DNA of 64,000 bases, taken from NCBI RefSeq assembly GCF_000478195.2, contig NZ_AUZM01000007.1, positions 1 through 64,000 on the forward strand, given 5' to 3'. Below the pieces are notes generated by a model, which ran no database searches, was not told the DNA's origin, and was given only the letters and a program-made list of their open reading frames with translations. The stretch is from Lyngbya aestuarii BL J (lineage in GTDB: Bacteria > Cyanobacteriota > Cyanobacteriia > Cyanobacteriales > Microcoleaceae). Below, one piece after another: positions 1 through 64,000 of this stretch (position 1 is its first letter; every line of letters starts with the position of its first letter). The position numbers and the translations under genes were made by a program.

Positions 1-497
1 CTTCGATTATTGTCGGAATTTTTGCTTATACTGTAGTGGTTTTAACGATGGATAAATTCTCAACTTTAGCCGGAGGATTTGCCCTAGCAATTTTGATGCT
101 TCCCATCATTGTCAGAACCACAGATGAAGCATTACAACTCGTCCCTCAAGAGGTTCGTTGGGCTTCGGTTGGTGTCGGAGCATCGAGTTTTCATACTGTT
201 TTACAGATCGTTATTCCGGCAGCTATTCCAGCTATTTTAACCGGAATTACTCTCGGTGTTGCTCGGGCGGCAGGGGAAACAGCACCTTTGTTATTCACCG
301 TGATTTTTGCTCAAAGTTGGCCGGATAGAATTATCGATGAAACTGTTCCTTCAATGTCAGTTTTGATCTATAACTTTGCAACGGCTCCCTATGAAAATCA
401 ACAAGAAATTGCTTGGGCGGCTTCATTAATTTTGATTTTGTTAGTTCTGTTTGCGAGCATTTTGGCTCGATATTTTGGTCAGAAAGGAACTTATTAG
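1..497 (+). CDS. pstA: Phosphate ABC transporter permease PstA, C-terminal part
   Basis: PstA is one of the two inner-membrane permeases of the high-affinity phosphate importer PstSCAB. The gene begins upstream of the window; reading from base 3 gives 164 residues to the stop. The EAA-type cytoplasmic loop that contacts the ATPase is visible (around GASSFHTVLQIVIPAA), followed by the PstA hallmark ARAAGETAPLLF and a final membrane helix. The pstB gene starts 40 bases downstream on the same strand, which supports the assignment. The ATG at 36 is internal and is not the true start. Confidence 0.95.
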   Translation, partial: SIIVGIFAYTVVVLTMDKFSTLAGGFALAILMLPIIVRTTDEALQLVPQEVRWASVGVGASSFHTVLQIVIPAAIPAILTGITLGVARAAGETAPLLFTVIFAQSWPDRIIDETVPSMSVLIYNFATAPYENQQEIAWAASLILILLVLFASILARYFGQKGTY

Positions 498-537
498 GTT
501 TTTAACTCATTCTTCACTTCAAACTCGGAGGTAAATT

Positions 538-1539
538 ATGGATAATCGTCATTTTGAGATTCAAGACAATACTGAGAAAAATAGAAACAGACCGGAAAAA
601 AATTCAATTGAAGTTCGAGACAATATGCAAACAATGAGACAGAATAATCACTCCTCAGAAAATCGTGACTCTCATGCGAGTCAAGACGACAATCATTCAC
701 AGAGAAACAGAGAACGTCACAACTCTAAAAACAATCGCTCCAATCAAAGCATAAAGACATTCAACAATAGTGTTTTTACAACTGAACAGTTAAGCGTCTA
801 TTACGGTGATACCTTAGCCTTAAGTAAGGTCAATATGGAAATTCCCCCTAAACAAGTCACTGCGTTAATTGGGCCGTCGGGTTGTGGGAAAAGTACCTTA
901 ATTCGTTGTTTTAATCGTCTCAATGATTTGATTGAGAGTTTTCATACTGAGGGTAAAGTTTTTTTCCATGATAAAAATCTTTATTCTAAGAAAGTTGATG
1001 CGGTTAAAGTGCGTCGAAAAATTGGTATGGTTTTCCAAAAACCAAATCCTTTTCCCAAGTCAATTTATGATAATATTGCCTATGGAGCCAGGATTAATAA
1101 TTATTCGGGAGATATGGATGAGTTAGTTGAAAACTCCCTGAAAAAAGCAGCGCTATGGACTGAGGTGAAAGATAAACTGAAAGAAAACGGTTTATCCCTC
1201 TCTGGAGGTCAAAAACAACGTCTATGTATTGCTCGGGCGGTGGCGTTGAAGCCGGAAGTTATTTTAATGGATGAACCCTGCTCCTCTCTTGACCCGGTTT
1301 CGACTCAAAAGGTTGAAGATTTAATTCATGATCTCAAAGAAAGTTACACAGTTGTTATTGTTACTCACAATATGCAACAGGCGACCAGGGTTGCAGATTT
1401 AACTGCTTTCTTTAACGCTGAAGAAGGAGAGTCAGGAAATCGATTTGGGTATCTGGTTGAGTATGATGAAACTGATAAAATCTTTCAAGATCCCCAAGAG
1501 GAAGCGACCCAAAAATATGTGAGTGGTGACTTCGGATAA
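538..1539 (+). CDS. pstB: Phosphate ABC transporter ATP-binding protein PstB with N-terminal extension
   Basis: This is the ATPase subunit that powers phosphate import. Walker A is GPSGCGKST (residues 112-120), the signature is LSGGQ (221-225), Walker B is VILMDEP (241-247) and the H-loop His is about 277. The protein is 333 residues, against roughly 250-270 for typical PstB. The extra length is a hydrophilic N-terminal stretch of about 75 residues rich in Asn, Arg, Ser, His and Asp, with no recognisable domain. The start is supported by a strong GGAGG site before the ATG at 538; Met30 and Met33 are alternatives but would not remove most of the extension. It is the last gene of the pst operon and is followed by a hairpin terminator. 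Confidence 0.95.
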
Positions 1540-1585
1540 ATCCCATTTTCAAGAATCTATTTTTGAGAAACAAAACTTTTATTGG

Positions 1586-1620
1586 GTAGGGGTGTAAGGC
1601 TTGCGCTCCTACATTTTATT
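1586..1620 (+). terminator. Rho-independent-like terminator after pstB
   Basis: A nine-pair stem (1586-1594 with 1604-1612, two G-U pairs) is followed by a T-rich tract. It lies 47 bases after the pstB stop and would end the pst operon. Confidence 0.55.
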
Positions 1621-1732
1621 TTAAAAGTTTATTGATTTATTTATCTCATTAGCAAGAGGTCAATTAAGCAAAATAATCGTTAATCTAGAAACAAATCTGA
1701 TGATATTTGTCTAAACAAAGGAGAACTTAACC

Positions 1733-1951
1733 ATGATTATGAATAATCAACAACCATCAGATCGAGATAGAGCAATTGATTCTGATGTTGATCCGGGTGT
1801 TGACCCTGCTGTTGAACTCGAACAACAGTTTAAATCAGAAAATCCGAAAGAGTCACAACCTAAGTCAGAAGAACGAACAACTGATCTCGGAAACCGTCAA
1901 ATATTAATTGCTCACGAACAAGGTGGAGCTGTTGATGCTGATTTTTCCTAG
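1733..1951 (+). CDS. Small acidic hypothetical protein
   Basis: A 72-residue, very hydrophilic protein, rich in Asp, Glu, Gln and Ser, with no membrane segment or known motif. A good AGGAG site precedes the ATG at 1733; a second in-frame ATG at 1739 is also possible. It stands alone downstream of the pst operon and faces the CsbD-family gene across a shared hairpin. I do not recognise a family. Composition and context suggest a disordered stress-associated protein, but that is inference. Confidence 0.6.
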   Translation: MIMNNQQPSDRDRAIDSDVDPGVDPAVELEQQFKSENPKESQPKSEERTTDLGNRQILIAHEQGGAVDADFS

Positions 1952-1987
1952 TTTTGTTTAGTTAATTAAATAAAATAAATAGATCAT

Positions 1988-2015
1988 AAAAAAATGAGGT
2001 TCTTATGAACCTCAT
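1988..2015 (-). terminator. Hairpin terminator between convergent genes
   Basis: A perfect nine-pair stem with a TTAT loop (1994-2002 with 2007-2015). On the minus strand it is followed by a run of T (the A run at 1988-1994), so it should terminate the CsbD-family gene. It may also serve the plus-strand gene ending at 1951. Confidence 0.75.
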
Positions 2016-2049
2016 TCTAAACACTAAACCTCAATAAATTTAGATTGTA

Positions 2050-2232
2050 TTAATCAATTGCTTTCTTCGCTTTATCTTTAGCATTTTCAACAGCGTGTTG
2101 AGCTTGGGCTTCACCTTGCTTCATTTTACCTTGGGCTTTATCTTCAGGATCACCTGTGACTTTACCCATAGCTTCTTGAGCTTTACCTTCGACGTTTTTA
2201 GCTGTTGCTTTTGCTTTATCTTCAGTAGCCAT
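2050..2232 (-). CDS. CsbD family stress protein
   Basis: A 60-residue, Lys/Ala/Glu-rich helical protein starting MATEDKAKATAKNVEG and containing the CsbD-type pattern GKVTGDPEDKAQGK. CsbD proteins are small cytoplasmic proteins induced by general stress; their biochemical role is unknown. The start was set at 2232 because an AGGAG site lies just upstream; a longer reading from 2271 places that site inside the coding region. A terminator hairpin follows the stop. It is part of a group of stress-type genes spanning about 1.7-12.8 kb. Confidence 0.88.
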   Translation of the reverse strand: MATEDKAKATAKNVEGKAQEAMGKVTGDPEDKAQGKMKQGEAQAQHAVENAKDKAKKAID

Positions 2233-2432
2233 AATTAAATATCTCCTAGTTTTTTCAAGACTTTTGAACAAATTTTTGTTCTCTATATTTATAAGATATC
2301 AAAAAATTAAGATTAAGCTATCCATCCGTAGATATAGATTGAGCAAATCATTATTTTGAAGTTTAATGCCCTTGAGATTGAATGAATATCTCTAAACCGA
2401 CAACCATTTTCTCTATATATAGCGCTTCGCGC

Positions 2433-2462
2433 AGGGAACAGGGAACAGGGAACGGGGAACAG
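2433..2462. repeat. Short tandem repeat, unit GGGAACA
   Basis: Four near-identical heptamers (GGGAACA, with one GGGAACG). A related set appears at about 36778-36808. Such heptamer repeats are common in filamentous cyanobacterial intergenic DNA. Confidence 0.8.
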
Positions 2463-2571
2463 AAGAGAGAAATGCTTATAGTACAAGGCTTTGAGCAATT
2501 TATTACAATGGCGATCTGTCAATAGACCAGCGCGACTTGCTATATTTGCTAACTTAAACTTAAGTTTAATA

Positions 2572-2630
2572 TCAAAAAATCTCCCGCTATTTTAGGTTGC
2601 TAAACTTAGCCAACCTTTCTTTAACGGGAG
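2572..2630 (-). terminator. Large two-stem terminator of the gene at 2675
   Basis: An outer stem CTCCCG/CGGGAG (2581-2586 with 2625-2630) encloses an inner stem of about ten pairs (2594-2603 with 2606-2616, one bulge). On the minus strand it is followed by a T run (A run at 2574-2579). Confidence 0.65.
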
Positions 2631-2674
2631 GGATAAAAAGCTCAGATTGATTAGGATAAAATCTATCGTCTAAA

Positions 2675-2995
2675 TTAGATTACACCTGGGCCTTTTTTTC
2701 CATGCTTCTGAACTTCTTTTAATTCTTCAACCCGTTCTTCTTTTTGCTCTTCTTCTTGCTCTCGCAAGTCACCGGGTTCGTTAATATACATTTCAGGTTC
2801 AATTGCATAATTATTTGCTAACCCTTCTTGGTCAACCGTCTGGCCTTTAGTGGTGTTAGGCTGTCCTTCTTGCTCTTTGGCAAGCTTCTTATAATTAACA
2901 CCCTCTCTGTCTTGACGAGCGCCTACTTCAGCAGGTTGAATCCCACGATCATAATGACCTGCATCGCCACCAGTTTTCTTATGAGTATCAGCCAT
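2675..2995 (-). CDS. Hydrophilic hypothetical protein
   Basis: A 106-residue charged protein with Gly, Gln and Glu-rich low-complexity sequence and a C-terminal coiled-coil-like run of Glu, Gln and Lys. There is no membrane segment and no catalytic motif. A strong AAGGAGG site precedes the ATG. Its glycine- and charge-rich composition resembles hydrophilins and desiccation-associated small proteins, and it sits among stress-type genes; function is inferred only from this. I do not recognise a named family. Confidence 0.7.
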   Translation of the reverse strand: MADTHKKTGGDAGHYDRGIQPAEVGARQDREGVNYKKLAKEQEGQPNTTKGQTVDQEGLANNYAIEPEMYINEPGDLREQEEEQKEERVEELKEVQKHGKKGPGVI

Positions 2996-3120
2996 AAAAT
3001 CCTCCTTAATTAAAGAAATAAACTACAAATGAAAGCTAAATCATTAAAATGAGTTAATGAGTCATAGTATAATTTAGCTTGTTTTAAAATGCCTAAAATA
3101 CTATGAATTTTAGTAATGAG

Positions 3121-3327
3121 TTAACCCAAGCCCGGATCATTCGACTTATCGACATTGGGAACAAAATCAGGACGCTCTTTATCTTCCCAACCCGCAGGAC
3201 GCTTAGAGTTGTACCAAGCAATCGAACCAATAGAAACAGCTGCGATGAAGCCTACAGCTCCAACAGCGACAGCTGAAACTGGAAAATGAGGTGCAGCGTC
3301 TACACCAACTTCTAGAAGTAAATTCAT
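3121..3327 (-). CDS. Psb35-like single-helix photosystem II accessory protein
   Basis: A 68-residue protein starting MNLLLEVGVD with one membrane helix (about residues 20-40) followed by IGSIAWYNSKRPAGWE and ERPDFVP. This pattern resembles my recollection of the small cyanobacterial protein Ssl2148/Psb35, which associates with CP47 and high-light-inducible proteins in photosystem II assembly. The start at 3327 is chosen over the longer reading to 3393 because GAGG lies upstream and the extra 22 residues look non-protein. Family membership comes from memory of the motif, so the name is tentative; a small thylakoid membrane protein is well supported. Confidence 0.6.
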   Translation of the reverse strand: MNLLLEVGVDAAPHFPVSAVAVGAVGFIAAVSIGSIAWYNSKRPAGWEDKERPDFVPNVDKSNDPGLG

Positions 3328-3566
3328 ATTTTTTATTTCCTCATAGTTTGTAACTACGCTAGGTTTAAATATAGGATAAATAACGAAGTTCAATCATCCC
3401 TCTTAGTGATGAGTTTATCAATAAGACACTATTTCTATGGGTAGAGAACCCCTAAGTTCTACTCTTTCTATTGATTTTAAATCAGTTCCATCTATTGATA
3501 GAAGACGGGACACTTTTCTACAGGATAGTATATGAATATCAACTTTAATAGAGCGAGGAAAAAATT

Positions 3567-3839
3567 ATGGGTATTTTAGCTTGGTTAGCTTTAGGTTTAA
3601 TTGCAGGTGCGTTGGCAAAACTCATCTATCCAGGTCATCAAGGTGGTGGTATTTTTGCCACAATGGGATTAGGAATTTTAGGTGCAGTTGTTGGTGGTTT
3701 CTTGGGTCAGCTTTTACTGGGAAGTAGCGGTGCCGCAGCCGCCTCAGCCGGAGCTTTTAGTATTCCTAGTATTATTTTTGCTGTCTTAGGTGCGATGCTT
3801 CTGATCTTCATCTGGGGATTAGTCGTAAGACACGCATAA
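3567..3839 (+). CDS. GlsB/YeaQ/YmgE family stress membrane protein
   Basis: A 90-residue glycine-rich membrane protein with three hydrophobic segments. The family pattern is clear: GLIAGALAKLIYPG, then GLGILGAVVGGFLG. These proteins (also called transglycosylase-associated) are small inner-membrane proteins induced by envelope, acid or stationary stress; the mechanism is unknown. A GAGG site precedes the ATG and a strong terminator follows. It is divergent from the Psb35-like gene. Confidence 0.9.
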   Translation: MGILAWLALGLIAGALAKLIYPGHQGGGIFATMGLGILGAVVGGFLGQLLLGSSGAAAASAGAFSIPSIIFAVLGAMLLIFIWGLVVRHA

Positions 3840-3924
3840 ACTTTACTAAATTAGAGAATTTAAACTAACCATTTGACATGAGTAGCTACTAAAAGATAGG
3901 TAAGACAGTAGAATGAGAATTAAG

Positions 3925-3950
3925 CAGAGCTGTAATCAGCTCTGTTTTTT
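3925..3950 (+). terminator. Rho-independent terminator after the GlsB-type gene
   Basis: A perfect seven-pair stem CAGAGCT/AGCTCTG with a six-base loop, followed directly by six T. Confidence 0.9.
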
Positions 3951-4002
3951 AGGGTTGAATTGAAAATTGAAATTCATTCAGTTCTCTAGATATTCCTATT
4001 TT

Positions 4003-5316
4003 TTAAACTTTAAATCCCTTGCCTTTCTTTTTCTTTTTACTACTTTTAGCTTTTGACTGTACCTGAGCGACAGCTTCTTCAAACAACTGATGGAGATGTT
4101 GAGGAACACTGGCAATTTCTGGAAGTTTGGGTTTGAGAGGTTTATGATATTGTTTTAGAGTTTGATCTAAATCTTTTTCAAGGTTAAAATCGGGACGTTC
4201 TAATACCGCTTTTAAAAGTTTTTCAAGGGGCTGCGGATATTCTGCTTTCAGTTGTTGCCAAATAAAAGCATTAATCTCTTGATCTTCTAGATACTTGATC
4301 ACCAGTTTGTCCGCATTAGGTTCGGCAACCGGATCTTCAGCTTCCAGTATTCTTACAAATTTAGAATAGGTTGGAACAAACATTTGACCCCAACGGGGAT
4401 GAGAAAAAGCCATCACTTCTTCGGCTCGTTTGATCTCGTCCGGAAGTTCAACTTTTGGGGAAAACATAGGAGAAGAATCATTTGATAGCGCTGTTTCAAC
4501 TGATTTTTCATCCGCACCAGTTTCAGTCGCTGAGGCTTTGACTTCACTTTCATCCACCCCGGCTTCTTGAATCATCTCTTTAATCGATTTTGAAGGATCA
4601 ATCCCCGCCGCTTCTAATTGTTTTTTAGTTAATCTTTCTTGCAATTCAGCAATTTTTTTGTTAAGCTGATATCCAGGGAGTAAGATGCGATCGCTCCCCA
4701 AAAAGTTAACAAATTCTTGATGGTATTGAATCACAGAATCCCAAGCCTTTTCTAACAGTTCAGGTGCATCTCCATAGAGTTGATTGGGATAATTGTTCTT
4801 GAATTCCCCCACGACAACTGCTAGCTTGGGTTTTCCGAGATTTCCTTTCGGGATACAGGCTCCCGAAAACATCCAATTTCCATCATTTAAGGGAGCAAGA
4901 CGAGTCAGTAAAATATCGCCCAGTTTCCATTTTTCGATCTCTGAGCGAGAAATTTCAGGACTCGGAAATACTGTATAATATTTAGCAGTCAACCAGTTCA
5001 TTAACTTGAAACTTTTCGGCTGAATCTCTATAATTTCAAATAGACCCGTGAAGGTGTGTTGCCAATTTTTAATCAGATCGCGATCGCTGGCCGTTAACTC
5101 AGACTCCTGGGCGAGAAATAAATCAATCGGAGTCTGTTCTCCGACTTCCCCTCCATTCAAAAACATATCAACAACCAAGTTTTGCAGACGAATATCTTGA
5201 CGATCTCGACTTCCATGAGTAGCGACATACTGTTCAAAGGCTACAGCTAAGTCTCCCTCTGCATCATAGACAAAATCAACTAACGCCTGCTTTAACTGGG
5301 CTGCTTGCTCTAACAT
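4003..5316 (-). CDS. Hypothetical protein, 437 residues
   Basis: A soluble protein without signal peptide or membrane segment. Residues 1-230 look globular (start MLEQAAQLKQALVDFVYDAE). About 240-290 is an acidic, Ser/Thr/Glu linker, 290-420 is again globular and helical, and the end is a basic tail with a run of Lys. I do not recognise a domain. It is a single transcription unit by spacing. The lysine tail could bind nucleic acid or membranes, but nothing in the sequence proves this. Confidence 0.75.
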   Translation of the reverse strand: MLEQAAQLKQALVDFVYDAEGDLAVAFEQYVATHGSRDRQDIRLQNLVVDMFLNGGEVGEQTPIDLFLAQESELTASDRDLIKNWQHTFTGLFEIIEIQPKSFKLMNWLTAKYYTVFPSPEISRSEIEKWKLGDILLTRLAPLNDGNWMFSGACIPKGNLGKPKLAVVVGEFKNNYPNQLYGDAPELLEKAWDSVIQYHQEFVNFLGSDRILLPGYQLNKKIAELQERLTKKQLEAAGIDPSKSIKEMIQEAGVDESEVKASATETGADEKSVETALSNDSSPMFSPKVELPDEIKRAEEVMAFSHPRWGQMFVPTYSKFVRILEAEDPVAEPNADKLVIKYLEDQEINAFIWQQLKAEYPQPLEKLLKAVLERPDFNLEKDLDQTLKQYHKPLKPKLPEIASVPQHLHQLFEEAVAQVQSKAKSSKKKKKGKGFKV

Positions 5317-5479
5317 CGTGTTTATAAGGCTTTTTTCTGCTCAAACTATAAGGATAACAGTTCAAGTCAATTATGGCTTCTCCTGAACGATAGAACTTTT
5401 AACTATTCCTTTGGGTAGAGTCTATTATTTTTTCCACTGAGATCGACTTCTAATCCAGGACTCAGCTTCAATTAAGGCT

Positions 5480-5674
5480 TTATTCTCCCTGGCTTAACAA
5501 CCCGCCGATAATCCCAATTCCGAGCGTCAGAAGAACCAACGCCCAAATAATAAACTCAGGAATAGCAGATAAAATTCCTAACCCTCTCAACACCACAATA
5601 GTGGCGATAATAATCAGGGCAATTCCGACCGTAAATAGGACAATTTTTGTACCTGTTTTTGGAGAACGACTCAT
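5480..5674 (-). CDS. Small two-helix membrane protein
   Basis: A 64-residue protein with a short basic N-terminus (MSRSPKTGTK) and two hydrophobic helices (about 11-32 and 38-58). No family is recognised. It lies 90 bases downstream of the CaCA-type exchanger gene on the same strand, so it may be the last gene of that operon. No clear ribosome site is seen before the ATG. Confidence 0.6.
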   Translation of the reverse strand: MSRSPKTGTKIVLFTVGIALIIIATIVVLRGLGILSAIPEFIIWALVLLTLGIGIIGGLLSQGE

Positions 5675-5764
5675 GGGAGATGTTTAAGTAAAATTTAGTA
5701 ATCAGTGTTCCACAGACTTCGTTTATGATTATACAAGCTGTTGACTCCCCGAACCGCATCTAAA

Positions 5765-6796
5765 TCAACTCCAAGTGAATAGAACGGTAAAGCCACCAAG
5801 ATAAAGCACCAGAATTGAGAAAGTTTCAAAGCCAATATTTCCAATTCCAGACTTTTCGCGTCTAAGGAGTCCGAGCAGTAAAATTGCGGTCATTAATATC
5901 GTTAATGCAATCACAAAAACTTCCGACTGAGTAATGGCATTATAAATCGAACCGGGCCGATAAGCAAAATCCGAAAAAGATAATAACAAAACATCAAACG
6001 TGTTCCCGCCAATAATCGCACTAACTGCTAAAGTTAAAGCGCCTCGTTTCACCGCAGCAATAGAGGTCACTAATTCAGGTAAAGAAGTAGAAAGAGCAAT
6101 AAACACCCCGCCGACGACTGTCTCTGAAAGTCCCGTTTGTTGAGACAGAGTTACCCCCGTTTTTGCCAATACATAACCCGCTCCAGCAATCACAATCGCT
6201 AACCATCCCAACATCAGCCACATCTTCGGAAGATTGTCAAGAGAATCCTGATCTTCTGAGTGTTCAGCCTCATCAATTAACGTTTCAGTGGTGAGGTGAG
6301 GTTTCCACATCGGAGCATCCCGCACTTGAGAGGTGAGACGCAAACCAAACAGATAACCCCCAATAATCACAAGTGAGGCAGGATGAATCCCCAATATTTC
6401 AACCTTTGGGGCAGCTATTGCTAATAAAGGAACAGCCAATAAAGCATTTAATAAAGCACCCTGAACGAGAGTCGGCAAAGAGGCAGCAGCGTGTTCTAAA
6501 TTGGCTTTGCGATAGACAAAATCAGCGATCGCTAAAAAAGCAGTTTGAGCAGCAATTCCCCCTAAAGCATTGCTGACTGCAATTTGAGGATGGGCATCTG
6601 CGGCGGCGGTAATTGAAGTGATAATTCCGGCTAAAGAAGTAATTCCCCCCAACAATAACGCCCCGACAATGGCTTCACCTAAACCCGTTGCATCGGCAAG
6701 TTGATCGGCAATTTTCGAGAGTTTAGTTCCCCCAAGTCCAATAACCAGAGCAGCAAATAGAAACAGCAAAAAATTAATGACTAATGACTCGTTCAT
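5765..6796 (-). CDS. CaCA-type sodium/calcium exchanger-like protein with degenerate first repeat
   Basis: A 343-residue membrane protein of about ten helices, built as two inverted halves as in the YrbG/CaCA exchanger family. The second alpha repeat is canonical: residues 222-264 include SLPELVTS (238-245, with Glu241) and the IIGGNTFD end. The first repeat (about 40-80) keeps the framework but reads SLAGIITS (54-61), so the PE pair is replaced by AG and the ion-coordinating Glu is missing. An acidic loop at about 170-190 separates the halves. It lies 33 bases downstream of the channel-like gene, probably in one operon. Confidence 0.85.
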   Translation of the reverse strand: MNESLVINFLLFLFAALVIGLGGTKLSKIADQLADATGLGEAIVGALLLGGITSLAGIITSITAAADAHPQIAVSNALGGIAAQTAFLAIADFVYRKANLEHAAASLPTLVQGALLNALLAVPLLAIAAPKVEILGIHPASLVIIGGYLFGLRLTSQVRDAPMWKPHLTTETLIDEAEHSEDQDSLDNLPKMWLMLGWLAIVIAGAGYVLAKTGVTLSQQTGLSETVVGGVFIALSTSLPELVTSIAAVKRGALTLAVSAIIGGNTFDVLLLSFSDFAYRPGSIYNAITQSEVFVIALTILMTAILLLGLLRREKSGIGNIGFETFSILVLYLGGFTVLFTWS

Positions 6797-6829
6797 TGTT
6801 GATTGTCTTGAGTGTTAAAATTCTAAATT

Positions 6830-7921
6830 CTAAACTTTGGGAAACTGATCCACAGCCATGTAAACAACATCATCCAATGCACTATGATCATCTAAATTAC
6901 TCGCCCGACTTGTGGTTCTTGTCGAGGCAATTGCATCCCACGTCCAGCCATCATTGCGGATTAACTCTAACAAAATACGTCGTCGGTGTTCGAGGTGTTG
7001 AGTCGCCTGTTGAAATTGGGAGTCGTTCACAGTCGGAATTCCCTCTAGGCGAACTAACTCCAAAACAGGTAAAGGAGGATTTTCATCGGTGGGGTTCAAA
7101 TAGGCAGACTTCAGCGTGGCTAAAAACGCAGCACTCGCCCGACGAACTGATCGCAGTGCTGCGGGATCGGGTTGATGCGGTCGGGGAATGCCATATTGGA
7201 GTAAAGTTAAGGCATCATCGAGAGCAACTAAACTCAGCGTCATGGCGCGATAACGCTCAATACTGTGGAAATAGTGCAGAATCGGATAATTCAAATGATT
7301 TTCGCCGAGTTGAGTCAGCATCGCACTCAAAGCGATCAGATGTTGATCAAATTGTCCGAAGTTTTCACCATTCCAAGCCCGGATGAGAATTTCATCTGCG
7401 GTTCCCCCCAGTGAAGCAATATAAGTCGCATAAGAACGTTTTTGGCTAGCGGCCGAGACGATGGGAAGTAGATAAGCAAAAGTGAGTGTTACCAGAAAAA
7501 AGCCGTTAATTGAAGCGATCGCCGTCGCAATTTGCCAGGGTTCTCCTTGGGGTTGATAGCTTCCCTGTCCCAAAGTTGAGAGGGTATAACCGACAAAATA
7601 CACTCTCTCCCAAAAACTAGCCGGGACTAAATTGGGGGATGTGATTACCGCGCCTTCACCCGAGACAAATAACAGAGTCCACCCTAACCAAGTTAAGGCA
7701 AACCACAACAATGTCATTAAAACCAATAGTGACATCCCGATCAACGCCAAAAACCGATGATTGGGAAAATGACGATGAATTTTTAATGCAATCATCCAGA
7801 TTCTTGCTGAAAGTCGGCTTGTTATCGGGCCACCCCCACCCACCGTTAAAGTGGTGATTAAAACATCAAGCGTAACACCGATCAAAATAATTACACCTAA
7901 GACAGTCAGCCCAATTGACAT
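6830..7921 (-). CDS. Potassium-channel-like two-helix pore protein with a GQG filter
   Basis: A 363-residue protein with membrane helices at about 5-28, 58-88 and 133-157, and a pore-loop-like segment between the last two. The segment TLSTLGQGSYQP (113-124) aligns position by position with the K+ channel signature TLTTVGYGDxYP, but the central GYGD is GQGS. The roughly 200-residue C-terminal region is soluble and helical. Homologues are usually annotated as Ion_trans_2 channels; conduction and selectivity are uncertain because of the filter change. It is upstream of, and probably co-transcribed with, the CaCA-like gene. Confidence 0.75.
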   Translation of the reverse strand: MSIGLTVLGVIILIGVTLDVLITTLTVGGGGPITSRLSARIWMIALKIHRHFPNHRFLALIGMSLLVLMTLLWFALTWLGWTLLFVSGEGAVITSPNLVPASFWERVYFVGYTLSTLGQGSYQPQGEPWQIATAIASINGFFLVTLTFAYLLPIVSAASQKRSYATYIASLGGTADEILIRAWNGENFGQFDQHLIALSAMLTQLGENHLNYPILHYFHSIERYRAMTLSLVALDDALTLLQYGIPRPHQPDPAALRSVRRASAAFLATLKSAYLNPTDENPPLPVLELVRLEGIPTVNDSQFQQATQHLEHRRRILLELIRNDGWTWDAIASTRTTSRASNLDDHSALDDVVYMAVDQFPKV

Positions 7922-7961
7922 GAATATTAACCCCTCTTTTCCACACCGTTATTTAATGTTA

Positions 7962-7987
7962 TAGAGACGTGCCTGAACACATCTCTA
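7962..7987. repeat. Dispersed-type inverted repeat TAGAGACGTG
   Basis: The arms TAGAGACGTG (7962-7971) and CACATCTCTA (7978-7987) form a ten-pair stem with one mismatch, between two minus-strand genes. From memory it resembles small intergenic palindromes of cyanobacteria; it could also end the upstream BON gene transcript. Confidence 0.55.
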
Positions 7988-8048
7988 CCTTTAAAATGGG
8001 TCTAACTAAATAAACTCTAAACTCAGCTTAATCAACTCTCGATTAGGA

Positions 8049-8504
8049 TTATGATCCGGTCGGTTCTACGATTTTTACCCGACTGATATCAACTGAATCT
8101 ACTCCCAGAATTTCTTGGGCTAAGGGTTTAATGGTTTCGTATTGTCGTTGATCGGGTACGGTTCCGGCAATTGCAACTGCACCCTCTTCAGCTTGAATGG
8201 TGAGTTTACTTCCCTGAATATTTGCTTCTAATTTGGCACGAACTTCACTTTCGATATCAGAATCAGCCCGTTCTTGTTGATCGCCCAATAGATCGTTACG
8301 TTCTTCTCGCGCCCGAATATCGGAATTTAATTGCGCTTGACGTATATTTTTATCGGCATCTTCTCGTGTTTCTTCTACCAATTGAGGGTTTTCAACTTCA
8401 CCGTCGATGGAAGTGGGAGCATCTGCACTGGTACGAGCAACATCACATCCAGCCGCCCCAAATAAAACAAGACTACCGATAATCAAAGATGTTAACTTTT
8501 TCAT
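8049..8504 (-). CDS. BON-domain lipoprotein
   Basis: A 151-residue exported protein. The N-terminus MKKLTSLIIGSLVLFGAAGC is a lipoprotein-type signal peptide with the cysteine at about 20. A charged linker of Asp, Arg, Glu and Gln follows, then a single BON domain (about 80-147) with the pattern VRAKLEANIQGSKLTI, GAVAIAGTV and VKIVE. BON domains bind lipids or membranes and are found in osmotic-stress proteins such as OsmY. The start at 8504 was chosen because GGAGG lies just upstream. It follows the YflT-like stress gene on the same strand. Confidence 0.85.
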   Translation of the reverse strand: MKKLTSLIIGSLVLFGAAGCDVARTSADAPTSIDGEVENPQLVEETREDADKNIRQAQLNSDIRAREERNDLLGDQQERADSDIESEVRAKLEANIQGSKLTIQAEEGAVAIAGTVPDQRQYETIKPLAQEILGVDSVDISRVKIVEPTGS

Positions 8505-8557
8505 GGTTTTTTCCTCCATTTTTTTTCTTTATACAAAAACAAAAACTTGTGACGCTT

Positions 8558-9955
8558 TTAAGGGGTTTGATCTTGTTCGTCTCGGCGATCTATAATAATA
8601 ATTTCTGGATCGTCAGATACCTTTTGACCTTCGATCTTTCGGGAATTATTTCTTTTGATATTCTCGGAATGATCGGAGAGAACTCGGGGTTGAGTTTCAA
8701 TGGGTTCTCGTTCAATTCTTGGCATTTTACCGTTGGATTCAACAGCTTTTTCTGTTTCAACGCGGGGGGTTACCGTTTTTTTTTCTTTGCTTTCCATAAT
8801 TTCGGGGCGTTCTTGGTGTACAACTTTTGGTTTCACTGACGATGCAGTGGTAGTCACTCTTTCTTGACGTTTTTGTTCGTATTCAACCGGATTTTCGGTC
8901 TCGACGCGAGGGGTTACAGTTTTTTTTTCTTCTCGTTCCATAATTTTGGGATGTTCTTCTTGGTGTACAACTTTTGGTTTCACTGACGATGCAGTGGTGG
9001 TAATTTTTTCTGGACGTTGTTTGTGTTCGATCACTTCCGGTTGGCGATCGTATTCAACCGGGTTTCTTGTCTCGACGCGAGGGGTGATAATCGTTCTTTC
9101 TCTTTCAATTTCGGGATGGTCTTGGTGTTCGATTTCCCCTTTCACTGGCGGAGTGCTGGTGACTATTTCTTGACGTTGTTTATGTTCAATTATTTCGGGT
9201 TGGCGACCGTCGTATTTAACCGGGTTTCTTGTCTCGACCCGAGGAGTGACAATTGTTCTTTCTTCTTTAATAACTTCAGGATGTTCTTCGCCTACAACTT
9301 TCGGTTTAACCTCTGGCGGAGTAATGATCGCTCTTTCTTCTTGATGTTCGAGGGTCGTCGGAGAAACTACATCATCCATTGTGGGTGTAACTTCGACTTG
9401 CAAAGCATCATAAACCTGCCATTGTTCAATTCCTTGATCGCGTAAAATATCTTCGGCTTGCTCGACGCTTCTTGGGGTTCCCGTCACCAATACAATATAT
9501 TGACCTTGTGAAAGTCGATCGTTATAAACTTTCGCCTGATCTTCAGGAATTCCTAAACCAATTAAAGCCCCGATAATTCCCCCGGATGTGGCACCGATCG
9601 CCGTTCCCGCTAAAGTTGTCGCCAACGCTGTTGCTTCGGCACCGGCCAATAAAATCGGCCCAATTCCCGGAATGGCTGCGGCTCCCAAACCGACTAATAA
9701 TCCGCCAATGATACCGAGCGTACCTCCGGCGACTGCCCCGGAAACTGCTCCTGTATCGGCGTGATTCCCTTGAGAATGGGTATAAACATCAACTTCCGCG
9801 TCTTTCGACTTTGGATCGGAGTCGGGCGCCATGACAGAAACTTGTTCAAGATTAAAACCCCGATCGCGTAATCGGTAAAGAGCTTGTTCTACTTGTCTTC
9901 GGGTTTTAAAGACTCCTATTCCTCGTTTATAATCTTGAGCTGCTCTTGTTGCCAT
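8558..9955 (-). CDS. YflT-like general stress protein with C-terminal tandem repeats
   Basis: A 465-residue protein. Residues 10-45 match the start of the YflT/GSP17M-type stress domain (GIGVFKTRRQVEQALYRL). Residues 68-135 are a Gly/Ala-rich hydrophobic middle of the kind seen in cyanobacterial stress proteins, and 139-160 form the closing part (GQYIVLVTG). From about 200 to 420 the protein is charged and repetitive: the element TPRVET recurs at 237, 291, 348 and 396 with variable NPVEY, EVIEHKQR and SVKPKVVHQE blocks between. The start at 9955 (ATG) is preferred to the TTG at 9985 because the conserved domain begins there. The function of the tail is unknown. Confidence 0.8.
   Translation of the reverse strand: MATRAAQDYKRGIGVFKTRRQVEQALYRLRDRGFNLEQVSVMAPDSDPKSKDAEVDVYTHSQGNHADTGAVSGAVAGGTLGIIGGLLVGLGAAAIPGIGPILLAGAEATALATTLAGTAIGATSGGIIGALIGLGIPEDQAKVYNDRLSQGQYIVLVTGTPRSVEQAEDILRDQGIEQWQVYDALQVEVTPTMDDVVSPTTLEHQEERAIITPPEVKPKVVGEEHPEVIKEERTIVTPRVETRNPVKYDGRQPEIIEHKQRQEIVTSTPPVKGEIEHQDHPEIERERTIITPRVETRNPVEYDRQPEVIEHKQRPEKITTTASSVKPKVVHQEEHPKIMEREEKKTVTPRVETENPVEYEQKRQERVTTTASSVKPKVVHQERPEIMESKEKKTVTPRVETEKAVESNGKMPRIEREPIETQPRVLSDHSENIKRNNSRKIEGQKVSDDPEIIIIDRRDEQDQTP
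8760..9290 (-). repeat. Coding tandem repeats of about 48-57 codons
   Basis: Four imperfect units within the YflT-like gene, each carrying a TPRVET-coding segment. DNA identity between neighbouring units is high in places (the segment coding SVKPKVVHQE is nearly identical in two copies), which suggests expansion by internal duplication. Confidence 0.8.
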
Positions 9956-10176
9956 ATTTTTTACTCTCTCTTTTGTCAATTTCAATAACCCTTTCTTGAA
10001 TATTTAGAAAGGTTAAGATAATTTTTATCTTTGTTTTCTTAAGTATCTTAATTTTTATCTATTTTTATCATCCATCCCCCGACATAGCTTATGAATCTCC
10101 CCGTGGGAGGATTGATTAAACTTGATTATTATCTATTGTAGTAAGTGTAGTTGACACAGAAACACAAAAATAAATT

Positions 10177-11001
10177 ATGGCTTTAGTCAAAATTAGAGAA
10201 TACTATCCTAACTATGTTGATGAGTTGTTTAAAGGAAACGACTTTAAAGGGTATACCGTTTATGCGGGAACCAGTAACGAAAAAATTGGTTCAGTTGATG
10301 ACGCATTAGTTGATGAAGCGGGTCGTATCCGTTATTTTGTCCTAGACACAGGATTCTGGATTTTCGGGAAGAAGGTATTATTACCCGTCGGTCGCTCTCG
10401 GATTGATTTTAACGAACACAAGCTTTATGCTTTAGGTTTAACCACCAAAGACCAAGCAGAAGCTTTACCGAAGTATGATACCGATATGAAAGTTGATTAC
10501 GACTATGAAGAACGGGTTCGCCAAAGTTATCGGACTCGTCAGCCTCAAGCCAGCTATAATCACAACAACTATCGCTACGAAAATGATACCGAGTTGTTTG
10601 ATCTCAACGATCGCGATCATGGCGAATTTAAGCTCTATGAAGAACGCTTAATTGCAAATAAAGACCGTCATAAAGCGGGTGAAGTTGTTGTTGGGAAAGC
10701 GGTAGAAACAGAGAAAGCCAAGGCTTCTGTTCCAGTTGAAAAAGAACGAGTAATCGTCGAACGGACTACACCTGACGATGCAGGAAAACGGGTGACACCA
10801 GGTACTGCGAACTTCAAAGAAGGTGAAGTGGCTCGTATGGAAGTTTATGAAGAAACCGCAGATATTCATAAGGAAGCTTATGTTCGTGAAGAAGTGAATG
10901 TCCGCAAAGAAGTAGATCGCGATACCGTTACCGCAGAAGAAACCCTCCGTCGTGAAGAATTGCGGGTTAATAAAGATGGAGAATCTGTGGTTAAGCGATA
11001 A
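10177..11001 (+). CDS. PRC-barrel and DUF2382 domain protein
   Basis: A 274-residue soluble protein. Residues 17-95 form a PRC-barrel domain (FKGYTVYAG, KIGSVDDALVDEAGRIRYFVLD). A disordered linker follows at 105-150. The DUF2382 domain (about 150-272) has the usual LYEERLIANKDRHKAGEVVVGK start and an EVNVRKEV, EELRVNKDG end. Such proteins are widespread in desiccation- and radiation-tolerant bacteria, but the molecular role is not defined. It is divergent from the YflT-like gene across a 220-base gap, and a second DUF2382 gene lies 165 bases downstream. Confidence 0.88.
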   Translation: MALVKIREYYPNYVDELFKGNDFKGYTVYAGTSNEKIGSVDDALVDEAGRIRYFVLDTGFWIFGKKVLLPVGRSRIDFNEHKLYALGLTTKDQAEALPKYDTDMKVDYDYEERVRQSYRTRQPQASYNHNNYRYENDTELFDLNDRDHGEFKLYEERLIANKDRHKAGEVVVGKAVETEKAKASVPVEKERVIVERTTPDDAGKRVTPGTANFKEGEVARMEVYEETADIHKEAYVREEVNVRKEVDRDTVTAEETLRREELRVNKDGESVVKR

Positions 11002-11045
11002 AATAACCAGGTTAATTAAAAGCCGTGAAAGTTAGCTTTAATTGG

Positions 11046-11099
11046 GTCTTAGGTGGTTTGTTGGGTCTTGGGTTTTTCCTAACACCGACCACCTAACAC
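11046..11099. repeat. Imperfect inverted repeat between the two DUF2382 genes
   Basis: Arms of about 21 bases (TTAGGTGGT near 11049, ACCACCTAA near 11088) surround a short loop that includes five T. It may be a terminator or processing hairpin between the genes, or a small mobile palindrome. Confidence 0.5.
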
Positions 11100-11166
11100 T
11101 TCTATTTAGCTACAATTCAATAAAAACTAAAATATTGAGCTGATTAATTTAAAATACAAGTGGAAG

Positions 11167-11982
11167 ATGAAAACTCAAGATAATTATCAAACTGTTTATT
11201 CTCCTGAAAAATTATCAAATTCACAAGAGGTTCAGACTTATTCAGTTGTCGATGAACAGAGAAGATTGATTGGTCAAGTTGAACGAATTTTAAAAAATGA
11301 TTCTAACCAAATTCAGATTCTTTTTTCGTTATCTGGACAATCCAAACCTGTGTTTAGAGTTCATCAAAATTCTATTGTTAAAGTTGATTTAGAAAATCAT
11401 CAATTTGTGATCCGATTAACCGAAAAAATGCAAGAAAAATTGAATCAATATTCAGCCGATGGGAGTGAAAGTTTAACTGAAAAGAATAATATCCCATCCG
11501 TTGATGATTCAGACCATGAGGACAATGATGATTGTAGTCGAGATATAGATGAATCCTATCACGAATCTGTAGAAAGTGAAACAATTCGCCTCCTTGCTGA
11601 ACGATTAGAGGTGAAACACGATCGCCATAAAATCGGTGAAGTTGTTGTTCGCAAACAAGTTGAAACTGAAATGGTTGAAGTTCCGGTGCGACGAGAAAAG
11701 TTAATCGTTGAAAAAGTGGGTTCATCGGATCAACCCTTAGCTGAAATTGATTTATCACAGGGAAAGGTCGAGGGAGTTGAACTCGAAACCCGTAAGAGTA
11801 AGTCAGATAAAATCACGGTTCAGGGTGAATTTGTTTCTTTGAAAGCAGCAGGTGATTTATTACAGACTCTAGCGATGGAAGACGCTCACGGATGTGCTAA
11901 AGTTCGGGTTGAATTGGTTCTCAATGATCCCCAATATCAGCAACAATATCAAGAGCTTTTTGATCGCTGTACTAATCCTTAG
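11167..11982 (+). CDS. DUF2382 domain protein
   Basis: A 271-residue soluble protein. Residues 20-90 resemble a diverged PRC-barrel (EQRRLIGQVERILKN). An acidic linker (about 100-140) precedes a DUF2382 domain (LLAERLEVKHDRHKIGEVVVRK, VPVRREKLIVEKV), and the last 60 residues form an extra domain without a name. It is probably a paralogue of the preceding gene and could share its stress regulation. Confidence 0.8.
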   Translation: MKTQDNYQTVYSPEKLSNSQEVQTYSVVDEQRRLIGQVERILKNDSNQIQILFSLSGQSKPVFRVHQNSIVKVDLENHQFVIRLTEKMQEKLNQYSADGSESLTEKNNIPSVDDSDHEDNDDCSRDIDESYHESVESETIRLLAERLEVKHDRHKIGEVVVRKQVETEMVEVPVRREKLIVEKVGSSDQPLAEIDLSQGKVEGVELETRKSKSDKITVQGEFVSLKAAGDLLQTLAMEDAHGCAKVRVELVLNDPQYQQQYQELFDRCTNP

Positions 11983-12026
11983 TGAATTGAGGCTTAGACT
12001 TATTATATTTTTTGAGGAAATCAGTC

Positions 12027-12812
12027 ATGTGGGTAGAAAGGTTAGCTCGTTTTGGATATGCAACCAAAGGATTTGTGTATGGGTTAATCGGCATCTTAGC
12101 AGTAATGGCAGCATTTACTTCGGGTGGAAAAACAACGGGTACTAAAGGTGCTTTGCGAACAATTTCAGCTCAACCTTTCGGACAAATATTATTAATTTTA
12201 GTTGCTGTTGGCTTAGTTGGATATGTGATTTGGCGATTTGTCGAAGCGATTAAAGATCCTGATCATAAAGGTTCAGATTTCAAGGGAATTGTGACAAGAT
12301 TGGGTTATATTCTTAGTGGTTTGATTTATGCAGGTGTCGCTGTAAATGCGGCTCTATTCGCAATGGGATCGAGCAGTGGAGGCGGGGGCGATAGTAAACA
12401 AACGTGGACGGCTCGTCTACTTTCACAACCGTTTGGTCAATGGTTAGTCGGAACTCTCGGTGCATTAATTATTGGACTGGGTTTATATTATATTTATAAA
12501 GCTTATAAGACTAAGTTTCGCAAGAAGTTAAACCTAAGAGAACTCGATTATCAGCAAGAAAAATTAGTAGTCAATGTCTGTCGCTTTGGAATTACAGCGA
12601 GAGGCGTTATTTTTGTGATGTTAGGTTTCTTTTTAATTCAAGCTGCTCGACAATTTGAACCGAGTAAAGCACGGGGACTTGATGGAGCGTTGCACACTAT
12701 CGCACAGCAGCCTTATGGTAAATTCTTGCTAGCGATCGCCGCTTTTGGTTTAATTGCTTATGGTATTTATATGTTGGTACAAGCGCGTTATCGCCACTTT
12801 AAAACAAATTAA
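12027..12812 (+). CDS. DUF1206 membrane protein
   Basis: A 261-residue integral membrane protein made of three repeated units of two helices. Each unit has the DUF1206 pattern of an R(F/L)GY or RFGI entry followed by G(F/V)xYGLIG, and a QPFGQ or QPYGK entry to the second helix. The start at 12027 follows GAGGA; the upstream TTG at 12012 overlaps that site. The function of DUF1206 is unknown. It sits 44 bases after the DUF2382 gene and may be co-transcribed. Confidence 0.88.
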   Translation: MWVERLARFGYATKGFVYGLIGILAVMAAFTSGGKTTGTKGALRTISAQPFGQILLILVAVGLVGYVIWRFVEAIKDPDHKGSDFKGIVTRLGYILSGLIYAGVAVNAALFAMGSSSGGGGDSKQTWTARLLSQPFGQWLVGTLGALIIGLGLYYIYKAYKTKFRKKLNLRELDYQQEKLVVNVCRFGITARGVIFVMLGFFLIQAARQFEPSKARGLDGALHTIAQQPYGKFLLAIAAFGLIAYGIYMLVQARYRHFKTN

Positions 12813-12872
12813 GCACAAAATAGAGTAAGATCACAGCATCAAAAATAACTGTAAGTTGATTGAATTAAGCTA

Positions 12873-13960
12873 ATGTCAGAAGGTTTTTTACTAAGTCGGG
12901 TTCTCTTGCGGTTTGAAGACAGTTCAGATGATTTAGTGGGTGAACTCTCCGCCGCTGCGATCACCCCAGATGGTAGTTTGTGGGTGGGTTCTGATGAGCT
13001 TTTAGGAGTCGAGCGACTTTCCCAGGTAGAACCGTTTGTTTTTGGTAATCACAAGCATTTTTCTCTTTTGGATTTTATTGAACTCCCCAATACTGAGGAT
13101 GAAATTGATATCGAAGGAATGGATTATTCTCACGGTTATTTGTGGGTGATGGGTTCTCATAGCACAAAACGGAAAAAACCGAAGCGAAAAGATCCTGAAA
13201 AAGATGTTGAGCGGTTATCTGAAGTCAAGTCGGAGGCGAATCGCTATTTAATTGCTCGTATTCCGATTATTGATGGTAATTTAATTAAGTCTTGTACTTT
13301 GAAGGATGATCCTGAAAAAAAACGAACAGCTGCTCTTTTAGAAACGACGAAAGAAGGTAATATTTTAGTTGAAAGTCTTAAGTCTGATCCTCATATTGGT
13401 ACGATTATTTCCAGTGGTTTACCCTCTAAGGATAATGGACTTGATATTGAGGGTTTAGCAGTGAGTAAAAATCTTCCGATCTTCTCGGGTTGAGAGGGCC
13501 TGTTTTGCGGGGTTTTGCGATCATTTTGGAGATCGAAGTTGAAGAAACAAAACCTGGTGTTTTAGCCCTAAAACCGATAGAAAAAGATGGACAACTCTAT
13601 CGAAAGCATTTTATTGAGTTAGATGGATTAGGAATTCGAGAACTGTTTTTACATGATGGTGATTTAATTATTCTCGGAGGCCCAACGATGGATCTTAATG
13701 GGGCGATGCGAGTTTTTCGTTTAAAAAATATTGAAAAGCGAACTGAGGAAATGATCTATTGGCAAGAGTCAAAACATTTAGAGGTTATGTTTGATTTACC
13801 GATTAAGGTTGGGACTGATAAAGCTGAAGGAATTGCTCATTTTCCCTGTCTAGGACAATCGGATTCTGTGCTGATTGTTTATGATTCTCCCGCTCCTGAA
13901 AGAAGACCTAATGGTAATGAGTTACTGGCTGATGTTTTTCGTTTGAAGTCTGAATCCTAG
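12873..13960 (+). pseudogene. DUF3616 protein gene interrupted by a frameshift
   Basis: Two adjacent frames encode successive parts of one DUF3616-type protein: residues from 12873 up to about 13481, and the rest in another frame from about 13484 to 13960. The joint lies in sequence that should read IFLGLRGPVLRG. Adding one T to the TT at 13482-13483 restores that phrase and a single protein of about 362 residues. In the current sequence the first frame instead ends at the TGA at 13491-13493. This is either a real one-base deletion or a sequencing error; both halves look well preserved, so any loss would be recent. DUF3616 proteins are predicted beta-propeller-like proteins of unknown function. 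Confidence 0.8.
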
Positions 13961-13978
13961 AGATCTTTATCGTCAAAT

Positions 13979-14048
13979 GTAGGTTAGGTTACGAAACCTG
14001 AACTCAGCAGCTTTTGTATTGGGTTTTACCTCGTTCGACTCAACCTAC
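13979..14048. repeat. Inverted repeat with GTAGGTT ends
   Basis: GTAGGTT (13979) and AACCTAC (14042) bracket a GAAACC- and GGTTTTACC-containing loop, between the DUF3616 gene and the convergent peptidase gene. From memory, similar GTAGGTTGGGTT palindromes are dispersed in cyanobacterial genomes. It may act as a two-way terminator. Confidence 0.5.
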
Positions 14049-14062
14049 CTTGAGTTTAATGT

Positions 14063-15328
14063 TTAACAGGGTTTAACAACTGTAACGGAATAAGACTCTA
14101 GTTTTAAATACTTTTGGGCGAGTTTTTGTAAGTCTGAAGGTTGAAACGATTGAATTTCACTCGGATAAATCATTGATAATTCGGGTTTAGCTATGGTAAA
14201 ATAATATCCATATAGGCCTGCTAGTTGAGCTGGAGTTTCAGTCGAAAAAGCGTAATCGTTGCAAAGTAAGCGTTGACTGCGTTTCAGTTCGAGTTCAGAA
14301 ATCGGTTCGTTGTGCAGTTGGGTAATACAATCACAAATTAGAGTTTCAACGGTTTCAATCTGTTCGGTGTCTAATAAAGCGTTAATGGTCAATAGGCTCG
14401 ATTGTTGTTGCAAAGAAAAGCAGCTTGTTAGAGAATGAACTAATTGCAGTTCCTCGCGCAACATCCTGATTAAACGAGAGGTTCGGCCTTCTGCAAGGAT
14501 GACGGAGAGGAGATCTAAACCATAACCGTCTCGCAACTCGTTAACGTCTGGGCCTAGCCATGCAAGCGTTAATCTTGCTTGTTCAGCGTTGGGTAAGTGG
14601 AGTTCTTGACGACGGATTTCTTGAATTTTCGGTGAGGGCGTTAAGCCAATACAGGGACAACGTTGAGGCGTGGGAAACCCATCAAAAGCTTCTTTGATCG
14701 CTTTAAGAGCGCGGTGTTGTTTGACTCCCCCCACGATCACCACCGCCATATTTTCCGGTTGGTAGTGACATTGATGAAAACAGCGCATTTCTACGGGCGT
14801 TCGCTGCATTAGTTTTTCTTGGGTTCCTAATACTGAACGTCCATAGGGATGATGACTGTAGAGCGTTTCCATCATAGACTGAAATTCAATCCAGTCCACA
14901 TCATCTTCAGCCTGACGAATTTCTTCTAAAACGACATCTCGTTCTCGGATAAACTCCTGATCCGGAATCGTTGCGTGTAAGAGTAATTCAGCAAGCGGGG
15001 GTAAAGTATCTTCTAGGTATTGTTCGGCTGTGGTGATGTAGAAGTGGGCGTAGTCGTGGCTTGTGGCGGCGTTGGTTACTCCACCTCGACTTTCAATTAC
15101 TTCGTCAAATATTCCCGGGGCAATTTTATCTGTCCCTTTGAAGATCATATGTTCTAGGAAGTGAGCCATCCCTGACCAGGGTTCCGGTTCCTGAATCGCT
15201 CCGGCTCTGACCCAAACATCAACGACAACGACAGGAGTTGCAGAAATCTCCTGATGAATAACCGTTAATCCATTTTCTAATTGAAATAGACTTGCAGGAA
15301 ACTCTAAAGCAGTTTGCTGTTGAAACAA
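14063..15328 (-). CDS. M16 family zinc metallopeptidase
   Basis: A 421-residue peptidase related to pitrilysin and mitochondrial processing peptidase. The inverted zinc motif HFLEH is at 56-60 and the third zinc ligand Glu136 lies in VVLEEIRQAEDD, the expected spacing. All catalytic residues are therefore present, and the C-terminal M16 domain (about 165-400) is complete. No signal peptide is obvious, so a cytoplasmic location is likely. Many cyanobacteria carry a tandem pair of M16 genes, but only one is found here. Confidence 0.92.
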   Translation of the reverse strand: MFQQQTALEFPASLFQLENGLTVIHQEISATPVVVVDVWVRAGAIQEPEPWSGMAHFLEHMIFKGTDKIAPGIFDEVIESRGGVTNAATSHDYAHFYITTAEQYLEDTLPPLAELLLHATIPDQEFIRERDVVLEEIRQAEDDVDWIEFQSMMETLYSHHPYGRSVLGTQEKLMQRTPVEMRCFHQCHYQPENMAVVIVGGVKQHRALKAIKEAFDGFPTPQRCPCIGLTPSPKIQEIRRQELHLPNAEQARLTLAWLGPDVNELRDGYGLDLLSVILAEGRTSRLIRMLREELQLVHSLTSCFSLQQQSSLLTINALLDTEQIETVETLICDCITQLHNEPISELELKRSQRLLCNDYAFSTETPAQLAGLYGYYFTIAKPELSMIYPSEIQSFQPSDLQKLAQKYLKLESYSVTVVKPC

Positions 15329-15431
15329 TTTTTAAAAAGTTAAACTTAGCTTAATCTATCTATATTATCGTTTTCCCTAAACTTGATTTGAGTATTTTGA
15401 TACAATTTGTCTGAAATCGGAGAGATCCCCA

Positions 15432-15458
15432 TAAAAAAATCATCCCAGGAATAGGATG
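15432..15458 (-). terminator. Terminator of the SdrD-repeat gene
   Basis: On the minus strand a short stem CATCC/GGATG (15454-15458 with 15441-15445) is followed by a T run (A run at 15433-15439), 68 bases after the stop at 15526. Confidence 0.65.
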
Positions 15459-15525
15459 AAGGTTAATTAAATTCGCCTTAGTGTTCCTGGAGATGACTGA
15501 ATACACAAAGCTTAACGACTCTTAA

Positions 15526-17157
15526 TTAAACAATTGGCTCTGGAGTTGGAATCGGTACAGGAGTCGGAGCTGCGATCGTCAGCGGATCGAAACCTCTGAC
15601 AGGAATTAGTGAGTCTGGGTTGATACCACCTCCTTCTTGAGCGAATTGGTTTTCCGGTGGGAAAGGAACCACACTGGAAAGTCCCAAGGTCACTTGAGCT
15701 GCTTCTTCACTCGCCAACGTGATCGCCGGAATCGGAGTGGTTAAATTCTCCTGATTGTCTGTTGGCTCAACTCGAATCACATAAGTCTCTTCGATAGGAG
15801 CAAAACCGGTTAACGGGTCAATCGGGAGGGTCGGGGATAGGTTAGTAAAGATAAAGTTCCCACTGAAGTCCGTTGTTGTACTGGGTTCATCTCCTCCGAG
15901 TTCACCATCATCATCCAAGTCAATGTAGACTCTCGCGCCCTCAATTGGCGCATCTGGTGAACCCGTTATGGGATCAACATCGAGTAGAGAGTTGGCATTG
16001 AGGTCATTGAATACCACACCCGCAATACTATTTGGAACAGGCAGAACCGTTCCGGCTGGATTGAAGACCAATGTAGAGTTAATTTGGCGAGCCTCCTCAG
16101 GAATCAGTTCGACACCGATTTCGCCCGGAAATTCTCCAACTGGAGGCACCGGAGAGGTAAAGATATAGGCAGACGAAGGTAAGTCAACACCAAAATCGGC
16201 GACGAATCCTCGAGCAAATCGTTCAGGTTCTGTTCTGGCAATGAAGTTAGCGAAGGGGTTTTGCGGATCATCCCTTCCAGGAATCTCTGTATTGAGATTG
16301 GAAATGATGTAGAATCCATCGTCACCCGTTGTGGTTCTGCTGATATTCCCCTCTCCATCAACAATCTCAATATTAATTCCCATTTGTCCGGGTTCAGAAG
16401 GTTGAGGTAGACCATCACCATTGAGGTCACGAATCACCCGACCATAAACGCTATTGGGATCAATAACAGGAATATCCAGTTCATTGACAGTCGCAGCAGC
16501 CACAGGAGCTTGGATCGGGTTATCTCCGAGTAACTCAAATCCACCCGGAATTTCAGCTCGCAGTAAATAGGAGCCTGGGGGTAAGTCCCCAAAGAAATAG
16601 AAACCGGCTTCATTAGTGGTAGAAGAAGGCTCACTGGGTTCACGGAAACCACTGTTGTTGAGGTCAATGTAAACCGTTGCATCCGGAAAGCCTTCTGCAA
16701 GCGTGGGTTCACCGACATCTCCAAAAGGCTCGTAAATTTGATTTCTGTTGTTATCAACGTAAACCGAACCGCGAATCACTCCAGTTGTAGGGGCTGGGGT
16801 GGTCGGTGGGGTCAGGTTTGTGTTGAGAATGTTGACATCAATCCGTTCGTTGGGATCACCTGTCGTTGCTAGGGAGATGGGTACACCCACAGGTTCATTG
16901 AAACCGGGGATAGTCACCTGATCGAGGGTAAAGCTTCCTTCGGGTAAATCCGCAAAGGTATACTCACCGCTAGCATCAGTTACTATTGTTGGTTCACTAT
17001 TCTCTAGGATGCCATCCCCATCACTATCTGAACCACTATCTGGTAGACCATTTCCATTTATATCCAGGAATACTGTAACGTTGGAAAGACCTTCACCGAG
17101 ATCAAAAAAACTATTACCGTTAAGATCCTGAAATACTGATCCTCGAATTGTACTCAC
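15526..17157 (-). CDS. SdrD-B-like repeat protein, probably surface or secreted
   Basis: A 543-residue protein of four SdrD B/Cna-B-like modules beginning at about residues 1, 127, 236 and 377. Each starts with a phrase such as IRGSVFQDLNGNSFFD and has calcium-binding-like DxNxxG loops, then a Gly-(E/F)-Tyr-x-Phe strand and a DLPPGSY-type strand. The C-terminus is Pro-rich (PTPVPIPTPEPIV). There is no N-terminal signal peptide and no sorting motif, so any export would need another route such as a type I system; that is inference. Such modules act as rigid spacers in adhesins. The gene stands alone. Confidence 0.85.
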   Translation of the reverse strand: MSTIRGSVFQDLNGNSFFDLGEGLSNVTVFLDINGNGLPDSGSDSDGDGILENSEPTIVTDASGEYTFADLPEGSFTLDQVTIPGFNEPVGVPISLATTGDPNERIDVNILNTNLTPPTTPAPTTGVIRGSVYVDNNRNQIYEPFGDVGEPTLAEGFPDATVYIDLNNSGFREPSEPSSTTNEAGFYFFGDLPPGSYLLRAEIPGGFELLGDNPIQAPVAAATVNELDIPVIDPNSVYGRVIRDLNGDGLPQPSEPGQMGINIEIVDGEGNISRTTTGDDGFYIISNLNTEIPGRDDPQNPFANFIARTEPERFARGFVADFGVDLPSSAYIFTSPVPPVGEFPGEIGVELIPEEARQINSTLVFNPAGTVLPVPNSIAGVVFNDLNANSLLDVDPITGSPDAPIEGARVYIDLDDDGELGGDEPSTTTDFSGNFIFTNLSPTLPIDPLTGFAPIEETYVIRVEPTDNQENLTTPIPAITLASEEAAQVTLGLSSVVPFPPENQFAQEGGGINPDSLIPVRGFDPLTIAAPTPVPIPTPEPIV

Positions 17158-17499
17158 AATTTAACTCCTCCACCAAAGTATTGTACGAAGATGAGTCCCG
17201 TAGGACTGTATAATGTTGCAACCTAAATGGTATCGTACATATGCGCTCTCATAAATCAAGAGTGAACTCCATTCAGGCGATTGGTTGAACACTACCTGAT
17301 CGTAGGCAACTATACCAGACTTTTCGGAAATCTGGCAATGCGTTCGAGTCGCCTATTCTCCGATAATTGAGCATCTGCCTATTCCCTTAATTTAGATTGT
17401 CACTGAGTTGCTGTTTGCCATTAAAGCTAAATCAGCACTCCCCCAAAATGACAGGAGTGCTGTTTGTGTCAATCTATCATTAATCTGACTCGACAATCA
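17158..17499. other. Intergenic region between ndhJ and the repeat-protein gene
   Basis: About 340 bases. It contains the hairpin at 17433-17462 downstream of ndhJ and presumably the promoter of the repeat-protein gene. No open frame or RNA was identified. Confidence 0.6.
17433..17462 (-). terminator. Hairpin downstream of ndhJ
   Basis: A perfect nine-pair stem CAGCACTCC/GGAGTGCTG with a 12-base loop, 38 bases after the ndhJ stop. The T run is weak, so it may act as a transcript-stabilising or partial terminator. Confidence 0.55.
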
Positions 17500-18006
17500 T
17501 TAATAAGCATCTTGCAACTCATGGAAATCAGGAGAGATATAGTCTTTTCGCAAAGGCCAACCGACCCAATCTTCGGGCATTAAAATTCGCTTCAGATTAG
17601 GATGACCTTCGTAAACGATACCGTACATATCATAGGACTCTCGTTCCTGGAAGTCGGCCGCTTTCCAAATCCAGTAAACTGACGGAACTTTTGGATCATT
17701 TCGTGGAACAAATACCTTGACGCAAACTTCCTCAAGTTGTTCCACATGATCGTCAACTTTTACCAAATGATAAACACTAACGAGATCTTCACTGGGGCCA
17801 AGGTCATAGGCACATTGACACCGCAAATAGTTAAATCCGTTAGCGTAGAGGGCTGTAGACAGAGGAATCAGATAATCCCGACTCACCTTAATTATCTCTA
17901 CTCCCGAGTGATCTCGTTGCAGAGATTCATGTTCAAATCCATTTTGAGCGAGCCACTGGGAAACTGGGCCTGCTTCTACAATTGCTGTTTCTTCAGTTTC
18001 AGCCAC
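17500..18006 (-). CDS. ndhJ: NAD(P)H-quinone oxidoreductase subunit J
   Basis: A 168-residue peripheral-arm subunit of the cyanobacterial NDH-1 complex, homologous to the 30-kDa/NuoC subunit. Family features include the [17 protein letters not shown] segment (about 115-131) and the C-terminal [22 protein letters not shown]-1 carries electrons from ferredoxin to plastoquinone in respiration and cyclic flow, and supports CO2 uptake. Its start overlaps the end of ndhK by eight bases, as expected for the ndhC-ndhK-ndhJ operon. Confidence 0.97.
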
Positions 18007-18724
18007 GCTGTTCCTCCTTGGTTTGTTCAGCTAACATTGCCGGGGGTACAGGCATTCCCATCGCTTCAGTGAGTTGCGGAGGTGGAGTTTGACGAGTGCT
18101 AGATTGTAAATATTGACCCGTTAAAATCGGTTCGACTACCTTCATTTGATGAGAACGAGTGTAGTAACGGTGAGTTTGTTGTAAATTTCCTCGCTCTTGT
18201 AGAGAATCATTGGAAATTTTCTTCCGCAATTTGATGATCGCATCAATGATCGCTTCAGGACGAGGCGGACAACCCGGGATATACACATCTACTGGGATTA
18301 ACTTATCCACCCCTCGAACTGCCGTTGTCGAGTCCATACTAAACATCCCGCCTGTAATCGTGCAAGCACCCATAGCGATTACATACTTGGGTTCAGGCAT
18401 TTGTTCATACAACCGCACCAATACAGGTGCATATTTCATGGTGATTGTACCTGCGGTGATCAACAGATCGGCTTGACGAGGACTCGAACGGGGAACTAAA
18501 CCAAAGCGATCAAAGTCGAACCGAGAACCAATTAATGCTGCAAATTCAATAAAACAGCAAGCCGTACCATAAAGCAACGGCCACAAACTCGATAGTCTTG
18601 CCCAATTATATAGGTCATCAACAGTGGTTAAAACCACATTTTCTGACAGTTCTTGAGTAACTTGAGGTCGCTCGATGGGATTGATAATTTTTCCAGTTTC
18701 TGGGGAAATACTTTGGCTTGTCAT
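17999..18724 (-). CDS. ndhK: NAD(P)H-quinone oxidoreductase subunit K
   Basis: A 241-residue iron-sulfur subunit (NuoB type) that holds the terminal 4Fe-4S cluster N2 next to the quinone site. The four cysteine ligands are visible: the tandem pair Cys56-Cys57 in GTACCF, Cys121 in GACTIT and Cys152 in PGCPPRPEA. The C-terminal 50-residue tail is variable and Pro/Gln-rich. It is the middle gene of the operon, starting 30 bases after ndhC. Confidence 0.97.
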
Positions 18725-18754
18725 AGTTTCTGTGCAATTCTAACTAACAACTAC

Positions 18755-19117
18755 TTAAGACCATTCCAGTGCGCCTTTGCGCCATGCGTAAACTAAGGCA
18801 ATTACAAGAATGGTAATAAAAATCAATGCTTCGATAAACGCTAACAATCCCAGCTTGTGAAAGGCCACCGCCCAGGGGTAGAGAAACACCGTCTCCACGT
18901 CAAAAATGACAAACACCAAGGCAAACATATAGTAGCGAATATTGAATTGAATCCAGGCACCACCGATCGGTTCGCAACCCGACTCATAGGTAGTGCGTCG
19001 CACACCCTTTCGGCTTTGAGGACGTACCAGCTTGGATGTACCAAGGGCAAGAAGGGGAACTAGGCTACAGATAATCAGGAAGCCTAGAAAGTATTCATAA
19101 CCACTGAGAATAAACAC
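18755..19117 (-). CDS. ndhC: NAD(P)H-quinone oxidoreductase subunit 3
   Basis: A 120-residue membrane subunit (NuoA type) with three helices. It has the conserved loop [19 protein letters not shown] (about 45-63) and the [13 protein letters not shown] helix. It is the first gene of the ndhCKJ operon and diverges from rubA across about 250 bases. Confidence 0.97.
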
Positions 19118-19238
19118 GATGGCTGATTGACTGCTAGTGTACTATCAATTGTCTTTATACATTATAGGGGTGCCTTGGGTGAGTGGAGCAGGCTTTCTTC
19201 AGAAGTCATCAGAAGTCGTGAGGTTAGACGTTTTTTTC

Positions 19239-19272
19239 TCTCTCCCCATCTCCGTCTCTCCCCCATCTCCCT
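19239..19272. repeat. Degenerate CTCCCCAT-type short repeat
   Basis: Pyrimidine-only units related to CCCCATCTC. Similar tracts occur at 51250-51280 and, on the opposite strand, around 31254-31282. This is typical intergenic simple repeat DNA in cyanobacteria. Confidence 0.6.
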
Positions 19273-19364
19273 AGCCCTATTCCATTTTTTGATTGGCTTT
19301 GGTGAGATTCTGTAATATTATGTAATAGACATTTTAAGAATTAATGACTCCTCCAGGTTAAGCT

Positions 19365-19706
19365 ATGAGCGATCAAGCTACTGAAGTTCAACCGCTAGAT
19401 CAGTACGAATGTAGAGCCTGTGGGTACGTTTACGAACCCACCAAAGGAACTTCAATGGGACAAGTAGCGGTTTCGGCCGGAACACCCTTTGAAGAAATTC
19501 CCGCGGGCTGGCGCTGTCCAGTTTGTGGGGCACCAAGAAGTCAATTTTCCAACATTGGATCGAAAGAAGGGCCTTCTGGCTTTAAAGAAAATTTGAACTA
19601 TGGCTTAGGTGTAAATACACTGACCTCTCAACAAAAAAACCTACTCATTTTTGGTGGACTAGCCTTAGGTTTTCTGTTTTTTATGAGCTTGTATGCTTTG
19701 AAATAA
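19365..19706 (+). CDS. rubA: Membrane-anchored rubredoxin
   Basis: A 113-residue protein with a rubredoxin domain whose iron is bound by Cys16, Cys19, Cys51 and Cys54 (CRACG and CPVCG). A linker and one C-terminal membrane helix (about 92-111) follow. RubA in cyanobacteria and chloroplasts is needed for assembly of photosystem reaction centres. The linkage rubA-ycf48-psbEFLJ seen here is the conserved cyanobacterial order and supports the assignment. Confidence 0.95.
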
Positions 19707-19732
19707 AAGCGACTTGAACCGATCTAAAACCC

Positions 19733-20743
19733 ATGAGTTTAATGAAATTTTTGCGAAAAATTCTAGTTGTATTTGCTGTTATTCTCCTGTGTACCAGTTG
19801 TAAGTATCTGCCCGCCCTCAGTTATAACCCTTGGGAACTGATTCCCATCGCTACCGATGCCAATTTATTTGATGTCGCTTTTTCAGAACAAAACCCGAAT
19901 CATGGTTGGGTTGTCGGTAGTAGTTCTACGCTGTTAGAAACAACCGATAGCGGGAAAAGTTGGGAAACAAAAGCCCTAGACTTAGGTGAAGAAAAGGTAC
20001 GGTTAGCTTCGGTAAGTTTCTCGGGTTCTGAAGGATGGGTGGTCGGTGAACCTTCTGTTTTATTACATACCACCGATGACGGGAATTCTTGGACTCGCAT
20101 TCAATTAAGTTCTAAACTTCCCGGTGCGCCTTACAAGATAGTTGCACTCGAGCCACAGTCAGCAGAAATGACAACTGATATCGGCGCTATCTATCGCACA
20201 GAAGATGGGGGTGAACACTGGAAAGCCCTAGTCGAAGAAGCCGTGGGAGTTGTTCGTAATGTCGCCCGTTCCTCTGAGGGTGAATACATGACTGTATCGG
20301 CGAAAGGAAACTTTTATTCTATCTGGACACCGGGATCAAAAGCTTGGGAACCCCACAACCGTTATAGCTCTAAGCGTCTAGAAAATATGGGCTTTGGGGA
20401 AGATGGTCGTTTGTGGATGATCGCCCGAGGTGGTGAACTCCGGTTTAGTGAACCCGAAAACCCGGAAGAATGGAGCGAAGCGATTAAACCTGAATATACC
20501 ACCAGTTGGGGATTATTAGATTTAGCGTATCGAACTCCTGAAGAAATCTGGGTCAGTGGTGGGAGTGGAAACTTGGTGTGTAGTTTGGATGGCGGAGAAA
20601 CTTGGCTTAAAGATAAACAAGTTGAAGATATTCCCGCTAACTTTAACCGCATTAAGTTTATTAACCCAGAAAAAGGTTTTATCCTCGGTCAAAGAGGAAC
20701 GCTACTGAGATACACAGGTCAGCCCTCCCAAGCGGCAGTTTGA
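19733..20743 (+). CDS. ycf48: Photosystem II assembly factor Ycf48/HCF136
   Basis: A 336-residue protein with a signal peptide ending in a cysteine (CTSCKYL), consistent with a lumenal lipoprotein. It forms a seven-bladed propeller of BNR-like repeats (GWVVGSSSTLLETTDSGKSW, GWVVGEPSVLLHTTDDGNSW and so on). Ycf48 binds precursor D1 and promotes early photosystem II reaction-centre assembly. Met4 at 19742 is an alternative start. It lies 26 bases after rubA and upstream of psbE. Confidence 0.95.
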   Translation: MSLMKFLRKILVVFAVILLCTSCKYLPALSYNPWELIPIATDANLFDVAFSEQNPNHGWVVGSSSTLLETTDSGKSWETKALDLGEEKVRLASVSFSGSEGWVVGEPSVLLHTTDDGNSWTRIQLSSKLPGAPYKIVALEPQSAEMTTDIGAIYRTEDGGEHWKALVEEAVGVVRNVARSSEGEYMTVSAKGNFYSIWTPGSKAWEPHNRYSSKRLENMGFGEDGRLWMIARGGELRFSEPENPEEWSEAIKPEYTTSWGLLDLAYRTPEEIWVSGGSGNLVCSLDGGETWLKDKQVEDIPANFNRIKFINPEKGFILGQRGTLLRYTGQPSQAAV

Positions 20744-21042
20744 ACTCTAAACTCAATCAAAGGAGATCAATTGCTCAATTGGGTTGTTACAAATTCACAA
20801 ATTTCGTATCATAATACAGTGATAGGCGTTTAAGACCCTGAAAAACTTTTGGAATTGAAACGCCCAGATGCGAGACTAAGGAAATAGAGGATTCCCTTCC
20901 TTTAAGAACCGGGATAAAAATAGAACCAGCCTCTGTCAAACAGCAGGGGAGATTGGCTTTTAAAACCCTACTCTCAAAACGTAGTATAATTTCAAGTCTC
21001 TGAGTTCAAATTTGTAAACCGTTGTAATCAGGAGAATTAGAT
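20744..21042 (+). promoter_or_regulatory. psbE operon upstream region
   Basis: About 300 bases between ycf48 and psbE. A TATAAT box is present at 20985-20990, about 52 bases before the psbE start, but no good -35 element lies at the normal distance. A ribosome site CAGGAG precedes psbE. The promoter is likely but not proven by sequence. Confidence 0.45.
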
Positions 21043-21294
21043 ATGGCAGGTGATACCGGAGAGCGTCCCTTTGGGGATATTATTACCAGTGTTCGGTATT
21101 GGGTGATTCATAGCATCACCATTCCAGCATTGTTTATTGCAGGTTGGTTATTTGTAAGCACAGGTTTGGCTTACGATGCTTTTGGAACTCCCCGTCCTGA
21201 TGAGTATTTCCCGACTCAAGAACGTCAAGAAATTCCGATTGTTACTGATCGCTTTAGCGGGAAACAACAGATTGATGAATATACTGGCAAGTAG
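21043..21294 (+). CDS. psbE: Cytochrome b559 alpha subunit
   Basis: An 83-residue thylakoid protein of photosystem II. His23, in [14 protein letters not shown], is the haem ligand in the single membrane helix. The lumenal tail contains RPDEYFP and ends near DEYTGK, as in the family. It is the first gene of psbE-psbF-psbL-psbJ. Confidence 0.98.
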
Positions 21295-21304
21295 TTTAAA
21301 TTAG

Positions 21305-21454
<150 letters not shown>

Positions 21455-21463
21455 GAGGTTTTT

Positions 21464-21583
21464 ATGGAGCGTAATCCCAACCGGAATCGTCAGCCCGTTG
21501 AGTTAAACCGGACTTCTCTTTATCTGGGTTTACTCTTGATTTTTGTACTGGGTATTTTATTCTCTAGTTACTTCTTTAACTAA
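21464..21583 (+). CDS. psbL: Photosystem II protein L
   Basis: A 39-residue single-helix protein, [20 protein letters not shown] then a hydrophobic helix ending SSYFFN, matching PsbL. It stabilises the photosystem II dimer and quinone region. A strong AGGAGG site precedes the ATG. Confidence 0.97.
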
Positions 21584-21651
21584 CTAGAAGATCATTCTCA
21601 ATTGAGCTGCTCGTTACGTCAGTCAAGCTTTGAAATAAGAGGTAAAAAATC

Positions 21652-21771
21652 GTGTCTGGACAAGCCCGAATTCCTTTATGGTTAGTAGCAACTGTTGCTG
21701 GAACTGGTGTTTTAGTGGTTGTTGGTATATTCTTCTATGGTTCTTACGTGGGTGTTGGTTCCGCCATGTAA
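21652..21771 (+). CDS. psbJ: Photosystem II protein J
   Basis: A 39-residue protein with a GTG start ([17 protein letters not shown]) and one helix ending [12 protein letters not shown], matching PsbJ. It takes part in forward electron flow at the QB site. AGAGG lies before the start. It is the last gene of the operon and is followed by a terminator. Confidence 0.97.
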
Positions 21772-21801
21772 GATAAAAGCCATCCGGCAAGGGATATATA
21801 G

Positions 21802-21825
21802 AACTTTGGCTTGACCAAAGTTTTT
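21802..21825 (+). terminator. Terminator of the psbEFLJ operon
   Basis: An eight-pair stem AACTTTGG/CCAAAGTT with a five-base loop, followed by T residues, 30 bases after psbJ. Confidence 0.85.
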
Positions 21826-21838
21826 ATATATTCAATAA

Positions 21839-21867
21839 AATCCCCCTCGACAACGAGCGGGATTTTT
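21839..21867. terminator. Second hairpin between psbJ and the DUF218 gene
   Basis: An eleven-pair stem with one mismatch (21839-21849 with 21854-21864), ACAA loop and following T run on the plus strand. The minus strand also has a T-rich exit, so it may serve the DUF218 gene ending at 21891. Confidence 0.7.
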
Positions 21868-21890
21868 AATGTTTTGATGTAAAATTCGTG

Positions 21891-22541
21891 TTAACTCGGT
21901 TCAGGTATTGGTGCGGCATCTCGTTCGGCGATCGCCCGACGTAAAGCATAACGGGGATGAAGATTTTCTCCCGCCCAACCTGTAAACGTCCACACCACAG
22001 CCCGACTGACATCTCGCACGATCCGAACCTCTGACTCAGAAGGATAACCTTCCGTTGGAATCGGAACAGGAGTAAAGGCAATTCCCTGACTTCCAAACAC
22101 AACCGAGGCGACTGCCATCGCCCTAGACATATGAAAATCTGAAGTGATCAAGTAAACATGAGAAATATCCCGTTTTTTCAAGTCTTCAACCAAAGTTGAA
22201 AAATTTGTCACCGTATCAACGGCACGATAGTCTAGATGGACTCGCCCTAAGTCCACTCCAGCTTGTTGAAAAATCTCAGTTGCGGTGCGGCGATCCACAC
22301 CCGATGAAACCCAAACATCTAAGTGATTATGTTTTTTGGCAAATTCGGCGGTAAATTCTTCCCGATTGGGATTTCCACCCAACATCAGAATGGCTTGCGG
22401 TTCAGGGGTTTGTTGAAGTGCTAAGGTGGATCGAACTGAAATCACATTGGCTAAAGTTGTTAAGGCAACACCAACTGATAAAGCAGATGTTACGCCTAGA
22501 CTGGGTAGATTGAAAGACTGAAAGAGTTGTTTAATATTCAT
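21891..22541 (-). CDS. YdcF/ElyC-type DUF218 protein
   Basis: A 216-residue protein with one N-terminal membrane anchor (about 15-38) and a DUF218 domain: AILMLGGNPNREEF, then VWVSSGV, VTNFSTLVEDLKKR and HVYLITSDFHMSRA. Members (SanA, YdcF, ElyC) act at the envelope, in some cases in peptidoglycan or polyprenyl-lipid metabolism, but the reaction here is unknown. It is convergent with psbJ. Confidence 0.85.
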   Translation of the reverse strand: MNIKQLFQSFNLPSLGVTSALSVGVALTTLANVISVRSTLALQQTPEPQAILMLGGNPNREEFTAEFAKKHNHLDVWVSSGVDRRTATEIFQQAGVDLGRVHLDYRAVDTVTNFSTLVEDLKKRDISHVYLITSDFHMSRAMAVASVVFGSQGIAFTPVPIPTEGYPSESEVRIVRDVSRAVVWTFTGWAGENLHPRYALRRAIAERDAAPIPEPS

Positions 22542-22758
22542 ATGACTCTTCTTAAACCACTTGCTCTCGTCAAAACAGCTTCTCAGAATTTTGAGAAATT
22601 GAGATGAACAAAGAGTGCTAAACTCTTGTTAAATCCACTCACACCTTTAATGCTGTTGCCTTGAGAATCAATGTTTCTAGGATAATATTAAGATCTCAGC
22701 CGTGACTTCCCCAATCAAGGGGATAAATCCTCACCCAAATGAGTGAAATTACACTGCT

Positions 22759-23760
22759 GTGATCTATCTGTTGAAACTAATGCTGACTCTACTTAATAAT
22801 CTGTGGCTGCGATTCTCCATTGCTGCTGTTTGTGCAACTGTTAGCACACTCGTCTTGACCAATAGGACTAACGCGATTCGCTCTCCTGACAAAACCTCGA
22901 CATCGGATAGCTTGTCGTTAACCTCAAGACAAGAACGTGATCTCCTCTCCACCGAAATAATTGCCACAGACTCCAGTTTAGCGCAACAATTAGCAAATAC
23001 CTACCTAAAACGTGAACCTGTTGCTGCGTTAAGTGAGGATATGACGATAGAACAGGCGATTTCCCTACAAAAAGAATTTGTTCAAGTTCTCACTTCTCAT
23101 TTAGGCCCAGTCGTGGGTTATAAAGCGGGACTCACTAGCCCCATCGCCCAAGAACGGTTTAACGTTACTCATCCGGTGCGGGGTGTTCTCCTCCAACAGA
23201 TGTTACTCGATAATGGCGCTGTTGTTTCAGCTAATTTTGGGGCTAGACCTCTATTTGAAGCTGACTTAATGGTTCGAGTCGGTGATGATAGTATTAACGA
23301 AGCCACAACGCCTCAAGAAGTGCTTGCAAGTTTAGATGCGGTGATTCCTTTTATCGAACTGCCGGATTTAATCTATCAAAGCGATGTTAAACTCAATGCT
23401 GCGGCTTTAGTTGCTGTTAATGTTGGGGCGCGATTAGGAGTCTTGGGTCAACCTATCCCTCTGGCTGCTACATCAGAATGGGAAAAACGCTTAGGCAATA
23501 TTCAAGTGATTTTGTTCGATGAAAGTGGACAAGAATTAGCCCAGGGCCAAAGTTCAGCTTTACTCGGACATCCTCTCAAAGCGGTGTTGTGGCTACGAGA
23601 TCACTTAAAAGCCGCCGGGATACGTCTTCAACCCGGAGATTTGCTCTCTCTCGGGACGATTACCCCGTTAATGCCTGTGCAAGCAAAAACCACCATTCGC
23701 GCCCGTTATATTGGCTTAGAAGCTCAACCTGTGGAAGTTTCGGTCAGTTTTTCAGAGTGA
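22759..23760 (+). CDS. MhpD-like 2-keto-4-pentenoate hydratase family protein with N-terminal signal/anchor
   Basis: A 333-residue protein. Residues 70-330 match the hydratase/decarboxylase branch of the FAH family: GPVVGYKAGLTS (116-127), HPVRGVL, FEADLMVRVGD, AVIPFIELPD and LGHPLKAVLWL. Unlike the cytoplasmic enzymes it has a hydrophobic N-terminal segment (about 12-35) followed by a low-complexity linker, suggesting export or membrane anchoring. The start may be GTG 22759 or ATG 22780. Substrate is unknown; no other genes of aromatic catabolism lie nearby. Confidence 0.8.
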   Translation: MIYLLKLMLTLLNNLWLRFSIAAVCATVSTLVLTNRTNAIRSPDKTSTSDSLSLTSRQERDLLSTEIIATDSSLAQQLANTYLKREPVAALSEDMTIEQAISLQKEFVQVLTSHLGPVVGYKAGLTSPIAQERFNVTHPVRGVLLQQMLLDNGAVVSANFGARPLFEADLMVRVGDDSINEATTPQEVLASLDAVIPFIELPDLIYQSDVKLNAAALVAVNVGARLGVLGQPIPLAATSEWEKRLGNIQVILFDESGQELAQGQSSALLGHPLKAVLWLRDHLKAAGIRLQPGDLLSLGTITPLMPVQAKTTIRARYIGLEAQPVEVSVSFSE

Positions 23761-23841
23761 ACCCGCAATAAAAAGAAGGTAATACCTAAAAGAACGGGGT
23801 GCGATTAGAATGAGAGAGGCTAAATTAAGGGTAGTGTAGGG

Positions 23842-24096
23842 ATGACTTTAATTACAGCAATTGGACTGCTGGCAGGGGCTTTAACCACCGTTGCTTTTTT
23901 ACCACAAGTGATTAAAACCTGGAAAACGAAATCAACTCGTGATGTTTCCCTGGGAATGTTTGTGATGTTTTGTACGGGTGTCTTTTTGTGGATTGTTTAT
24001 GGTGCTTTAATTGGCGACTTACCCATCGTTGCAGCGAATATTGTCACCCTGAGCTTGGCTTCAACAATTCTCTTTTTTAAGCTAAAATATCGTTAA
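23842..24096 (+). CDS. SemiSWEET-type sugar transporter
   Basis: An 84-residue protein with three membrane helices forming one triple-helix bundle. The PQ motif is at residues 21-22 (VAFLPQVIKTWKTKS), followed by DVSLGMF and the FLWIVYG helix. SemiSWEETs work as homodimers moving sugars across the membrane. Length and motif fit the family well; the natural substrate is not predictable. Confidence 0.9.
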   Translation: MTLITAIGLLAGALTTVAFLPQVIKTWKTKSTRDVSLGMFVMFCTGVFLWIVYGALIGDLPIVAANIVTLSLASTILFFKLKYR

Positions 24097-24207
24097 GATT
24101 GAATGTAAATTGTTTCAACTCTATAAGCAAGATTTCTGAAATGGATTAGAAGTCTATTTTAATTTTCCAAAATTGCTACTTGTCTTTATTGAATTTTAAC
24201 TTAGCCT

Positions 24208-25851
24208 GTGAGTATTTCTGTCTTCGACTCCGAACGTCTTCTGTTTACTCCGGCGACACCGGATATGAACGCTATTCCGATTATTTTTGCGTTTCCCAAC
24301 GACTATACTGTGGGAATTACCAGTTTAGGGTATCAAATTGTTTGGGCGACTTTAGCTTTGCGTCGTGATGTACAAGTTAGTCGGCTATTTACAGATATTC
24401 ACGAACCGTTACCGACTCAACCCGAATTACTCGGATTTTCGGTGTCTTGGGAATTAGATTATGTCAATATTTTAGAACGTTTAGAATTTCTCAATATTCC
24501 CATTCGTTCAGTCAACAGAGACGATTCTCATCCGTTAGTCTTTGGGGGAGGGCCTGTTTTAACCGCAAATCCTGAACCTTTTGCAGACTTTTTTGATCTG
24601 GTTTTATTGGGAGATGGCGAAGACTTATTACCCAATTTAATCACCGCTTATCAACAAGTCAGAACCGCCAACCGCGAAACAAAATTAAAACATCTTGCTC
24701 AAGTTCCAGGTATTTATGTTCCTAGTTTATATCAGGTCAGTTATGAAAGTCAAGAGGGTAAAATAACATCAATTGAACCGATAACAGCAGACATTCCGAG
24801 AATCGTTCAAAAACAAACCTATCGCGGAAATACCTTATCGGCTTCTACTGTTGTCACCGAAAAAGCCGCCTGGGAAAATATTTTCATGGTGGAAGTGGTT
24901 CGCAGTTGTCCGGAAATGTGCCGCTTTTGTTTAGCCAGTTATCTTACCTTACCGTTTAGAACAGCTAGCTTAGAAAACTCATTAATTCCGGCAATTGAAC
25001 AAGGTTTAACCGTTACGAAACGGATTGGTTTGTTGGGGGCTTCTGTCACTCAACACCCTGAATTTAACGAATTATTAGACTATCTCAGTCAACCCAAATA
25101 TGACGATGTTCGGTTAAGTATTGCATCTGTGAGAACCAATACTGTTACCGTTCAGCTTGCAGAAACTCTAGCCAAACGAGATACAAAAAGTTTAACCATT
25201 GCCATAGAAAGTGGCAGCGATAAAATTAGAAAAATTATCAATAAAAAGTTAGAGAACGAAGAAATTGTTCAAGCCGTTGTCAATGCTAAAGCTGGAGGAT
25301 TAAAAGCCTTAAAACTCTATGGAATGGTCGGAATTCCCGGCGAAGAATCCGAAGATTTAGAAGCAACTCTGGCTTTAATGAAACAACTCAAAAAAGCCGC
25401 TCCTGGTTTGAAGTTAACCCTGGGTTGTAGTACCTTTGTACCAAAATCTCATACTCCCTTTCAATGGTTTGGAGTCAACCCAGAAGCCGAAAAAAGGCTG
25501 AAATTTTTAGAAAAAAATCTTCGTAAAAATGGAATTGAGTTTCGTCCAGAAAGTTATAAATGGTCAGTGATTCAAGCTTTAATTTCCCGAGGCGATCGCC
25601 GAGTCTCTCATCTGTTAGAATTAGTTAGAGGCTATGGTGAGTCTTTGGGAAGTTATCGACGGGCTTTTAAAGAGTTGCGGGGACAATTACCCGAACTCGA
25701 TTATTATGTTTATGAGAACTGGCATCTTGATAATATTCTCCCGTGGCATCATCTACAAGGGCCACTCCCGGAAACAACACTGAAAAAGCATTTAGCGGAG
25801 GCAAATTCTCAGATCAAAAAACAGTCGAGTTGTACCCCAACCGCAGTATAA
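24208..25851 (+). CDS. B12-binding-type radical SAM protein
   Basis: A 547-residue protein with a GTG start. Residues about 25-150 form a Rossmann-like domain of the B12-binding radical SAM group, with HPLVFGGGPVLTANPEPFADFFD. The radical SAM cluster motif CxxxCxxC is at Cys234, Cys238 and Cys241 (CPEMCRFC). IESGSDKIRKIINK and YGMVGIPGEE are further SAM-barrel features. It is related to the widespread TIGR03960-like proteins, whose substrate is not assigned. The WecG/TagA gene follows 43 bases downstream. Confidence 0.85.
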   Translation: MSISVFDSERLLFTPATPDMNAIPIIFAFPNDYTVGITSLGYQIVWATLALRRDVQVSRLFTDIHEPLPTQPELLGFSVSWELDYVNILERLEFLNIPIRSVNRDDSHPLVFGGGPVLTANPEPFADFFDLVLLGDGEDLLPNLITAYQQVRTANRETKLKHLAQVPGIYVPSLYQVSYESQEGKITSIEPITADIPRIVQKQTYRGNTLSASTVVTEKAAWENIFMVEVVRSCPEMCRFCLASYLTLPFRTASLENSLIPAIEQGLTVTKRIGLLGASVTQHPEFNELLDYLSQPKYDDVRLSIASVRTNTVTVQLAETLAKRDTKSLTIAIESGSDKIRKIINKKLENEEIVQAVVNAKAGGLKALKLYGMVGIPGEESEDLEATLALMKQLKKAAPGLKLTLGCSTFVPKSHTPFQWFGVNPEAEKRLKFLEKNLRKNGIEFRPESYKWSVIQALISRGDRRVSHLLELVRGYGESLGSYRRAFKELRGQLPELDYYVYENWHLDNILPWHHLQGPLPETTLKKHLAEANSQIKKQSSCTPTAV

Positions 25852-25894
25852 TAAAGTTAGCCTAATTTTGGGCTAAATTCATCGGTGAATTCTG

Positions 25895-26671
25895 ATGCTT
25901 GATTTAGGGAAATATAACCTTTTAGGGGTCAAAGTCAGCGCCATTGACTATGAAAGTGCAGTCAATCAGGTGATGAATGGGGCTAAAAATCATCAATCCC
26001 TGATTGTCGCCGCCCAACCTGTTCACGGGATTATGACGGCAGTTTTAGACAAAGCTTATCGCTATCGTTTAAACCGCTTTGATTTAGTTTGTCCAGATGG
26101 GCAACCTGTACGGTGGGCTTTGAACTTACTCTACAAAACCAATCTCAAAGATAGAGTTTATGGGCCGAATTTAACCTTATATGTTTGTGAACAAGCCGCC
26201 CAACAAGGGGCTAATATTTTTCTTTATGGTTCAACGCCTCAAGTGTTGGAAAAATTAGAGTTTAATCTTCAACAAAAATTTCCCAACCTTAAAATTTGCG
26301 GTGCTATTTCTCCACCTTATCGCCCACTCACTATAGAAGAAGATGCTGATTTTATCAAACAAATACAAACCTCAGAAACAGATATTCTATTGGTGGGTTT
26401 AGGCTGTCCTCGTCAAGAAACATGGGCGTTTGAACATCGAGATTTACTCAATTGTCCGATTCTTTGTGTTGGGGCGGCGTTTGATTTTCATGCAGGTAAT
26501 ATTCCTCAAGCCCCCGGTTGGATGCAACGAGGAGGCTTAGAGTGGGCATTTCGACTGTGGCAAGAACCGAAACGGCTTTGGAAACGATATGTTTTTCTCA
26601 ATCCGTTGTACTTGATTCTATTATTTCTACAATTTATTGGGGTACTTCCCGTCGAAAAATGGTCGCAGTAA
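25895..26671 (+). CDS. WecG/TagA/CpsF family glycosyltransferase
   Basis: A 258-residue GT26 enzyme. Family features are LVAAQPVHGIMTAV, FDLVCPDGQPVRWAL (about 64-78), VYGPNLTLYVCEQAA, FLYGSTPQVLEKL and GLGCPRQETWAFEH. These enzymes add an N-acetylmannosamine-type sugar to a lipid-linked acceptor in cell-wall or exopolysaccharide synthesis. The next gene, on the opposite strand, is a polyprenyl-phosphate sugar transferase, which could start the same lipid-linked chain. Confidence 0.92.
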   Translation: MLDLGKYNLLGVKVSAIDYESAVNQVMNGAKNHQSLIVAAQPVHGIMTAVLDKAYRYRLNRFDLVCPDGQPVRWALNLLYKTNLKDRVYGPNLTLYVCEQAAQQGANIFLYGSTPQVLEKLEFNLQQKFPNLKICGAISPPYRPLTIEEDADFIKQIQTSETDILLVGLGCPRQETWAFEHRDLLNCPILCVGAAFDFHAGNIPQAPGWMQRGGLEWAFRLWQEPKRLWKRYVFLNPLYLILLFLQFIGVLPVEKWSQ

Positions 26672-26732
26672 ATTAGAAATACGTGGGATATCTGAGATGC
26701 TTCATAGAGTTCAGCATGACAAAAATTTTGAA

Positions 26733-28277
26733 TTAATAAGCTCCTTTGCGATTGAAAACAACATGAACCGTTTTCCATAAAATCTGAAAATCAAGCAACA
26801 GTGACCAGTTATTAATATACATCACATCCAGACGAAAAGCATTCTCGAAATCAATAATATCTGAACGTCCAGAAACCTGCCACAAACCCGTAATTCCCGG
26901 TAAAACATTTTGTCGTGCAAAGTGATGAGGCGCGAATCCCTCAACATCTCGTAAAGGCAGAGGACGCGGCCCAACCAAACTCATTTGACCCCTGAGAACA
27001 TTAATTAATTGCGGCAGTTCATCTAAACTATATTTACGCAAAAACTTGCCGACTTTTGTAATCCGAGGGTCATCTTTCATTTTAAAGAGAACACCGCCTT
27101 TAAGTTCGTTATTAGCTTCCAATTCTTTCATTAATTGGTCAGCGTTAATCACCATTGTTCTAAATTTCCACACCTTAAAATGCCGTCCTCGTAAACCCAA
27201 ACGAGTTTGTTTGTAGAAAATTTGCCCCGGTGAATCTAGCTTAATTAAAACTGCAATTAACAGCAAAATCGGACTAATAAAAATTAACAGCAATACCGCA
27301 ACCGTTAAATCAAATCCTCGTTTTAACCAGAAATCAGTTCCCATAATGGCAGGGGTTGAAAACTGAATTGTTGGCATTCGACCAATCATTTCAATTTGAG
27401 GGGATTGATAAGGCAATTCTAAGCCAACTGGTAATACTCGTAAGTTAATCCCTGCGGTTTTTAAATTCCAATAAAAAGACATCGGATTCGGAATAGATTG
27501 CCAAGAACAAACAAATACTTCTCCTACATCTTGTTGTTGAATATCTTCTAGAATTTTCGGCCAATTTTTTTGTCCTTCAATCGTCGATAAATCAATTTGA
27601 CCCACCACTTGAAATTCTCGATTACTAATCAGTTTCAGTGATATTTTGGCAGCTAAAGTATCCCGAGGAGTTCCAATCAGAAAAATTTTGCGCGTTAATA
27701 TTCCTTTGCTGCGAACGGTAATGACAGCTAACTCTAATAGAAAACGACCGAATAAAACAAAAACAACGGTAAAAATCCAAGCTAGAATAAAAAGAGAGCG
27801 AGACAAAAATATACCGGGTCTATAGAGAAAAGCTAACACAATTAAAATCACTTGTGCCAACGTTAAACAGCTTATTAAACGCAGAAAACGACGACGACTA
27901 TCACGGCGACTATAAAGACCGGCGGCGGCGATAATACCAATGGTAATCGCTAATATAGGGAATAAGAAACCCGGTTGTTCTGGTGAACTTCCAATCAGAT
28001 CAAAAGACCCAACACTTTTAAAAAAATTTGTGCTGATAACAATCCATTTAGCCGTTAACCATCCCAGGGAAATTAATAGAGAATCGCAAAGGCAAAGAAT
28101 GAGATTTCGGACTAAAGCAATTGCGGCTCCTTTGTCCAGATGAAGTAGAATACTGGGAGCGCGTTGGTCGTTAAATTGAGCGTTGTCAACTTGAGGTTCA
28201 CGTTTTTTTTCAGGGTTCGGCACATTCTTGAGCATGGTTTGATTACTCTGGTTTGAAAATAACATTGTTGAGAACAA
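26733..28277 (-). CDS. Polyprenyl-phosphate sugar-1-phosphate transferase (WbaP/exopolysaccharide type)
   Basis: A 514-residue enzyme. Four to five N-terminal helices (about 55-185) and a CoA-binding-like middle precede the catalytic bacterial sugar transferase domain (about 320-510), with KRGFDLTVAVLLL, the VWKFRTM and DDPRITKVGKFLRK motifs, LDELPQLINVLRG, SLVGPRPLP and PGITGLWQVSGR. It loads the first sugar phosphate on undecaprenyl phosphate to start exopolysaccharide or O-unit synthesis. Start may be at 28277 or at Met5. Confidence 0.93.
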   Translation of the reverse strand: MFSTMLFSNQSNQTMLKNVPNPEKKREPQVDNAQFNDQRAPSILLHLDKGAAIALVRNLILCLCDSLLISLGWLTAKWIVISTNFFKSVGSFDLIGSSPEQPGFLFPILAITIGIIAAAGLYSRRDSRRRFLRLISCLTLAQVILIVLAFLYRPGIFLSRSLFILAWIFTVVFVLFGRFLLELAVITVRSKGILTRKIFLIGTPRDTLAAKISLKLISNREFQVVGQIDLSTIEGQKNWPKILEDIQQQDVGEVFVCSWQSIPNPMSFYWNLKTAGINLRVLPVGLELPYQSPQIEMIGRMPTIQFSTPAIMGTDFWLKRGFDLTVAVLLLIFISPILLLIAVLIKLDSPGQIFYKQTRLGLRGRHFKVWKFRTMVINADQLMKELEANNELKGGVLFKMKDDPRITKVGKFLRKYSLDELPQLINVLRGQMSLVGPRPLPLRDVEGFAPHHFARQNVLPGITGLWQVSGRSDIIDFENAFRLDVMYINNWSLLLDFQILWKTVHVVFNRKGAY

Positions 28278-28758
28278 CGACTCTATTAACTATCAATAGA
28301 GTTTGATTTTATTTCTAATCAGAATTTAGATCCTAGATTAGATAACTTATGATTAATAAATGCAACCCTAATCACTTAATCTGCTAATACAATGAACCCA
28401 GTTGGGCTTCAATTGCAATCAATTCTAACAAACTTGAGTTAAGTTGAATCGTAAAATCAATAACTTTCCGATTATTGATGATACAATATCAAAAAGGTTG
28501 GAATATAAACAGCATCCTCTCCTCATTAATTTTTAGAGTGGAAATGTTCAATCCTGAGTTTGAGAGGATTAATCCCTTGTCTCCTAAAAACATCAGCTTA
28601 TCTAAAATTAGGGATAGTGCTAGTTTTCCTATTCCTAACTGTGATCACAAATCTATCATACCAAATCCGAGTTGATTTCCCTACTTTTTTCTGAGATAAT
28701 TTAATCAGTGATTCGGAATCAATAATTGTCCCTTCTAGTCTTTAAAATATAAATAAGT
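28278..28758. other. Intergenic region, no gene seen
   Basis: About 480 AT-rich bases between two minus-strand genes. The open frame at 28475-28675 lacks a convincing ribosome site and protein-like composition. No clear terminator for the GTPase gene was found. Confidence 0.5.
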
Positions 28759-30192
28759 TTAAGGTTTTGTGAATTCTTGTCGCAATCGATAAACAATTGT
28801 ATCACGATCCACTTGATTAATAATCTCTTGAATCACCGTATCAATCCCCGATTCTCCCCAAGTACAGCCTTGTTCGAGATAAACCTGAGCCGCCCGACCC
28901 ACTGTATATGTTCCATACGCCGAGATCGAAGCTTGAGTCAAAGCCACACCCGCATAAGTCGAAATATCAGTCGCTAATCCAGCGGCACTTTTACCTAATC
29001 CTAATATTGCACCACTTCCCCACTCCGCGAGAATCATCCCACCCGCACTCAACAAAATCGTTCTTAAAAGCTGACTGGCTTCATAATTGGTAATCGGTAA
29101 ACCATACAAACGAGCGAGAGAACGAATCAAAATCAAATCACTAATTGTGGTCGCTAACACATCAATAATAGCAATCGGATTAATAGCGATCGCGATCGCT
29201 TTATACTTAGTAAACTGCCAAATTAACGCCTCAGCTTCCGATTGCTGAAGTTTAATCGTCTGATGAGCAATTTGCTGTTCCGCCTCTCGCGCTTGTACCA
29301 ACGCATTCAACGCCAAAAGAGAGCGCCCTTCAAGATGAAGAATATTAACAATCGCCGTTTTCAACTCGTCGATTTGAGGCGGAGGAGTCTCCCATTCTGA
29401 AGTCACCCGACCATCAGGCCATTCAACCCGCACTTGCACCGCAGCAGGTTCAGCCGCAACTCGTACCACTTCCAACAGAGAGGAGTCTGTTTTCGCCTGT
29501 TCTCCCTCTGTCAAGGGTGGGGTAGGAGAATCCCAGTTTAGATCGTCAAAATCGAAATCCAGGGCGTCGGGGGCGGTTAACCGTTGTAAATTGTAGTAAA
29601 TCGCCTGTTGTTCGGTATCAGTGTAGAGGTCAACCTTATTAAAAACAACAATTAGGGGTTTTGTTGATCTTCGCAACTCACAAAGCGCTTCGTATTCCGT
29701 GCGAGTCAAATCCCCCGACACCACAAACAAAATCAAATCCGCCTGACGAGTCACATCTTGAGCCATTTCACCTCGAACCTGACCCCCCACCTCATCGAGT
29801 CCCGGCGTATCAATTAACTCCACCGGAATACTGTCTCGTTGGTCATCATACCGAGAAGGCACCGTCCAACGCACCGAACGAGGCCATTGAGTCACGCCGT
29901 TTAAAGGCCCCGTTTGCAAAATATGTTCTCCCAACAGCGCATTCAACACCGCCGACTTTCCCCGACTCACCAAACCAAAAACCGCAATTCGGATCAAACC
30001 CTGATCCAATTTATCTAAACTTGCAGCGAGAATATCCAACTGTGTTTTGAGAGTTGCTTGTAATTCTGGGGGGTTTTGTCGTTGGCGTCGTTTGTTAGAA
30101 TACCGAGTCATCGCCTGTCGGAGACTGCGACGAGCGCGATCAAAATCCCAAGATTCAACAGAGTCAGAGGAAGTCATAAGATTATCGGACAA
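28759..30192 (-). CDS. Membrane-associated Era-like/dynamin-type GTPase with DUF697-like region
   Basis: A 477-residue protein. GTPase motifs are G1 GLVSRGKS (73-80), G3 DTPG (128-131) and G4 NKVD (185-188). The C-terminal half (about 330-465) has hydrophobic helices and Gly/Ala-rich segments of the DUF697 type, which usually contact membranes. Such GTPases are common in cyanobacteria, and some have been linked to membrane remodelling; the role here is unknown. Its start codon overlaps the end of the upstream epimerase gene by 11 bases, so the two are co-translated. Confidence 0.85.
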   Translation of the reverse strand: MSDNLMTSSDSVESWDFDRARRSLRQAMTRYSNKRRQRQNPPELQATLKTQLDILAASLDKLDQGLIRIAVFGLVSRGKSAVLNALLGEHILQTGPLNGVTQWPRSVRWTVPSRYDDQRDSIPVELIDTPGLDEVGGQVRGEMAQDVTRQADLILFVVSGDLTRTEYEALCELRRSTKPLIVVFNKVDLYTDTEQQAIYYNLQRLTAPDALDFDFDDLNWDSPTPPLTEGEQAKTDSSLLEVVRVAAEPAAVQVRVEWPDGRVTSEWETPPPQIDELKTAIVNILHLEGRSLLALNALVQAREAEQQIAHQTIKLQQSEAEALIWQFTKYKAIAIAINPIAIIDVLATTISDLILIRSLARLYGLPITNYEASQLLRTILLSAGGMILAEWGSGAILGLGKSAAGLATDISTYAGVALTQASISAYGTYTVGRAAQVYLEQGCTWGESGIDTVIQEIINQVDRDTIVYRLRQEFTKP

Positions 30193-31105
30193 TATCTTCT
30201 AGGGCAGGTTTAACAGTAGGATATTGGTAGTCAAAATTGTAGGATACCGTGCGTTTGGGGATCACTTGCTGACCTTCAAGCACCAACTTCGCCGAATCTC
30301 CCAACAGGGTTTCTAGAGCAAAATCGGGTACAGGGAGCCAAGAGGGGCGGTGTAAAACATCCCCGAGGGTATTACACAACTGTCCCATCCGAACGGGGTT
30401 AGGCGCGGTACCGTTAACCACTCCTTCAACTTCTGGATGCGTCAGCGCAAAGATGATTAAACTCACTAAATCATCTCGATGAATCCAAGAAAACCACTGT
30501 TTTCCGGAACCCAAAGGCCCCCCCGCAAACAGTTTAAATGGCGTTAACATTTTTGCCAAAGCCCCTCCCATTCCTAAGACAATTCCGGTGCGGACAATCA
30601 CCAAACGAGTTCCCGCTTCTTTAACCTTTTCGGCAGCAGATTCCCAAGCTTGACAGACTTGAGCGAGAAAATCATCCCCAGGTGGACTGGTTTCATCAAA
30701 TATTGCGGTTTCGCTGGTGCCGTAATAACCGACTGCCGAAGAATTGACCAAAACCGTCGGTTTAGAATCAGCCTGTTCAATTGCTTCGACGAGTTTTTCG
30801 GTGCCTTGCACCCGACTATTGATAATTTCTTGTTTGCGTTGAGGAGTCCAGCGTCCCTCTGCAATGGAAGCCCCTGCTAAATTAACCACACCCTGACATC
30901 CAGCGATCGCCTGTTGCCAAGATCCCGATTCTGTTGGAGTATAGCCGACAACTTCTAACTGAGGATAGGCAGAAGTGGGAAAAATACGCTGGGCGCGTTC
31001 GGGGTTGCGGGTGAATACTACCACCTGATGTCCTTCTTTGTGAAGCCGCTCAACCAAGCGAGTCCCGACAAATCCTGTTGCTCCGGTAATTGCTACTTTC
31101 ATCAA
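30182..31105 (-). CDS. TIGR01777-family epimerase/SDR protein
   Basis: A 307-residue extended-SDR protein. The NAD(P)-binding motif GATGFVG is at residues 8-14, the region NSSAVGYYG holds the active-site Tyr, and WFSWIHRDDLV and the C-terminal DUF1731 segment (RPSWLPVPDFALETLLGD) are typical. Related proteins include the cyanobacterial/plastid SulA-type division factor; whether this copy acts in division is not shown. It overlaps the downstream GTPase gene by 11 bases. Confidence 0.9.
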   Translation of the reverse strand: MMKVAITGATGFVGTRLVERLHKEGHQVVVFTRNPERAQRIFPTSAYPQLEVVGYTPTESGSWQQAIAGCQGVVNLAGASIAEGRWTPQRKQEIINSRVQGTEKLVEAIEQADSKPTVLVNSSAVGYYGTSETAIFDETSPPGDDFLAQVCQAWESAAEKVKEAGTRLVIVRTGIVLGMGGALAKMLTPFKLFAGGPLGSGKQWFSWIHRDDLVSLIIFALTHPEVEGVVNGTAPNPVRMGQLCNTLGDVLHRPSWLPVPDFALETLLGDSAKLVLEGQQVIPKRTVSYNFDYQYPTVKPALEDIVR

Positions 31106-31253
31106 TTTATAACTACTGAGTGACTCAGTTCAGACTCGATATGCGATCAATCTCAACTTGTTTTTGATTATACCGAGCGACAAGACAACTCTCTGCTTTG
31201 TTGTCAATTCCTCGCCACTCATACACAATTAAAGCATTCACTCCCGGTTAGGA

Positions 31254-31282
31254 GATAGGGAGGTGGGAAATTGGGAGATGTG
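31254..31282. repeat. Degenerate GGGAGGTGGGA-type short repeat
   Basis: Purine-rich units, the complement of the CTCCCCAT-type tracts at 19239 and 51250. Located between the divergent epimerase and DUF3352 genes. Confidence 0.5.
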
Positions 31283-31366
31283 AGATCTTGCCTCACGACT
31301 TCTGACTATTTTGGGAACTCTTAAGATAAATAGAGACTGCGAACTGAAAACGGTGAACTTGAAAAA

Positions 31367-33010
31367 ATGCCACTGAAGAAACTTAACGTGCTGGTTGGAG
31401 CTGCAACGGTCATTTGTGTGGGTGCTTTAACAAGTCTGCTTTATCTAAAAACAGCTAAAGTACGAGCTTATAGTGTAACCGAAAGTGCCAAGCTTGTACC
31501 CGCAGATGCTCGGATGGCAACTTTTATCTCGTCCACTCCAGAAGCACTGACTCACCTCAAGCAGTTTGGTACGCCAGAGGCGCGAACTTGGATCACTCAA
31601 AGTTTAACGACTTTTAAACAAAAAAGTTTAGCCGATACTAGCCTCAAATTTGATCGGGATCTTCAGTCTTGGATCGGGGGAGTGATGGTTGCTCTTTTAC
31701 CGAATGAAGATGGACAAGAACCGGAAGATTTTGATGTGTTGATGGTTGTGGGTATCAAAAACCCGATCAAAGCTTGGCATTTTGCTCGTCAGTTTAATGA
31801 TCAAGCCAATCTTCAACGTCAGCAACGAGACTATAAAGGTGTAGAAATTGTTGAGTATACCGAGTCAGAAGGCAGACGTTACAATGTTGCCGTACTCAGG
31901 CATCATATTATTGTCGCTGCCGATCCAAACGCGATTGAACGAGCGATTGATACAGCTCTAGGTGAAGCCTCTTTAGCGAGTTTAACGGGAACAAATCAGG
32001 CTTTTCTCAATAGTGTTGATGTTCCTAATCCGATTACCACTCTCTATATTGCAGAATATTCTACCTTTATCAAACAAATCACGGCTGATGTTTCCCCGTC
32101 TTCTCAATTATCGATGCAGGTTTTATCCCACATCAAGCCTGTTAAGTCTGTGGTTCTCGCCATTGGAGTTGATCAACTCGGAATTCATCTCAAAGCGATG
32201 ACTCAACTCAATGATCGCGCCATCCGTCAATCTCAACAACCTCACCTCGATCCGCTCGTCACTCGCTTTCCCACGAAAACAATTGGATTAATTCAAACTC
32301 AAGGCATTAAGGAAATTTGGTCAGAAATTCTCACTTTAGCTGAAGACAATTCTGATCTCAATCGTGTTGTTAGACAAATCAAACGGGGACTGAATGCGAT
32401 TAATTTAGATGCGGATCAAGATGTGTTTGGCTGGATGGATGGTGAATTTGCATTGGGGTTGATCGCTAACGATGAAGGAGTGCTGGCTCCTTTGGGCTTG
32501 GGCGGGGTGTTGATGCTAGAAACGAGCGATCGCCCTGCGGCCGAAAGAATGCTGACTCAACTCGATACAGTCGTCTCTGGGAGCAATCCTCCGGTGAATG
32601 TTGAACAACGAGCGATCGCTGGAGTCGAAGTCACTGAATGGAAAGATCCTCAACAAGGGACTTTATTTGGACATGGTTGGCTACAATCGAATTTAGTGTT
32701 TATTGCCTTTGGAGGGCCTGTTGTCGAAGCAATTACGAGTGAACCCCAACTCCCGATCACGGCCAATCCGCGCTATCAAAATGTGACGGAATTATTACCC
32801 CAAGCTAATCACAGCTATGTTTATCTCGATGTTGAGGAGCTAGTGACTTGGGCAACGGGTTATCTGATTGCGGCACCGGCGATCGCCGTTCAACCCAATG
32901 CTTTGGCATTGATCAACTCAGTTCAGGGGTTAGGAATTAGTGCAACTCGCCTCGATCAAGAAACCGCTAGAGTAGAAATGATTTTAACACTCAAACCAAA
33001 AAGAAACTAA
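31367..33010 (+). CDS. DUF3352 domain protein, membrane anchored
   Basis: A 547-residue protein with an N-terminal anchor (about 7-29) and a large extracytoplasmic region. The start of the domain, SAKLVPADARMATFISSTPEAL, and internal phrases such as WIGGVMVALLP, VLRHHIIVAADPNAIERAI and VFGWMDGEFALGLIAN fit DUF3352. Members are predicted periplasmic proteins of unknown function, common in cyanobacteria. Single gene by spacing. Confidence 0.85.
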   Translation: MPLKKLNVLVGAATVICVGALTSLLYLKTAKVRAYSVTESAKLVPADARMATFISSTPEALTHLKQFGTPEARTWITQSLTTFKQKSLADTSLKFDRDLQSWIGGVMVALLPNEDGQEPEDFDVLMVVGIKNPIKAWHFARQFNDQANLQRQQRDYKGVEIVEYTESEGRRYNVAVLRHHIIVAADPNAIERAIDTALGEASLASLTGTNQAFLNSVDVPNPITTLYIAEYSTFIKQITADVSPSSQLSMQVLSHIKPVKSVVLAIGVDQLGIHLKAMTQLNDRAIRQSQQPHLDPLVTRFPTKTIGLIQTQGIKEIWSEILTLAEDNSDLNRVVRQIKRGLNAINLDADQDVFGWMDGEFALGLIANDEGVLAPLGLGGVLMLETSDRPAAERMLTQLDTVVSGSNPPVNVEQRAIAGVEVTEWKDPQQGTLFGHGWLQSNLVFIAFGGPVVEAITSEPQLPITANPRYQNVTELLPQANHSYVYLDVEELVTWATGYLIAAPAIAVQPNALALINSVQGLGISATRLDQETARVEMILTLKPKRN

Positions 33011-33262
33011 AAAGTGACAGAGCAATCCGGATAACTGGGTAAGATGTTCTGTAGTTTGGCAAATATTAACTAACTGCCAGATTCAGGAGCATTGCCGTGA
33101 CTGATTTGAACTCTGCGCTCAAACACACTTGTTTTAGTCTCAACTAGGGTTCAGCATCTAGAGAGAGTCATGCGCGAAATATTTTTAAACACAAAGATTC
33201 GGGAAAGGGAGTTTTGACTCCGCTAAACTCTAACAATCTACATTTTACTATTGCCGAAGACC

Positions 33263-34549
33263 ATGCGTATTTTAATCTACTCCTATAACTACCATCCGGA
33301 ACCGATTGGCATCGCCCCTTTGATGACTGAGTTAGCTGAAGGTCTTGTCAAGCAAGGTCACGAAGTCCGAGTCGTTACCGGAATGCCCAACTATCCCCAA
33401 CGCCGCATTTATGACGAATATCAAGGTAAATCTTATCTAACTGAAGAAAGAAACGGAGTCAGTATTCAACGCAGTTATATCTTTGTTCGTGGCCCTGAAC
33501 CGGGTGTATTGGATCGAATTTTGTTGGATGGAAGTTTTATTTTTACCAGTTTATTTCAAGCGATTAATGGTTGGCGACCTGATGTTATTTTTGCCACAGA
33601 ACCCCCTTTATTAGTTTGTGTTCCGGTTGCTCTTTATGCTTGGGTGAACCGCTGTCCGTTTGTGTTAAATATTCAAGATATTGTTTCTGAAGCGGCTGTG
33701 CGTGTCAACCTGCTGAAAAAAGGAGGGCCGTTAGTCGCGATTGCTGAAATGTTAGAAAAGTTTGCCTATTGGCGAGCCGATCAATTGAGTGTAATTGCAA
33801 CAGGATTTATTGAAACCTTAGAACAAAAAGGTGTACCCTCGAAAAAGATTAGTTATATTCCCAATTGGGTTGATACCGATTTTATTCGACCTTTGCCTAA
33901 AGAAAATAATCCCTTCCGAAAAGAGCATCAACTTGAAGATAAATTTGTGATATTGTATTCAGGAAATATTGCTCTAACTCAAGGTTTAGAAACGGTTATT
34001 CAAGCCGCAGCCAAATTAAAACATATTCCTGAAATTGCTTTTGTGATTGTCGGAGAAGAAAGAGCTTTAGGTCATTTACAAGAATATTGCAATACCTGTG
34101 ATGCAACCAATGTCTGTTTGTTACCCTTTCAACCCCGTGAAAAACTACCAGAAATGCTCTCGGCGGCTGATATCGGTTTAGTTATTCAAAAAAGTCACGT
34201 TACCGTTTTTAATCTGCCTTCAAAAATCCCTGTTTTGTTAGCGAGTGGATGTGCAGTAGTCGGTTCTGTTCCTGATACTGGAACGGCAAAAGAAGCAATT
34301 GTTAAAAGTGGGGCGGGGGTGGTTGTTCCTCCAGAAGATGCAGAGGCTCTTGCGAATAGCCTTTTAGAACTTTATCACGATCCAGAACGAGTGAAAAGAT
34401 TAGGTGAACGAGGTCGTAAATATGCCGAAGAATTCTTTTCTTTTGAGCAAGCTTTAAAACAGTACGAAACCTTATTTTCTGAGGTTGTTCCGACCGAAAA
34501 AGTTTCCCTATTCAAACCGATTATTAAGTCAAATTCCGACATCCATTAA
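33263..34549 (+). CDS. WcaI-like GT4 family glycosyltransferase
   Basis: A 428-residue GT-B glycosyltransferase of the WcaI/WbuB type: MRILIYSYNYHPEPIG start, VVTGMPNYPQ, IPNWVDTDFIRP, then the nucleotide-sugar side with YSGNIALTQGLE and the PSKIPVLLASG/VPPEDAEAL motif. WcaI enzymes add fucose or related sugars in exopolysaccharide assembly. The start at ATG 33263 is preferred to the TTG at 33251 because it begins the conserved sequence. A strong terminator follows. Confidence 0.9.
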   Translation: MRILIYSYNYHPEPIGIAPLMTELAEGLVKQGHEVRVVTGMPNYPQRRIYDEYQGKSYLTEERNGVSIQRSYIFVRGPEPGVLDRILLDGSFIFTSLFQAINGWRPDVIFATEPPLLVCVPVALYAWVNRCPFVLNIQDIVSEAAVRVNLLKKGGPLVAIAEMLEKFAYWRADQLSVIATGFIETLEQKGVPSKKISYIPNWVDTDFIRPLPKENNPFRKEHQLEDKFVILYSGNIALTQGLETVIQAAAKLKHIPEIAFVIVGEERALGHLQEYCNTCDATNVCLLPFQPREKLPEMLSAADIGLVIQKSHVTVFNLPSKIPVLLASGCAVVGSVPDTGTAKEAIVKSGAGVVVPPEDAEALANSLLELYHDPERVKRLGERGRKYAEEFFSFEQALKQYETLFSEVVPTEKVSLFKPIIKSNSDIH

Positions 34550-34611
34550 TTCAGGAGGAGATAGAAGTTATCTCTCGTTAAGAATAATTCATTGAAGAAC
34601 AGCTATTTTTC

Positions 34612-34659
34612 AGTCAAGATCAGTTGATCATCAGTTGACCAACTGATCTTGACTTTTTT
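34612..34659 (+). terminator. Rho-independent terminator after the WcaI-like gene
   Basis: A perfect 15-pair stem (34612-34626 with 34640-34654), 13-base loop and six T. Confidence 0.92.
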
Positions 34660-35280
34660 GGAAAAAAATGGTTTACCCTGATGGCTGAATAAATTTTTGT
34701 AATCTATTTCTGTTCTAATCGTTATCAGATTAATTGTTGCGATCGGGAATATTACTGTCACGAATATTGGTATCAGCATATCCACCTTAAGATCCAAATA
34801 AGACTTTAGCTCTATTCTGGGTAGAAACAAAAGCTAATCCAGAGAGACTTAGCATTTTCAGTTCAATTTGCACTACCTTAATTTGATTAAAGAAACTGTA
34901 AAGCAAACCGGGTGTGCCGTTGACAATCTCCTCTAGGGCGAGTTATGATAGATAAAACAATAGGGTGCGCTGCATAAAGTTTTGAGCAGTAGCTAGCAAT
35001 CTGATCTAAGTTAGCCAAGTGTGGGTGTATCGCTACAAGTTCACAGACCGAAAAAAACCCCTATGTTTAAGAGTTTGACAAGGTGACGAAGGAATAAAGG
35101 TATTCTACTAAGCCGTTATTGGGTTGAATCTAACCGGAAACGTGCTTTCAATCTTCAGGGAAATAACAACTCGTTCTTTGTAAATTTTCTGTGAATTTTC
35201 TGTGAAATTTGATAATCAGGGTGAATTGGTATTAACTGTAGTGAATAGAATTTAGAGAGACTTGTAATACTGTTCATTAC

Positions 35281-35366
35281 TGAGTTGCTTAATTAAGTAT
35301 AAACAGAAATCTCCTTGATGTTCTGGCACTCAAATCTGAGTTGCCTAATTTTAGGTATGCAGAAAT
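35281..35366 (+). promoter_or_regulatory. Two 30-base direct repeats, each with a palindrome, upstream of the pentapeptide gene
   Basis: Copies at 35281-35310 and 35337-35366 match at 22 of 30 positions by hand alignment and start 56 bases apart. Each carries TGAGTTGC(T/C)TAATT and ends in AGAAAT. The cores CTTAATTAAG and CCTAATTTTAGG are both perfect palindromes. They lie 68-153 bases before the start codon, fitting a pair of operator sites or small RNA stems. Confidence 0.5.
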
Positions 35367-35433
35367 TGTGGAGAAATCCGTGCCTTAAACAACTCTAAAA
35401 AGCACAATTAAAGGGACTGGGAGCTGATATTGC

Positions 35434-36765
35434 ATGGCAAATGAGGAACATCTTGCCCGACTCAAACAGGGAATTGAGATGTGGAATCAATGGAGAGAAA
35501 ACAATCCAGAAGTCAAGCCCGATTTACGCGGTGTCGATCTCAGTGGAGCAGATCTCAGTGGAGCTAATCTATGGATGGCTGATCTTTGGAGTGCTGATCT
35601 CTGGGGAGCCGACTTGCGAAGTACAGACTTGAGTGACAGCAACCTCTGGAGAGCCGACTTGCGAGGTACGAATCTACGAAACGCCGACTTGAGTGGGGCT
35701 TATTTATGGAGAGCCGACTTGCGTGGTGCAGATCTCACCGGAGTTAATCTGATGGGAACAAACCTGAGTGAAGCCGACTTGTGGGGCGCTAACTTACAGT
35801 CTGCTAACTTGAGTGAAGCCAACCTCTGGAAAGCTGATTTTAGAGGGGTTTACCTCAAAGACACAATTATCGATCTGCAAACCAGTTGGGAGCAAAAATG
35901 GAAACTTGTTTGGCAAATTCTTAACCAAGGCGTGGAAGGATTAGATCTCGGAGAAGCCGATCTCAGAGAAGCCAATTTATGGAAAGCCGATCTCAGTCGA
36001 GCAAATTTGATCAATGCGGATCTGTGGGGCGCTGATTTGCGAGAAGCCAATCTGATGGGGGCGGATCTGTGGGGAGTTAACCTCAGTGAAACCGATCTCA
36101 GCCAAGCCAATCTCACGGGGGCGGATCTGTGGAGAGCAAACCTACGCGGTGCAGATCTCAGCCATGCCGACTTTAGCCAAGCCAACCTCACCGAAGCAAA
36201 TCTACGAGCGACTCAAATTCTCGGAACAAATTTTGAGCGAGTCACCCTCACTGGTGCTTGTATTGAAGATTGGGATCTCAACAGTGCAACAAATCTAAAA
36301 TTGGTGACTTGTGAATATGTTTATTTAAAAGACGATCAACAAGAACGGTGTCCACGTGATCCCAATAAAACCTTTGGTGTGGGAGAATTTACCAAGCTCT
36401 TTCAACCCGCTTTAGAAACAGTTGATCTGACCTTTCCCACGGGAATTGATTGGCAAGCTTTTTATCTCTCATTTCAAGCTTTACAAGCTGAATATGGAGT
36501 AGAAAATTTATCCGTGATTGCTCTAGAAATGACTGGAGATCAAAAATTACTGATTCGATTTAAAGTGTCTCCTTTTATCGAAAAATTAGAATTCGATTGG
36601 GTTGCAAATCAATTCTATAATCAACAGCTTAATCTGATTGAAAAGCAGTATCAAGAGCAAAATCAACTCAAACAGAAGACGCGAGAACAAGACCTCAAGC
36701 AAAGTGCGACTCTACAAGAAATTATACGTTTACTTGCTGTTCAGCACGATCATATGAGTATATAG
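35434..36765 (+). CDS. Pentapeptide-repeat protein with C-terminal effector-like domain
   Basis: A 443-residue protein. Two arrays of A(D/N)Lxx pentapeptides (about 30-140 and 168-275) predict two right-handed beta-helix blocks, separated by a 25-residue helical insert (SWEQKWKLVWQILNQ). Residues 285-385 form a second domain (CEYVYLKDD, GEFTKLFQ, ETVDLTFPTGIDW) shared, to my recollection, with other cyanobacterial pentapeptide proteins. The end is a coiled coil (about 390-440). No signal peptide. Function is unknown; such proteins are often scaffolds. Confidence 0.85.
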   Translation: MANEEHLARLKQGIEMWNQWRENNPEVKPDLRGVDLSGADLSGANLWMADLWSADLWGADLRSTDLSDSNLWRADLRGTNLRNADLSGAYLWRADLRGADLTGVNLMGTNLSEADLWGANLQSANLSEANLWKADFRGVYLKDTIIDLQTSWEQKWKLVWQILNQGVEGLDLGEADLREANLWKADLSRANLINADLWGADLREANLMGADLWGVNLSETDLSQANLTGADLWRANLRGADLSHADFSQANLTEANLRATQILGTNFERVTLTGACIEDWDLNSATNLKLVTCEYVYLKDDQQERCPRDPNKTFGVGEFTKLFQPALETVDLTFPTGIDWQAFYLSFQALQAEYGVENLSVIALEMTGDQKLLIRFKVSPFIEKLEFDWVANQFYNQQLNLIEKQYQEQNQLKQKTREQDLKQSATLQEIIRLLAVQHDHMSI

Positions 36766-37163
36766 CGCTACTTGAATCGGGAACAGGGAACACCGGATCA
36801 GGGAACAGTAGACTGTGAAAGGGTTTTAGGATCTAGAAATGTCCTAACTTAAATGCGTAGTGCTATAATAGAACAGAAGGAAACCCGTTGAAAAGCATAT
36901 TATAGATTGTCAAAAGGGGGGAGATAAATTCGGATAATAAACTTTATTTTCAAGGGTGGAAATTGATCAATTTATTCGGAAAATAAGACGAGCCTGAAAA
37001 CAGATGTAACTCTCGAAAATAGGTAAAAAATTCTCCGGATCAACGAAATAAACAAGCAAAAAACTCAATTAGAGACTGCTTCAAAGAGAGATTTTATCCG
37101 GATTATTGAAGCAAGCATCTTACCGTTTATTGATGACCAATCGACTCTAAGGAGGATAAGAGT
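36766..37163. other. Intergenic region upstream of the pix-type operon
   Basis: About 400 bases. It holds a second GGGAACA-type repeat (36778-36808) and AT-rich sequence that presumably carries the promoter of the chemosensory operon. No gene was identified. Confidence 0.55.
36778..36808. repeat. GGGAACA-type short repeat, second copy
   Basis: Two GGGAACA units plus a third after an interrupting CCGGATC, related to the array at 2433-2462. Confidence 0.65.
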
Positions 37164-38402
37164 TTGAGTGCTGAATCGGCCAAATTAGAGAGCTTAACTC
37201 AACAACTAGACACCCTCAGTCAACAACTTGCCACTGGTGATGTTGTTCTTAGCAATCCTGCTAAAGAAGGAAAACTTCATTTTTGTAATGGTCAATTGCT
37301 CTATGCAACCAGTGATTTTCATCGGGTACGACGTTGGCATCGGGCGCTCAAGAAAAATAGCCCCAACTGGAAACCCCAACCCAACTCTGTCTCATTCGAT
37401 AGTGAGAAACCTTGGGAATATCAACTCCTCTATCAAGGTGTCGCTAACGAACAACTCACACTCACTCAAGCTAAAACGATTATCGGTTATGTCACCTTAG
37501 AAATTTTATTTTCTCTACTCAACTGCACGGATACCTTTTCTAAAGCTCAACCCTCTCCAGAAGCGTCTTCGGAAGTCTCCTTGGGTTTGGGTTTATCTTA
37601 CAGCGAATTGGAGCCTGTCGTCAGTAAAGGATCACAACTGCGATCGCAATGGGAAGCCGCAGGCTTAGGTTCAATGAACCCTACAGAAGCCCCGCTACTG
37701 CGCAAACCGGTTCATTCCCAAACGCTATCGGGATGGGATAAATACCTCAACGGCAAATTTACTCTGTGGGATATTTCTCTGCGTTTAGGAAAGTCTGTGA
37801 CATCCGTGACTCGCGCCTTACTCCCGTTGATCAAGAAAGGGTTAGTCCAGTTGCGAACGGTTCCGGATCTGCCTGCACCGACGTTTAACCTCAGAACCGC
37901 GAGTTGGGAGTCTACGCCGGGTGAGTCAGAAATCACATCAATTGAACCGGATCAACAGAAGCCTTTAATTGTTTGCATCGATGATAGTCCTGTGGTCTTT
38001 CAGGTGATGAAAAATATTCTAGAACCTGCCGGATATCAAGTGGTGGGACTGCAAGATCCAGTGCAGGCGATCGCACAAGTGGCAAGATACAAACCGGATT
38101 TAATTTTTCTGGATTTGGTGATGCCCGATGCGAATGGTTATACCATCTGTCAGTTTTTGCGAAAAGCATCTGCATTTAAAAATACACCTGTGATTATTCT
38201 CACCAGTCGGGATAATGTTATTGATCGCAGTCGCACAAAACTGATTGGTGCATCAGGATTTTTAGGTAAACCCCCTGATCCGGAAGAAACCTTAAAAGTT
38301 GTGCGTCGATACCTTTCCCAATCTTCTAATCCTACTGCGGAGGGAAATAACTATGGACTCGAAATTCGCAATAATTTTGAACTCGGTGTCGGTGAATTTT
38401 AG
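37164..38402 (+). CDS. pixG: PatA/PixG-like response regulator
   Basis: A 412-residue regulator starting at TTG, placed by an AAGGAGG site eight bases upstream. Residues 1-240 form the PatA N-terminal (DUF4388) region and a helical part; a receiver domain occupies about 265-390. Its phosphorylation site is Asp317 (FLDLVMPD), with the acidic pair IDDS at 272-275 and the conserved Lys in LGKPP. PatA-type proteins sit first in cyanobacterial motility operons (pixGHIJL, ptx, pil). Here it heads a run of CheY, CheW, MCP and CheA genes, so a phototaxis role is likely. Confidence 0.88.
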   Translation: MSAESAKLESLTQQLDTLSQQLATGDVVLSNPAKEGKLHFCNGQLLYATSDFHRVRRWHRALKKNSPNWKPQPNSVSFDSEKPWEYQLLYQGVANEQLTLTQAKTIIGYVTLEILFSLLNCTDTFSKAQPSPEASSEVSLGLGLSYSELEPVVSKGSQLRSQWEAAGLGSMNPTEAPLLRKPVHSQTLSGWDKYLNGKFTLWDISLRLGKSVTSVTRALLPLIKKGLVQLRTVPDLPAPTFNLRTASWESTPGESEITSIEPDQQKPLIVCIDDSPVVFQVMKNILEPAGYQVVGLQDPVQAIAQVARYKPDLIFLDLVMPDANGYTICQFLRKASAFKNTPVIILTSRDNVIDRSRTKLIGASGFLGKPPDPEETLKVVRRYLSQSSNPTAEGNNYGLEIRNNFELGVGEF

Positions 38403-38741
38403 ATCAAGTCAGTCGATATTAGCCGGGTAATGACTGAGTTTGTAGCCTGGGATAGACGGTCAATTTTTCCGGCATCAATACGATACTTAAAGCGGTCTGG
38501 GCGATCTTTGATTTTCCATCTAATCTTCATAAAAATTCGGCATTGATATCTCCTGTTTCGAGTCCATTTAGGGGAAACGAGCGTGAGCATCTACTCACTT
38601 TTTGAGGGTTGTTGAGTCAACCTTAAGTTAATGCTGTTATCTGATGTTAATTAGCATCAAGTATTGCATTTAATCTACCCTTTGCTTCTCGTTAAAACTG
38701 ATTACATTGACCAATTTATTAATGCAATAGGAGGTTACTGA
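38403..38741. other. Gap between pixG- and pixH-like genes
   Basis: About 340 bases inside the operon, without a credible coding frame. An AGGAGG ribosome site precedes the CheY-like gene. The length leaves room for an internal promoter or regulatory RNA, but none is evident. Confidence 0.5.
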
Positions 38742-39107
38742 ATGGCTCACATTTTAGTCGTTGAAGACAATAATACTGAAGCAAAGATTTTAACTGAATG
38801 TTTACAAAGATCGGGTTTTCATGTGTTAAGCGTGACCACAGCAGAAGCGGCAAAAGCGATGGTTGCTAAACAAAGATTTGATGCAATTCTGATGGATGTT
38901 GTTTTACCCGGTCAAAGTGGTTTTGGGTTGTGTAGAGAACTCAAAAACCATGAACAAACCGCAGGAATTCCGATTATTATCTGCTCCAGCAAGTCCGAAA
39001 AATTTGATAAGAACTGGGGATTAAAACAAGGTGCATCTGCTTATATTTGTAAACCGATTAACACCGAAGAAATTCTCCAAACGCTTAAAGGATTAATCAA
39101 TAATTGA
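38742..39107 (+). CDS. pixH: CheY-like response regulator (PixH type)
   Basis: A 121-residue stand-alone receiver domain. Glu8-Asp9 (VVEDN) form the acidic pocket, Asp52 (LMDVVLPG) is the phosphorylation site and the conserved Lys lies in YICKPI. The Thr switch position is Ser (IICSS). In pix/pil systems this small CheY tunes the pilus motors opposite the PatA-type regulator. The CheW gene follows after 88 bases. Confidence 0.9.
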   Translation: MAHILVVEDNNTEAKILTECLQRSGFHVLSVTTAEAAKAMVAKQRFDAILMDVVLPGQSGFGLCRELKNHEQTAGIPIIICSSKSEKFDKNWGLKQGASAYICKPINTEEILQTLKGLINN

Positions 39108-39195
39108 CTGACCCGTTAAGGTTTGATTGTAGAAATTTAGGCTCTTGATTGTTCTGGGTGATTTTGAACCGACAAGTTTTAATTTTTGACTTTTT

Positions 39196-39687
39196 ATGGC
39201 GACTCAATCTACTGTTCAAGAAACTGAACATTTTCTCAGTCTCTCTATTACCTCCAGTCTAAAAGCCATGTTGCCTACACAGCAACTCGCTGAAGTGATC
39301 AACATTGCCCCCCATGAAATTGTTCCCCTTCCTCAAATGTCATCGTCAGTCGTTGGGGTTTTTCCCTGGCAAGGAGAAGTGTTATGGGTGGTTGATCTCA
39401 GTTATTGGATGGGATTTGATCCCTTACTGACTGAAAATTTTTCCCAGTCAAATTGTAGCATACTAAAAGTAAAAAATCAAGGAAAATCTCTCGGAATCTT
39501 AATTTATAAAGTGGGAAAAATTATCTGTTGTCAACCTCAAAAAAATCAATCTTCCCCTGTCGATTTACCCGAATCAATTTTAGAGCATCCCACCCGCAAA
39601 AACTGTATCAAAGGAGCCTGGATCGATCCTCAAGGAGAACGATTTTTAATCTTAGATACCACCTCAATTGCCTCATTAGAAGATTGA
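39196..39687 (+). CDS. pixI: CheW-like adaptor (PixI type)
   Basis: A 163-residue single CheW domain (about 15-155): LAEVINIAPHEIVPLPQMSSSVVGVFPWQGEVLWVVDL is the family core (residues about 30-70). It would link the GAF receptor to the CheA kinase encoded nearby. Gene order CheY-CheW-MCP-CheA matches cyanobacterial pix/ptx operons. Confidence 0.9.
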   Translation: MATQSTVQETEHFLSLSITSSLKAMLPTQQLAEVINIAPHEIVPLPQMSSSVVGVFPWQGEVLWVVDLSYWMGFDPLLTENFSQSNCSILKVKNQGKSLGILIYKVGKIICCQPQKNQSSPVDLPESILEHPTRKNCIKGAWIDPQGERFLILDTTSIASLED

Positions 39688-39759
39688 AAAATATCTAAAC
39701 TGAGTCCATTAAAATTCAATTTTTCCGACTAAACTAACAATTTTATTCACGGATAAACT

Positions 39760-42700
39760 ATGACAAGTTCACCTGTACATCCAACCAATTCTAATCACTT
39801 TCAAAATAACAACTCTAACTTCTCCTACTCAGGAAACCGATCATCATTCACCCCTCAATCAAACGGAATGGATAACTCAGCCATTATTCCCCTCGTGATC
39901 GATACAGAAGCCCAATCTGTTTACTCCCCCCAACAACGCACCGGATTAAAAGCCAAAACCACCGCACTCTCCAAAGAACTAACCACCTTACGCTCTAATA
40001 TCGAGTATCGGATTAACCAACTCCAAGGCTTAATCGAAAAAGAAGGTGCTGCTGCTGAACGCGCCGAACTGATTAACCTGATCACCTCACGGATGCGGGA
40101 ATCTCTCAGCACCGAAAGCATTTGTGAAACCGTCGTTGAAGATGCTCGTTTATCCCTACAATGCGATCGCATCATTGTTTACCGCTTCGATCAGTCGTGG
40201 AAAGGTACAGTTACCGCTGAATCCGTCGATCCGCAATGGCCTTCATCGATTGGTGCCGAGATTGCCGATCCCTGTTTTTCCGAACGCTATGCGGAGTTTT
40301 ATCAAAAAGGCAGAGTCAAAGCTATCCCCAACATCTACGAGGCTGGACTCACCGACTGTCATATCGCCCAACTCGAACCTTGGGCAATCAAAGCCAACCT
40401 GATTGCTCCGATTTTAATCAAAACCGCAGAAAACCCCACGGGGTATCTGTACGGCTTATTTATCGCCCATCAATGTAGTGAACCTCGGGTCTGGGTTGAA
40501 GCCGAAATCGAATTTTTCCGCCAACTGGCGACTCAAATTGGTTATGCGATTGACCAAGCGCTGCTGCTACATACTCAACAAGCCGCCACCCGACAGGCGC
40601 AACAAATCAACCATATTAACGCTCAAATCCGTAAATCCTTAGAAGTTGAGGATATTTTAGCCACAACCGTCGAAGAAACCCGAGCCGCTCTGGCCAGTGA
40701 TCGTGTACTGGTTTATGAATTCGATTCCAACTGGAAAGGAACCGTGATTGCAGAATCTGTTGATAGTCATTGGCCGACGGCATTAAGAGCCTCAATCGAT
40801 GATCCTTGCTTTGCTCAACGCTACATTCAGCCCTACTTACGGGGACGAGTCGCCGCCACTGAAAACATCTTTGAGGCGGGATTAACTGAATGTTATCTCA
40901 ATCAATTGGCACCTTTTGAGGTGAAAGCGAATCTGGTTGCTCCCATTCTCGTTAACCGTAAATTAATGGGATTGTTGATTGCTCACCAATGTTCTGGGCC
41001 GAGAGCCTGGAACGATCTGGAAATCGATCTGATGCGGAAAGTGGGGGTACAACTCGGATACGCCCTCGATCAAGCCTATCTCCTCGAAGAACAACAAGCC
41101 ACCGCCAAAAAAGCCCGACTCCTCAACGAAATCACCACTAAATTCCGCAACTCCCAAAACCCGGAAGAAGTTTTTGATCTGCTGGTTGAGGAAACCCGAG
41201 ATGCAGTCAAAGCCGATCGGGTAATCATTTATCAATTCACAGAAAATTGGGAAGGAAGTGTCATTGCAGAATCTGTCGATAGCCAATGGCCGGTGATCTT
41301 CGGGAAAAAAATTGCTGATCCTTGCTTTGCCAAAAGCTATGTTAAGCCCTATTTCAGAGGTCGAGTTACCACCGTAGAAGACTTTCAGGAGTCTGGACAC
41401 GCGGAATGTTATGCAGAAATGCTCGCGCCTTGGGCTGTCAAAGCCAATGTTGTCGCGCCGATTATTGCGGAAACCAAATTACATGGATTGTTGATTGTTC
41501 ATCAATGTTCAGGCCCTCGCAAGTGGAGCGAGTCGGATATTAACTTTACCAAACAACTAGGGATTCAAGTCGGTCTGGCTCTTGATCAAGCTTCTTTATT
41601 GCAAAAACAGCAAGATGCAGCCGAACAAGCCCGTCGTTTGAATACCATTAGTTCTCGGATTCGGGAATCTCTCAATTATCAAGATATCGTCAGTACGGCA
41701 GTTGAAGAAACGAAAGATACACTGGATGTTGATCGGGTGGTTGTGAATCAATTTAATGCGAACTGGACAGGAATGATTATTGCTGAATCGGTTAATCCAG
41801 AATTAACAAAAACCATTGGATTAGCGGTTGATGATTTTTGTTTGGCAGAAAACTACATCAAACCCTATTATCGAGGACGAGTCAAAGTTGTTGATGATGT
41901 TTATGCGGGTGAGTTGAGTGAATGTCAAGTCGGGCAGATGGAATCTTTTGAAGTCCGGGCGATGATTGTGGCGCCGATTATTGCCAAACAAAAACTACAC
42001 GGGTTGTTAATTATCCATCAATGTTCTCATCCCCGTCAATGGAAATCCCACGAAGTTGAATTGGTTCAACAGATTGCGATTCAAATTGGTTATGCACTTG
42101 ATCAGGCTTTCCTTCTCCAAGAACAACGCACCGCTACTCAACAAGCCCGACTCTTGAGTGATATTAGTTCTCGGATTCGGGAATCTCTTGATCCTGAACG
42201 TATTTTTCAAACGACTGTTGAAGAATCCCTAGAATTAATTAAAGCTGATCGGATTTTGATCTATCGCTTTAATGAAGAACAAAATGGTCAAACGGCTGTC
42301 AACGTCAGTTCTGAGGCAGTTAAACCCAATTGTTTGCAAATTTTGTCACAAGAAGACTCAGATTCAGAAGAAGAAAGTCATTCACTCCAACAAGTGGGTT
42401 TACCACTCGGGGCTGAACTGTTGAAGCGCTATCGCCAAAGTCGGATTCAGGTGATTGAAGATTTTGAAAAAGCAACGTTACCCAAAGTTTATCAAGATCA
42501 ACTTCACCAGTGGCAAGTTAAATCTTTGATTAGTGTGCCGATTTTTGTTAATCAAAGTTTGTATGGATTGTTAGAAGCTCATCAATGTTTGACAAAGGAT
42601 ACTTGGCCTGATTCCGAAATTGAAGGATTCCGACAAGTGGCTTTGCAACTGGGTTATGCCTTAGAACAGGCACAATTGCTGACTCAAATTCAACAAGCCA

Positions 42701-43743
42701 GTCAGGTTGCAGAAGTCGCCCGAGTTCAACAACAACAGGAAAAAGAACAGCTACAACAACAAATTGAAGGGTTTTTGGGTGAGATTGAAGAATCGTTTAA
42801 TGGAGATTTGACGGTGCGGGCGCGAGTCTCAGAAGGGGTGATGGGAACGGTTGCTGACTTTTTTAATGCCACGATTGAGAGTTTACAACGATTGGTGTTG
42901 CAAGTTCAGTCTGGGGCGAATGTGGTGAGTTCTACCGCCGCCGGGAGTGAACAGGATATTCAACAACTCTCTAATGATGCTCTGCGCCAAGCTGATGCGA
43001 TTAGTAATGCGCTTAGTCAAATTCAGATGATGGCGGATTCGATTCAAGGGGTTGCTCACAATGCTCAGTCGGCTCAAACCCAAGTGCGATCAGCTTCTGA
43101 GATTTTGCAAAAAGGTGATGCGGCGATGAATCAGACGGTTGAGAGCATTTTAGCGATTCAAAAGACAGTATACATTACGGCTCGCAAGGTGAAAAATTTG
43201 GGAGAAGCCAGCGCGAAAATTTCTCGGGTGGTGAATTTGATTAATGAATTTGCCAATCAAACTCACGTTTTAGCGTTAAATGCTTCGGTAGAAAGTACCC
43301 GTGCGAGTGAGGATGGTCAAGGTTTTGCTACAGTGGCGACTGAGGTGCGAACTTTGGCGGAACAATCGGCGAGTGCAACGCAAGAAATTGAGCAAATTGT
43401 TGAGGAAATTCAAGCGGAAACGAATGAAGTTGTACGGGCGATGAAAGTGGGTTTAAAACGGGTAATGACTGGAACTCATTTGGTTAAAGAAACTCGTCAG
43501 ACCTTGACAGAATTGGTAGAAGTGAGTCATTCGATTCGGAATTTAGTTGAACAAATTGCCGATTCTGCTACGGAACAAGCCCAAACTTCGGGTCAACTTT
43601 CTCACACGATTAAAGAAGTGGCTGGAATTGCTCGTTCGACCTCTGAACAGTCTTTACAAGTGGCTGATTCGTTTACTCAATTGTTGGAGGTTGCGGGTAA
43701 ATTACAAACTGGGGTTTCTCAGTTCAAAGTCGAAGAAAAATAG
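39760..43743 (+). CDS. pixJ: Soluble five-GAF methyl-accepting photoreceptor (PixJ/PtxD type)
   Basis: A 1327-residue receptor without any membrane helix. After a disordered start (1-60), five GAF domains follow (about 100-270, 280-442, 452-613, 623-785, 795-973). GAF1 has both cyanobacteriochrome cysteines, Cys172 in DPCF and Cys200 in CH, 28 residues apart as in DXCF receptors. GAF2 (Cys350, Cys378), GAF3 (Cys522, Cys550) and GAF4 (Cys694, Cys722) keep both cysteines but have Tyr or Gln after the second. GAF5 lacks both. A HAMP-like region and an MCP signalling domain (about 1100-1325, tip LINEFANQTHVLALNASVES) end the protein. It probably senses light and signals to CheA. Confidence 0.9.
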   Translation: MTSSPVHPTNSNHFQNNNSNFSYSGNRSSFTPQSNGMDNSAIIPLVIDTEAQSVYSPQQRTGLKAKTTALSKELTTLRSNIEYRINQLQGLIEKEGAAAERAELINLITSRMRESLSTESICETVVEDARLSLQCDRIIVYRFDQSWKGTVTAESVDPQWPSSIGAEIADPCFSERYAEFYQKGRVKAIPNIYEAGLTDCHIAQLEPWAIKANLIAPILIKTAENPTGYLYGLFIAHQCSEPRVWVEAEIEFFRQLATQIGYAIDQALLLHTQQAATRQAQQINHINAQIRKSLEVEDILATTVEETRAALASDRVLVYEFDSNWKGTVIAESVDSHWPTALRASIDDPCFAQRYIQPYLRGRVAATENIFEAGLTECYLNQLAPFEVKANLVAPILVNRKLMGLLIAHQCSGPRAWNDLEIDLMRKVGVQLGYALDQAYLLEEQQATAKKARLLNEITTKFRNSQNPEEVFDLLVEETRDAVKADRVIIYQFTENWEGSVIAESVDSQWPVIFGKKIADPCFAKSYVKPYFRGRVTTVEDFQESGHAECYAEMLAPWAVKANVVAPIIAETKLHGLLIVHQCSGPRKWSESDINFTKQLGIQVGLALDQASLLQKQQDAAEQARRLNTISSRIRESLNYQDIVSTAVEETKDTLDVDRVVVNQFNANWTGMIIAESVNPELTKTIGLAVDDFCLAENYIKPYYRGRVKVVDDVYAGELSECQVGQMESFEVRAMIVAPIIAKQKLHGLLIIHQCSHPRQWKSHEVELVQQIAIQIGYALDQAFLLQEQRTATQQARLLSDISSRIRESLDPERIFQTTVEESLELIKADRILIYRFNEEQNGQTAVNVSSEAVKPNCLQILSQEDSDSEEESHSLQQVGLPLGAELLKRYRQSRIQVIEDFEKATLPKVYQDQLHQWQVKSLISVPIFVNQSLYGLLEAHQCLTKDTWPDSEIEGFRQVALQLGYALEQAQLLTQIQQASQVAEVARVQQQQEKEQLQQQIEGFLGEIEESFNGDLTVRARVSEGVMGTVADFFNATIESLQRLVLQVQSGANVVSSTAAGSEQDIQQLSNDALRQADAISNALSQIQMMADSIQGVAHNAQSAQTQVRSASEILQKGDAAMNQTVESILAIQKTVYITARKVKNLGEASAKISRVVNLINEFANQTHVLALNASVESTRASEDGQGFATVATEVRTLAEQSASATQEIEQIVEEIQAETNEVVRAMKVGLKRVMTGTHLVKETRQTLTELVEVSHSIRNLVEQIADSATEQAQTSGQLSHTIKEVAGIARSTSEQSLQVADSFTQLLEVAGKLQTGVSQFKVEEK

Positions 43744-43860
43744 TCAAGAGTGAATCGTAAATCGTCGGGGTGATTGATGAATTTCCCCGACCTGTGAAGG
43801 AATAATTGTAATCACTAATCGCTGATCACTCATTAATGATCACTGTTAACTATAAATAAA

Positions 43861-46800
43861 ATGTCAACTATTACTCAAGATCAGTCTTACGAATTTTTTG
43901 TTCAAGAATCTTTAGAGCTTTTACAAATTCTTGAACAGGGATTAATGACCCTTTCTCAAACCCATGATATTCAAAAACTTCATGGTTTGATGCGGGCGGC
44001 TCATTCTATCAAAGGGGGAGCGGCTTGTGTCGGGTTAATGGGAATTCAAGAAATTGCTCATCAACTTGAAAATGGAATTCGAGCTTTATATCCAGAAGAT
44101 ACTGTTTTTGATGTAGAATTAGAAGAATTACTGTTACAAGCTTTTGATGGTTTACGAGCGCCTATTCTTGAACAAATTGAAACGGGTGACTGCGATGAAG
44201 AAACGGCAATTTCTAAGGCTCAACCCACGTTTATGAAGCTGGAGGTTAAACTGGGGATACCGCTTGAAGAAGCAGTTGAACTTCCAGAGGTTCCGATTGA
44301 AACGGATATGACGCTGTTTCTATTTGACAAAGAAGTTCCGGCAAGTTTACATCGAATTCAAGAGGTTTTAGTATCTCCTCCTCCTAATCTTCAAGAAGAA
44401 CTTCATGATCAGTTTGAGGTATTAGCAACTCTCGGAAGTATGTTAGATTTACCGGGGTTTACAGCGATTGCTAAAACCACAATAGAAGCATTACAACTGC
44501 ATCCAGATTTATATTCAGAGATTACAAAAGCTGCATTAACTGATCTTTGGACAGGACAAAAAGCAGTTTTAGAAGGTGATCGCGTTGAAGGTGGAAAATC
44601 TAGTCCAGCATTAATTAAGTTTACCCAAAGTGAAGTTCAGGTTGAAGATATTTACGAAGAAGAGATTCAGGTTGAAGAAGTTCGCGAAGAAGATATTCAG
44701 GTTGAAAAAGTTCAGCCGTTTAGAAGTTCAGAGTTAAGCGAACTTTTATTAAAAGCTTTTGATAGTTTGCGAGTTCCGCTATTAGAACAAGTTGAATCCG
44801 GTGATTTACCGAATGAAGATGCGATCGCTGTTATTCAACCGATTTTACAACAACTTGAAACCCGACTCGGATGTTCTTTGGAAAATCCCTCACAATTGAT
44901 TGAACTTGATCTTTTTGAAGATCAGGTTGAGATCATCACTGATGATGAAGAACAAGCTAATTCTAATGGTTCTCACGTTGCTTCTAAATCCAATATTACC
45001 GAAGAATTACAAGCTCAAATTGAGATGTTCGCGACTTTGGCGAATATGTTAAATTTACCTCAGTTTAGTGAGATCGCTCAAGCCGCTTTAGAAGCTTTGG
45101 AAACTGATCCGCTTTCTCATCTAAAAATTGGTGTACTTACTTTAGCTGAGTTTTGGACAATTCAAAAAGCTATATTAACCAATAGAAATTCACCCGTTAT
45201 AGAAGAAGTTTTAGAAGAAACGCCAGAAGAAGTTCCAGAAGAAATTCTAGAAGAAGTTCCAGAAGAAGTTCCAGAAGAAGTTCCAGAAGAAGTTCCAGAA
45301 GAAATTCCAGAAGAAATTCCAGAAACTGTTCAAAAAGAAGTTTCTCCGACTCCGGTTGCTTCTGCTGTCTCCTCTCAAATGTCTTTAGGAGTCAGAGTCG
45401 ATGTCAACCGCTTAGATTTAATTAATAATTTAGTTGGGGAACTCGCCACCCAAGATAATAGTTTTCTCTTACATAATCAAAAATCTCAAACTGCTGTAGA
45501 ACGGTTAGAAATACTGAGGGATAAGTTACGAAAATCTTTAGTAAAAGCTCAGAATCATACAGATTTTTATCGTTCCAATAATACCTCAAATAAAACCGAA
45601 TATCGACAAGTCTCTAAATCGATTAATGTGTTAGTACAAAAGACTTTAGAAGAACTGGATCAAGTCAGAGAAGTTATTTATGACATGAAATGGTTAACCC
45701 TTCAAAGTCAGCAAATTATTAAAAAGCGACAACAAACTCTACACAAAGTTCAGAAGCATCTCACGGAAACTCGGATGTTACCTGTGGAATCACTGTTAAA
45801 TCGATTTCCACGGATGATTCGAGATTTATCTGTTCGCGAACAAAAACAAGTCAAACTTGAACTAACTGGTAAAAATACATTAGTTGATAAAGCCATTTTA
45901 GAGAAGTTATATGATCCATTAGTTCATTTAGTTAGAAATGCGTTTGATCATGGTATTGAGGATCTTGAACTTCGTCAGTCTAGAGGAAAATCTGTTGAGG
46001 GAAAAATTGAAATCAAAGCCTATCAGCAAGGAAACTATACTTATGTAGAAGTTAAAGATGATGGTCAGGGAATTAATGTAGAAAAAATTCGTTCTCAAGC
46101 CATTGCTAAAGGAATTATTTCTAGTCAAGAAGCCGAACGACTTTCTAAAAATCAGATCTATGAATTTTTGTTTTATCCTGATTTTTCAACTCGGGATAAA
46201 GTGAGTGATTTATCAGGTCGAGGTGTGGGTTTAGAAGCCGTTCGCAATCAAATCGAAGCTTTAAAAGGATTTATTAGTATCCAATCAGAATTAGGTAAAG
46301 GAACAACATTTACTCTCCGTTTACCCTGGACATTAACGATTACCAAGTTATTGGTTTTTGAAGTTGGAGAAAGTTTGTTTGCGATTCCTTTAGATACTTT
46401 GGCTGGAATTATTTCTGCTTCTTCTAAAGAAATTACCACCGATAATCAACGAGAATTTTACAACTGGTATGGACAAAAAATACCTTTAGTTCAGCCTGTT
46501 TTATTAGAGTACAATTATCCTCGCGAGATTAATAACTTACAAAATGGTCATCATCTCATCTCTCAAAAAGTCGAAAGAAAAATAGATAATAAAAGATCAA
46601 TAATACTTTTGATTTCACAAGGATTAGAAACCGTTTGTCTAAAAATAGATCAAGTTTTGATGGAACAGAACCTCACAATCAAACCCTTTGGAAAAATATT
46701 TTCAGCACCCTCTTACTTTTATGGTTGTACTATTTTAGGAGATGGTCGTTTAGTCCCTGTCATTGATAGTCCAGAGTTATTAAACTATTGGAACCAACAG

Positions 46801-47238
46801 CAATCTTCTGTCAGTCCGCTTCAAATAGTACCCCGTCAAAAACAATCTAATTCTCCCAAAAAATCAACAGTGTTAGTGATTGATGACTCCATTACCACTC
46901 GTCAATCTTTGTGTACAATTTTGCAAAAAGAAGGATATAAGGTTCTACAAGCAAACAACGGAAAAGAAGGATTAATTCAACTCCAACAATACAGTAATGT
47001 TGAGATAGTTATTTGTGATTTAGAAATGCCAGAAATGAATGGATTTGAGTTTTTAAGTCACTGTCGTCGTCGATTTTCAACAGATGTACTTCCTGTATTG
47101 ATTCTCACTTCTCGGAATAATGATCGTCATCGTCAACTCGCTAAACAACTGGGTTCAAATGACTATATTACTAAACCTTGGAATGAGAAAGAATTAATAA
47201 TGATTTTGCAGCAACATTTGGAAATGGGTCAAGTGTAA
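43861..47238 (+). CDS. pixL: Hybrid CheA histidine kinase (PixL type)
   Basis: A 1125-residue kinase. An HPt domain carries His48 (AAHSIKGGAA). A second, HPt-like helical block recurs at about 285-345 without an HSIKG motif. A Glu-rich spacer with EVPE repeats (about 450-490) precedes the dimerisation region, the ATPase domain (HLVRNAFDHGIED, DDGQGI, SGRGVGLEAV, GKGTTFTLRLP), a CheW domain (about 815-985) and a receiver domain with Asp1053 (ICDLEMPEMNG). It completes the operon: receptor, adaptor, kinase and two regulators. Confidence 0.92.
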   Translation: MSTITQDQSYEFFVQESLELLQILEQGLMTLSQTHDIQKLHGLMRAAHSIKGGAACVGLMGIQEIAHQLENGIRALYPEDTVFDVELEELLLQAFDGLRAPILEQIETGDCDEETAISKAQPTFMKLEVKLGIPLEEAVELPEVPIETDMTLFLFDKEVPASLHRIQEVLVSPPPNLQEELHDQFEVLATLGSMLDLPGFTAIAKTTIEALQLHPDLYSEITKAALTDLWTGQKAVLEGDRVEGGKSSPALIKFTQSEVQVEDIYEEEIQVEEVREEDIQVEKVQPFRSSELSELLLKAFDSLRVPLLEQVESGDLPNEDAIAVIQPILQQLETRLGCSLENPSQLIELDLFEDQVEIITDDEEQANSNGSHVASKSNITEELQAQIEMFATLANMLNLPQFSEIAQAALEALETDPLSHLKIGVLTLAEFWTIQKAILTNRNSPVIEEVLEETPEEVPEEILEEVPEEVPEEVPEEVPEEIPEEIPETVQKEVSPTPVASAVSSQMSLGVRVDVNRLDLINNLVGELATQDNSFLLHNQKSQTAVERLEILRDKLRKSLVKAQNHTDFYRSNNTSNKTEYRQVSKSINVLVQKTLEELDQVREVIYDMKWLTLQSQQIIKKRQQTLHKVQKHLTETRMLPVESLLNRFPRMIRDLSVREQKQVKLELTGKNTLVDKAILEKLYDPLVHLVRNAFDHGIEDLELRQSRGKSVEGKIEIKAYQQGNYTYVEVKDDGQGINVEKIRSQAIAKGIISSQEAERLSKNQIYEFLFYPDFSTRDKVSDLSGRGVGLEAVRNQIEALKGFISIQSELGKGTTFTLRLPWTLTITKLLVFEVGESLFAIPLDTLAGIISASSKEITTDNQREFYNWYGQKIPLVQPVLLEYNYPREINNLQNGHHLISQKVERKIDNKRSIILLISQGLETVCLKIDQVLMEQNLTIKPFGKIFSAPSYFYGCTILGDGRLVPVIDSPELLNYWNQQQSSVSPLQIVPRQKQSNSPKKSTVLVIDDSITTRQSLCTILQKEGYKVLQANNGKEGLIQLQQYSNVEIVICDLEMPEMNGFEFLSHCRRRFSTDVLPVLILTSRNNDRHRQLAKQLGSNDYITKPWNEKELIMILQQHLEMGQV
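45201..45330 (+). repeat. 12-base coding microsatellite (EVPE repeat) in the CheA gene
   Basis: About ten units of GAAGTTCCAGAA (some with ATT or ACG in place of GTT) encode E-(V/I)-P-E. The neighbouring copies are identical at DNA level, so unit number could change by slippage without shifting the frame. Confidence 0.88.
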
Positions 47239-47514
47239 TCCATTAAATTTTTGATTAAATAGTCCTTCTACCTGCAACTTTCCGCTTTTTAAATTGCTGT
47301 TGAGACTCAAATCGAGAGGAAGAAGCCACAAAAACGCCTCACTCCTCTCTATTAATCTGTCAAAATGTGATACACTAAACAAATTCCTCAAACTTAACTT
47401 TATTAAAAATAGACTTAATCTAAGCGGATGTCTAATGCAGAGGAATACACGCTTAATAGAAACCGTGACGGCATTTAGAGTCCATTATTAATCATTATTC
47501 GTTGTGATTTAAAA

Positions 47515-49113
47515 ATGTTTTCTCGATATAAGTTATTCACAGGGACTAGACATCGATATCTCGTTATTTTTTTGGGAATTGTCATTATCTTAGGTGTTTT
47601 TTTTCGTTTCATAGAACTTGATCGTAAGGTTTTCTGGCATGATGAAATCTTCACAAACTTGAGAAGTTCAGGGTTTACACTTAGTACAGTTTATCCCAAT
47701 TTTTTTAGTAATCAAATTGTTGCAGCACCCGAACTTTTAAACTATCAAAAGATTAAACCTGACAGTACCTTTAAGGATACGATTAGTTCTTTAATGATAG
47801 ATGATCCCCAACATCCACCGCTCTACTTTCTCCTGGCTCGGGGTTGGATGTCTATTTTTGGGAGTTCTATTACTGCATCTCGTTTTTTACCTGCATTATT
47901 GAGTTTATTTGCTTTACCTTTAATGTATGGTTTGGCGTTGGAACTTTTTGGTTCTCATTTCACCGCCTTGCTTGCTACAGCCTTTTTATCTTTATCTCCT
48001 ATTGATATTCTCTACGCACAAACAGCACGACAATATAGTTTGCTGACTGTATTTATGATTGGGAGTAGCTATTTGCTTCTTAAATCAATTCGTTTAAATA
48101 GTTGGTTATTTTGGGGATTTTATAGTTTAGCTTGTACATTAGGACTCTATACTCATCCTTTGTTTGGCTTAACAATGATTGCTCATGGTGCTTATATCGT
48201 GCTGCTCAGTACCTCATCTCAGTTTAACAAAAATACTCCTCGTTTGGTTATTAAATATCTCATCGCTTTAACAATTACTCTGATTTTATTTAGTCCTTGG
48301 ATTAACATTCTAGTTTCCAATTTTCAAAGCGCAATAAATACAACCAACTGGACAAAAACTCCGATCACATCTGGGGATTTAATCAAATATTGGATACTTA
48401 GTTTTACCTCCCTTTTTATTGATATTGATTTTGGCTTTAACAATCCCTGGACTTATCTCTTACGATTGCCTTTTGGAATGCTAATCATTGTTGCTTTATA
48501 TCAAGTGTGTGAGCGAACACCTCGGATGACTCGACAATTTATTCTCACTTCTATTTTAGTTCCTTTTGTGATTTTAGTTTTACCTGATTTGTTGATGGGA
48601 GGACGACGATCTTCTATTACTCGTTATCTGATTGTTTGCTTTCCGGGTATTCAACTCGCCGTGACTTATTTATTTGCAATTCATATCAATAGCGGTCGAT
48701 TTTCATTTGTTGATGGTGTGCATTTGTGGCGAGGAATGTTAGCACTGTGTCTCACTGCTAGCCTCATCTCTTGTAGCTTGAGTGCTGATTCACAAACGTG
48801 GTGGTCTAAACACATTAGCTATTGGAACCCAGAAATTGCTCGTCTCGTTAATACCGTTAACTCTCCTTATGTTGTCACAGATCAAGGGGATAACTATATC
48901 AACTTTGGCGAGATCATTTCATTGAGTCATTTACTCGACAATGATGTAAAATTTATCTTAATGAGTGAGCAACCCAAATTATCTTTGATTCCTCAAGACT
49001 CAACTATTTTTGTCTTTAAACCCTCAGTTTCCTTACAAGAAGCTCTGCAACAGAAAGGATATCAACTCAACTCATTGCATCAGCAGGGAAATCTTTGGAA
49101 ACTTAGTCGATAG
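47515..49113 (+). CDS. GT39/ArnT-like membrane glycosyltransferase
   Basis: A 532-residue protein with ten or more membrane helices. The GT39/GT83-type features are Asp43-Glu44 in the first outer loop (FWHDEIF), HPPLYFLLARGW (about 104-115) and SRFLPALLSLF. Such enzymes use polyprenyl-phosphate sugars to modify proteins or lipids on the outer face of the membrane. No partner is evident in the sequence. It stands alone between the pixL-like and ATP-grasp genes. Confidence 0.85.
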   Translation: MFSRYKLFTGTRHRYLVIFLGIVIILGVFFRFIELDRKVFWHDEIFTNLRSSGFTLSTVYPNFFSNQIVAAPELLNYQKIKPDSTFKDTISSLMIDDPQHPPLYFLLARGWMSIFGSSITASRFLPALLSLFALPLMYGLALELFGSHFTALLATAFLSLSPIDILYAQTARQYSLLTVFMIGSSYLLLKSIRLNSWLFWGFYSLACTLGLYTHPLFGLTMIAHGAYIVLLSTSSQFNKNTPRLVIKYLIALTITLILFSPWINILVSNFQSAINTTNWTKTPITSGDLIKYWILSFTSLFIDIDFGFNNPWTYLLRLPFGMLIIVALYQVCERTPRMTRQFILTSILVPFVILVLPDLLMGGRRSSITRYLIVCFPGIQLAVTYLFAIHINSGRFSFVDGVHLWRGMLALCLTASLISCSLSADSQTWWSKHISYWNPEIARLVNTVNSPYVVTDQGDNYINFGEIISLSHLLDNDVKFILMSEQPKLSLIPQDSTIFVFKPSVSLQEALQQKGYQLNSLHQQGNLWKLSR

Positions 49114-49265
49114 TTAACTTTCACGATCATCGCGAGTTCTGGCTTCAGATCTGAGCATTTAAGAAGAAACTTGAAGCTCTTGTTTGAGATTATTATCGAA
49201 AGGTACATTTGATAACAACTCATCAACTAAAATTAAAATACTCATTCAGACAATCTTAGGGTTCT

Positions 49266-50891
49266 ATGTCAGCATCTAATACGTCCTTAGAAGACACCAT
49301 TAAACAATTTCAGGCTCTACAAAATCAACTCCGTCAGCAAGCCTCAGTTTCAGATGGATTGAGTTTAGATGATTATGATGTTTTGGTCATTCCTTCCCTA
49401 ACGCTCGATCAACAACAACTGGAGAAAATTCCCGGTGTTCATCAATACGAAGAACGGTTGCTGTTTTCCTTAATTCGCCTGCGAAACCCTCGAATGCGTC
49501 TGATTTATGTGACTTCTCAACCGATCCATCCCAGTGTCATTGATTATTATTTACATTTAATGCCGGGAATTCCATTTTCTCATGCTCGCGATCGCTTATT
49601 ACTCTTTTCCACTTATGATGCTTCTCCCCAGTCTCTCACCGAAAAAATCCTCAAACGCCCTCGTTTACTTGAACGAATTGCTAATGTTTTGCGTCCCCAA
49701 CAATCTTACATGGTTTGTTACAATTCTACGAGCTTGGAACGGCAACTTTCTGTTCAATTGGGCATTCCTTTATTAGCTTCAGATCCCGATTTGCTTCACT
49801 GGGGAACTAAAAGCGGAAGTCGGCAAATTTTTGCAGAGTGTAATCTTCCTCATCCTGATGGCAGTTCTTTAGTCTTTACTGTGGAAGATTTAGTGATCGC
49901 AACCACAGATTTATGCGAACGTCAGCCGCAGTTAAAACAAGTCGTGATCAAGCTCAACGAAGGATTTTCGGGCGAAGGGAATGGGTTATTAGATTTACCC
50001 CAAATGGCGGAATTAACCCGATCAGATCGTTTAAAAATTATTCGCGATCGCTTACCTAACTTGCGATTTCAAGCCCCCCATGAAAACTGGCAAAAATTTA
50101 GTCGTCGGATTCTTGATTTAGGGGCAATTGTTGAAGCCTTTATTCCTGGAAAAGTGAAGCGATCGCCGAGTGTTCAATGTTTAATTCATCCCGATCAAAC
50201 GGTTGAAATTGTCTCAACTCACGATCAAATTCTCGGTGGGCCAGATGGTCAGATCTTTGAAGGGTGTCACTTTCCAGCCGATGAAGCTTACCGACTCCGT
50301 TTGCAAAAAATGGGTGAACAAGTGGGAAGAAATCTCGCTCAAAAAGGAGCTTTAGAACGGTTTAGTTTGGATTTTGTCACCGTTCAAAAGGATATAGAGT
50401 CTAAAGATTGGGAGATTTATGCGATTGAAATTAACTTACGTCGAGGGGGAACAACTCATCCATTTATGACCTTGAAACTATTAACAAATGGATGTTTTAA
50501 TCAGGAACAAGGATTATTTTATAGTCGTCAAGGAAAGCCTAAGTTTTATCTGGCTTCGGATAATTTAAAAAAAACTCATTATCAAGGATTACTTCCCGAT
50601 GACTTAATGGATATTATCGCCCATCACGGCTTACATTTTGATAGCAGTACAGAAACCGGAACAGTATTTCATTTAATGGGGTGTTTATCAGAATTTGGAA
50701 AACTCGGATTAACTTGTATTGGGAATACACCTCAGCAAGCTCAGTCTATTTATAACCAAGTCGTTGAAGTTTTAGATCAAGAAACAGCAGAAGCTCAAAA
50801 TAATAATCAACCTCAAGTTGATTTGAAAAAAACCAAAAATAAACAAATCAAATCAGAAACTTTCCCTCAACAGGAACAGCAAATGTTATGA
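49266..50891 (+). CDS. PGM1-related ATP-grasp peptide ligase-like protein
   Basis: A 541-residue protein resembling the ATP-grasp ligases related to PGM1 of pheganomycin synthesis. Evidence: VVIKLNEGFSGEGNGLLDL (about 225-243, ATP-binding loop), GAIVEAFIPGKVKRSPSVQ, LERFSLDFV and EINLRRGGTTHPFMTL (catalytic metal-binding end). The first 180 residues are a family-specific domain (YDVLVIPSLTLD). Pheganomycin PGM1 joins unusual amino acids to peptides; the substrate here is unknown and no precursor peptide gene was found next to it. Confidence 0.75.
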   Translation: MSASNTSLEDTIKQFQALQNQLRQQASVSDGLSLDDYDVLVIPSLTLDQQQLEKIPGVHQYEERLLFSLIRLRNPRMRLIYVTSQPIHPSVIDYYLHLMPGIPFSHARDRLLLFSTYDASPQSLTEKILKRPRLLERIANVLRPQQSYMVCYNSTSLERQLSVQLGIPLLASDPDLLHWGTKSGSRQIFAECNLPHPDGSSLVFTVEDLVIATTDLCERQPQLKQVVIKLNEGFSGEGNGLLDLPQMAELTRSDRLKIIRDRLPNLRFQAPHENWQKFSRRILDLGAIVEAFIPGKVKRSPSVQCLIHPDQTVEIVSTHDQILGGPDGQIFEGCHFPADEAYRLRLQKMGEQVGRNLAQKGALERFSLDFVTVQKDIESKDWEIYAIEINLRRGGTTHPFMTLKLLTNGCFNQEQGLFYSRQGKPKFYLASDNLKKTHYQGLLPDDLMDIIAHHGLHFDSSTETGTVFHLMGCLSEFGKLGLTCIGNTPQQAQSIYNQVVEVLDQETAEAQNNNQPQVDLKKTKNKQIKSETFPQQEQQML

Positions 50892-50907
50892 CCTTATCTC
50901 CCCCAGT

Positions 50908-51120
50908 TTATTGAGGAGCATAATGATTACACTCCGAACAAGGGCCACTCGGATTAACTGCACAGCGTAAAAAAGCAGAACCCGCATTATATTTACAGGT
51001 TTTTTGCTGATCAATTTTTTTAGATAAAATGCGATGACGTTGTTCGTGGTATTCAAGGAAACGCTTAATCTGGTGATAGGACTGCAAACGCATCCGATCC
51101 ATACCGATGTTATTGCTCAT
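50908..51120 (-). CDS. Small four-cysteine protein (DUF6464-like)
   Basis: A 70-residue protein. The N-terminal half is helical and basic; the C-terminal half carries four cysteines, CKYN, LRCAVNPSGPCSEC and a final HYAP, suggesting a metal site. The LRCAVNP phrase is shared by a cyanobacterial family that I recall as DUF6464. Function unknown. It is convergent with the ATP-grasp ligase gene, 16 bases apart. Confidence 0.7.
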   Translation of the reverse strand: MSNNIGMDRMRLQSYHQIKRFLEYHEQRHRILSKKIDQQKTCKYNAGSAFLRCAVNPSGPCSECNHYAPQ

Positions 51121-51628
51121 ATTTCTATTTCCCTGATATTGGCAACCCGGTGAGCATCTATGCTGCTCGGTCTAACATCAACTCAGTTCGGGTTGATCTT
51201 AACATTTTTTTAGACTTCAGTTCGATCCACACCCCATAGTATTCACTTTCCCCATCTCCCCACCTCCCCACCTCCCCATCAATCATAGTCACACCAATAT
51301 TTAAGGATTTCAGATCAGTTGGGGGCTAAGTCCTATCCGGATGAACCCCTAAAAACCTGTGAATGTGAAATGATATTGCTCAATCGGAGACGTTTGGAGT
51401 TAGTCTCTTTGGCGACAACCCAACTGAGTATATTAAACTATCCATTAAAGTTTCAAACGAGGTCTTGTGAATCTAAAGATCCCAGGCGATGGGGAGAAAT
51501 AGTCTGTAGCGAACGCTGTACTCTTAAAAACTAGGGTAAAAACTGGGGTAGCTTAATTCCAACTCAGTCAATCAAACCCTTAACTTTCTATCCCAATAAC
51601 AATTAGCCCAAGATCTCATCATATCATA
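51121..51628. other. Intergenic region with pyrimidine repeat
   Basis: About 500 bases. It has the CCCCATCTCCCCA-type repeat at 51250-51280. A 71-codon frame at 51319-51534 is not called: no ribosome site, no family. Confidence 0.5.
51250..51280. repeat. Short tandem repeat, unit CTCCCCA
   Basis: Four near-identical heptamers to octamers of the CCCCATCTC/CCCCACCTC type. Confidence 0.75.
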
Positions 51629-54331
51629 ATGTTGCGAATTTCTATTCCCGAGAAACTTTTAAAACGGTTCAAAGTAATCGCGACTCAAATCCTACAACCT
51701 CAATCTCAGAGACGCTTGGCTATCCTTGAAGCCTGTCTGATTGGTTTAGTCTCTGGATTGGCTGCTTTCTGCTTACGAGTCGGAGCGGGATGGTTAGGGT
51801 CATGGCGAATCTATGGCACCATTCATGCTCCCTTACCGATTTGGGTGTTTTTACCGAGTGTGGGACTCATTGGCGGCTTTCTCACCGGGTTTTTAGTCGA
51901 ACGATTTGCTCCGGAAACCACTGGCAGCGGAGTTCCCCAGGTAAAAGCAGCTTTAAGTGGAATGCCCATTTCTCTTGACTTTCGAGTTGCCATCTCCAAA
52001 CTCCTCGGCACAATGTTTACGATGGGTTCGGGTTTAACTCTCGGACGTCAAGGGCCTACCGTTCAAATTGGTGCCGCTCTGGCCGCTTGGATTGGGCGTT
52101 GGGTGCCAACTTCTCCAAACTACAGCCGCCAAATTATCGCCTGTGGGGCAGCCGCCGGATTAGCCGCCGGGTTTAACGCTCCCATTGCAGGGGTTTTATT
52201 TGTCGTCGAAGACTTACTCCACGATATTTCCGGTCTTACCTTGGGGCCTGCGATTATCGCCTCTTTTATCGGGGCGGTGGTTTCTCGTCTCTTAGAAGGT
52301 CAAAACCCCGACTTTGAACCCCCTTCACCCGAACTCCTGGAACGTTCCTATCAACAATGGTTAATTCAACCGGCTGAAATCCCGTTTTATATCATTTTAG
52401 GAATTCTGGCGGGTTTACTGGGAACGCTATTTAGTCGAGGCATTGTTTTTGCCCTCAAATTTAGCCGCAAAACCTTTTCATTGGGACTCCCGGTACGAAT
52501 GGGATTCGCAGGATTTTTGTGTGGGTTAATTGTTTCCGTCTTACCTATGGAATTTCGCAATAACGCTGGTTTGCGGGAATTTCTTCTCAGTGGGGAACTC
52601 AACTGGACAATCACCGCTCTAGCTTTTGTTGCTCACTTTGTCCTGACGACGATAGCGGCGAGTTCTTCGGCGCCGGGCGGATTATTTGCCCCCTCGCTGG
52701 TTTTAGGGGCGGCGTTAGGGAAATTGATTGGGATTTGGGAATTTAGCTTAATTGGTTTGGAACCTCCGACAACCTTTGCTTATGCGGGAATGGGGGCTTT
52801 CTTTTGTGCGGTTTCTCGAACGCCGATCACAGCCGTTGTGATTGTGTTTGAGATTACCCGAGATTTTAACTTAGTGTTGCAACTGATGATTTGTTCGGTT
52901 GTTGCTTACTTTGTTGCCGATAAAATTGATAAACAATCCCTTTATGATCGCCTCCTCAAATTAAACGGTATTGAGTTAAAAGAAGATCAACTTGATCGCG
53001 AAGCGTTGAGTAAGTTACTCGCTAGAGATGTCATGCAGCGTCAGGTGGAAACGTTATCGAGTCAGTTACCGCTTTTACAAGTCCGACAGGAGTTTTCTCG
53101 CTCTCAACATCGAGGCTTTCCAGTCGTAGACAATGGCAAACTGGTGGGGATAGTTACCCAAAGAGATTTGAGTAATGTTAGTCAGCAAAATTTGCCCGAG
53201 GATACGCCTTTACACCAGTTTATGACTTCCAAACCGATTGCGGTAACTCCTGATGAAACCTTAACTCAAGTTCTCTATTTACTCGGTAAATATAAACCCA
53301 GTCGTTTACCTGTGGTTGAAGGTCGTCATCTGGTTGGGATTATTACCCGCAGTGATATTATTAAAGCGGAGTTGGGCATTCTTAGCGGTGAAGATACACA
53401 AGTCGGGTTACATCCAGAACCTTCTTATGTCGTCTATCAAACCCGAGCGCCTCAAGTCGGTCAGGGACGGATGTTGGTTTCCCTTCACAACCCCAAAACG
53501 GCTCCCTCTCTATTGGAAATTGCCGCCGCGATCGCTCGTGAACGAAATTATGAGATAGAATGCTTAAACGTGATTACGATACCTCGTCATCGTTCGCCGA
53601 GTGAAACGCCTGTTCGACTCACTAAAAGTCGGCGTTTGATGCGACAAGCTGAACAAATGGGGCGGGCTTGGAAAATTCCCCTACATACTCAAGTTCGGGT
53701 AACAAATGATGTTGCTCAAGCAATTCTTGAAACGACAAAAGAGCGACATATTGATCTGATTTTGATGGGTTGGCAAGGTAAATCTTCGACGAGCGATCGC
53801 GTTTTTGGTAATGTCGTAGATATGATTATTCGAGCTTGTGAGTGTGAAATGGTTTTGGTCAAATGGCCGCAAATGGTTGATCCTTTTGGTACAAAACGGA
53901 AGTTGCGCTTACATTCTCTTTTAGGTTGGCAACGCTGGTTAGTTCCGATTCGCGATGATGCTAAAAAGTCGGTTGCGGTTCAACTGTTACCTGCTTTAAC
54001 ACACTTAAGTCATCAAGCCGAAATTCGGTTGTTGAAAGTCATGAATCAAGGGGTTTCTGTTGCGGAAAAACGAGCTTGGGAACAGACCTCTCAGGAGTTA
54101 AGTTCTCTGTTGAATTCTCAAGTGAGAATAACGGCGGTGACTTCTGAGTTTGTTCCGGATGCGGTGATTAATTTTGCTTATCAAGAACATTGTGATGTGG
54201 TGGTTTTAGGGGCTAGTCGTGAAGGAATGCTTAAACAAGTGATTCAAGGGAATATTCCCGAAGCGATCGCTCGTCATTGTGATTGTACTGTGATTTTGGT
54301 TCGTCCGGCAATTGGTCATACAGCGGATTAA
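51629..54331 (+). CDS. CLC chloride transporter with CBS pair and two universal-stress-protein domains
   Basis: A 900-residue fusion. The CLC domain (about 30-445) has GSGVP (99-103), GRQGPTVQIG (139-148), GFNAPIAGVLFVVED (181-195) and GLFAPSLVLGAALGK. The gating glutamate of GREGP is Gln141, and the internal proton-path Glu is Asp195. Two CBS domains (about 460-590) and two UspA-like domains (about 610-755 and 765-900, with GWQGKSSTSDRVFG and VLGASREGML) follow. The cytoplasmic parts may sense nucleotides. In CLC-ec1, changing the gating Glu to Gln uncouples H+ from Cl-, so this copy may be a channel-like or uncoupled transporter; this is inference. Confidence 0.92.
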   Translation: MLRISIPEKLLKRFKVIATQILQPQSQRRLAILEACLIGLVSGLAAFCLRVGAGWLGSWRIYGTIHAPLPIWVFLPSVGLIGGFLTGFLVERFAPETTGSGVPQVKAALSGMPISLDFRVAISKLLGTMFTMGSGLTLGRQGPTVQIGAALAAWIGRWVPTSPNYSRQIIACGAAAGLAAGFNAPIAGVLFVVEDLLHDISGLTLGPAIIASFIGAVVSRLLEGQNPDFEPPSPELLERSYQQWLIQPAEIPFYIILGILAGLLGTLFSRGIVFALKFSRKTFSLGLPVRMGFAGFLCGLIVSVLPMEFRNNAGLREFLLSGELNWTITALAFVAHFVLTTIAASSSAPGGLFAPSLVLGAALGKLIGIWEFSLIGLEPPTTFAYAGMGAFFCAVSRTPITAVVIVFEITRDFNLVLQLMICSVVAYFVADKIDKQSLYDRLLKLNGIELKEDQLDREALSKLLARDVMQRQVETLSSQLPLLQVRQEFSRSQHRGFPVVDNGKLVGIVTQRDLSNVSQQNLPEDTPLHQFMTSKPIAVTPDETLTQVLYLLGKYKPSRLPVVEGRHLVGIITRSDIIKAELGILSGEDTQVGLHPEPSYVVYQTRAPQVGQGRMLVSLHNPKTAPSLLEIAAAIARERNYEIECLNVITIPRHRSPSETPVRLTKSRRLMRQAEQMGRAWKIPLHTQVRVTNDVAQAILETTKERHIDLILMGWQGKSSTSDRVFGNVVDMIIRACECEMVLVKWPQMVDPFGTKRKLRLHSLLGWQRWLVPIRDDAKKSVAVQLLPALTHLSHQAEIRLLKVMNQGVSVAEKRAWEQTSQELSSLLNSQVRITAVTSEFVPDAVINFAYQEHCDVVVLGASREGMLKQVIQGNIPEAIARHCDCTVILVRPAIGHTAD

Positions 54332-54438
54332 ATCTTTTGAAAGAACAGTCTTTGAAAAGATTCTCAGTCCAATTAAGGATCTGTCTCTCACCAAGCGCAA
54401 TTTTTCAGCGATCGCTGTCTCCCTCTCTCCTGACTTTC

Positions 54439-55569
54439 ATGGTTCATTTTAATGTCAATTTTCAATATTTTAATTCATTTGCAGATATCACATTGAGTTT
54501 AGCAAAAACTTTTTCTCAACTCGGTGTTGATGTTTCGATTGAACCCTCTGAACTCTCTCCTGATGCCTTGAAAGTGATTAGTGATCAAGAGAAAGAGATG
54601 CTAGAATATTGGATGGAACAATCTCCGTCTCAACTGTTTCAATTTAAGTGGTCACATTATTGGCCAACAACCCGAGATCTTCAGCTTCAAGGTCATGTGA
54701 ATTTTGAGTTTTTTGCGATTAACTATGAATTCACTCGCACGGATCAATATCATGATGATTGGATTCAATCAACTCTCCACAATTCCTATCATAAATTAGC
54801 GGTGAGTCACTATTGTAAACAAATTTTATTACAAGCAGGATGTTCAGAATCTGATGTTTCTGTTTTACCTTTGGGTGCTAATCCTTTGTTATTCAATTGT
54901 TCAGAGCTAGAAAGGCAAGTCCAGGCTCAGAAAAAGCCTCAAGTGAAATGTTTTTTACATCTAACAAACTCTTGGGATTTATATCGATTTGGAACGGATA
55001 TATTTTTTCCTTTGTTTTGTGAAGAATTTCAGGGAAATCCGAATGTTTTATTAATTATCAAAGATGGCGGAAGTAATTATAATAAAGTGGCTGAAATGGC
55101 TATTGATATTCGGAAAAAGTTAGGCAATACAATGCCGAATGTTTATATTCTCAGAAGACTCCTGAATAAAACGGATTTAACCCAATTATATTTATTCTCA
55201 GATGTTGTCGTTGCTCCCTTTCGAGGCGAAGGATTTGCAATTAAAATTCTTGATGCTTTTGCCGCAGGTTTACCTGTAATTATGCCGCTTTATGGAGGGC
55301 CAACAGAATATGCAAATTCTAGCAATTGTTATCCGATTGAATATGACTTAGTTCCCCTCGGAAAATGTTATGATACTCAGTATATTCAACCTCAAAATAG
55401 TCCCCATTGGGCTGAACCCAATCGAGAATCTTTGCGACAACAACTCCATCGAGTGATGATTGATGAAAATCAAGCTTTAGTTCGTCAAAGAGCTAAAGAA
55501 ACTGCACAACAATTTTCTTGGGACATAACGGCTAAAAAGCTTTTTGCTTTGATGAGAAAATTATCTTAG
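54439..55569 (+). CDS. GT4-like glycosyltransferase
   Basis: A 376-residue GT-B protein starting MVHFNVNFQYFNSFADITLSLA. Features are SHYCKQILLQAGCSESDVSVLPLGANP (acceptor side), a Rossmann-like second half (VLLIIKDGGSNYNKVAEMA) and SDVVVAPFRGEGFAIKILDAFAAGLPVIMPLYGGPTEY, a GT4 nucleotide-sugar site. The start at 54439 is preferred to the reading from 54283, whose first 52 residues overlap the CLC gene and look non-protein. Substrate unknown. Confidence 0.85.
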   Translation: MVHFNVNFQYFNSFADITLSLAKTFSQLGVDVSIEPSELSPDALKVISDQEKEMLEYWMEQSPSQLFQFKWSHYWPTTRDLQLQGHVNFEFFAINYEFTRTDQYHDDWIQSTLHNSYHKLAVSHYCKQILLQAGCSESDVSVLPLGANPLLFNCSELERQVQAQKKPQVKCFLHLTNSWDLYRFGTDIFFPLFCEEFQGNPNVLLIIKDGGSNYNKVAEMAIDIRKKLGNTMPNVYILRRLLNKTDLTQLYLFSDVVVAPFRGEGFAIKILDAFAAGLPVIMPLYGGPTEYANSSNCYPIEYDLVPLGKCYDTQYIQPQNSPHWAEPNRESLRQQLHRVMIDENQALVRQRAKETAQQFSWDITAKKLFALMRKLS

Positions 55570-55626
55570 AAAGATTAAGATTTCATAAGTTAACTCTCCA
55601 GTTTTACCTTCAGCCTTAACTAGACC

Positions 55627-55657
55627 TTGACAAAACCCGATAGATTGAGGTTATACT
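55627..55657 (+). promoter_or_regulatory. Sigma70-type promoter for a putative small RNA
   Basis: TTGACA (55627-55632) and TATACT (55652-55657), spacer 19 (or 18 if TTATAC is read). A good -35 and near-consensus -10 in a gap without a gene start nearby. Transcription would begin about 55664. Confidence 0.55.
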
Positions 55658-55664
55658 AAACTTA

Positions 55665-55977
55665 GGGAGAGAATAATACAAATTCCTCCTTCCGATAGAG
55701 TCGGAAAGCATATGAAATCATTTAGAAAAAGGGTAAATCCTTCCTTGGAGGTGGAATCCTTCTTTACTTAGCAAAGCTAGACATTGGCTTAATAAAATTC
55801 AGGTTGGGTTACTTTCCAGGAGCCAGAGGTCGAACTGGCGACCCCCTTGAACCTGAGAACATTTCGAGAAACATTAAAAAACCTAGAAACAGGTCAATTT
55901 TTTTATGAGTGTCTAACTGGAGAACATTAAACCCTTGGTAATCTTAAAAGATTGCTCAATTTTGGTGTTCTCTTTTT
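55665..55977 (+). ncRNA. Candidate structured RNA or attenuated leader
   Basis: About 310 bases between the promoter at 55627 and the terminator at 55977. Visible stems are TTCCGA/TCGGAA (55690-55706), TCAGGTT/AACCTGA (55799-55856) enclosing GCCAG/CTGGC (55822-55839), and the terminator. A 19-codon frame starting ATG at 55712 lies just after the first stem. I do not recognise a known RNA family. It could be a free small RNA or the leader of the double-GNAT gene at 56187. Confidence 0.45.
55920..55977 (+). terminator. Terminator of the putative small RNA
   Basis: Outer stem GAGAACA/TGTTCTC (55920-55926 with 55966-55972), inner stem AATCTT/AAGATT (55940-55945 with 55948-55953), then five T. 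Confidence 0.65.
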
Positions 55978-56186
55978 CACAATATTATTGTCGGAATTTA
56001 GTACGCTAATCAAATTAGCCAACTTAAGTCTGTTTAAAAACTTAAACTAAATTCCTCAATATTTCTATTCCTAAACTTCCTTAAACAAGGGTATATTCTA
56101 GCGTTTGATTCAGCCATTCATGCAAACGCTAAATGAAAGATTGAATCCATACATTCCAAATCATTTGTCAAACTGGATGAAAAGTT

Positions 56187-57152
56187 ATGATGTTAGCAAG
56201 TTTAACGAGACGGTCTTACCAAAAAGCCACAGATCGAAGTTCGATTACGAATTTAGTCAATACTTGTGCGGCTTATGATCGTTTAGATGAAGATGTTTCT
56301 TTAGCCGAATTTAAACTCATTTTGAATTCACCAGATTTAGAACGGAGTTGTGATACCTACCTAATCGAAAAAGATAACAGTCAACTAATCGGTTTAGCCT
56401 TAATTGAACATCAAGAATCAACGACTAAAATTGACGGTAATCTGTGGATATTTGTTCATCCAGATGTTCGACATCAAGGGTTAGAAGCCGAGTTGATTCA
56501 ATGGAGTGAAAAACATCTACAACGACTCGGACGACAAAAACATCGACCTGTACGACTCCTCACCGATAGCCGAGACGATCAAGTAGATCGAGCGGTATTA
56601 TTTAATCAACAAGGTTTTCAAATTAAACGAGAATTTTTTACCTTAGAACGATCACTTCTTCAACCCTTACCCCTTCCCCAACTCCCCGAAGGATTTCAAC
56701 TGATTTCTTTAAAAAATCAAGACCAAATTCCCGCTTGGGTGGAAATGTATAATCAATCCTTTATTGACCACTGGAACCATTACGATATTACCGCAGAAAC
56801 CGTTGAATATTGGCAGACACTTCCCGATTATCAACCCGAATTAGACCTGATTGCGATCGCACCCGATGGCACCTTTGCGGCGTTGTGTAGCTGTCGTCTG
56901 AAGCCTCAAACTCACAATAAAGCTTATACAGGTTGGATCGAGTGGTTAGGAACTCGACGCGGTTTCCGACGCATGGGGTTAGGACGGGCGATGTTATTTG
57001 CGGGAATACGTCAATTACAAGCAGCCGGCGCCGATACCGTTAAACTCAGTGTAGACTCTCAAAGTCTCACGGGTGCAAATCATCTTTATGAGTCTGTTGG
57101 ATTTCGTCCTGTAGAAACTGTTTTATCTTGGGTTAAACCTGTCGCAGCATAA
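56187..57152 (+). CDS. Double-GNAT acetyltransferase-like protein
   Basis: A 321-residue protein made of two GNAT folds. The C-terminal one (about 170-318) has an intact acetyl-CoA motif, RRMGLGRA (261-268), and NHLYESVGFRPV. The N-terminal one (about 8-155) keeps VHPDVRHQGLEAEL (90-103) but its loop reads QGLE instead of the usual GxG, so cofactor binding there is doubtful. The layout resembles MshD-type double GNATs, with one active and one degenerate domain. Substrate unknown. Met2 is an alternative start. Confidence 0.85.
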   Translation: MMLASLTRRSYQKATDRSSITNLVNTCAAYDRLDEDVSLAEFKLILNSPDLERSCDTYLIEKDNSQLIGLALIEHQESTTKIDGNLWIFVHPDVRHQGLEAELIQWSEKHLQRLGRQKHRPVRLLTDSRDDQVDRAVLFNQQGFQIKREFFTLERSLLQPLPLPQLPEGFQLISLKNQDQIPAWVEMYNQSFIDHWNHYDITAETVEYWQTLPDYQPELDLIAIAPDGTFAALCSCRLKPQTHNKAYTGWIEWLGTRRGFRRMGLGRAMLFAGIRQLQAAGADTVKLSVDSQSLTGANHLYESVGFRPVETVLSWVKPVAA

Positions 57153-57158
57153 ACAAAG

Positions 57159-57220
57159 GGGCGGGTTAAATTGCAATCGGTGGATTAATAGAATTGCCAG
57201 TTTAATCACCAAACCCGCCC
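57159..57220. terminator. Nested hairpin between convergent genes
   Basis: Outer stem GGGCGGGTT/AACCCGCCC (57159-57167 with 57212-57220) encloses an inner GGTG..ATTAA/TTAATCACC stem. It lies just after the GNAT gene and before the convergent gene ending at 57309. Confidence 0.65.
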
Positions 57221-57308
57221 GTATTATTTCTCAAGTTCCTACACTCCTTTGTTCTTAAAGATAATCTCTCAATAAGAATCAAGACTCAATCACAAAATCT
57301 CCGAAAAA

Positions 57309-57722
57309 CTATCTAAACAATCTCTTGATCAAGTTATTCTTCTCTCGTTGGCTGCGTTCCCAATCTTCCCATTCTTCTTGATTAGAAGTTGTCGGATAAT
57401 TCGGCTGATAGTTGTCATCAAAACACGCCGCACCCCCTCCTCCTAGAACACAATCTATTTCGGCTTGAGTTTCAGGAACTAAAACCACTGTGTTCTCCGT
57501 CGAGGATATAGGTTCAATAGGTTCAATAACTTTAGGTTTTTCTGGGGGCTGAGACTGGGGGTATTCCCGAAGAGTGGGAATCGTTTTAACTTCTTCAACA
57601 GGTTGATCCCTTCCCGAGGTAAAAAGTGATAAGAGAAAACCTCCTATCAAGGTAGTGGCTACAACGACTCCCACAATTTGTGGTCTACTGAGTTGGTTAG
57701 CTTTTGTTGATTCTGATTCCAT
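57309..57722 (-). CDS. Hypothetical single-helix membrane protein
   Basis: A 137-residue protein starting MESESTKANQL with one membrane helix (about 18-38), a Pro/Glu-rich linker and a short C-terminal part with ETQAEIDCVLGGGGAACFD and a basic tail. The two cysteines could pair if the tail lies outside the membrane. The start at 57722 is set by AGGAG upstream; the GTG at 57731 overlaps that site. Not recognised. Confidence 0.65.
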   Translation of the reverse strand: MESESTKANQLSRPQIVGVVVATTLIGGFLLSLFTSGRDQPVEEVKTIPTLREYPQSQPPEKPKVIEPIEPISSTENTVVLVPETQAEIDCVLGGGGAACFDDNYQPNYPTTSNQEEWEDWERSQREKNNLIKRLFR

Positions 57723-58015
57723 TGCTGTCACTCCTAAAAATTAGGGTTGAACTCAAGCTTAGATGTATTTATTATACCGAGAGAACATGATCACGTTTCA
57801 AGATCTATCCGATGAAGTGAAAATATTGAGGGTTCACGGGGAGAGGGTATGAAGTTTGTTCTTCAACTCGGATAATTCCTAAGTCTGTTTTGCTACACCA
57901 TCAAAATTGTAAATGATCGGGGAAGATGTCAATAAATTGGCAAAATTACCGGAAAAAGCAATGTCATAACTGTTAAATAATCAACAAGGGATTATTTTTC
58001 AAAAGAGGTATGAGA

Positions 58016-58300
58016 ATGTACGAATATATCGTCAAATTCACCCATCAAGAACTCCCCTGTCAAAAAATCCACTCAGACAAGTGGCTTGATGTCGGTTCTT
58101 TATTAGAATTCAACCAAGAAAAAGGTAGAGTGATTGCTTTAGTTTCGGTTGTGATGAAACAGTTTTCTTCTGAGCTTAACAATTATGATACGATCCTAGA
58201 GATTGATTTACTCCAATACATTGTGAATCAAAACAGTAATATTAAACTATTTGACCTGCCATATAAAAATCAATTTGAACAGAAAAAAATGTTCAATTAA
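58016..58300 (+). CDS. Hypothetical protein, 94 residues
   Basis: A small soluble protein starting MYEYIVKFTHQELPCQKIHSD, with alternating beta-like segments and no known motif. The start at 58016 fits the AGAGG site; ATG 58010 is too close to it. It is convergent with the GHL10 gene. Function unknown. Confidence 0.6.
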   Translation: MYEYIVKFTHQELPCQKIHSDKWLDVGSLLEFNQEKGRVIALVSVVMKQFSSELNNYDTILEIDLLQYIVNQNSNIKLFDLPYKNQFEQKKMFN

Positions 58301-58395
58301 CCAAAGTCAATTGAACTTAATTTTTATTAAGGATAGGGAAGAACTTTAGAGTGATGTAAAGATCTTGTCGAGAACATCTCGACCGAAATTGCTGA

Positions 58396-59661
58396 TTAGT
58401 TTGTAGAAGGGGGTGAGGTTTCTGTGGGTACGGATGAAGCCGCAGTACCCAGTAAACGAGTTGCAGGTTGATTAAACAAGGCTTGAAAGTTAGATTTTCG
58501 CTCTTGAATAGACTCCGGTGCATAATCCCAAAGACTTTCAAAGAAGAAGAAAGACATTCCTAAACCCTGTTGACGCGCCGCTTGCACCTTGGCTTGAATA
58601 TGTTCCATCGCAATCGGTCGATTTCGTAAACCCGTTAAAATACCAACGCCAGTCGGAATTTTTTTGTGAACTTCTTTAATTTCCGGTCGAACAATTTCCG
58701 AGAGAAAACTATTAATATCAGGACGATAAACCTGCACAATTAACTCATCGACTAAATCTTCTTTTACCCAATTCACCCAATCTTGTAGATAAGTATTGTA
58801 GGCTAAATGATACGGATTCGGAGAAACGGAAAAAATCGCATTCGCCTGTTTTGCTTTGATCGCTTTATTGAGTCGTTTTACAAATGCTGTAATTTTATTC
58901 GCCCGCCAACGCATCCAAGTGGGATTCTCCGGGTTTGCAGGCGGATTGGCATTCATTTCTTGTCGATAGAGGGAAATTGTATAAGGATCGTAGCCAAATT
59001 CATTCGGTAAACTGAGGTGATCATCAAACTGAATTCCATCAACATTGTATTGAGTAATAACTTCTAAAACTAAGTCGGTGATTAATTTTTGAACTTGGGG
59101 ATGAAAGGGATTCAGCCAAACGACTTCACCCGCAGCACTAATCCAAGTTTGACTTCCATCCCGCTTTTGAGTTAACCAGTTGGGATGGTTTAACGCCAAT
59201 TCTGATGTCGGAGGCGCCATGAACCCAAACTCAAACCAGGGAATTACTAATAAGTTTTGTTGATGAGCAATGGTGGTGAGTTCCCCTAAAATATCTTGTC
59301 CTTGTAAACCCCGATGAATAAAGGGTTGAATCCCCGCTTCTTGGGCGACAGCACTCGGATACAGCGCATAACCGGAATTCCAGACGACAGGATAAATTGT
59401 ATTGAAGTTCAACCGCCCCAGTTGACTGATCGCTTCTTGTGCTTTTGGACGATCTCGCAAAATATCACTGTCGTTGCTGGTCATCCAAACGCCGCGAATT
59501 TCTTGGAAGGGTTGGGGATCGACGACGGCTTGACTCGGATGACTCGCCCAGGAAATGGTGATCCAGCAGGCGAACACAGCCAACAACAGAGATTTGAGCG
59601 AACGTATCGCCTGTTTAACGCGAATGGATGACCAACTTTTAGAGGTTAAACACAATTTCAT
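58396..59661 (-). CDS. GHL10/DUF187 glycoside-hydrolase-like secreted protein
   Basis: A 421-residue protein with an N-terminal signal or anchor (about 23-45, ending near SQAVVDP). The GHL10 domain (about 55-360) has EIRGVWMTSNDSDIL, FNTIYPVVWNSGYALYPS, VIPWFEFGF and DGIQFDDHLSLP (catalytic-type acids). Related enzymes act on peptidoglycan or surface glycans (DigH type). The TTG at 59670 is an alternative start. It is divergent from the GH13 gene. Confidence 0.87.
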   Translation of the reverse strand: MKLCLTSKSWSSIRVKQAIRSLKSLLLAVFACWITISWASHPSQAVVDPQPFQEIRGVWMTSNDSDILRDRPKAQEAISQLGRLNFNTIYPVVWNSGYALYPSAVAQEAGIQPFIHRGLQGQDILGELTTIAHQQNLLVIPWFEFGFMAPPTSELALNHPNWLTQKRDGSQTWISAAGEVVWLNPFHPQVQKLITDLVLEVITQYNVDGIQFDDHLSLPNEFGYDPYTISLYRQEMNANPPANPENPTWMRWRANKITAFVKRLNKAIKAKQANAIFSVSPNPYHLAYNTYLQDWVNWVKEDLVDELIVQVYRPDINSFLSEIVRPEIKEVHKKIPTGVGILTGLRNRPIAMEHIQAKVQAARQQGLGMSFFFFESLWDYAPESIQERKSNFQALFNQPATRLLGTAASSVPTETSPPSTN

Positions 59662-60195
59662 GGAGTTCAATGGTGAGTGAGGTTCCTAAGTGCATCAAGG
59701 AGGGAGCTTGATGATTGACAAGTGCCAGCAAGTCTTTGAACTTGCTCAAGAGAATATTAAGATAGTTTACCTGAGAAGGTGTATTTTAACTCAAAAACTA
59801 ACTATAAATTTGTTTGAATTTTAAGATTAGATTCACTTAAACCCCTCTTTTGCGATAGGAGAATTGAGGGATAGACCTTTGACGATCGCATTGATTACAG
59901 AATTCGCCCAAATTTAGATTTAACGCAGCTTTGCTCTAAATTTTTTGACTTTTACCCTATCAATTCCTGTATAATTTCTATTGAAGTTCATCGTCAAATC
60001 TTGGACAACTGGACTTCGGCTTGTTTCGGAGATGCCAGAGTTTATCTAAACTCAATCAGGACAGTCAAGATCTAGAAGGGGTTTTGATCTTTGATTGCAT
60101 CGATTAAAATTCCATTCCTTTATTGTTCTGATTGTGATCGAGATCGATAACTTTCTGAATTTTCGCTCAAAATCATCCTATTCTTTATTAATACA
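59662..60195. other. Divergent intergenic region
   Basis: About 530 bases between the GHL10 and GH13 genes. It has a promoter-like pair at 59945-59975 and AT-rich sequence otherwise. No gene seen. Confidence 0.5.
59945..59975 (+). promoter_or_regulatory. Candidate promoter of the GH13 gene
   Basis: TTGACT (59945-59950) and TATAAT (59970-59975), spacer 19. It would give a 5' leader of about 215 bases before the ATG at 60196. Confidence 0.45.
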
Positions 60196-62181
60196 ATGGA
60201 ACGTTTGCCTTTAGATAAACTGGGAGCAAGAGTCAGCCCTAAAGATCCTTATATCATTGAGTTTGGATTGTTTTTGCCTGAAATCTTAGCCACAGAAAAC
60301 AATCAAGTTTTTGTTAAAATCATCCATGAGCATGACCAGTTTTTACAATGTATTCCCCCTCATAAAATTGAATTGCAACTAAGTCAGTTTGATTATCAAA
60401 ACAATACAGAAAATTGTAGTTATTGGTCACAAAAAGTAGAGATCAAAAAATATGAACCCCAACACCCGAAGTCAAGTTGGGGAAAAAAAGGAAAATATTT
60501 ATATCGTTATTTTCTGAAATATTCAACAATCAATGCCGATCAACAACAATTGGAAATTGATTGGATTATTGACCCATTTGCACGAGAATTTGGGATTGGT
60601 AAACTCTCTGCATTTACGGTTGAAAATGAAGATTATCAATGGAGTAAACACGAACAAAAGGAATGGAAAACACCTGCTTTAAATGATTTAATCATCTATG
60701 AGATGATGATTAGTGAGTTTGGTCGAGATCTCAAAGAAACGATTAATCGATTGGATTATCTGGCGGATCTCGGAGTGAATTGTATTAATATCATGCCGAT
60801 TTCTAATGTTGTCAATACAATTGACTGGGGATATAAACCCATTGGTTATTTTGGAATTGATGAACGGTTTGGAAAAACCAAACATCTTAAAAAGTTAATT
60901 GATTATGCTCATCAGAAAGGAATTGCAGTCATTTTAGATGTGGTTTATGCCCATACAGAAGAACATTTTGCCTATAGTTATCTCTATCGAAATCTGGAAC
61001 AGCCCAATCCTTTGATGGGTAAATTTGGCGATATGGATGGCTTTGGCAAAGATGATGAATGTACAAACTTTGACCATCCGTTTATTCAAGACTTCTTTTA
61101 TACAGTCAACTGTTATTTACTAGAAGAATATCATATTGATGGTTTTCGCTATGACTTTGTTCCGGGGTATTGGGATGGGCCAGTCGGAAAAGGCTATGCA
61201 AATTTAACCTACAATACCTATCAAGAGGTAAAAAGCAAAGCTAATATTGTTCAACACAAACAGGAAAATTGGAAAGACTGGCAGCGATTTTTTAACAATA
61301 ATGATTATGAGACTCTAAATTTGATTCAATGTGCTGAACAACTACAAGATCCCAAAGGTGTTTTACACGAAACCTATAGTAATTGTACTTGGCAAAATCG
61401 AACCTTGTACACGTCCAAACAAGTGAGTTACAAAAAATATTATTTCTTAGACAATCTCGCCTTAAGCTATAGTTTGTATGGCTATCCCAATCAAGTTAAT
61501 CAGAACGGGGATACTCAAATTAAAACCGCATTACAATATATTGAAACCCACGATCATCCTCGATTTGTTTGTAATTGGGGCTGTAAACCTTGTCGAAATG
61601 AAGAATTTTTACAAGAAGGCGATCGCGAAGAAAACTGGTATAAGGTACAGCCTTATCTGATTGGTGTATTAACGGCTAAAGGAATTCCTTTAATTTGGCA
61701 AGGTCAAGAATTTGCAGAAAACTATTATATTCCACCAGAAGGGGCGATTCGAGTCATGCTTTTTCGGCCTGTGCGTTGGGATTATTTCTATGATAAAATT
61801 GGTCAGAAAATGATTTATTTAGTTCGTAAATTGATTCAATTACGCCGTCAACAGCCTCAATTTCGGTCTTTCAATGATGACAGTTATTACTTTCAAAATC
61901 ATTATGGTCGTTATCAGTCTAACGGGGTGTTAATTGTCTATCGAAAACTTCAGGAAAAAGTCAGTTTAATTGCGCTTAACTTTTCTGATGAGGATCAAAC
62001 GATTAAGTTTCGTTTTCCTGATGAATCTGACTTTCAGCTTCCCTCAACTTATAGCGGCAATTTCACAGAAGAACTTCACGGAGAAGATGTGCCGGATTTG
62101 AACTTAAAAAACATTTCTAAAGAGGAGGAACATGATTTACTTATCCCCAGTAACTACGGACGGATTTGGACTTTGAGTTAA
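60196..62181 (+). CDS. GH13 alpha-amylase family protein
   Basis: A 661-residue cytoplasmic enzyme: N-terminal beta domain (about 15-130, CBM48-like), catalytic barrel (about 165-540) and C-terminal beta domain. The catalytic triad is visible: nucleophile Asp320 (IDGFRYDF), acid/base Glu381 (IQCAEQL) and Asp453 (ETHDHP). Region I reads DVVYAH (248-253), with Ala in place of the usual Asn. It could act on glycogen or a related alpha-glucan, as branching enzyme, maltosyl or debranching activity; the subfamily is not certain. Confidence 0.87.
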   Translation: MERLPLDKLGARVSPKDPYIIEFGLFLPEILATENNQVFVKIIHEHDQFLQCIPPHKIELQLSQFDYQNNTENCSYWSQKVEIKKYEPQHPKSSWGKKGKYLYRYFLKYSTINADQQQLEIDWIIDPFAREFGIGKLSAFTVENEDYQWSKHEQKEWKTPALNDLIIYEMMISEFGRDLKETINRLDYLADLGVNCINIMPISNVVNTIDWGYKPIGYFGIDERFGKTKHLKKLIDYAHQKGIAVILDVVYAHTEEHFAYSYLYRNLEQPNPLMGKFGDMDGFGKDDECTNFDHPFIQDFFYTVNCYLLEEYHIDGFRYDFVPGYWDGPVGKGYANLTYNTYQEVKSKANIVQHKQENWKDWQRFFNNNDYETLNLIQCAEQLQDPKGVLHETYSNCTWQNRTLYTSKQVSYKKYYFLDNLALSYSLYGYPNQVNQNGDTQIKTALQYIETHDHPRFVCNWGCKPCRNEEFLQEGDREENWYKVQPYLIGVLTAKGIPLIWQGQEFAENYYIPPEGAIRVMLFRPVRWDYFYDKIGQKMIYLVRKLIQLRRQQPQFRSFNDDSYYFQNHYGRYQSNGVLIVYRKLQEKVSLIALNFSDEDQTIKFRFPDESDFQLPSTYSGNFTEELHGEDVPDLNLKNISKEEEHDLLIPSNYGRIWTLS

Positions 62182-62253
62182 CGTTATAATATTTCTGTGA
62201 ACATCCCCATGGTCAAAGCTTAAGTCAATACCTGTCTAAAAAAGGCTAAATTA

Positions 62254-62637
62254 ATGGAACGAATCTTTTTAACAATTGCAGCAATTCTAGGTGGTTTATC
62301 TGTTATGGCGGGTGCTTTTGGCGCTCATGCTTTGAGTGGGAAAATCAGCGAACGGGCTATAGAAATCTTCGAGACAGGCGCTCGCTATCAAATGTATCAT
62401 GCGCTCGCCTTATTCTTAATCGCAGTCCTACTGAGAACTTCTCAATCCCCTCAATCTCCTCAACCGTTATTGAATATTGCTGGAACTGCATTTATTATCG
62501 GAGTCGCGATTTTTTCAGGAAGTTTGTATGCTTTAAGCCTAACGGGGATTAAATGGTTAGGTGCAATTACGCCGCTTGGGGGTGTTGCATTGATCGGGGG
62601 ATGGGGATGTTTAGCGATCGCGGCTTTTAAGCTATGA
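62254..62637 (+). CDS. DUF423 membrane protein
   Basis: A 127-residue protein with four membrane helices and the family start MERIFLTIAAILGGLSVMAGAFGAHAL, followed by YQMYHALALF. DUF423 proteins (YgdD type) are small inner-membrane proteins of unknown role. Confidence 0.92.
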   Translation: MERIFLTIAAILGGLSVMAGAFGAHALSGKISERAIEIFETGARYQMYHALALFLIAVLLRTSQSPQSPQPLLNIAGTAFIIGVAIFSGSLYALSLTGIKWLGAITPLGGVALIGGWGCLAIAAFKL

Positions 62638-62732
62638 GGAGAACTCGAAATTTATCGATTGAGTGCGTTATGATACCGTAAAGGAGTACGCTGGAAATAT
62701 AACCAGACTAATAATACATTAATTAAGCGCAA

Positions 62733-63497
62733 ATGGAAAGCGAAACAATGGTTCTGTTATCGAGTCGTGAAATTGAAAAAATGCGTCAAGCGGGACGTTT
62801 AGCGGCTCAACTGTTAGATCATCTAGAACCGATGGTTAAACCGGGAGTTAGTACCCTCGAAATTAATGATGAAGCCGAACGTTGGACAAAAGCTCACGGC
62901 GCTCACAGCGCTCCTTTAGGATATCATGGCTTCCCTAAATCTATTTGTACGAGTATCAATCATGTCATTTGTCACGGTATTCCTAATGCTAAACAAATTC
63001 TCCAAGACGGAGATATTATCAATATTGACGTGACTCCGATTGTAGATGGCTATCACGGCGATACTTCTAAAACATTTTTTGTGGGTACGCCTTCTCCTGT
63101 GGCAAAAAAATTAGTAGAAGTCACCTATGAATCGATGATGCGGGGAATTCAAGCGGTTAAACCCGGGGCTAGAATTGGCGATATTGGTGCTGCTATTCAG
63201 GAATATGCAGAATCTCATGGATTTTCTGTAGTTCGAGATTTTGTGGGTCATGGGGTGAATACCACCTTTCATACAGCGCCCCAAGTTCCCCATTATGGAA
63301 AAGCCGGGAAAGGAAAAAAACTGCGTCAGGGAATGGTTTTTACCATTGAACCGATGATTAATGAAGGGACTTGGGAAGCAAAAGTTCTCGAAGATGGCTG
63401 GACTGCGATTACAATAGATGGTCAACTCTCTGCTCAGTTTGAACATACTATTGCTGTCACTGATTCTGGTGTAGATATCTTGACCCTACCAGATTAG
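62733..63497 (+). CDS. map: Type I methionine aminopeptidase
   Basis: A 254-residue enzyme that removes the initiator Met from new proteins. Metal ligands are Asp99, Asp110, His173, Glu206 and Glu237, and His81 (CHGIP) is also present; these are spaced like the E. coli enzyme with a constant shift of two. Met6 at 62748 is an alternative start. Followed by a palindrome. Confidence 0.96.
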   Translation: MESETMVLLSSREIEKMRQAGRLAAQLLDHLEPMVKPGVSTLEINDEAERWTKAHGAHSAPLGYHGFPKSICTSINHVICHGIPNAKQILQDGDIINIDVTPIVDGYHGDTSKTFFVGTPSPVAKKLVEVTYESMMRGIQAVKPGARIGDIGAAIQEYAESHGFSVVRDFVGHGVNTTFHTAPQVPHYGKAGKGKKLRQGMVFTIEPMINEGTWEAKVLEDGWTAITIDGQLSAQFEHTIAVTDSGVDILTLPD

Positions 63498-63511
63498 ACT
63501 GTTTTTTCAGA

Positions 63512-63536
63512 GTAGGGTGGGCAATGCCCACACTAC
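63512..63536. repeat. Palindrome GTAGGGTGGGC-AAT-GCCCACACTAC
   Basis: An eleven-pair stem with one mismatch (63512-63522 with 63526-63536) and an AAT loop, between convergent genes. It resembles, from memory, dispersed GTGGGCAATGCCCAC palindromes of cyanobacteria and may act as a terminator for both genes. Confidence 0.65.
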
Positions 63537-63545
63537 AATTATTAT

Positions 63546-63806
63546 TTATATTATCGGTAATTCGTCTAACATTTTCGCCAGTAAGTTTAAACAACGTTCT
63601 CCAAAAATTGCGGAGAATAGCCCAACCGTTAAGGGTAAAATGATAGAAAGACTAATTTGAGTCGGACTCCACGCGGCTAAGTTTCCCGAGAGTCCCCCGT
63701 AGGAAAACGGAAGCAACAGGGGAAACAAACCAATGAATGCTCCGATGAGAAAATGAATGATAATGGTCTTGAATGGGCGTTGTTGAGAATTATTTTTAGG
63801 TGTCAT
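63546..63806 (-). CDS. Small hypothetical membrane protein
   Basis: An 86-residue protein starting MTPKNNSQQRPFKT with two hydrophobic helices (about 15-36 and 47-66). No family recognised. The ATG at 63806 is preferred to the TTG at 63830; neither has a clear ribosome site. It is convergent with map. Confidence 0.6.
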   Translation of the reverse strand: MTPKNNSQQRPFKTIIIHFLIGAFIGLFPLLLPFSYGGLSGNLAAWSPTQISLSIILPLTVGLFSAIFGERCLNLLAKMLDELPII

Positions 63807-64000
63807 CGAACTGTTTTTAATGGACTTCAAGATTAATCTACAATTTCTGACTGATATTTTCCGAAGAGAATAGATAAATTAATACCGTTGTCGATATTGC
63901 AATTGTGGGGATTAAAAACCCGGTTTCTAACAGAAAGTTGGTTTTTGGAATGTACCTGACTGACACCGGATACCGGACACCTGACACCCATCTCTATTAA
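63807..64000. other. Window end, no gene seen
   Basis: About 190 bases ending in a short GACACC-type repeat (about 63957-63990). No open frame supported. Confidence 0.5.

Follow-up and report, generated by a model that had tools for sequence, protein, structure and literature searches.

A PixJ-type receptor of Lyngbya aestuarii BL J with five tandem GAF domains, four of them carrying cyanobacteriochrome cysteine pairs

The gene at positions 39760-43743 of the 64,000-nucleotide stretch of DNA analysed here (the window) is the receptor gene of a pixGHIJL (tax1-like) operon. Judged from its sequence, the product is probably the PixJ photoreceptor of a phototaxis system, in which GAF1, GAF2 and GAF3 (GAF4 with less certainty) would bind bilin and be of the blue/green type, and the MCP domain would pass the signal to PixL. 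Its light sensing would thus probably rest on three or four tandem modules of a similar blue/green type. PixJ receptors with several GAFs have been described before, and the window receptor joins them. The PixJ of Synechococcus elongatus, a proposed phototaxis photoreceptor, likewise has five GAFs, a likeness drawn here from its description in the accessible text of PMC8794177. In a literature search, which covered little subscription content, none of the titles listed concerned this five-GAF family. The main value of the system lies in a natural series of receptors with five, four and one cysteine pairs in one genome, two of the three in full pix operons.

The receptor protein and its operon

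The open reading frame encodes a protein of 1327 residues in which Pfam recognises five GAF domains (five PF01590 stretches, protein E-value 2.7e-89) and an MCP output. The GAF array repeats at a near-constant step of 172 residues, and a single MCPsignal domain (PF00015, residues 1109-1290) lies C-terminal to it, as is expected of PixJ. The locus comprises the following features.

37164..38402, + strand: PixG-type response regulator with DUF4388 and a receiver, 412 aa (Pfam; 55% to the C18 copy, 51% to the Okeania copy)
38742..39107, + strand: PixH-type CheY-like receiver, 121 aa (Pfam; 66% to the C18 copy, 72% to the Okeania copy)
39196..39687, + strand: PixI-type CheW, 163 aa (Pfam; 33-38% to the C18, Okeania and RM2_1_1 copies)
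39760..43743, + strand: pixJ-type gene for a 1327-aa protein with five GAFs and an MCP domain, without predicted membrane helix (open reading frame, Pfam, hydropathy)
43084..43629, + strand: MCP signalling domain of the receptor (PF00015)
43861..47238, + strand: PixL-type CheA with Hpt, ATPase, CheW and receiver domains, 1125 aa (Pfam; 50% to the C18 copy, 48% to the Okeania copy)

The CheW, CheA, PatA-like and CheY-like genes that accompany PixJ in a tax1-like operon are all present, and the loci of Okeania SIO2B3 and RM2_1_1 agree with the window in gene order and gene size. Synechocystis PixJ1/TaxD1 shares this operon setting, with the same four kinds of partner, but differs in its two membrane segments and in having two GAFs, bilin being bound by the second alone, according to the accessible text of PMC5812497.

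Membrane helices are not evident in the window protein by the Kyte-Doolittle measure, the highest 19-residue mean of which (1.52) falls within the GAF4 core; transmembrane segments ahead of the GAFs, as in Synechocystis PixJ1, were accordingly not found. The same measure gives maxima of 2.17-3.35 for three relatives that combine two GAFs with an MCP domain, and of 1.59-1.87 for the same-family relatives L002, L003 and L008, where transmembrane segments are also absent. Since these relatives lack them too, such segments are not treated here as defining PixJ membership. Pfam and hydropathy together confirm the description given in an earlier note on this DNA, which had been made from the letters alone and had spoken of a soluble receptor with five GAFs and no membrane helices. 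Nine NCBIfam families proposed for the protein were disregarded, as all scored far below their cut-offs.

The GAF domains and their cysteine pairs

The five domains are listed below with their cysteines (P0001 numbering of the window protein) and two conservation scores, the first over 43 positions of the clade and the second over 39 positions from a reference set that excludes the rows of this genome.

40069..40569, + strand: GAF1, DPCF (C172) and CH (C200), DXCF GAF, apparently intact, carrying 6 inserted residues (39/43, 35/39; TePixJ 3vv4, E 1.6e-40)
40603..41085, + strand: GAF2, DPCF (C350) and CY (C378), of the five the nearest to TePixJ (41/43, 38/39; 3vv4, E 1.9e-44, with 40594-41084 as the query)
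41119..41601, + strand: GAF3, DPCF (C522) and CY (C550), probably intact (40/43, 36/39; TePixJ 3vv4, E 1.9e-33)
41635..42117, + strand: GAF4, DFCL (C694) and CQ (C722), with an altered site in a preserved fold (37/43, 33/39; AlphaFold)
42151..42681, + strand: GAF5, neither cysteine kept, DXCF region enlarged by extra residues (33/43, 30/39; alignment, AlphaFold)

Each of the four cysteine pairs of GAF1-GAF4 is spaced by 28 residues and followed by His, Tyr, Tyr and Gln, respectively, and GAF5 has neither cysteine, all as the earlier note had read them. An Asp-X-Cys-Phe motif together with the second cysteine occurs in GAF1-GAF3. It is absent from GAF4, where the DFCL motif has lost the Phe and both cysteines are kept, and from GAF5, where Pro and Val occupy the cysteine sites. 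This pattern goes beyond chance, because each GAF has sequence matches among bilin GAFs of solved structure, and relatives keep the pairs at the same positions. The closest solved sequence relative of GAF1, GAF2 and GAF3 is the TePixJ GAF (3vv4, 4fof, 4glq, 2m7u, 6p58), which likewise combines DPCF and a second cysteine in an MCP-type receptor; it differs in having His after the second cysteine, where GAF2-GAF4 have Tyr, Tyr and Gln, and the comparison is one of GAF domains. The best sequence match of GAF4 and GAF5 among solved structures is 6oap, a dual sensor histidine kinase.

GAF1, GAF2 and GAF3 thus look intact by sequence. Bilin binding by GAF4 is doubtful, as this domain deviates at six sites (Y463N, D466N, F495L, A517G, L527M and N535M in TePixJ numbering). 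Its AlphaFold model (pLDDT 87.9) has bilin GAFs as top PDB matches. GAF5 exceeds the usual 161 residues by 16, of which 12 fall within the DXCF region. Its model (pLDDT 83.1, falling below 50 over residues 69-82) still adopts a bilin-GAF fold; the fold therefore does not discriminate. The TePixJ GAF itself scores just 34/43 (32/39), under window GAF4, so that the score measures relatedness in addition to function. GAF5, having lost its site, is presumed to be a non-chromophore spacer or relay.

All five window GAFs fall within the TePixJ (DXCF) clade (support 99/91 and 96/85), as do those of three two-GAF MCP proteins, and the red/green references lie elsewhere. Clustering with non-chromophore GAFs, which the earlier note had named as grounds for abandoning its proposal, was thus not seen, in a tree built without the first GAFs of the Synechocystis and Thermosynechococcus PixJ proteins. 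Both cysteines are present in 74 of the 82 GAFs of the clade. Tyr follows the second cysteine in 13 of these 74, or in 12 of 55 when four close relatives are excluded; the 13 include five GAF4s from the Trichodesmium group, which carry an 8-residue insert and count as dual-Cys by alignment and not by 28-residue spacing. Gln is rare in this place (2/74). The Tyr-bearing domains include some with nearly full conservation, namely GAF2 of L010 and of L012 (43/43) and GAF2 of L026, a paralog in the same genome (42/43). The Tyr from which the earlier note had read a gradation among the domains is therefore rejected as a mark of decay: the tempting motif rule is corrected by this set, and Tyr is an ordinary variant of the TePixJ clade.

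The earlier note had also suggested several chromophores with different photocycles. Such a receptor, in which four GAFs with different chromophores or tunings would jointly sense several colours, would resemble PtxD (NpF2164) of Nostoc punctiforme, a multi-GAF protein with MCP output from a che-like cluster that is needed for positive phototaxis. According to the accessible text of PMC5812497, at least six of its seven GAFs bind bilin, in two of them linked to a second cysteine, and the protein converts between six colours. The varying residue behind the second cysteine and the L527M change of GAF4, at a colour-tuning site near the D-ring (PMC7504144, in its accessible text), could be read in the same way. 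Unlike PtxD, however, the window receptor has all its GAFs in one DXCF clade, four of them with both cysteines; Tyr occurs in GAFs that are otherwise almost fully conserved; and the bilin reductase family has one match in a genome that is 99.96% complete. This single match and the single clade make a single precursor and photocycles of a similar blue/green type the better guess, so that a several-colour receptor is quite unlikely and the suggestion does not fit as it was worded. The broader proposal of the same note is supported, in that the protein is a soluble PixJ-like receptor with several GAFs, more than one of which could plausibly bind bilin.

In the mechanism proposed here, phycocyanobilin would be attached through the second cysteine in GAF1, GAF2 and GAF3, and less surely in GAF4. 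The bound pigment would be isomerised to phycoviolobilin and the DXCF cysteine would form a reversible bond, giving a blue/green-type photocycle like that of TePixJ. Light-driven changes would then reach the MCP hairpin along helical linkers, with GAF5 probably acting as a relay, and control PixL activity; by phosphorylating PixG and PixH, PixL would in turn steer the type IV pili.

Relatives, paralogs and the history of the receptor

Matches at E 1e-150 or better were found in at least 17 of 291 genomes of the class, the window genome included, a lower bound since two candidates were scored per genome. All five cysteine pairs are kept in six relatives of the same family (five Okeania genomes and Oscillatoriales RM2_1_1), for which reason five dual-Cys GAFs are likely the ancestral state, of which the window copy would have lost one. 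Not every relative retains all five: in five Trichodesmium-group proteins GAF4 is altered, and two of these have lost GAF3. Among 16 further proteins from 15 genomes, with 68 GAFs (14 with both cysteines, 37 with only the second and 17 without the second), none has more than three dual-Cys GAFs.

The genome holds two paralogs of the window receptor. The C18 copy lies in a second pix operon and has 5/5 cysteine pairs, its GAFs keeping 36-39 of 39 positions against the independent reference set. The C6 copy is an orphan near rbcL with 1/5 pairs, kept in GAF2. An ancestor with five dual-Cys GAFs may thus have been followed by duplication of the receptor in this lineage, after which all five pairs would have persisted in the C18 copy, four (with a drifting GAF4) in the window copy, and only that of GAF2 in the C6 orphan.

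Could the window gene be a functionless, decaying duplicate covered by the intact C18 operon? Its branches are longer than those of C18 in all six domains, although GAF1 and GAF4 are the only ones whose bootstrap ratio excludes 1, and the site of GAF5 is lost. However, the 1327-residue frame is open, the whole five-gene operon is kept, the MCP domain is 77% identical to that of C18, and pairwise dN/dS between the two copies, at a dS near saturation, is 0.10-0.31 by domain and well below 1 in 6/6. Decay of the whole gene is therefore highly improbable.

It is also unlikely that only one or two window GAFs are photoactive (GAF1 or GAF2, for example), the rest being structural with cysteines kept by inertia. 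The precedent is Synechocystis PixJ1, with its single bilin-binding GAF (PMC5812497, in its accessible text). In the C6 copy, GAF2, the one domain with a pair, is 74% identical to that of C18, versus 42-47% for the other four. Window GAF4 has a long branch, which exceeds that of GAF2 (bootstrap 0.30-0.77 versus 0.11-0.29) and overlaps in range those of GAF1, GAF3 and GAF5; its ratio to the C18 branch (1.8-9.6) also overlaps those of other domains. Against this, GAF3 holds 40/43 conserved positions and both cysteines, and with dS to C18 near saturation, unused cysteines would have had time enough to disappear, as they did in GAF5. The phrase of the earlier note, one active domain plus decaying copies, likewise sits poorly with the window receptor, where GAF1, GAF2 and GAF3 keep 35, 38 and 36 of 39 positions, and suits the C6 paralog much better.

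With three or four similar modules as the preferred reading, the 5/4/1 series, all its GAFs from one clade, allows GAF stacking in phototaxis receptors to be tested with natural variants. The question at stake is whether added photosensors of the same type alter sensitivity, dynamic range or nothing. A speculative answer, which we hold to be rather improbable, is that same-colour tandem GAFs form an intensity counter, in which the number photoconverted along one helical spine, and not colour, would set the MCP output; the three paralogs would then span a graded range across at least two pix pathways.

The branching order of the copies varies with the region compared. The full-length tree makes L001 and L029 sisters (94/95), the tree of GAF2 plus MCP joins L029 to the C18 copy (L026) at 48%, and yet another arrangement comes from the MCP tree. 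A stop codon breaking the C6 copy was considered and rejected, as the TAA lies upstream of a later ATG from which an open frame of 1296 residues follows. A chimeric bin as the source of the three paralogs, the bin being listed at 3.26% contamination, is unsupported by composition: tetranucleotide distances among the three paralog contigs are 83-135, versus at least 256 for six loci of relatives.

A soluble five-GAF receptor in a pix operon

The window locus is a pixGHIJL (tax1-like) operon, with gene names taken from the tax1 description in an excerpt of PMC5812497. Its receptor gene is as follows:

39760-43743, + strand: pixJ-type receptor, five GAF domains followed by an MCP signalling domain (open reading frame, 1327 aa; Pfam)

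By sequence and alignment, GAF1 presents a DPCF..CH site with its two cysteines spaced by 28 residues. The same spacing is found in GAF2 and GAF3, which each carry DPCF..CY, and in GAF4, where the site reads DFCL..CQ and the Phe of the DXCF motif is also gone. GAF5 holds Pro and Val in place of the two cysteines. No membrane helix is evident in the receptor by a 19-residue Kyte-Doolittle scan, with a maximum hydropathy of 1.52 as compared with 2.17-3.35 in three two-GAF relatives with an MCP domain. From these site motifs and domain calls, the earlier note therefore described the protein correctly: five GAFs, the first four with both cysteines at 28 residues and the fifth without, and no evident membrane helix. 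Its reading as a soluble PixJ-like multi-GAF receptor with more than one plausible bilin domain also stands, while neither of its alternatives (several chromophores with different photocycles, or one active domain with decaying copies) holds as worded.

Its neighbours encode a PixG-type regulator (PatA-like, carrying DUF4388), PixH as a CheY-like receiver, PixI as a CheW protein and PixL as a CheA protein, to which Pfam assigns Hpt, ATPase, CheW and receiver domains. The neighbours of the five-GAF gene are alike in size and order in Okeania sp. SIO2B3 and Oscillatoriales RM2_1_1, where the partner products are 33-72% identical to those of the window. PixL (43861-47238, + strand) is 1125 aa long, versus 960 in Okeania SIO2B3 and on contig C18 of the same genome, and contains a low-complexity stretch of Glu-Val-Pro repeats. 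A pentapeptide-repeat protein (PF00805; 35434-36765) lies directly upstream of the operon.

Placement and conservation of the GAF domains

A tree of 110 GAFs places the five window domains in one clade (support 99/91) together with TePixJ, the solved DXCF reference, the GAFs from three MCP proteins that have two each, and all five from a Gloeomargarita protein; support is 96/85 when one Gloeomargarita GAF is left out. The red/green references NpR6012g4 and AnPixJg2_BV4 lie outside it. The placement called for by the earlier note is thus with TePixJ, within a reference set lacking the first GAFs of Synechocystis and Thermosynechococcus PixJ. GAF1, GAF2, GAF3 and GAF5 pair with same-position GAFs of family relatives, and GAF4 is placed among GAF3 and GAF4 rows with no settled partner. 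The closest solved sequence is TePixJ for GAF1 to GAF3, and a dual sensor histidine kinase (6oap) for GAF4 and GAF5. Because AlphaFold models of both GAF4 (pLDDT 87.9) and GAF5 (pLDDT 83.1) match solved bilin GAFs, fold alone cannot tell bilin binders apart.

Conservation was scored over two sets of columns. The first comprises 43 columns that reach 85% conservation or more among 51 dual-Cys clade GAFs, a reference that left out the window rows and took in those of C18 and GAF2 of the C6 paralog. The second comprises 39 columns from 45 rows, none of this genome. The ranking is the same under both.

Conservation scores of GAF1 to GAF5 under the two references
Receptor: of 43 columns; of 39 columns
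Window: 39, 41, 40, 37, 33; 35, 38, 36, 33, 30
C18 paralog: 42, 42, 41, 43, 42; 38, 38, 36, 39, 38
C6 paralog: 27, 40, 24, 31, 24; 25, 35, 22, 29, 23
TePixJ: 34; 32

As TePixJ binds bilin and yet scores below window GAF4, the score reflects kinship as well as function. Both cysteines align in 74 of 82 clade GAFs, and in these the second is followed by His (59), Tyr (13) or Gln (2). Tyr as a sign of decay is ruled out, since it occurs in otherwise fully conserved GAFs. The rare Gln is found in weaker domains, namely window GAF4 and GAF3 of a Trichodesmium erythraeum locus (L011). GAF5 of the C18 paralog and of the eleven family relatives L002-L012 reads VPCF, VTCF, IPCF or LACF with CH, and so keeps both cysteines without the DXCF Asp.

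Paralogs and history of the cysteine pairs

Three such receptors are encoded in this genome, on contigs of similar composition (C7, which includes the window; C18; C6). The C18 receptor retains all five Cys pairs and belongs to a second pix operon (L030, 3798-14918), which has two PatA-like regulators versus one in the window operon. The C6 receptor (L029, C6:129880-133818) is an orphan near rbcL, rbcX and rbcS with both cysteines in GAF2 only; this domain is 74% identical to its C18 counterpart, the other GAFs 42-47%. This set of five, four and one Cys pairs in one genome is the most useful product of the analysis, as it offers a direct test of what extra photosensors of the same type do. The genome has a very large GAF repertoire (108 matches).

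The full-length tree joins the three receptors to RM2_1_1 (92/93) and separates them from the groups of Okeania and Trichodesmium (100/99), with the branching order of the three not settled. Window and C18 copies are 74.5% identical in GAF1 and GAF2, 68% in GAF3, 55% in GAF4, 57% in GAF5 and 77% in the MCP domain. The GAF4 branch of the window (bootstrap range 0.30-0.77) exceeds those of GAF2 (0.11-0.29) and MCP (0.08-0.20) and overlaps those of GAF1, GAF3 and GAF5. The dN/dS values between the two copies (0.10-0.31 by domain) are unreliable owing to a dS of 1.2-2.5.

All five Cys pairs are also kept in RM2_1_1, Okeania SIO2B3, SIO1I7, SIO3B5 and SIO2C9, and O. hirsuta. A second group of five relatives (T. 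erythraeum, Hydrocoleum CS-953, Microcoleaceae MO_207.B10 and MAGs titled Okeania SIO3I5 and SIO2F4) retains both cysteines in GAF1 (5/5), GAF5 (5/5), GAF2 (4/5) and GAF3 (3/5), and GAF4 is altered in all five. The simplest reading is an ancestor with five dual-Cys GAFs and later losses at differing positions. In the Trichodesmium/Hydrocoleum loci L008-L012, GAF4 reads SKCF or AKCF with CY and carries an 8-residue insert between the cysteines.

Proposed signalling and known multi-GAF receptors

The genome, listed as 99.96% complete, has one match to the bilin reductase family, which suggests a single chromophore precursor, probably phycocyanobilin; this bilin is typically taken up and then isomerised by DXCF receptors (excerpt of PMC11284453). 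Consecutive GAFs begin 172 residues apart across the whole array in five Okeania proteins, and between GAF2 and GAF5 in the window and C18 receptors, as expected of rigid helical linkers, which may relay the GAF signal to the MCP domain. Output would pass via PixL to PixG and PixH and then to type IV pili, as the available part of PMC5812497 describes for these partners in tax1. Soluble receptors of this kind presumably, at a guess, form cytoplasmic arrays.

The window protein joins multi-GAF PixJ-like receptors already known, among them, from partial texts, the five-GAF S. elongatus PixJ (PMC8794177) and PtxD, with seven GAFs and bilin joined to a second Cys in two (PMC5812497). Unlike PtxD, its GAFs all belong to one DXCF clade, four with both cysteines. 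With two candidates scored per genome, at least 17 of 291 genomes of the class, this one included, match at E 1e-150 or better, and in 16 further proteins the number of dual-Cys GAFs is three at most. A Gloeomargarita protein has five such GAFs and a possible membrane segment (hydropathy 1.98). Another five-GAF PixJ-like protein (L049, G279; 1605 aa) has the second Cys followed by His in 5/5 GAFs and the DXCF Cys in none, and a six-GAF protein (L062, G287) keeps both cysteines in the last only, as APCF..CH, like GAF5 of the window-receptor family.
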